A DNA stretch of 22,291 nt, taken from the IMG/VR virus record IMGVR_UViG_3300005253_000412, positions 1 to 22,291 of that record. One strand, 5' to 3'. This DNA comes from a virus. Shown here one piece after another: positions 1 through 22,291 of this stretch; positions within the stretch are counted from its first letter, which is position 1, and each line of letters opens with the position of its first letter. Made by a program: the position numbers and the translations under genes. The notes under the pieces are model-generated. The model searched no databases. It was given only the letters and a program-made list of their open reading frames with translations, and had not been told where the DNA came from.

Positions 1-300
1 GTGTGTCGCGCTGTCGCGCAGCGCATGGGAATACTCATGTAGAACCCAGTGGAACCATCTGGCGCGCTCGCGTATCCAAGTCCAATATTCCACGGTCCAT
101 TTTTTCTTCGGCTCCTCCGGCGGGTGCGTCGTCATAATGATGTGCATGCCGGCGACCTTGTACCAAAGGGCGCGGACGGTTTTGGGGTCTACTTTGAGAG
201 TGTCTCTGTGTTTCTGGGCCTCCTCCTGGATCCTCGCCGGCGTAGTGAAAATCCAGTTAACGTGGAGGTCGTTTTTGTAAACCGTGTAGGGCTTGGCCAT
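1..300 (-). CDS. Hypothetical protein, 3' end cut by window edge
   Basis: An open minus-strand frame of 100 codons starts at ATG 298-300 and runs off the left edge without a stop. A GAGG about 10 bases upstream fits a ribosome binding site. The protein begins MAKPYTVYKNDLHVNW and is rich in Trp, His and charged residues (for example KKKWTVEYWTWIRERARWF), with no membrane segment or signal peptide. It is the first gene after the M15 peptidase in the direction of transcription, separated by 43 bases. I do not recognise the family. It is real on the evidence of the long open frame with a good start and the operon position, but its function is unknown. Confidence 0.65.
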   Translation of the reverse strand, partial: MAKPYTVYKNDLHVNWIFTTPARIQEEAQKHRDTLKVDPKTVRALWYKVAGMHIIMTTHPPEEPKKKWTVEYWTWIRERARWFHWVLHEYSHALRDSATH

Positions 301-343
301 CGCTAGAGCCTCAGCAAGATCAAGGCGGCGGTGAGAGGCCGCA

Positions 344-781
344 TTAGGTGTACGTCCAGACGGTCGGGCGATGGGCATTCAGCACCGTGTCGAGATCATC
401 GAGATGGATAAAGCGGTGGTTGAAAGCCCCCTCCTGGCGCAGCCCGATGCCGGTGAACCCGGCGGCGTAGGCGGACCCGGCAACGTGATAGGCACGCTCG
501 CCATAGACCAGCAAATCGATGGCGCGACCTGTGGTGTGTGGCCCCATGCGCCCGGTGCTGCTGACCTTGGCATTATAGGACGGATCGCGGTAAGCGGAGG
601 ACACCAGGAGCGGCTTGCCGAGCAGCGTCCGCAATCCCTGTAGCCGGTCCATGAAGGCCGGGACGACGATCAACCGGTCGGTGCCCCTGCAACGCATCTC
701 GAACGGCGTGAAATTGGGCCACGGCCACTTGTCCTTCGGCACGTCCCGCCAGTGGTCGTAGATTTGGTATTCAGCGGCCAT
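344..781 (-). CDS. Peptidase M15-family endolysin (D-Ala-D-Ala carboxypeptidase-like)
   Basis: This 145-residue protein resembles the M15 zinc peptidases (Peptidase_M15_3 type) that many phages use to cut the peptide crosslinks of peptidoglycan. The start at ATG 781 (MAAEYQIYDHW) is chosen because family members begin close to that point; an upstream in-frame ATG at 802 would add seven residues (MSSGRCA). Visible hallmarks, numbered from 802: the SAYRDPSYN segment (69-77), GPHTTGRAIDL with likely zinc ligands His89 and Asp96, and RFIHLDD with the third ligand His133. It overlaps the upstream single-TM gene by 11 bases and lies in a lysis-type cassette at the end of the tail operon. No signal peptide is seen, so it would need a holin or another route across the inner membrane. 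It could instead be a virion-associated hydrolase, but its position favours lysis. Confidence 0.9.
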   Translation of the reverse strand: MAAEYQIYDHWRDVPKDKWPWPNFTPFEMRCRGTDRLIVVPAFMDRLQGLRTLLGKPLLVSSAYRDPSYNAKVSSTGRMGPHTTGRAIDLLVYGERAYHVAGSAYAAGFTGIGLRQEGAFNHRFIHLDDLDTVLNAHRPTVWTYT

Positions 782-965
782 CGCGCACCGCCCGCTCGAC
801 ATAGATCAGCCGCACCTTGAATTCCTTGAAGTCTTCCCGCAACGCATTGACCTGCGAGCCTATGGCCGCCACCTGAGCGGTCAGCTTGAAGCCGCCGATG
901 GTGGCACTGCCCAGCAACAGGACGAGCAAGCCGGCGAGAATCTTGGCGTAAACGCCGTTTTTCAT
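771..965 (-). CDS. Small single-TM protein, holin or spanin candidate
   Basis: This 64-residue protein has one hydrophobic segment (about residues 7-25, AKILAGLLVLLLGSATIGG) followed by a charged, probably helical or coiled-coil tail ending ERAVRDGR. The start at ATG 965 is supported by the ATGA overlap with the stop of the upstream gene (962-965) and by GGGG about 8 bases upstream; a longer frame to 1037 exists but would add a polar 24-residue leader. Its position directly before the M15 endolysin, and the N-terminal TM plus cytosolic or periplasmic helix, fit a small holin-like protein or an inner-membrane spanin. No family motif proves either role. Confidence 0.7.
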   Translation of the reverse strand: MKNGVYAKILAGLLVLLLGSATIGGFKLTAQVAAIGSQVNALREDFKEFKVRLIYVERAVRDGR

Positions 966-1288
966 ACTGGCAACCCCATCGGTTTCAGCAGTTTCGGCGA
1001 CGTCTTCTGCCAATTCTTGCCGCTGGTGACGACGCAAGATATTCCGCTCTCGTCGGTAATGAGCAGGGTCCAGGTCTTGCGGTCAGGCGTAGCGAACAAC
1101 TCCAGTAGCCGGCCGTCATTGTTAAGGCCGAACGCCGCCGGCTGTTCGTCGTACTTTTCCTTGAGATGTTCGACCAACTCCGCACGCGGGTTGCAAATAA
1201 CATCAGCCAGCGCCGGGCTTGCGGCAATCATTGCAATAAAAAGGGCCGCCGAAGCGGCCGTCATTAAAAAGGGCGCGAATGTTTCCAC
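962..1288 (-). CDS. Secreted small protein of alphaproteobacterial hypothetical family
   Basis: This 108-residue protein starts at GTG 1288, chosen because AGGAG lies 10 bases upstream; the internal ATG at 1264 has no such site. Residues about 9-28 are hydrophobic and end in SPALA, a plausible signal peptidase I site, leaving a mature domain of about 80 residues with two cysteines (DVICNP and GISCVV) that could form a disulfide. The mature part contains the pattern YDEQPAAFGLNNDGRLLELF, then TWTLLITDESGISC. From memory this resembles a conserved hypothetical family in alphaproteobacteria and their phages. It overlaps the next gene by four bases (ATGA). A periplasmic role in lysis is possible from context; function is otherwise unknown. 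Confidence 0.75.
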   Translation of the reverse strand: METFAPFLMTAASAALFIAMIAASPALADVICNPRAELVEHLKEKYDEQPAAFGLNNDGRLLELFATPDRKTWTLLITDESGISCVVTSGKNWQKTSPKLLKPMGLPV

Positions 1289-1324
1289 ATGGCGGGGTCT
1301 CCTATCCGTCAGTGCGGTTGAAGA

Positions 1325-1537
1325 TCAATCCGTGAACCGCGTCAACCAGGCCGTGTTGGCCTCGTTGCGCTGCATCAGCTTGTTGAGGGCCGTGTCGTAC
1401 CACCACATGAGCGCGAACTTAACGGTGGGCTCCGCGGCCCCCGAGTTGTTCGTCGCGATTGCGTCCAGCTGGGCGTTGATGTCCGCCCGAAACGTGGCAC
1501 CATCGGCGTTCGCAACCACGTAATCAACCTGGCTCAT
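1325..1537 (-). CDS. Free-standing duplicate of the tail fibre N-terminal module
   Basis: This 70-residue protein is a paralogue of the first 64 residues of the tail fibre gene at 2515-3300: 54 of 64 positions match, from SQVDY through QRNEANTAW. After that it ends with LTRFTD and a stop, so it lacks the fibre shaft and receptor-binding end. The start is secure: ATG 1537 with GAGGAG eight bases upstream. The shared module likely attaches the fibre to the tail tip, because it is the N-terminal part that is kept. It could be an expressed small tail protein occupying the same attachment site, or the remnant of a second fibre gene. Its intact ribosome binding site and frame argue against simple decay. 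Confidence 0.75.
   Translation of the reverse strand: MSQVDYVVANADGATFRADINAQLDAIATNNSGAAEPTVKFALMWWYDTALNKLMQRNEANTAWLTRFTD
1346..1537 (-). repeat. Direct repeat copy A (fibre N-terminal module)
   Basis: This 192-base segment matches 3109-3300 closely without gaps in the coding frame (54 of 64 encoded residues identical, many silent matches). With its upstream 13-mer AGCTCCTCGTTGC (1544-1556, plus-strand reading) it preserves the layout that copy B had before the HNH insertion. Confidence 0.85.
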
Positions 1538-1563
1538 CGTGCTAGCTCCTCGTTGCCTTATAA

Positions 1564-2088
1564 TTAAACCGGCCAGCTGGTCCCATCACCGAAGGGATCG
1601 TCGGAGGTGGGGTCAACAGCGGCGAGATTCGCCTCGGTCGTAATCGCCATAATCTTAGGCGGCACGGTATTACGAATATACAGGTAGATATCCTTGGCCT
1701 TGAGCTGCGCCACCGTGGCGTTCCCGGCCAGGTGTGAAACCCACATACCCGCCACGGTCTTGATCGCCTCGATGCTATCCCAGTCGGGCACCTGGATGGC
1801 CACCCGGATTACGGCCTCAGCTTTGAATTCTTCACCCTTGACAACTTTCAACTGAGCGAGGGTCGGTGGCGCCGGCTCGGCGTCATTCCAACGGGTGATG
1901 AATATCTGAAACGGCGTGATACTCGTGATCGGCGCATGGGCCCGGCCGTCGTTATACTCGATCTCCCCCGCGGCACCGAACCACTGGACGGCGTGGATCT
2001 TAGGATCGATACCGACCATGCTAACCTGACGCGCCTCGCCATCAACGATCACGATGTTATCGTCGGGAACGATCGTAATTCTAGCCAT
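1564..2088 (-). CDS. Hypothetical protein of the tail fibre locus
   Basis: This 174-residue protein starts at ATG 2088 (MARITIVPDDNIVIVDGEAR), chosen over an upstream in-frame start at 2127 because GGGGAG lies seven bases before it. The start overlaps the stop of the upstream gene by eight bases. The N-terminal half looks like a beta-rich domain (VIVDGEARQVSMVGIDPKIHAVQW) and resembles small proteins found beside tail fibre genes of other phages. The C-terminal half (from about residue 75) contains a Pro-rich linker, TLAQLKVVKGEEF, and a mixed alpha/beta stretch. No catalytic motif or membrane segment is visible. The position between the Cys-rich protein and the small fibre paralogue suggests a tail tip or fibre-assembly part, but this is inference. 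Confidence 0.7.
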   Translation of the reverse strand: MARITIVPDDNIVIVDGEARQVSMVGIDPKIHAVQWFGAAGEIEYNDGRAHAPITSITPFQIFITRWNDAEPAPPTLAQLKVVKGEEFKAEAVIRVAIQVPDWDSIEAIKTVAGMWVSHLAGNATVAQLKAKDIYLYIRNTVPPKIMAITTEANLAAVDPTSDDPFGDGTSWPV

Positions 2089-2503
2089 GGATAATCTCCC
2101 CATCGCCCGCGAGCCGGGCATGTCCAAGCGCGATCAAACCGTCGTTGTGCCGGGTCATCTCATCCGCCATACGCTGCAAGATCAACCCCATGTTGTTTAG
2201 CGCCTTGAGCTGTTCAAGGTTGAGCTGTATCAGGGCCGTCTCCCTCTCCGTCAGCTCCTTACGAAGCTCCCCCACGGCGGCATCCAGGGCCTCGACGGCC
2301 GCCACCTGTTCGATCGCCAGGACCGCCCGCCAGGAATCCTCACAAGCCCACTGGTAGATCGGTTCATCGGTCACCGCGTTCTTACCGGCACACAGCTTGA
2401 CCCACTTGCCGCACCTGTCGCGGTGGGCTACGCATGTTTCCTTGAAGCCCGTGTACGGACAATCCGACGTGTCAGGATGGCAAAAGGTATCGCTCTCGTT
2501 CAT
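2081..2503 (-). CDS. Cys-rich N-terminus plus coiled coil, unknown function
   Basis: This 140-residue protein starts at ATG 2503 with AAGGA upstream, 11 bases after the tail fibre stop. The first 55 residues carry six cysteines (C8, C15, C24, C31, C38, C54) and several histidines, a spacing that could bind zinc or form disulfides. Residues about 65-112 have the heptad-like, Leu/Glu-rich pattern of a coiled coil (ALDAAVGELRKELTERETAL), followed by a short tail. I do not recognise the family. The coiled coil and the position immediately after the fibre suggest an oligomeric fibre-associated protein or fibre chaperone; neither is demonstrated. Confidence 0.7.
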   Translation of the reverse strand: MNESDTFCHPDTSDCPYTGFKETCVAHRDRCGKWVKLCAGKNAVTDEPIYQWACEDSWRAVLAIEQVAAVEALDAAVGELRKELTERETALIQLNLEQLKALNNMGLILQRMADEMTRHNDGLIALGHARLAGDGEIIHG

Positions 2504-2514
2504 GACGAAGGTCC

Positions 2515-3300
2515 TTAGTTCTTAATGGCGATGATACAATCGAGGAATCGCAGGTCGAGGTTGCTTAGGTTGTGGGTGTGACCGCTGCCGCTACCGGCAC
2601 TAGCGGTATTAAGTGCGGAGTTCTGTGATGTCGATCCGGTAGTCTGCTTTTCTGGCATCGTCGTCCCGCCACCGGTGGCGTTTACTACTTTTTCAAGATG
2701 GGCATGGGACGCGAGTTCCGCGGTTATCAGCGTATGGCTGGCGGTCGTCTTGCCGGTGCCAAAAACGGTGGAGAAGTTAACCGAGCCCCCACTCGTCACG
2801 GCGCCGGTCTGCAGCCGGATCGCCTTATTATTATGTACCGATTCCTTTGTCCAGCCGGTCGGGGCCGCCGTCTGCTGGAACAGCATCCGGGTACCGGCCG
2901 CGAAACCGGTCGGCGGTTTGTTTTCCAACTTCAAGGGGGTGATAAACCGGGTATCATTCGCACCGGCGTCCGTCTCGGCCTGGGTGGCGATCTCGGCGAC
3001 CCCCTCCGCGGCTTCGCTGGCCGAGCCCTTGGTCGCCGCCGTTCCTATAAGGGTGCCCTGACGATAGGGCGTCCAGGCCGTCGACGGGTCCTTACGCGCG
3101 GCCAGCACCCAAGCCGTGTTGGCCTCGTTGCGCTGCTTTAGATCGTTGGATGCCGTGTCGTACCACCACATATTTGCGAACTTAACGGTGGGCTCCGATC
3201 CCCCGGAGTTGTTCGTCGCGATCGCGTCCAGCATGGCGTTGATGTCCGCCCGAACCGTGGCGCCATCGGCGTTCGCGACGTTGTAATCAACTTGCGAGAT
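2515..3300 (-). CDS. Tail fibre / receptor-binding protein with displaced start
   Basis: This is the likely receptor-binding fibre. The C-terminal half carries the collar/tip signature found in many phage fibres: GTRMLFQQTAAPTGWTK, then KAIRLQTG, GGSVNFSTVFG, paired His-x-His motifs (SHAHL and GHTHN) that may coordinate metal, and the ending LDLRFLDCIIAIKN. The N-terminal 64 residues match the free module at 1325-1537. That match runs upstream of the first ATG (3234) to codon 3300, which is ATC where the paralogue has ATG. AGGAG at 3309-3313 sits eight bases before this ATC. A strict ATG-only call would be 2515-3234 and would remove 22 conserved residues. The gene is preceded by an HNH endonuclease on the other strand, whose insertion explains the lost start. 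Gene identity is firm; the start is uncertain. Confidence 0.85.
   Translation of the reverse strand: MSQVDYNVANADGATVRADINAMLDAIATNNSGGSEPTVKFANMWWYDTASNDLKQRNEANTAWVLAARKDPSTAWTPYRQGTLIGTAATKGSASEAAEGVAEIATQAETDAGANDTRFITPLKLENKPPTGFAAGTRMLFQQTAAPTGWTKESVHNNKAIRLQTGAVTSGGSVNFSTVFGTGKTTASHTLITAELASHAHLEKVVNATGGGTTMPEKQTTGSTSQNSALNTASAGSGSGHTHNLSNLDLRFLDCIIAIKN
3109..3300 (-). repeat. Direct repeat copy B (fibre N-terminal module)
   Basis: This is the partner of 1346-1537, forming the 5' part of the full-length fibre gene. The similarity stops at 3300, the exact edge of the HNH insertion. It resumes as the shared 13-mer at 4039-4051 on the far side of the endonuclease gene. Confidence 0.85.
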
Positions 3301-3313
3301 GACTCATACTCCT
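3298..3313 (-). promoter_or_regulatory. AGGAG ribosome binding site facing an ATC codon
   Basis: On the minus strand AGGAG (3309-3313) is followed by eight bases and then ATC (3298-3300), the codon homologous to the paralogue's ATG start. An ATG at 3305-3307 lies only one base after the AGGAG and in another frame, where it meets a stop after six codons. The site may drive initiation at a non-canonical AUC codon. Confidence 0.35.
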
Positions 3314-3318
3314 ATAGA

Positions 3319-4032
3319 ATGACAAACGTGGACATACCCGAACGCTTTCGTAGCAAGGTTGATTTCACCAATGCCTGTTGGCTCTGGCTTGGCGCGACAA
3401 CCCCGCAAGGGCATGGCGTTTATCGTGGTGACGATGGGCGAAACCTTCCCGCCCACCACTATACTTTCAGGCTAACAGGAGCCGTGATCCCGGCGAAGAT
3501 CAGGTTGCTCCATCGCTGCGGCAACCCATCCTGCGTGAAGCCGGGCCACCTTTTCCTAGGAACGCCAGAAAATATGTTACGGCGCAAACTTCGTCGGATG
3601 GCGAATGGCTGCATTGAATGGACTGGCAGCCTAATCACCAATGGCTATGGCTTGGTGGGCATCGGCGGACGAATAATATTAACTCACCGCCTTGCTTATG
3701 AACTCGCTCACGGCCCTATCCCGGACGGGCAATGGGTACTCCATCATTGCGACAGCCGTCGCTGCTGCAATCCAGATCATCTCTTTCTCGGCAATGCGCG
3801 CGTTAACAGAGACGATTGCGTGGCCAAGGGCCGGGAGGCCCGTGGAGAAATTCTAGCTTCGAGCAAACGCGGCGAGCGCAATCCTCGTTCCAAATTGAAG
3901 GCCGCCGATGTCGTGCAAATCCGTGTTCTCGCCAACGAAGGAACCTCGCAGCGCGTCATCGCCCGACGATATAGAATTGATCAAGCAACGGTTTCCATGA
4001 TCGTCAGGCGCCGCACATGGAAGCACATCTAA
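3319..4032 (+). CDS. HNH homing endonuclease with two tandem HNH domains
   Basis: This 237-residue plus-strand gene opposes its neighbours. ATG 3319 is used; a TTG at 3292 in frame would extend into the fibre gene. Two similar halves are visible. Residues 20-86 run from CWLWLGA to LLHRCGNPSCVKPGHLFLGT; residues 98-166 run from CIEWTGS to LHHCDSRRCCNPDHLFLGN. A C-terminal helix-turn-helix (about 192-235, SQRVIARRYRIDQATVSMIV) would supply DNA recognition. The second half keeps the HNH_3-type H, C, C, N and H residues. The first half keeps H65, C67, C72 and H77 but has Gly for the usual Asp and Lys74 for the Asn, so it is probably structural or weakened. Such proteins cut DNA at an empty site and spread by repair copying. 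It lies exactly at the 5' end of the tail fibre gene, and its 3' end overlaps the opposing gene by four bases. Confidence 0.9.
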   Translation: MTNVDIPERFRSKVDFTNACWLWLGATTPQGHGVYRGDDGRNLPAHHYTFRLTGAVIPAKIRLLHRCGNPSCVKPGHLFLGTPENMLRRKLRRMANGCIEWTGSLITNGYGLVGIGGRIILTHRLAYELAHGPIPDGQWVLHHCDSRRCCNPDHLFLGNARVNRDDCVAKGREARGEILASSKRGERNPRSKLKAADVVQIRVLANEGTSQRVIARRYRIDQATVSMIVRRRTWKHI

Positions 4033-4349
4033 CGCGTCAGCTCCTCGTTGCGCTTGGCCAGGGCCGCCTCATACCAGGTCACGTAGTCCTGGCACTCGGC
4101 CGGGAGCGACTTACCCTCCAGGAGGGCCCGCATCATCAAGAATACCGCGTAGTCCGAGGCCACCGGCGGTCGCGGCGGCTTACCGTAGCCGTGGCCCCGG
4201 GGGATAAAGGCCTTCCCGTCCCAGCGATAACTCCCATCAACGGGAAGATCACAACCCGTCGGCACCACCACGTGATCCGCGGCGGCTTTCTTCACCTGCT
4301 TGTACCCAACCAGGCGACCGTCCTTGTCAAGTTTAGCGATTTGAATCAC
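4029..4349 (-). CDS. Small tail-tip-associated protein, unknown function
   Basis: This 106-residue protein starts at GTG 4349 with GGAGG eight bases upstream, and its start overlaps the stop of the J-like tip gene (GTGA). It begins MIQIAKLDKDGRLVGYKQV, suggesting a short beta-rich domain, then a Gly/Pro-rich middle (PRGHGYGKPPRPP), then a helical C-terminus ending AALAKRNEELTR. The last codons contain the GAGGAG that would originally have served the tail fibre gene. Its TAG stop is immediately followed on the minus strand by ATG (4026-4028), now inside the endonuclease gene. The position between tip and fibre suggests a connector or fibre-assembly part. I do not recognise the family. Confidence 0.7.
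   Translation of the reverse strand: MIQIAKLDKDGRLVGYKQVKKAAADHVVVPTGCDLPVDGSYRWDGKAFIPRGHGYGKPPRPPVASDYAVFLMMRALLEGKSLPAECQDYVTWYEAALAKRNEELTR
4039..4051. repeat. 13-mer shared with the upstream region of the fibre paralogue
   Basis: AGCTCCTCGTTGC (plus-strand reading) occurs here and at 1544-1556. Read on the minus strand both copies contain GAGGAG. At 1544-1556 it is the ribosome binding site of the 70-residue paralogue. Here it is separated from its fibre gene by the HNH gene, so it marks the ancestral leader. Confidence 0.6.
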
Positions 4350-7300
4350 GGTACGTCCTCCACGGTTACGGATAGCTCATCGATCTTCATATTGTAAGCC
4401 GGATCTCGGCTCGTAAAGATCACCTTAAAATCAAATCCCCGCGCCTCAAATTCCGCGCTATCCAAGATGTTCCAAGCCGACCACGTCGGTGAGCCCGCCG
4501 GATCATCATCGGTATGCCGCACCCAGACCCGGGCGTCCGTCTCGGCCTGAACGGTTCCATCCCAGTCCTCCCAGTCATCGACGTTCCCCGCCCGATCATC
4601 AAAGTTATCTAAGACGGGAGCGCTAAACGCCTTGATATGCGAGGTCAGGCGGACCCTCTTGACCGTGGTCAGATCGATATTTTGACCAAAATCATAGGTA
4701 CCGGTCGTTCCGATCCCCCCGTAAGAATCCAGCCAACCCGTCATCAGGTCGATATCGGGAATATCATCGACCAACCCCACCGCGAGAAGCTGCAAAAAAC
4801 CGTCGGTTGCGACCGTTCCGGTGTGTGTTCCGGCGAAGAGAGGGTCCTCGGTCACCGAATCTACGTTCGCAAAGGTCAGCACCGAGGCCTGCTTGGTATC
4901 AATCTTCGCGATCGTGGTCGAGGGCCGGGCGCCCCGGTCAAAGACCCGCCCGAGATAGGTGCCCGGTTTTAATGGTAGCTGAATGCTTAGATCCGCCCCC
5001 GGCGCGGCGGTTCCGATAGACGTCGAGTTTTGCCACTCGGCCGAGGCCGCATCGGCCTCCGGGGAGTGCCTAAACCTGACCTCACCCCCGAAGCGCACGT
5101 CCAGCTCCGGCAACGGGTCCCATCTCAAGATTACCGAACCACCGAACGCCGAGATGTTCAGGTTCTGCAGGCCCCCGGGCGGGGTCGTCTGGCCCACGAC
5201 GCTGTAACCGGGCCGCTCCACCCAAGCCCCGGGTCGCAGCGCACTGGGGGGACTATTCCAACGTACCCTCAGGTCATAGGTGGCCCCCTCCGCGATATTT
5301 CCCAAGAGGATCTCGCCATCCGTCCGGTTCAACCAGGTCGCGGGTACGTAGGGCTCACCGGTACCGGTCGCCCGAATCTGCACCTCCAGAACCAGGTCAA
5401 CCTGATTGATTGGATCAACCCTAATCGCGATCCGAGGCAGCAACGTCAAGCCCGAGCCCAACTCTAACACGCTTTCATCTGACCGGATCTCGAGTATCAC
5501 CACGGTCGGGATCGTGGGAAGCGGCGTCAGCTTGGTAACATAAGCCGGGATCTCGCCCGTGTCCGCCTGATATACGCCAGGTGAATGCGGGACCACGGTT
5601 AACCGGGCCGCCAGGTCCGTTTGAGGTTCAACGCTCAGTACCAAACCCTCGATCGTCTCTAGGCCAAGTTCGCCAAATCCAAATAGATCTCCCACCACCG
5701 GTGCGTCCGCGTCCGCGATTACGTCCGTAAAGACCACCGTGGTCTGGTCACCCGGGTTGGTCACGACCTGCCGGGTTAGCTCGGCGTCATTGATGGTTCG
5801 GATAGAAACCCCATAGGTCTTAGGCGCGCTCATCGACAGCGTCTCGTCAACCGTCATCCCGGTTACGTTCGGCGGGCTGGCCGCGTCCGTTTGCAACGCC
5901 TTAATTCGACCTGAGGCCAGGCCCACCAACAGCACGTCATGGGTGATCATCACCAGGCTTCCCCGGCGCGCCACCAGGTGCTCTATATCAACGTTAAGGG
6001 TCCACTGTTCCGGCCGCAGCCGCAACTGGGCTATGTTGAATCGCCCGAACTTCCAGACGTGATCCGGGTCCGTTATCCCGAAGGCATTCAGCTGCTCGAA
6101 CCTGGTCGCGTTCGCCTCGGTAAAACCATCATCGTAGACCCGGCGCTCATCCTGGCGCCAGTCCTCCTCACGGTTGGTAAACCTAACCCGGAACCCGTGC
6201 GGCAGGTCGACGAACATTTTCTCGGCCTCAAACCCCCATGAGTTTCGGGGGGTAAAGTGCTGCACCGGAACCGTCTGTTCTTCATCAACCGTAACCGACC
6301 ACTTCCCGTCCACCTGGGTCGGTGAGGCCCGTCCCGCCACGGCCACATCGGCCAGGGTTGACCACGCGGAGGCTTGAAAGTCGCGCACCATATTAAACTC
6401 AAAATTATTCGCCACATTAAAGTCGTGCCAATCTTCTAGCGCAGCCAGGTCTATCCGCGCGTTCGCCAGCGGCTCGGTCAGGGCCTTGCTCTGTAATACG
6501 TGCCGATATAACGAAGCCGGATTCGAGCTCACCGCCTCCGCCCAACTAGCCCCGTTCCAGTCCAGCACGTAGGAGCTCAGCTCGGCCGTCAACTCGTCAA
6601 CCGATCGGTTAAGTTGATCGGTGGCCTTGATCACCAGGGCCGTAGCCGCCAGGGGATGAGGAAAGTTTAACGGATCTTCATCGGTGATTACGCGCAGCGC
6701 CGACCAAAAAGTTAGATCGAAGATACTTGAATCGGTATTATCCGTGGTGGTTCGTCGCAGCCTTATCTCATACGCGGCCCGGGTAGCCACGGACCACCTG
6801 AACCCGTGGCGAACCGCGGAGGTCCGGTTATGAGTAAACGTAATCGTGTACCCGGACACCCAAGAACTCGATACGGTTTTCGCCGTAAAGGTCGGGGTTA
6901 ACCAGGGCGTGTCCCCCACCTTACGATACTGCATCTCAACCACGACCGTTTGATTTCGACGCTTACCCCGATCGTCAAAGTTCACCAGACCCCGCGGAAA
7001 GGTGATATCCACGCTCAGCTCATCCGCGTTTCCCGCGCTCGTTCGCTGCTGCCAAGACCCCGCCGAGGTTAAGGCAACCGATAGATCCTGTTGGTTGACG
7101 CTATCCGGGAACAAGGTAAAAGCCGGATCTCCGACGCGCCCCTCGTTGGTCTCAATCTGCACGCCATCGAAGTCCGCGATCGGGGTCTCACCTATCTTGA
7201 TGTTCTCGATCTTAAGCGGACCATAACCCCAGATCACCAGCATCCGTAAAAACTGGTTGTCACCCACGACCTCCGTGAAGCTCTGGGCGCCGAGCGGTGG

Positions 7301-7927
7301 CACGAAACGATGTTTCCCCAGCACCACCGGTACGATCCCGAATGGTCGCGGCAGGTTCCGAGCCGCCTCGATAAAGAGGGTCGGGCTATCCCTAACCGAG
7401 CCCCCCGCCGAAAGCTGTCCGGTTGATGACGAGGTCGCCGGCGCGATCAGGTTAACCAGCATCCGGCCCGCGATACTGACGATCGCCGAACCGATTACAC
7501 CGGATAGCGTCGAGGCCAACCCAAAGGACATACCGAGGGGAAGCCCACCGATCAGGGGTAGGTTAGCGAAGATCCCCGCACCCAACATCGGACCCAGGAC
7601 GAAGCCCGCGGCGAACACGGCTATCATCATGATGGTCCGCAGCGGGTTCTTGCCACCTCCACCGCCGGCCGGTACCACGCGGATCGTTATCACCACCCCC
7701 GCCTTAGGACGAACCTGCGGCCAGAACTCACGCGGGACCATGTCATCACCGATGAACACGTACGCGTAGGCCATGAGCACCGGATCGGGCTGGACTATTT
7801 CCAGGATCTCCGTGATCGTGCGACCCTCCGGCACCCACAGATCCACGATCTCGGTCTTGAACGGATGCGGTGCCGCGACGACCCGCACCTTACCGGTCGG
7901 ATCTAGCGCCAGGGCGGTCTCGGTCAC
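4346..7927 (-). CDS. Tail tip host-specificity protein, TipJ / lambda J-like
   Basis: At 1193 residues this is the central hub of the tail tip, which binds fibres and contacts the host. GTG 7927 overlaps the NlpC/P60 stop (GTGA) and has GAGGAG eight bases upstream. Order of parts: an N-terminal small beta domain (1-90); a Gly-rich linker (PAGGGGGKNP) and a long hydrophobic stretch (about 98-165), typical of this family and perhaps membrane-active; a hub domain with the phrase ARNLPRPFGIVPVVLGKHR (about 190-210); a middle region with FPRGLVNFDDRG and VVVEMQYRK that resembles phage-tail_3; a fibronectin type III-like domain (about 914-1013); and a C-terminal beta-sandwich-like domain (about 1085-1193) with NFDDRAGNVDDWEDWDG. 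It is intact. Host range is probably shared with the fibre encoded just downstream. Confidence 0.93.
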   Translation of the reverse strand: MTETALALDPTGKVRVVAAPHPFKTEIVDLWVPEGRTITEILEIVQPDPVLMAYAYVFIGDDMVPREFWPQVRPKAGVVITIRVVPAGGGGGKNPLRTIMMIAVFAAGFVLGPMLGAGIFANLPLIGGLPLGMSFGLASTLSGVIGSAIVSIAGRMLVNLIAPATSSSTGQLSAGGSVRDSPTLFIEAARNLPRPFGIVPVVLGKHRFVPPLGAQSFTEVVGDNQFLRMLVIWGYGPLKIENIKIGETPIADFDGVQIETNEGRVGDPAFTLFPDSVNQQDLSVALTSAGSWQQRTSAGNADELSVDITFPRGLVNFDDRGKRRNQTVVVEMQYRKVGDTPWLTPTFTAKTVSSSWVSGYTITFTHNRTSAVRHGFRWSVATRAAYEIRLRRTTTDNTDSSIFDLTFWSALRVITDEDPLNFPHPLAATALVIKATDQLNRSVDELTAELSSYVLDWNGASWAEAVSSNPASLYRHVLQSKALTEPLANARIDLAALEDWHDFNVANNFEFNMVRDFQASAWSTLADVAVAGRASPTQVDGKWSVTVDEEQTVPVQHFTPRNSWGFEAEKMFVDLPHGFRVRFTNREEDWRQDERRVYDDGFTEANATRFEQLNAFGITDPDHVWKFGRFNIAQLRLRPEQWTLNVDIEHLVARRGSLVMITHDVLLVGLASGRIKALQTDAASPPNVTGMTVDETLSMSAPKTYGVSIRTINDAELTRQVVTNPGDQTTVVFTDVIADADAPVVGDLFGFGELGLETIEGLVLSVEPQTDLAARLTVVPHSPGVYQADTGEIPAYVTKLTPLPTIPTVVILEIRSDESVLELGSGLTLLPRIAIRVDPINQVDLVLEVQIRATGTGEPYVPATWLNRTDGEILLGNIAEGATYDLRVRWNSPPSALRPGAWVERPGYSVVGQTTPPGGLQNLNISAFGGSVILRWDPLPELDVRFGGEVRFRHSPEADAASAEWQNSTSIGTAAPGADLSIQLPLKPGTYLGRVFDRGARPSTTIAKIDTKQASVLTFANVDSVTEDPLFAGTHTGTVATDGFLQLLAVGLVDDIPDIDLMTGWLDSYGGIGTTGTYDFGQNIDLTTVKRVRLTSHIKAFSAPVLDNFDDRAGNVDDWEDWDGTVQAETDARVWVRHTDDDPAGSPTWSAWNILDSAEFEARGFDFKVIFTSRDPAYNMKIDELSVTVEDVP

Positions 7928-8379
7928 CGCGCCAACTCCTCATGACGATAAAATCCGAGCACTCGGTGGGCCCCGGCCAGCTTCTCCCGGTAGTTCATCA
8001 GGCTCGCGTCGATCCCGTGCTCGACGTGAATCAGCACACCCGGCGCCAGAACGATTCCCATGTGCATCTCGGCCCTCTCCCACCGTCCGTCTATCTTGTA
8101 ATAACCTAGCAGGTGTACCCCGTCCCCCAACCTCTCCTGGCCTTCCGTAATTTTCCGCCAGACCGGATCATTGAGCCCATAGGTGGCGATGGCCCGGGCC
8201 GTCGTCACCCCGTCGTGCGCCTCCTCATAGGCGTCCAAAAAGGACGGTATAAACAGAGAGAACTGCTCGGCCCAGATCAAGCGGGCCAGGCCCCAGCAGT
8301 CACAGCCCTCGCGCGTACGCCCCTTATCCAAGAAGGGTACCCCGATATAGGCGCGCGCCCAGGGGGGCAAGCTCTTCAT
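7924..8379 (-). CDS. NlpC/P60-family tail-tip peptidase
   Basis: This 151-residue protein has the NlpC/P60 pattern of phage tail-tip peptidoglycan peptidases (lambda K and GTA cell wall hydrolase relatives): GCDCWGLARL with catalytic Cys28, then HMGIVLAPGVLIHVEHG supplying the histidines. It would cut peptide stems locally as the tail crosses the cell wall. The start at ATG 8379 (MKSLPPWARAYIGVPF) is chosen because family members begin just before the substrate-site Tyr/Phe region. A longer frame to 8487 would run back through the DUF1833 gene. It lies two bases after that gene's stop and overlaps the J-like gene by four, so translational coupling is likely. No strong Shine-Dalgarno site precedes ATG 8379. 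Confidence 0.92.
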   Translation of the reverse strand: MKSLPPWARAYIGVPFLDKGRTREGCDCWGLARLIWAEQFSLFIPSFLDAYEEAHDGVTTARAIATYGLNDPVWRKITEGQERLGDGVHLLGYYKIDGRWERAEMHMGIVLAPGVLIHVEHGIDASLMNYREKLAGAHRVLGFYRHEELAR

Positions 8380-8381
8380 TA

Positions 8382-8849
8382 TTAGAAGAGGCCGGGGAAA
8401 TGTGCCGGTGTAAACTGGCCCGCGGGAAAGGGCTCCGTCATCAGGTCCTCGACCACGAGCTCCCCCGAGACCTTCAGCATGTCCCACTTCACGTCCCGAA
8501 GAAAAAACACCGGGAAGCTAACCTCCACCGTATCGGGCGCGGAGGCCCGGATCACCTCGATCAGGACCGTAGGCGCTGAGGTAATCAGGCGAATCGACTG
8601 GGCGATCTCCCGGGTCACATTATCAATCGTCAGCCTCGCCCGCGGTGGCGCCTCGGCGTCATCACGGGGCAGCTCGATATCAAACGGAAAGGCGATAAAC
8701 TCGTCACCTCGGGAGGTCACGTTCACGGTGTTGTTGACCACCCGAATCGGTGGACTAATATCGGTATGATCAATCGTCAACAGCACCAGGAAAGCCTCAC
8801 CCGCCTCCGGGTCATAGACGTCACGCTTAAAGGCCGCGCTGATGGTCAC
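8382..8849 (-). CDS. DUF1833-family distal tail protein
   Basis: This 155-residue protein resembles the DUF1833 family, which lies between the tape measure and NlpC/P60 tail genes in many siphoviruses and prophages of proteobacteria. Visible features are a beta-rich fold, VNNTVNVTSRGDEFIAFPFD, then ELPRDDAEAPPRARLTIDNV, which is the characteristic conserved stretch, and a C-terminus LMTEPFPAGQFTPAHFPGLF. GTG 8849 overlaps the upstream stop by four bases (GTGA). It is likely a baseplate or distal tail component, with the order TMP - minor tail - DUF1833 - peptidase - J conserved. The biochemical role is not established. Confidence 0.85.
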   Translation of the reverse strand: MTISAAFKRDVYDPEAGEAFLVLLTIDHTDISPPIRVVNNTVNVTSRGDEFIAFPFDIELPRDDAEAPPRARLTIDNVTREIAQSIRLITSAPTVLIEVIRASAPDTVEVSFPVFFLRDVKWDMLKVSGELVVEDLMTEPFPAGQFTPAHFPGLF

Positions 8850-9208
8850 GGCAATATCTCAAGTGCGAATACGGCCTGCCACAGCTTATTCGCCACGGTT
8901 CCAGCTCGAACCTGGGTCCACGCCGGCGGCTCACGAAAGCGCATACTCACCGTGCCGCCGCTTATCGGGTCCGTCCAGTCAAAGGACACGGCCCCCTCAC
9001 TGATCGTCGTGTTGAAAAAGGTATCAAAGGTGGTTTTCTGAGGTCCGGTTAAAAACATAACCACATCGATGTGACGCACCGCGGCCGTGAAGCGCCTGCG
9101 CACCTTCGGCGGCCCGGCGTCCATCGCCGACCGCAGCGTCGCGGATTGACGCGTTTCGGTCACCTTCAGGTACGGCGACTGAGGTAAGGTGGCGGGCCAG
9201 GCAACCAT
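8846..9208 (-). CDS. Minor tail protein, distal tail candidate
   Basis: This 120-residue protein begins MVAWPATLPQSPYLKVTET and has the phrases MDAGPPKVRRRFTAA, FLTGPQKTTFDTFF and GAVSFDWTDP, ending QAVFALEILP. From memory this pattern marks small phage minor tail proteins that follow the tape measure gene in alphaproteobacterial and other siphophages. The start is ATG 9208, whose A overlaps the tape measure TGA stop (TGATG); a TTG at 9211 is also in frame. It probably forms part of the ring joining tail tube to tip, in the position of lambda gpM or distal tail proteins. This assignment rests on gene order and the recalled motif. Confidence 0.8.
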   Translation of the reverse strand: MVAWPATLPQSPYLKVTETRQSATLRSAMDAGPPKVRRRFTAAVRHIDVVMFLTGPQKTTFDTFFNTTISEGAVSFDWTDPISGGTVSMRFREPPAWTQVRAGTVANKLWQAVFALEILP

Positions 9209-11121
9209 CAACGACCAACCAGGCTCGGGGTCATACCGGCAAAGGCACCCTGGATCGCCCGGAACGTGCGGGTACCCGGGACGATACTTTTAGCCATCTG
9301 CTCATCTAAAAGGATGTCAAGTCGCCGCGCGCCCTGTATGGCGCTCTCACGGGTCTGTACCTCGGTGCCCGGGGGCGCGAACACGTTCACCTCGACCTCA
9401 CTTCGAACCATCACGGGCGAGGTGGATACCTGGGCCCCCGGGGTACCCACGGTTACGGTCTCACCCGGTGTGGCCTTAAAGGCCACCATCTGAGAATCGG
9501 CCCCGCCGGAGCCGCCCACCGTAAACTGCCCCCCGTGGCGAAAGCCCATGAAACCACTAAAAAGATCACGAAGGAAACCGGTAAAAGGCCGCGTAATCGT
9601 CTCTTGAAATGCGATCCGAGCAATATCCTCAAGTAAAGAGTTCAATACATTGCTCAGCTTTTCACCCCTCAGAATCGCGTCCTCAAACGCCGAGCTAAAA
9701 GCGACACCCAGCTCATCGGCCGCTCGCGTTCCCTCCTTCGTGGCCTCCTCATCTTTCTTTTTCTGCGCGGTCAGTTCCTCAACCCGCTCCGCCAGCACCT
9801 TAACCTGCCGCGCCTCCTTGACCAACTGGGCGATCTCCTCTTCGGTCAGGACTAGGCCAAGTTTTTGGGCTACCTCGTACGCCTTACGAAGGGCCGTTAG
9901 GCGCTTCCACTCGGCCCTACTCGTGCCCAGTTGATCAAGCTGACGACTGGTCGTGTCGATCTCGACCTGTATCGCTTTCTGTACCTGCTTGATCAGGGCC
10001 ACCCGCGCCTTCTCCGCGTCCAGTCCTTTACGGACCTCCGCCTCAAGGCGCTCGGCCAGGCTCAACTGCTCCGTTTGGGCGACGTTCAGGCCCTTCGTTT
10101 CATCGGTGGTTTCACGCAGCCGTAGGGTCAGGACGGTTAGTAACCCGGCTAGGGGTCCCAAGATGAGGGCCAGCTGCACCCCCTTCTTACCACCGAGTTT
10201 CAGGGCCGTCGACGCCACCAAGATCGCCGCAGCTACCGCCAGGATCTCGGGGTGAAACTTCACGAAGAACTCGGTCGCATCAAGAACCAGCGTACTCAGG
10301 TTCTTCAAGCCGCTTATGAAATCCGGGCTGGTCATCATCCGGGCCAGGTCGCGCATCGCCGGCATAAGCTGCAGGGCCGCCGCGATACCGGCGATGCGTA
10401 GCGCGTCCGCCATATCACCCAGCTCATCGGCCGCCACCTCGGACCGGGCGATTATCTCGTTACTCAGGACCGCCCCCAGCGTCCGGGCCTTCCGGGCCAT
10501 CCGGTCAAGACCGGCGGACCCCTCGTTAAGCGTCGTTACGAACAGGGCCCCCGATCGCCCGAACGCGGCCCGGGCTATCGCCGTTTTTTCAAGAGCTGAA
10601 TCCGTGTCCTGGATCGCATCCGCCAGGAGCCGAAGGGCCTCCTCCTGGTTTTTCGTGTTCTTCAGCATCTCAACGAGGCCGGGATTGAACTCCTGCAGGG
10701 CCAGCCCCATCTCGGATGAGGTTCGGGTCCGCAGCTCCGCCATGTTCTTGATAAAGAACAGCAGGGCCTTATCGGTTTTCTCGATCTCGATTCCCCCGCG
10801 ACGAGCGGCAAAACGAAACTCCTGCAGCGCCTCGGCGGAGAGGCTGGTTGCCCTGGCGACCTTTGCGATCGTATCCGCCGCATCGATGGAGCGCTTAACC
10901 AAAAAGAAAAGCCCCCCGATACCCGCCGCGGCCACCGCCGCCGAGCGCAAACTAATCAAGGATTTAGCGAACCTCACCGCGCTCGTTCGGGCACGAGCGA
11001 AGGCACGACGCATACGAGCGGACCCACGGCGCACGGCCTTGACGGCCCGTCCCATGTCCTGCTCGAACCTCGCTATCGCGAGACCCAGCTCAGCTCTTAG
11101 ACTGCCTATTGGCTCGGCCAA
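9208..11121 (-). CDS. Tail tape measure protein
   Basis: This 637-residue protein sets tail length and is probably ejected ahead of DNA. TTG 11121 is the start, with GGAGGG about eight bases upstream. The N-terminus (EPIGSLRAELGLAIARFEQDM) and basic helical region are typical. Hydrophobic stretches occur near residues 57-75 and 300-340, and a Lys/Glu-rich coiled-coil zone lies near 355-480. The C-terminal region has the recurrent tape measure phrase FRHGGQFTVGGSGGADSQMV followed by TPGETVTV. Using the usual 1.5 angstrom per residue, it predicts a tail of roughly 95 nm. It is intact and follows the tail chaperone, as expected, except that a lipoprotein gene on the other strand lies between them. 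Confidence 0.93.
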   Translation of the reverse strand: MAEPIGSLRAELGLAIARFEQDMGRAVKAVRRGSARMRRAFARARTSAVRFAKSLISLRSAAVAAAGIGGLFFLVKRSIDAADTIAKVARATSLSAEALQEFRFAARRGGIEIEKTDKALLFFIKNMAELRTRTSSEMGLALQEFNPGLVEMLKNTKNQEEALRLLADAIQDTDSALEKTAIARAAFGRSGALFVTTLNEGSAGLDRMARKARTLGAVLSNEIIARSEVAADELGDMADALRIAGIAAALQLMPAMRDLARMMTSPDFISGLKNLSTLVLDATEFFVKFHPEILAVAAAILVASTALKLGGKKGVQLALILGPLAGLLTVLTLRLRETTDETKGLNVAQTEQLSLAERLEAEVRKGLDAEKARVALIKQVQKAIQVEIDTTSRQLDQLGTSRAEWKRLTALRKAYEVAQKLGLVLTEEEIAQLVKEARQVKVLAERVEELTAQKKKDEEATKEGTRAADELGVAFSSAFEDAILRGEKLSNVLNSLLEDIARIAFQETITRPFTGFLRDLFSGFMGFRHGGQFTVGGSGGADSQMVAFKATPGETVTVGTPGAQVSTSPVMVRSEVEVNVFAPPGTEVQTRESAIQGARRLDILLDEQMAKSIVPGTRTFRAIQGAFAGMTPSLVGR

Positions 11122-11206
11122 TTTTCTACCCTCCGGTTAAAGCAATTCAACACGCCGCTCGAGTATTCGCCAAAAGGCTCTTGTATTCCCCGATACACCC
11201 GGCACA

Positions 11207-11212
11207 TATAAT
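11207..11212 (+). promoter_or_regulatory. Candidate promoter (-10 box) of the lipoprotein gene
   Basis: A perfect TATAAT lies 66 bases before the lipoprotein ATG, on the strand opposing the operon. The best -35 candidate is TTGTAT (11181-11186), but its 20-base spacing is longer than ideal. The 157-base gap between opposing genes is the largest intergenic space in this part of the window. This fits an independently expressed moron. Confidence 0.4.
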
Positions 11213-11278
11213 CTTCGGGACTCTGACAAGGCGGGCTAACGCTGACGGTTGACATCACCCCCCCAGATCGAGGCAGTC

Positions 11279-11494
11279 ATGCGGACCATCACAATCCTGT
11301 TGATCATCGCACTTTCGGGCGCCTGTACCGAAGTGGGAGGACTCTCCTACGATCCATCGCTACATCCGCCAGGCGGATATTCGGAAGCCCGCTCCAAATG
11401 CGGATCACGGCCGGACAACGAATTTGTTGCTTGCATGGGCAACTATGGATATTTGAACGATGAAATGTTCATTCTCTATCCAGCGCCTCGGTGA
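11279..11494 (+). CDS. Small lipoprotein, moron-like insertion
   Basis: This 71-residue plus-strand protein starts at ATG 11279 with GAGG seven bases upstream; an in-frame upstream start at 11249 lacks such a site. It has a short hydrophobic leader, MRTITILLIIALSGAC, ending in a lipobox-like LSGAC, so Cys16 is the probable lipidated residue. The mature part contains two further cysteines in KCGSRPDNEFVACMGNYGY, perhaps a disulfide. The gene sits alone, in opposite orientation, between tail chaperone and tape measure, where phage operons rarely carry extra genes. It has its own TATAAT box. Such genes are often expressed in lysogens or early infection; phage lipoproteins can block superinfection by capping a receptor. 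That role is inference only. Confidence 0.75.
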   Translation: MRTITILLIIALSGACTEVGGLSYDPSLHPPGGYSEARSKCGSRPDNEFVACMGNYGYLNDEMFILYPAPR

Positions 11495-11508
11495 ATTCAG
11501 ACGGCGCT

Positions 11509-12176
11509 CTAAGTTTTCTTCCTGAGGTCCTTTCCGCCAAAGGCGACGTTGATCATCTCAATCGCCGTAAGCAGCTTCTCAGGGGTGTCTTTCTCAGGGG
11601 CACGATCATCTAGCTTGCGCATGATCCGGGCCAGGTTAGGCAACCATTTCTGTCGTGAGAACGCCGCCACGTGCCAGGCCGCCCACAGGGCACGGCGATA
11701 ACCGGCCGTTTCGGCCGCCACCCGTTGCTCACAGAATAGTTGACACTCATAGGGGGTCAGGACCCAGAACTCGACGGGGGTCAGGCCCGCGCGGTACGCC
11801 GCTTTTTGGCCTTCTTCGATGAGCTTGCCCGCCTGGCCTGGCGATTCGGAGGGTTTACCGTGGATATCGGCGCCTCCTTGCTACCATAAAAGGCCAGGTT
11901 CAAAGCCTGCCGCAACTTGTCGATCACCTCAACCAGGGACGGTCCCGCCACCTTCACCATCTCCGGCGTGACCTCGGGCCAGTGACGCCTGAGCCCGATA
12001 GCAAGCGCCAGGGCCAATACGTCAAGATCGAAGTCATACCCGGCCTGACCTATCTTGACGTCAAAATCGGAGCCCAGCTCGGTCTTGAGCCGGGCCAGGG
12101 CGTCCCAATCAAAAACCAGCGTGCGAGCCTTACCGTCGAGCTTCAGGCTCACCTCGCCACGAGGTTCGTTATCCAT
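11509..12176 (-). CDS. Tail assembly chaperone, -1 frameshift fusion product
   Basis: Two overlapping frames form the classic tail chaperone pair (like lambda G and G-T). Frame 0 runs from ATG 12176 to a stop at 11781. A second open frame continues to 11509 and has no good start of its own. Shifting back one base at 11802 gives join(12176-11802, 11802-11509), a 222-residue fusion. The second part reads AAYRAGLTPVEFWVLTPYEC, then GYRRALWAAWHVAAFSRQKW, matching the downstream partner of GTA-like chaperones (Phage_TAC type). The N-terminal half binds tape measure or tube protein in this family, and the extension recruits the tube subunit during tail assembly. The pair lies between tail tube and tape measure, as expected. 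Confidence 0.85.
11781..12176 (-). CDS. Tail assembly chaperone, frame-0 product
   Basis: This 131-residue protein is the unshifted product. It starts at ATG 12176 with AAAGGG upstream. Its beginning, GEVSLKLDGKARTLVFDWDALARL, resembles GTA-type tail assembly chaperones (Phage_TAC_11-like), with a helical middle (LALALAIGLRRHWPEV) and a very basic end (SSSKKAKKRRTARA) that overlaps the slippery site. It would be made in excess over the fusion, as in lambda. The basic C-terminal tail is partly a by-product of the A-rich slip site. Confidence 0.88.
   Translation of the reverse strand: MDNEPRGEVSLKLDGKARTLVFDWDALARLKTELGSDFDVKIGQAGYDFDLDVLALALAIGLRRHWPEVTPEMVKVAGPSLVEVIDKLRQALNLAFYGSKEAPISTVNPPNRQARRASSSKKAKKRRTARA
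11802..11808 (-). promoter_or_regulatory. Slippery heptamer C AAA AAG for -1 frameshift
   Basis: In the chaperone frame the codons read GCC AAA AAG CGG. A one-base backward slip on C-AAA-AAG lets the A-site tRNA re-pair with AAA and continues into the open downstream frame (GCG GCG TAC ...). The site lies 21 bases before the frame-0 stop. It deviates from an ideal X-XXY-YYZ because the first base is C. Confidence 0.7.
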
Positions 12177-12209
12177 CTTAACCCTTTCTAAATTCTAAAC
12201 GGAGCTCCG

Positions 12210-12644
12210 TTACGCCAGGGTCGGCTGACCGGAGACCTTGAACGTCACCGACGCCGTCATCCGATCCTCGATCGGTACGTCGGGCTCGAAGCCCGTGATG
12301 AACCCGGCGAAGGTCCAGGCCACCGTCGGCGAATACGGGAAGGTGATCTTGTAGTTGATCAGCGTGTCCGTGCCGAAGTCACCCAGCAAACCTGTCGAGA
12401 GGTCTTGCGAGACATCCGCCGGCAAGAAGTTCATGTTAACGGTCACCTCACCGCCGTCCTTCATCCCGGCGATAAACTCCTTGTAGCCGGCCGTCGAATC
12501 CGTGTGGGTGGCCTCGGGGGTATCCCGTGATAGGGACGGACCGCCCACGCTGAGCACCTCCGCCACCTTGGTGAACACCTCCGGGCTCGCGCCGTCACCG
12601 ACCGCGAACTCGACGCCTAAACCAATCTTTACCGCTGTCGTCAT
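12210..12644 (-). CDS. Major tail tube protein
   Basis: This 144-residue protein is placed exactly where the tail tube gene belongs, between the tail terminator and the chaperone. ATG 12644 has GAGAGGAA upstream. It carries the recurrent tube-protein phrases FTKVAEVLSVGGPSLSRDTP, THTDSTAGYKEFIAGMKDGG and EVTVNMNF, and the ending MTASVTFKVSGQPTLA. These fit the lambda V/TTP beta-sandwich family that forms hexameric rings around the tape measure. No additional Ig-like domain is fused at the C-terminus. Its high copy requirement in virions fits the strong ribosome binding site. Confidence 0.92.
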   Translation of the reverse strand: MTTAVKIGLGVEFAVGDGASPEVFTKVAEVLSVGGPSLSRDTPEATHTDSTAGYKEFIAGMKDGGEVTVNMNFLPADVSQDLSTGLLGDFGTDTLINYKITFPYSPTVAWTFAGFITGFEPDVPIEDRMTASVTFKVSGQPTLA

Positions 12645-12665
12645 CTTGTGTTCCTCTCACTCTGG

Positions 12666-13073
12666 TTAGGTTATGGCTTCCTCGTACCATACGAAAAAAT
12701 CCACCGAGCGCCGGTATAGGCGAACCTCATCATCATAGTCATCGCGCTCCGTCTCAAAAAAGGCCCCCTGTATCCAGCTGCCCGGGCTGCTACCCACCGT
12801 GCCCTGAAACCCATCCAGGCGTTTCCGGAGCGCCTCAAGCATCGCCTCGACCTCGAGGTAGGTCCGGGCCCAACAGTCGAACTGCACCCGCGGGCTGGCC
12901 AAACCGACGGCCCCGTCCGCCGCGTGGGCCCGTTGGCCACTAACCCACTGATAGGTTATCGCCGGTACGGTCGGATTCTGCGGGAGCTTCAGGGGATAGA
13001 GCCGGGTCCCGATCAACCCGCCCAACGTCGAATCGGCCAGCAGGAAGGCCACGATATCGGCCGCGATGCTCAT
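12666..13073 (-). CDS. Tail terminator, DUF3168 family
   Basis: This 135-residue protein matches the DUF3168/lambda U-like tail terminator family: SIAADIVAFLLADSTLGGLI, RLYPLKLPQNPTVPAITYQ, RVQFDCWARTYLEVEAMLEA and a beta-rich end with RRSVDFFVWYEEAIT. It forms a ring that stops tube growth and docks the tail to the head. ATG 13073 overlaps the upstream stop by four bases (ATGA). Order and length are normal for the family. Confidence 0.9.
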   Translation of the reverse strand: MSIAADIVAFLLADSTLGGLIGTRLYPLKLPQNPTVPAITYQWVSGQRAHAADGAVGLASPRVQFDCWARTYLEVEAMLEALRKRLDGFQGTVGSSPGSWIQGAFFETERDDYDDEVRLYRRSVDFFVWYEEAIT

Positions 13074-13543
13074 CGTAGCCCCCGGATCTGCTTGGAACTC
13101 AGCTTGCCCGCCTCGGCCCGCTTCGCCAAACGACGAGCCGCCCGCGCCAAGGCGAACCAGAGCTCATCGCCAAGTACCGCCAGGACCCGGTGCTTGTTCG
13201 CGTCCCAGGCCGGTCTCAACGTAGGTCGCGCCCGCATCTTAAACGTCCCGAACTCCAACAGGTGCGCCTTCGAATCCGTCGAGCCCACGTACATGACCAC
13301 CCCGCCCCGGCTTAGCTTCGCCCGCCCCCGGCGCTGCCGCTTGGAAAGGGTGCTCTTGATTGCGAAACTTTTCTTATAGCGTCCGGTCCGCCCCACGGGT
13401 GCGTTGGCCTGTGCCGCCGTTAGCACGGGCCTCAGGGCCTTTTTAGCCGCGGCCCGGAGCACCGACTTACCCATGGCCTTCGGCAACCGTTTCAGGGCCC
13501 GTTCCAGTCCCTTGGAGTTGATGGCGAACTCTAGCACGATCAA
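13070..13543 (-). CDS. HK97 gp10-like neck / tail completion protein
   Basis: This protein of about 157 residues has the HK97 gp10-like signature: GLERALKRLPKAMGKSVLRA near the start, NAPVGRTGRYKKS, AHLLEFGT at about 91-98, and ARPTLRPAWDANK. It helps complete the head-tail interface. The frame opens with TTG 13543, overlapping the upstream stop, but GTG at 13537 has better spacing from GGGAG (nine bases) and may be the true start, removing two residues. The protein is highly basic and its C-terminal extension after the core motif is longer than in minimal members. Confidence 0.9.
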   Translation of the reverse strand: MIVLEFAINSKGLERALKRLPKAMGKSVLRAAAKKALRPVLTAAQANAPVGRTGRYKKSFAIKSTLSKRQRRGRAKLSRGGVVMYVGSTDSKAHLLEFGTFKMRARPTLRPAWDANKHRVLAVLGDELWFALARAARRLAKRAEAGKLSSKQIRGLR

Positions 13544-13875
13544 CTACTCCCGGTTACGGCCGGATCGCGGGCCGCGCACGAGAGCTCCGCCCAGCCCTGG
13601 CGTCGCTCCCCGGCGACCCCCACAACCTCATAGATCGAGCCCTCATCCAGCACCTGCAGCTTCTCACCCAACCCACTACGCCACCTGATCCGGTAGACCG
13701 TAGTTCGGGTCGCCAGGCGCTGCTGTGCCGCGAACCGCTCCTGTCCCTTGAGGTCCTTACGCTTGGCCCAGACCGTAGCCAGATCGACCCAGGTCTCGAT
13801 CAACTGGCCCGCCGCGTCCGGGGCCACGGTCGCCGTTTGGATCACGATACGGCGATCGAGTTCACCCGCTCGCAT
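13540..13875 (-). CDS. Head closure protein (SPP1 gp16-like)
   Basis: This 111-residue beta-barrel-type protein matches the phage head-tail joining family (Phage_H_T_join, TIGR01563): MRAGELDRRIVIQTATVAPD, WVDLATVWAKRKDLKGQERF and YRIRWRSG, with a typical C-terminal EVVGVAGERRQGWAELSCAA. It closes the connector after packaging and accepts the tail. ATG 13875 shares one base with the connector stop (TGATG), so coupled translation is likely. Confidence 0.92.
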   Translation of the reverse strand: MRAGELDRRIVIQTATVAPDAAGQLIETWVDLATVWAKRKDLKGQERFAAQQRLATRTTVYRIRWRSGLGEKLQVLDEGSIYEVVGVAGERRQGWAELSCAARDPAVTGSS

Positions 13876-14510
13876 CAGCCCTCATCCCAGACCTGATAGG
13901 GTCCCAGCAACGCATCGGCCGCCATCGGCATCTTGGCCACGATAGTCCCGACGATCACCTCCTCACGATGCTCGTACAGGTGGCCAATCATAAGCAACAT
14001 CCCGTGCTTGATATCCATCGGCACCGCATTACGATCACCATAACCCGCCACGAGCCGCACCGTTACCGCGTTGATCTCACCCCGGGTAGACGGCCAGATC
14101 TCCCCGTAAGCCGGAACGATCCGACCCGGTTGACTGTTAATATCCACCGTATAGTTTGACGTCCCCCAGGTCTGCTCGACCCCGTCCGTATCGGTGTACT
14201 TAACGGAGGTCACGCTAACCAACGGGGGCAGCGGCACCCGGATCGCGTCCGCCGCGAAGCCCGAACCGGTATAACCACCCGCCCGGGTTCGGTGACCCGG
14301 GAACCGATCAAGAACGAGGTCCCAGGTCTGGGTGAGCAGCGCCCGGCCCAGCCACGCGTCACAACCATCGAGGTGCGCTTGAACGACCCGCATCAAAGAT
14401 AAGATAAGCGCGTCCTCGTCATTCGCCGTATCTTCCACCCGCAGGTGCGCCTTCACCTCCGCCAGGGTGAAGACCAAACCAACCGGGGCCGTTATCAGGG
14501 TTAGGGTCAT
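13875..14510 (-). CDS. Head-tail connector protein (gp6 / TIGR02215-like)
   Basis: This 211-residue protein begins with the family signature FTLAEVKAHLRVEDTANDED, continues with an acidic helical segment and WDLVLDRFPG, then the conserved VPLPPLVSVTSVKYTDTDG and VRLVAGYG, and ends in a helical region with KHGMLLMIGHLYEHREEV. It forms the ring under the portal that begins the connector. ATG 14510 overlaps the upstream stop (ATGA) and has GAGGAG three bases upstream. Length fits the TIGR02215 form, which carries an extra beta domain compared with HK97 gp6. Confidence 0.92.
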   Translation of the reverse strand: MTLTLITAPVGLVFTLAEVKAHLRVEDTANDEDALILSLMRVVQAHLDGCDAWLGRALLTQTWDLVLDRFPGHRTRAGGYTGSGFAADAIRVPLPPLVSVTSVKYTDTDGVEQTWGTSNYTVDINSQPGRIVPAYGEIWPSTRGEINAVTVRLVAGYGDRNAVPMDIKHGMLLMIGHLYEHREEVIVGTIVAKMPMAADALLGPYQVWDEG

Positions 14511-14776
14511 AGCTCCTCACACCTAATTACGATAGACCGTTCACCGACGATCCCATTAACCGTCGTGATCGCCTCCGATAAGACGTAGACCGTACCCGCG
14601 GTAAGACCCGCCACCTTCACGGCGGCGCTCGTGGCGCCGGTCAGCAATGACGGGCTCGTATCCGGGTCGATGGTCCACAGCCTCGAGGAGATGCTGTCAC
14701 CGCCGGCCAGGAAGTCCGTCCAGTCATTCGACCAGTCCAACGTGTCAGCCGGATCTTGTACCTGAAAGCGTCCCAC
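14507..14776 (-). CDS. Probable phage fibre-tail adaptor protein
   Basis: This 89-residue protein starts at GTG 14776 with GGAG seven bases upstream. The pattern FQVQDPADTLDWSNDWTDFL, SRLWTIDPD, then LTAGTVYVLSEAITTVNGIV and ERSIVIRC resembles the small Ig-like proteins annotated as phage fibre-tail adaptors. These sit beside head-tail connector genes and may bind a fibre or decoration to the neck. It directly follows the large repeat protein gene, so the two may interact. The family call is from memory and the role is inferred. Confidence 0.65.
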   Translation of the reverse strand: MGRFQVQDPADTLDWSNDWTDFLAGGDSISSRLWTIDPDTSPSLLTGATSAAVKVAGLTAGTVYVLSEAITTVNGIVGERSIVIRCEEL

Positions 14777-14790
14777 CTTATCACTCCATC

Positions 14791-17460
14791 TTAGGTTTTA
14801 ACCTTAAAACCGGCTCGCCCCGATATCTTCACAAGCAACCGACCCCCCGGCCCTACCACAAGTGACCGCCCTCCCGGGCCCACCGCGAAATCTCGCTGAT
14901 CAGGGGTCAAAATGAAGGTGGCCGCGATAATCGGAAGCAACCCCGTCACGGTAAGAGCATCCAACGGTACTATCACCGCGGCTCCGGTCGCCATGGCCGG
15001 GATTAAATCAGCCACGCTCACCGCATCCACGGGCGGCAGTACCAGGGCGCCCGTACCCACGACCGGCACCAGATTATTGAGGTTGATACCGTCTACGGGC
15101 GGCAGTACCCGGACACCCGTTCCCACGGCCGGCACCAGATTATTGAGGTTGGTGCCATCTACGGGAGGCCGTACCCGGACACCCGTACCGACCACCGGGA
15201 CAAATCCCGTTTCCGTGATCGCGTCAAGCGGCACGATCAACAAAACACCAGTCCCGACCGCGGGCAGAAGATCGCCCACGCTCAGGGCATCAAGCGGCAC
15301 CGCCACGCTCTTACCCGACGCGATCGCCGGCACGAGGTTGACAAGACTGAGCCCGTCTACGGGCGGCAGCACCCGGACGCCCGTGCCCACGGCCGGCACA
15401 AGATTATTGAGGTTGATGCCGTTTACCGGCGGCTTGATGTTCTTACCCGACGCCACGACCGGCACGAAATCCGTGTGTGAAATCACGTTTAGCGGAACAA
15501 CGATGATGATCCCACCGGCGGTAATCACGGGTACAAAATCGATCACACCCACCGCATCAACGGGCGGCAGCACGGCGACCCCGGTCATAATCTCAGGCAC
15601 CAGGTTGGCCAAGGAGATAGCGTCCAGGGGCACGATAACGAGGACGCTGGTCCCCACCGCCGGCACCTGATCGGCAACTGAAATCGAGTCCACGGATGGT
15701 GCGACCGACGCCCCCGCCGCCACGGCGGGCGCCTGATCGGCGATGCTCACCGCGTCCGCGGGCGGCAGCACCAGGGCGGAGGTGCCGACTTGGGGAACCA
15801 GATTGCTCAAGCTCAGCGCATCGACCGGCGGCAAAAGGAGCACATCAGTCAGAACCTGCGGCACCAGATCGGCGATGGAAATAGGATCGGACGGCGCGGC
15901 GACGGCAACGCTGGTGCCGACACGAGGCACCGGATCGGTGATGCCGATGGCATCCGCTGGCGGCAGCACCAGCACCGATGAGCCGACAGCCGGCACGAGA
16001 TCGGCCAGGGTGATCGCACCGGCCGGCGGCTTAACGTTCTTGCCCGACGCCACCGCTGGCACCTGATCGGCGATCGACACCGCGTCTGCCGGCGCGACAC
16101 CGCCGCCGCCGGAAGCCACCGCCGGGACTTGTCCGGCCTCGGTGATACCATCGAGCGGCACGCTAACCAGCGCGCTGGTGCCCACCTGGGGCGCCTGATT
16201 GGCGACACTCACGGCGTTCACTGGCACGGCAATGTTCTTGCCGGAGGCGACGACGGGAACCTGATTGGCCACGCTCAGGGTGGCGAGCGGCACGGCGATA
16301 GTAACGCCGGCGCCGCCAAGACTTATCTCGTTGTACTTGACCGTGCCGCCGTCATCGACGATGAGGCCGATCTTAATGCCGGAACGGTCATAACGATTCG
16401 GCGATATGTGGTTAAACGTCCCGACCCATTCGAGCGTATCGACTCCCCATCCGGCGTCGTCGTCGTTGGTGTCGCGGAAGAGGTCGTCTGAAACTTGGTC
16501 ACCGTATAATAATTGAAGATTTTTGATGTCAACGGCCAGCGCGATCACTGTGCCGAGATTAATTCCATCAATCGCGTTGGCGGTTATTCCTGCATCTACA
16601 GATAACGTAGGTGTGTCGCTGCTATCCAATTTTGCGACTGACCCGAGGGTGATATCTCTATACGGACATCTGACTCGTTGTGTTCCAGCATCGTCATAAG
16701 ATGCTCCGGCACCAAAAGCATATTGGAAACCTGTGCCGCCGATTACTGCGTCAAAAGAACTTGGGAATGTTTCCAGACTGTCATCGGCCCGAATCGTCCG
16801 TTGATACCCATCAGAATTAGTTAAATCCTTGAAAAACACGTGCATCCGGTCGGACGACCCCGGCACGATGACGCAGCCGGTCCAGTCGATCTCCCCGCCG
16901 TTGTCGATGCTGACCGGCCCGGCCCAGGCGGCGCCGTTGGAAGCGGCGGTGGACTTGTTCCAGTCGATGCGCTCATACTCCGTCCCCGCCACCATGTCGC
17001 TGTCGCCCTGGTAGGTGGTGATGATGTCCCCGGCGGTGGAGCGGACGCCTATGGTGACTGCACGGGCGGTTTGGGTTCCACCTGTGGTGTCAACGAGGAT
17101 GTCTCTGTCGCCGATATCGACTTCGACCCAAGTGTCCGAGGACATATCGAAACGAGCATAGTAGACATCATTGGAGGCAGATTGACCCACAAGATGCAGG
17201 CTGTCTCCATCTTGAAACACCCACCAACTTAATGCGTTAAAACTCGATATATTAGCGAGGATAGGTCTGTTCGTGATGTCCTGTTCTGTAAAACTGCTTG
17301 TCGGGTCGGTTGCCTTATAACACCTTGCGCTAGAATTGGCAGCTCCTCCTGGCAAAATAGTATAAAAATTACCACCAGAACTTTTAAAAGGACCGTGATA
17401 TGAATTCTGTTCGCCAACATCAGGATTGTTCGTGCTATCAATCGTAACCGGCAGCGCCAT
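14791..17460 (-). CDS. Large virion protein with propeller-like head and 21 tandem repeats
   Basis: This 889-residue protein starts at ATG 17460, one base overlapping the upstream stop (TGATG), with AGGTG upstream; GTG 17463 is also in frame. Residues about 1-385 are beta-rich, with Trp/Tyr/Asp strands such as SLHLVGQSASNDVYYARFD and MHVFFKDLTNSDGYQRTIR, suggesting a sialidase-like propeller or lectin-like domain; no catalytic motif is certain. Residues 390-852 are 21 tandem units of 22 residues (one of 23) with consensus near PPVDAISLADLVPAVGTGVLVL. The last 37 residues carry a small repeated VGPGGR motif. The gene lies between virion-surface-like genes and the head-tail connectors, next to a fibre-adaptor candidate. 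A neck, head or side fibre with a repetitive shaft is most likely. The exact role is unknown. Confidence 0.85.
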   Translation of the reverse strand: MALPVTIDSTNNPDVGEQNSYHGPFKSSGGNFYTILPGGAANSSARCYKATDPTSSFTEQDITNRPILANISSFNALSWWVFQDGDSLHLVGQSASNDVYYARFDMSSDTWVEVDIGDRDILVDTTGGTQTARAVTIGVRSTAGDIITTYQGDSDMVAGTEYERIDWNKSTAASNGAAWAGPVSIDNGGEIDWTGCVIVPGSSDRMHVFFKDLTNSDGYQRTIRADDSLETFPSSFDAVIGGTGFQYAFGAGASYDDAGTQRVRCPYRDITLGSVAKLDSSDTPTLSVDAGITANAIDGINLGTVIALAVDIKNLQLLYGDQVSDDLFRDTNDDDAGWGVDTLEWVGTFNHISPNRYDRSGIKIGLIVDDGGTVKYNEISLGGAGVTIAVPLATLSVANQVPVVASGKNIAVPVNAVSVANQAPQVGTSALVSVPLDGITEAGQVPAVASGGGGVAPADAVSIADQVPAVASGKNVKPPAGAITLADLVPAVGSSVLVLPPADAIGITDPVPRVGTSVAVAAPSDPISIADLVPQVLTDVLLLPPVDALSLSNLVPQVGTSALVLPPADAVSIADQAPAVAAGASVAPSVDSISVADQVPAVGTSVLVIVPLDAISLANLVPEIMTGVAVLPPVDAVGVIDFVPVITAGGIIIVVPLNVISHTDFVPVVASGKNIKPPVNGINLNNLVPAVGTGVRVLPPVDGLSLVNLVPAIASGKSVAVPLDALSVGDLLPAVGTGVLLIVPLDAITETGFVPVVGTGVRVRPPVDGTNLNNLVPAVGTGVRVLPPVDGINLNNLVPVVGTGALVLPPVDAVSVADLIPAMATGAAVIVPLDALTVTGLLPIIAATFILTPDQRDFAVGPGGRSLVVGPGGRLLVKISGRAGFKVKT
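14905..16293 (-). repeat. 21-unit tandem repeat, 66-base period, inside virion gene
   Basis: The array encodes 21 units of 22 residues (unit 12 has 23), each with Pro at position 2, a small polar turn, and VP near the middle followed by xVxTG or xVASG. Most units have diverged, but some stretches are nearly identical. AGATTATTGAGGTTG, for example, recurs near 15070, 15139 and 15401 (plus-strand reading). This points to recent duplication or gene conversion within the array. Confidence 0.92.
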
Positions 17461-18251
17461 CACACACCTATGAAGGTATCGTTAGGCAACAGCGTCGGCC
17501 ACGAGTTTGTGGTGTACCAAGCCTGATCCGTCAGTCGATCCACTACCGGCTCCGTCCCGACGATCCGCTTCCAATTCAGGAACGGGGCCGGTTCGGGCTT
17601 CGCCGCCGCAGCATCCTTATAGAATTGGACGTAATGGACGATCTGGGAAGCGACGTTGATCTGGCGCAGGGCATCGGAGAGGTTCACTGCCTCATCATCG
17701 TGCAGCCACGGCAGGACGCTACTGGTGACGATATGGGTAAAGGTGCCCTTGTTCCGTATGCGCTGGCGCGAGCCCCTGGAGAGTCCATCTTCCTCAAGGA
17801 TGGTTTCGGTGGCTCGTGGGCCGGCGACTAGCTTGCCGAGGAAAGACTGACGCAGGGCGTGACCGCTGGTGACACCCGCCAAATCCAGCGCCGCCTCGAT
17901 CTCGCCCGCCTCGCCCGTCCCCTTGACGGCATGAATCCAGGACGAGGAATCCATGCACGTCACCGGGATGCCCAAGCCTATCAGCGCCTCGGCCTCCCAG
18001 CCGAAGGCCGCGCCGACGAGTAGGACGTTATGGGATGGGGTTAGGCTGAGTTCCTGGACGAGCCGCCTTGCTCGACCGATGGGAACATTGATTAGCTCAT
18101 AGGCCCGACGATGGTGATGGAGATAGACCTTCGGCGCCTGGAACCACTCCGCCCGCTCAACAGCGGGAAGCCCGTCGATCAGCCGCCGAGTGACGAAGAT
18201 GCGGTCCTGGCGGTGGTAATGATCGGCAAGTGAGCCATCAAGGATGGGCAT
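17460..18251 (-). CDS. Class I SAM methyltransferase-like protein
   Basis: This 263-residue protein has a Rossmann-type methyltransferase signature: motif I HNVLLVGAAFGWEAEAL (about 75-90), motif II VTCMDSS with acidic Asp101, and THIVTSSVLPWLHDDEAVNL (about 172-190), equivalent to the FDVV..evleH segment. It begins MPILDGSLADHYHRQD at ATG 18251. The substrate cannot be read from sequence. It lies immediately before the repeat virion gene and downstream of an HNH insertion, among structural genes rather than DNA replication genes. Modification of a virion protein or glycan is therefore one possibility. The Gly in motif I is partly replaced (GAAFG), so activity is not assured. Confidence 0.7.
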   Translation of the reverse strand: MPILDGSLADHYHRQDRIFVTRRLIDGLPAVERAEWFQAPKVYLHHHRRAYELINVPIGRARRLVQELSLTPSHNVLLVGAAFGWEAEALIGLGIPVTCMDSSSWIHAVKGTGEAGEIEAALDLAGVTSGHALRQSFLGKLVAGPRATETILEEDGLSRGSRQRIRNKGTFTHIVTSSVLPWLHDDEAVNLSDALRQINVASQIVHYVQFYKDAAAAKPEPAPFLNWKRIVGTEPVVDRLTDQAWYTTNSWPTLLPNDTFIGV

Positions 18252-18345
18252 ACGGCACCATCATCAGCTCACGGTGAAGATACCGCTCGCTCGACTGAGC
18301 CGAGACGGCGCGGGCCAGAGCCAACCTTTGTGATTGGCCCGCCAT
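18238..18345 (-). CDS. Possible 35-residue ORF or gene remnant under the HNH 3' end
   Basis: A frame from ATG 18345 to a stop at 18238 encodes MAGQSQRLALARAVSAQSSE followed by RYLHRELMMVPYAHP. It overlaps the HNH gene's C-terminal tail in another frame and the start of the methyltransferase-like gene by 14 bases, as true operon neighbours here do. The end looks more protein-like than a typical shadow frame. It may be a tiny gene, or the surviving 3' end of a gene displaced by the HNH insertion. No convincing ribosome binding site precedes it. Confidence 0.25.
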   Translation of the reverse strand: MAGQSQRLALARAVSAQSSERYLHRELMMVPYAHP

Positions 18346-18901
18346 TGCCCCGGCGCCTGCGAGCGCGGACAATCCGTGAAATGTTGCCCTGTTTGACGCC
18401 GAACTTCTCCGCCAACTCGCGCTGGTAATATTCGCCGGTCGCGTAGAGGCGCCTGATTTCCTCTGCCTGTTCATCGGTCAGTGTTGAAAACGGGTGTGCC
18501 TCACCGTTCAGTACGCGCCCGTGACGCACAGCATCGGCCATGTTGTCCTGCGGTGTCCCCCAGTACAGATTGGACGGATGATTGTTCGACCGATCACCGT
18601 CACGGTGGCAGGCATACATCCCAGCCTTCGGCGCCGGCCCGTGGAAGGCCTCACAGATCAGCCGGTGCAAGAGCAAATACTGCCACTTGCCGTTCGCGCC
18701 CGGGAGAGGAACCGTGTAGTAACCATCCGGGCGCAGAGTCGGCTTCATGGGCTTTGCTAACGTGACATCGGGGCGGTCAATAATCTCGCCCTCAGACAGG
18801 ACAACCACGTCCCTTGCGGCATAGGCACTCAGCACCGCGCCCTGGGCGTTCAGCAAGTAGCCCGGGGCACCCGGGATTTCACGAAATTGGGCGTCTGACA
18901 T
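18269..18901 (-). CDS. HNH homing endonuclease with NUMOD4-like N-terminus
   Basis: This 210-residue protein starts at ATG 18901 with AAGGAG eight bases upstream. Residues 6-27 (FREIPGAPGYLLNAQGAVLS) match the NUMOD4-type DNA-binding module. The HNH core lies near 79-116: HRLICEAFHGPAPKAGM, then ACHRDGDRSNNHPSNLYWGT, with the catalytic His in ACHRDG and the Asn of NHPSNL. A helix-turn-helix follows (about 135-180, QRELAEKFGVKQGNISRIV). It runs in the operon direction between a virion-surface-like gene and a methyltransferase-like gene. After the HTH a Gly/Arg/Ser-rich 25-residue tail has no family match and probably reads into older phage sequence. Confidence 0.93.
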   Translation of the reverse strand: MSDAQFREIPGAPGYLLNAQGAVLSAYAARDVVVLSEGEIIDRPDVTLAKPMKPTLRPDGYYTVPLPGANGKWQYLLLHRLICEAFHGPAPKAGMYACHRDGDRSNNHPSNLYWGTPQDNMADAVRHGRVLNGEAHPFSTLTDEQAEEIRRLYATGEYYQRELAEKFGVKQGNISRIVRARRRRGNGGPITKVGSGPRRLGSVERAVSSP

Positions 18902-18940
18902 TACTGTCTCCTTTGCGGGCCAGTATACCCTAACCCATTG

Positions 18941-19393
18941 TTATGAAACAGTAAAAATACCCGATCCGTTCCACGTGATTTTAAAATCGGTGCCGTCGCC
19001 CGCCGTCTCTGAGCCACCGAAGTCGATCGAGTAGGCCAGGGCGTCCACCGGCGTCGATGAGGTATCATCGAACAGCACGCAGTCATCCGCCGGGCCGATG
19101 GAGCCGCCCGAGGCGGTCCAGGTGGTATCGACGGCGTCGAAGGTGACGGTGCCCGAGGATTCGACCCAGGTCGGGGTGCCCAGCTCCTTACCGGTCAGGC
19201 CGCCGACCGCTTGCACGTAGCCGTTGCCGGCGGCGATCTGGTTGGCCGAGACGTCCGTGCGGATGGTGTGCGTCGCCGTGAAGACGTGCGTCGCGTTCAT
19301 CAGCATGTGGAAAAACTGATCATTGTCGAGATCGACGCTGTTGTCGCCGAAGTATTCGACCCATTTATTGTATCGGTTAATAGTGACGGCCAC
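18941..19393 (-). CDS. Virion surface / decoration-like structural protein
   Basis: This 150-residue protein starts at GTG 19393 (MAVTINRYNKWVEYFGDNSVD) with AGGAG about eight bases upstream, inside the end of the HNH gene. It has the recurring phage structural pattern ATHVFTATHTIRTDVSANQI, then GTVTFDAVDTTWTASGGSIG and the ending DFKITWNGSGIFTVS. This is typical of a family of about 150-residue beta-rich virion proteins encoded near capsid or tail genes. It is complete. A role as head decoration or similar surface protein is likely but rests on recalled family context, not on a demonstrated homologue. Confidence 0.75.
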   Translation of the reverse strand: MAVTINRYNKWVEYFGDNSVDLDNDQFFHMLMNATHVFTATHTIRTDVSANQIAAGNGYVQAVGGLTGKELGTPTWVESSGTVTFDAVDTTWTASGGSIGPADDCVLFDDTSSTPVDALAYSIDFGGSETAGDGTDFKITWNGSGIFTVS

Positions 19394-19880
19394 AGTACTT
19401 CTCCTTTACTTTAGTTAATGTTCGCTTCCATTGTGCGCCACGTTTAATATTGGAAATCTGCGCCTGGCTTACTCTATATTCGCGCGCGATTACTGTTTGC
19501 GAACGATGGTCGTGAACGATGGCAAGGACATCCGCTTCAATCAGCTTCGAGGCCCCGTGTTTTTCGCCGAAGGTACTGCGGTCACGCGCCACCTTTTCGG
19601 CGTTGTTGCTAACATTGGTGCCGAGATGAAGGTGGTCGGGGTTAACGCAATACGGATTGTCGCAAGAATGATTAACTTGTAGGCCATCGGGAATTGGGCC
19701 ACGATACAACTCCCAAGCGACCCGGTGCGCCCGCTCACGCTTCTTGCCGCGTGTGCCAAGAGCTATCTGTCCATACCCATCGGCATCTACACAAGCGGTC
19801 CATAGCCAACATCCCGACATCGGCTCAGGCATGAACTTTTGCTCGAACCGCTCTTGAAGCGGCCGAGCAACAAAAGCCAC
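19377..19880 (-). CDS. HNH homing endonuclease (HNH_3 type with HTH)
   Basis: This 167-residue endonuclease is inserted between two small virion-region genes. The start is placed at GTG 19880, five bases after the upstream stop. The much longer open frame reaching 20411 is not used because it runs antisense-in-frame through two other genes with a low-complexity Arg/Pro sequence. ATG at codon 17 is another possibility. Visible parts: CWLWTACVDADGYGQI (24-39), the HNH core VNHSCDNPYCVNPDHLHLGT (69-88) with H71, C73, C78, N80 and H83 intact, and a C-terminal helix-turn-helix (about 112-150, VIAREYRVSQAQISNIKRG). Its last 17 bases overlap the start of the next gene and include that gene's ribosome binding site. 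Confidence 0.9.
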   Translation of the reverse strand: MAFVARPLQERFEQKFMPEPMSGCWLWTACVDADGYGQIALGTRGKKRERAHRVAWELYRGPIPDGLQVNHSCDNPYCVNPDHLHLGTNVSNNAEKVARDRSTFGEKHGASKLIEADVLAIVHDHRSQTVIAREYRVSQAQISNIKRGAQWKRTLTKVKEKYCGRHY

Positions 19881-19884
19881 GCCC

Positions 19885-20139
19885 TTAGCCCTCTGGCGCG
19901 TGTTCGGTGATCTTGAACGTACCCTTGGGCACGTCGATGTTGACGCCGACGGGGTTGCCCGTGGGCGCCGTCTCCTGGCCGTACTTCTGAAAGTTCGCCA
20001 GGCTGACGTCGTATGCCGCCATCTTGCGCTTCCAGGTAGCCACGCGCGGGTGCTTCGGATAGGCCTTGAGAGAGGCCGCGGCCTTGGCACGGGCGTCGAG
20101 AAGCCGCTGAATGCGGCCTTCCATGCGATTATGATCCAT
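19885..20139 (-). CDS. Small hypothetical virion-region protein
   Basis: This 84-residue protein starts at ATG 20139 with GAGGAAA eight bases upstream, overlapping the upstream zinc-ribbon gene by 11 bases. The N-terminal half is basic and helical (RIQRLLDARAKAAASLKAYP). The C-terminal half contains GNPVGVNIDVPKGTFKITEH, which looks like beta structure. It is followed by an HNH endonuclease gene. I do not recognise the family. Gene order between modification genes and a surface-like protein suggests a small structural or assembly protein. Confidence 0.7.
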   Translation of the reverse strand: MDHNRMEGRIQRLLDARAKAAASLKAYPKHPRVATWKRKMAAYDVSLANFQKYGQETAPTGNPVGVNIDVPKGTFKITEHAPEG

Positions 20140-20473
20140 TGGCTTTCCTCACTTGTTCGGCCCGGACATCCGTCGGGTCCGGGGCCACGTAATCGGGATC
20201 GACCAGGCTGGTCGGCTCGACCTTGCCGGTCGCCTGGAGAAGACCTTTGTTGTCGATCTTGTAGGGCTTGAGGCACCCGAGACAGATCAGCTCGGCGATC
20301 TGTGCCGAGGTCTGCTGGCCTATGATGGTGGTCGAGGCCGGGCGCACATGGACCTCGAAGTCCATGAGCCCGCACTTGCCGCAGCGCATGCGGCTGTTGC
20401 CGCGGCTGCACTGAATCTGGCGCTTGGCAAAACGAAGGCCCCGATAGGGGCCCTTGGTTACGATGTCATTCAT
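20129..20473 (-). CDS. Zinc-ribbon-containing small protein
   Basis: This 114-residue protein has two CxxC pairs, RCGKCG (C31, C34) and LICLGC (C64, C67), 30 residues apart, the arrangement of a four-cysteine zinc ribbon. An additional Cys22 and an Arg-rich N-terminus (GLRFAKRQIQCSRGNSRMR) precede it. The C-terminal 35 residues are acidic and Pro-rich (VDPDYVAPDPTDVRAEQV), probably disordered. ATG 20473 has an AAGAAGAAA stretch upstream. The ribbon may bind nucleic acid or protein; function is unknown. Confidence 0.72.
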   Translation of the reverse strand: MNDIVTKGPYRGLRFAKRQIQCSRGNSRMRCGKCGLMDFEVHVRPASTTIIGQQTSAQIAELICLGCLKPYKIDNKGLLQATGKVEPTSLVDPDYVAPDPTDVRAEQVRKANGS

Positions 20474-20488
20474 GGGGGTTTCTTCTTT

Positions 20489-21307
20489 CTAGGTTAGTCC
20501 GTTGAGTCCTTGTTCCAAATACTCCCAGGCGAATCCGCTCGAGATCTCGTCATCCTCCCACTGCGTCCACGCCAGGGCGTGGGCCCAGGTCGCCCGCTCC
20601 GGTCGAACCAGAATTCCCTTAAGGTCATGTGAGGCCACGTCCCAGGCCATCGAGCCCCGATCCATGGCAATTACGGGTATCCCCGCCAGGGCCGCCTCCA
20701 CCCCGGATGTCGAGCTGTAGGTCACCGCGGCGATCGCCCCGGCCAGGTCCTCGGCGAGCTCACCCCCGGGGGACAGTTCCACCCCTTCGGGGAGCTCCGC
20801 CGCGGGATAACCCAACGCCCCCGTCAGCGGGTGCGGCCGGTATCGAACGGGCTGGCCCCAAACCCGGGCCACCTCACGGCAGGTTTCCATCGACCAGCCC
20901 GTGATGCTCACGTCCCTTACCGCCGCGTCCCCCGGTACCTGGCCACATACCAGCGCGTACCGGCCACCCCACTGCCAGGCTCGCAGCTGATCCGGAAAGT
21001 TCCGTCGCCAGCGCTCACCCCCGTCCCGGGGCCACGGGTACCGGCCATAACCTCCCAGGCCGTCCCAGCCCAGGCTCGTCTGAGCGGCGCGATCTCCCAC
21101 GTGACCGGCCTCCATCACCAGGGTCTGCGGCGCCGCCGCGATTACGCGAAGCTGCCTGAAGCCCCAGACCACCGCGAAGTCACAGAATCGTGGCTCATCA
21201 AACCCGGCATACTCCACCTGAACACCGCACCGCTCCAACCCCTCTTTGATCAACAGGCCATGGGCCCGCTGGTGCGGCGCGTTATTGATATGAAGAGCCG
21301 CCCTCAT
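20489..21307 (-). CDS. Glycosyltransferase-like protein
   Basis: This 272-residue protein starts at ATG 21307, chosen because the ATGA overlap with the methyltransferase stop (21304-21307) is exact; a longer frame to 21418 is rejected. The C-terminal half resembles nucleotide-sugar-binding domains of capsule-type glycosyltransferases: VRYRPHP (about 154-160) and YSSTSGVEAALAGIPVIAMD (about 197-216). The latter is like the STSG/E-A-x-x-G-x-P loop that contacts the donor sugar in GT-B enzymes. The N-terminal part (HINNAPHQRAHGLLIKEGL) is like the acceptor domain of phage proteins in this group. With the methyltransferase and MptE-like genes upstream it forms a modification cassette. Target unknown. 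Confidence 0.7.
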   Translation of the reverse strand: MRAALHINNAPHQRAHGLLIKEGLERCGVQVEYAGFDEPRFCDFAVVWGFRQLRVIAAAPQTLVMEAGHVGDRAAQTSLGWDGLGGYGRYPWPRDGGERWRRNFPDQLRAWQWGGRYALVCGQVPGDAAVRDVSITGWSMETCREVARVWGQPVRYRPHPLTGALGYPAAELPEGVELSPGGELAEDLAGAIAAVTYSSTSGVEAALAGIPVIAMDRGSMAWDVASHDLKGILVRPERATWAHALAWTQWEDDEISSGFAWEYLEQGLNGLT

Positions 21308-21912
21308 GTCATCAGATCCACCCGCCAGGTCGGTGAGAAATCGTGACGCCGACGTTGATCGGTCGAACAAAGTCGGGTGACCCCGGAACCGAACCACCCA
21401 TGAAATAACGCATTCCACTCGTCATAAGGGCGCCGGTTAATATGAAGCTCCTCACCGATCGCCAGCTGCGACGGCTTGTTGTTGGCCGTAAGCAGGATGT
21501 GACGCCTGGCTACCCGGGCCAGCTCGTGACACGCCAGCTCGTCGTCCCCCGGAAGGAGGTGCTCGATCACGTCGAACATGGTCACGACGTCAAACATCGA
21601 ATCCACAAAGGGCAGGTCATGGACCTCCCCCCGAAGCACCCGCGTTCCATCGATCAGGTTCGGCACCACCTCGACCCCCCGCACCGGGTCAAAGCCCATC
21701 GCCTTTGCGTGGCCCAGCATCTCGCCCCGGCCGCAACCCACGTCAAGATAGGACCCCCGGGTGCCCAGGTTCACCAGGTCGGTGACCGCCTCCAACATGC
21801 GCGCGTGGCCCATGGCGTAGCTGTTGGTCTGATAGGCCCGGATATACTTCTCATGTTCGTACCGGCGCTCGGTCGAGCGCTCGTTCTCAGAGGTCATTTG
21901 CGTCAATTCCAT
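21304..21912 (-). CDS. Class I SAM-dependent methyltransferase
   Basis: This 202-residue protein is a clear class I methyltransferase: motif I YLDVGCGRGEML (55-66), acidic motif II near GVEVV (Glu81), and FDVVTMFDVIEHLLPGDD (107-124), typical of the Methyltransf_11/23 group. The start is ATG 21912, one base after the upstream stop; GTG 21921 is also in frame. It overlaps the glycosyltransferase-like gene by four bases (ATGA), so the two are probably translated together. The substrate is not evident; pairing with a glycosyltransferase suggests methylation of a sugar or glycosylated virion component, as inference. Confidence 0.88.
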   Translation of the reverse strand: MELTQMTSENERSTERRYEHEKYIRAYQTNSYAMGHARMLEAVTDLVNLGTRGSYLDVGCGRGEMLGHAKAMGFDPVRGVEVVPNLIDGTRVLRGEVHDLPFVDSMFDVVTMFDVIEHLLPGDDELACHELARVARRHILLTANNKPSQLAIGEELHINRRPYDEWNALFHGWFGSGVTRLCSTDQRRRHDFSPTWRVDLMT

Positions 21913-21913
21913 T

Positions 21914-22291
21914 TTATGCACCCAAGGCCTCCTCGATCGACGCCCTAGGAAAACAGTCCAGGGCGCTTCCCGGCGCGCAGTTGATCACCTCAACCCCGCG
22001 CCTCTCAAGGGCCTCGGCGAGACTCGGAAAGTTGGGCAGCATCGTGTTCGCGTAATCAGATCGGATCTTATCCGGATGATCACCGTGGTAGTGCGAGCCG
22101 CCGTCCTCGCCCGGCTTCATATCCAGGCCCAAAAGCAGAACCCGGTTTCCTCCGGCCTTAACCGCCAGCTGAATGGCCTGGTATCCCCCGTTACCGCCCC
22201 CGGCCACCGTATCCGCGGCCACGGCGAACCCCTTACGGTTCCCATCGGCGTCGGGGGGCAGCACCTTCAAATAGCGTGCCCAGGACGCGGG
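21914..22291 (-). CDS. MptE / DUF115-like protein, 5' end cut by window edge
   Basis: This frame is open to the right edge, so the start lies outside the window; 125 C-terminal residues are visible. The segment NGGYQAIQLAVKAGGNRVLL followed by LGLDMK and SHYHGDHP matches a phage family annotated as 6-hydroxymethylpterin diphosphokinase MptE-like or norphogenetic protein (DUF115-related). The last part, FPSLAEALERRGVEVINCAP then GSALDCFPR, is also typical. In phages these lie beside glycosyltransferase and methyltransferase genes. Enzymatic activity in phage is not established. Confidence 0.75.
   Translation of the reverse strand, partial: PASWARYLKVLPPDADGNRKGFAVAADTVAGGGNGGYQAIQLAVKAGGNRVLLLGLDMKPGEDGGSHYHGDHPDKIRSDYANTMLPNFPSLAEALERRGVEVINCAPGSALDCFPRASIEEALGA

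Follow-up and report, generated by a model that had tools for sequence, protein, structure and literature searches.

The tail-fibre gene of an uncultured tailed phage has very probably lost its start codon to an HNH gene inserted antisense at its upstream border, so that an AUC codon behind a good Shine-Dalgarno sequence is what is left. The best overall explanation, which we favour tentatively, is that this insertion was followed by weak initiation of the fibre at AUC. The window, by which is meant the whole stretch of DNA analysed, is the 22,291-base IMG/VR virus record IMGVR_UViG_3300005253_000412, which holds tail and neighbouring genes lying mostly on the minus strand; along this strand a J-like tail protein is followed by a 106-aa gene, an opposite-strand HNH gene and the tail-fibre gene (Table 1). 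The fibre gene has matches to phrog_29834, phrog_24121 and tail phrogs, no match to the 106-aa gene was found in the phage collection, and the other genes in the window appear intact. A further ORF of 890 aa, at 14791-17463 on the minus strand, is rich in repeats, each ~25-30 residues long and of the type VPAVGTGVRVLPPVDGINLNNL.

Table 1. Features of the fibre locus and its surroundings in the window
Feature	Position	Strand	Remarks
Paralogue of the fibre N-terminal module	1325-1537	-	70-aa copy with ATG start; 86% DNA identity
Tail-fibre gene	2515-3300	-	N-terminal SQVDY module (~70 aa) and C-terminal part; 261 codons from ATC
Next in-frame ATG, residue 23	3232-3234	-	Not conserved; inside predicted helix 14-28
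ATC where homologues carry ATG	3298-3300	-	From sequence and homologue alignment
In-frame TGA closing the fibre frame upstream	3304-3306	-	Only GTC and ATC left before TCG
Out-of-frame ATG	3305-3307	-	ATG AGT CAT CTC GCA AGT TGA (6 codons); 1 nt after AGGAG
AGGAG, Shine-Dalgarno-like	3309-3313	-	8 nt before ATC; within the HNH leader; anti-Shine-Dalgarno duplex -6.8 kcal/mol
HNH_3 homing-endonuclease-like gene	3319-4032	+	Antisense to its neighbours; putative C-terminal helix-turn-helix; ends AAG CAC ATC TAA (Lys-His-Ile-stop)
TAG-ATG	4026-4031	-	Antisense of the HNH His-Ile-stop codons (CAC ATC TAA); supplies the present stop of the 106-aa gene
106-aa gene	4029-4349	-	Immediately upstream of the fibre in HNH-free relatives; C-terminus NEELTR-stop
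Central tail fibre J-like protein	4346-7927	-	1193 aa; phrog_31, E 3e-118; used as synteny anchor

Read on the minus strand, the fibre frame starts with TGA GTC ATC TCG CAA GTT GAT TAC, with TCGCAAGTTGATTAC following the ATC, and ahead of the conserved SQVDY the window sequence offers no ATG, GTG or TTG in this frame. It had been predicted that the codon before TCG is ATC with an AGGAG eight bases upstream, and both are found exactly so. The ATC is the sole codon at the conserved fibre N-terminus with a well-placed Shine-Dalgarno sequence, a 5-mer of this kind at a spacing of 5-10 being expected by chance at about 1.0-2.2% of positions. Apart from its start the frame is intact, and its 261 codons include no premature stop. 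The RNA fold at the junction (z -0.42) gave no support to a regulatory hairpin, and no terminator-like sites were found in 3000-4400. A programmed +1 frameshift from the out-of-frame ATG was considered and rejected, as no slippery site could be seen by eye and this ATG stands just 1 nt past the AGGAG. A promoter-like match (9/12; TTGCGA, 17 nt, TAGAAT) lies at 3292-3320 on the plus strand, where it spans the HNH/fibre junction and is directed into the HNH gene; the first of its hexamers lies in fibre sequence, and two such matches occur in the region where 0.7 would be expected.

Homologues were gathered from viral contigs with a profile of the 70-aa fibre N-terminal module, giving 51 distinct sequences. 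Methionine occupies the start column in 39 of these and isoleucine in the window only, so nearly all homologues carry ATG at this codon and the AUC is not conserved; in the Roseobacter phages CRP-6 and CRP-406 the annotated genes begin at this same residue. Among the sequences without methionine L058 has its start one residue further on, several others match only distantly and in part, and L010, L053 and L055 run upstream into signal-peptide-like leaders. L010 was for a time a candidate for a second disrupted start and was rejected because its leader is in frame. The signal-peptide- or lipoprotein-like leaders that stand before the SQHDY module in these three contigs (L010:3027-4019, L053 near 9285-9686 and L055 near 9298-10131; for example MKKILFLFLAFSLIGCVNPALA-SQHDY) are odd for a phage fibre.

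The arrangement before the insertion can be read from HNH-free contigs, which were located through J and yielded 15 loci where the counterpart of the 106-aa gene occurs together with the fibre. In 13 of the 15 the small-gene stop and the fibre ATG are separated by -4 to +3 nt, and in the remaining two by 15 and 74 nt, so that the intact junction that the original prediction proposed to look for is indeed present in relatives; the two genes abut there, and the HNH gene is absent from the same site. The J profile had no match in the genome-contig collection. One J homologue (L008:7947-12398) is 1483 aa long, with an insertion of ~300 aa relative to the 1193 aa of J in the window.

The paralogue gives a second view of the empty site, from within the same window. 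The 13-mer GCAACGAGGAGCT, said to occur at both loci, is found at 4039-4051 and again upstream of the paralogue at 1544-1556 (minus strand), and by eye it falls within a paralogue leader reading AAC GAG GAG CTA GCA CGA TGA, that is NEELAR-stop, which may be compared with the end of the 106-aa gene. The paralogue thus does represent the uninterrupted layout, its ATG being intact and its leader keeping the last codons of the small gene, and because it holds these codons it is best read as a copy of the uninterrupted junction from the same lineage (fibre against paralogue, dN 0.147 and dS 0.33). Together with the HNH-free relatives it supports the proposal that the HNH gene cut the fibre off from the ribosome binding site and start that lay upstream of it.

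These alignments also bear on whether the fibre might begin instead at the ATG of residue 23, at 3234, and so lack 22 residues, as had been suggested. A weak Shine-Dalgarno sequence of the type GGCGGA lies ~10 nt upstream of this ATG, and the methionine is not shared by the paralogue, which has glutamine there, but such a start would discard the near-invariant Q3, D5, N10, R17, D19 and N21 and cut the predicted helix at 14-28 (a structure of modest confidence, with mean pLDDT 74 and low values at the first residues), residue 23 is not a conserved methionine, and no known homologue begins there. We therefore regard an internal start as improbable.

The HNH gene itself exceeds the curated Pfam cut-off for HNH_3 (PF13392) with E 1.8e-18 and 66.3 bits against 24.8, and its C-terminus resembles HTH_38 at 23 bits, below the cut-off of 27, and the phrog_517 HTH DNA-binding protein at E 3.9e-8. 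Two more HNH_3 genes lie in the window at 18269-18901 and 19377-19970, both on the minus strand and thus on the strand of their neighbours, which makes three HNH genes per 22 kb.

Its last codons turn out to account for a piece of evidence that had been put forward for the insertion. The TAG-ATG had been taken for the stranded start of the fibre, and rejoining the flanks on either side of the HNH gene was said to give a perfect fibre start; the letters are those of the HNH gene's own C-terminus, and this ending is common. In a set of 66 distinct HNH relatives drawn from viral contigs, W-x-H-[ILVM] falls in the final eight residues of 32 and forms the exact terminus of 10, and the same antisense stop-ATG occurs in other contexts in L139, which ends AAGCACATCTAG, and L133, which ends ACTCACATCTAA. 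The TAG-ATG therefore need not be the old fibre start, and since the supposed ATG falls in the coding sequence of the HNH gene on the opposite strand the rejoined flanks are not independent evidence; what speaks for the empty site is the paralogue and the HNH-free relatives. From the paralogue it is suggested that the old ATG would have lain within a few bases of this point, which is not to claim that it survives there, and the old junction may conceivably have shared letters with the end of the HNH gene.

The same codons weigh against a self-splicing intron with an endonuclease on the opposite strand, in which the start codon would be restored in the RNA. The junction looks precise enough for this, and phage structural genes with intron-borne HNH genes are known (PMC3706429; PMC10448857), but the ATG of the supposed 5' exon is HNH coding sequence, the HNH ORF occupies nearly the whole insert with ~20 nt to spare, and a search of Rfam gave nothing with E up to 1 on either strand of 2900-4500. 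It would seem highly improbable that an intron is involved.

How the HNH relatives treat their neighbours is a separate matter. By a crude longest-neighbour rule 10 of 55 HNH-relative loci are nested antisense between two sense genes, and in the three read closely (the viral contigs L170, L124 and L185) the gene that follows the HNH leader retains its ATG, which counts against the AUC reading and makes the lost ATG in the window an apparent exception among such loci. In L185 the HNH gene (antisense, at about 2928-3417) lies directly upstream of a tail-fibre gene (1964-2860) whose ATG is kept, with GGGGAGG upstream of it.

These loci lend something to the idea that here too the insertion left a working Shine-Dalgarno sequence and ATG, the ATC being a later point change or an error in the contig consensus whilst the population uses ATG. 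ATC is one base from ATG, and the leader TATAGGAGTATGAGTC resembles the natural fibre leader of L024, AATAGGAGTGTAAGAC, at 12 of 16 bases and at the same distance from the start (P 0.02-0.06), a weak match that was picked as the best of 40. Against it, a search of viral contigs with a junction DNA pattern in which the third base of the start codon was left free found no match and hence no near relative, and single-base errors are rare in assembled consensus sequences, which counts against the contig-error version. An altered ATG is, we consider, unlikely.

It is somewhat doubtful, too, that the fibre is crippled, that is, that the destroyed start yields little or no full-length protein and the phage makes do with its J-type central fibre and its remaining tail proteins, or that the contig derives from a defective prophage. 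No canonical start is left, initiation at AUC is inefficient, and by inspection the C-terminal parts of the fibre are highly variable among relatives, so that its loss may be tolerated; set against this are the long open frame, the intact look of the other genes in the window, and the AGGAG, which would not be expected to be so well placed in a dead gene.

Under the explanation that we prefer, weak initiation at AUC, a free-standing HNH homing-endonuclease-like gene would have been inserted antisense at the junction of the 106-aa gene and the fibre and would have removed the fibre ATG, a step that is well supported by the relatives and the paralogue. The reverse complement of the HNH leader would now stand before the second codon of the fibre and provide the AGGAG, which could have arrived with the insert. 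The fibre would then most likely be translated from AUC with fMet at low efficiency, from a message that is probably a late operon transcript running through the antisense HNH gene. A more speculative statement of this is that a mobile HNH gene swapped the translation start of a structural gene for its own antisense leader, and that a virion protein may in consequence be made from AUC at a reduced level.

Such starts do occur in bacteria. The infC gene of Streptomyces, which encodes IF3, begins at ATC (PMC5472188), and AUC is listed among natural bacterial starts, with codons that lack a 3' G being discriminated against by IF3 (PMC4611024), so that a structural gene read from AUC would be poorly made; expression of a B. 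subtilis lacZ fusion persisted at a much lower level when its start was mutated to AUC (PMC10303841). With their AUU/AUC and GTC starts respectively, infC and sigR (PMC5472188) are likewise natural bacterial genes with non-canonical start codons, although these are regulatory genes that have been studied experimentally, whereas the fibre is on one contig and known from sequence alone.

There are also parallels for the insertion. In T4-like phages, too, free-standing homing endonucleases of the HNH/mob and seg kinds lie between phage genes and can disturb the expression of a neighbour, and T4 itself has segD in antisense orientation between the essential genes 23 and 24 (PMC2988022); the window differs in that the neighbour's ATG is missing and AUC alone remains, and in that mobility and cleavage by its HNH gene are putative. 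The HNH_3 genes of L170, L185 and L124 are similarly tightly nested between sense genes, one of them directly upstream of a tail-fibre gene, yet those neighbours keep a canonical ATG that the fibre in the window is without. The insertion of the HNH gene mobE in nrdA of phage Aeh1 (PMC2988022) likewise disrupts a host gene, there inside the coding sequence and here at the start codon. HNH insertions beside structural genes and AUC starts are thus known separately, and their combination on a phage fibre is unusual but unproven. Searches of viral contigs with protein patterns for the fibre or the small gene found no direct relatives, and in the collections that were searched no related phage has both this insertion and AUC, or either of them singly; with a single contig and neither feature in any relative, maintenance of the arrangement is not indicated.

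Whichever of these readings holds, antisense HNH insertions at start codons should be checked against empty sites and not against rejoined flanks, which may belong to the mobile gene's own coding sequence. Should the fibre be made from AUC, a selfish gene has retuned tail-fibre expression, and gene callers run automatically would cut the protein short at residue 23, dropping the conserved N-terminal module. If the fibre is not made, this would be a clear case of a homing gene harming its phage.
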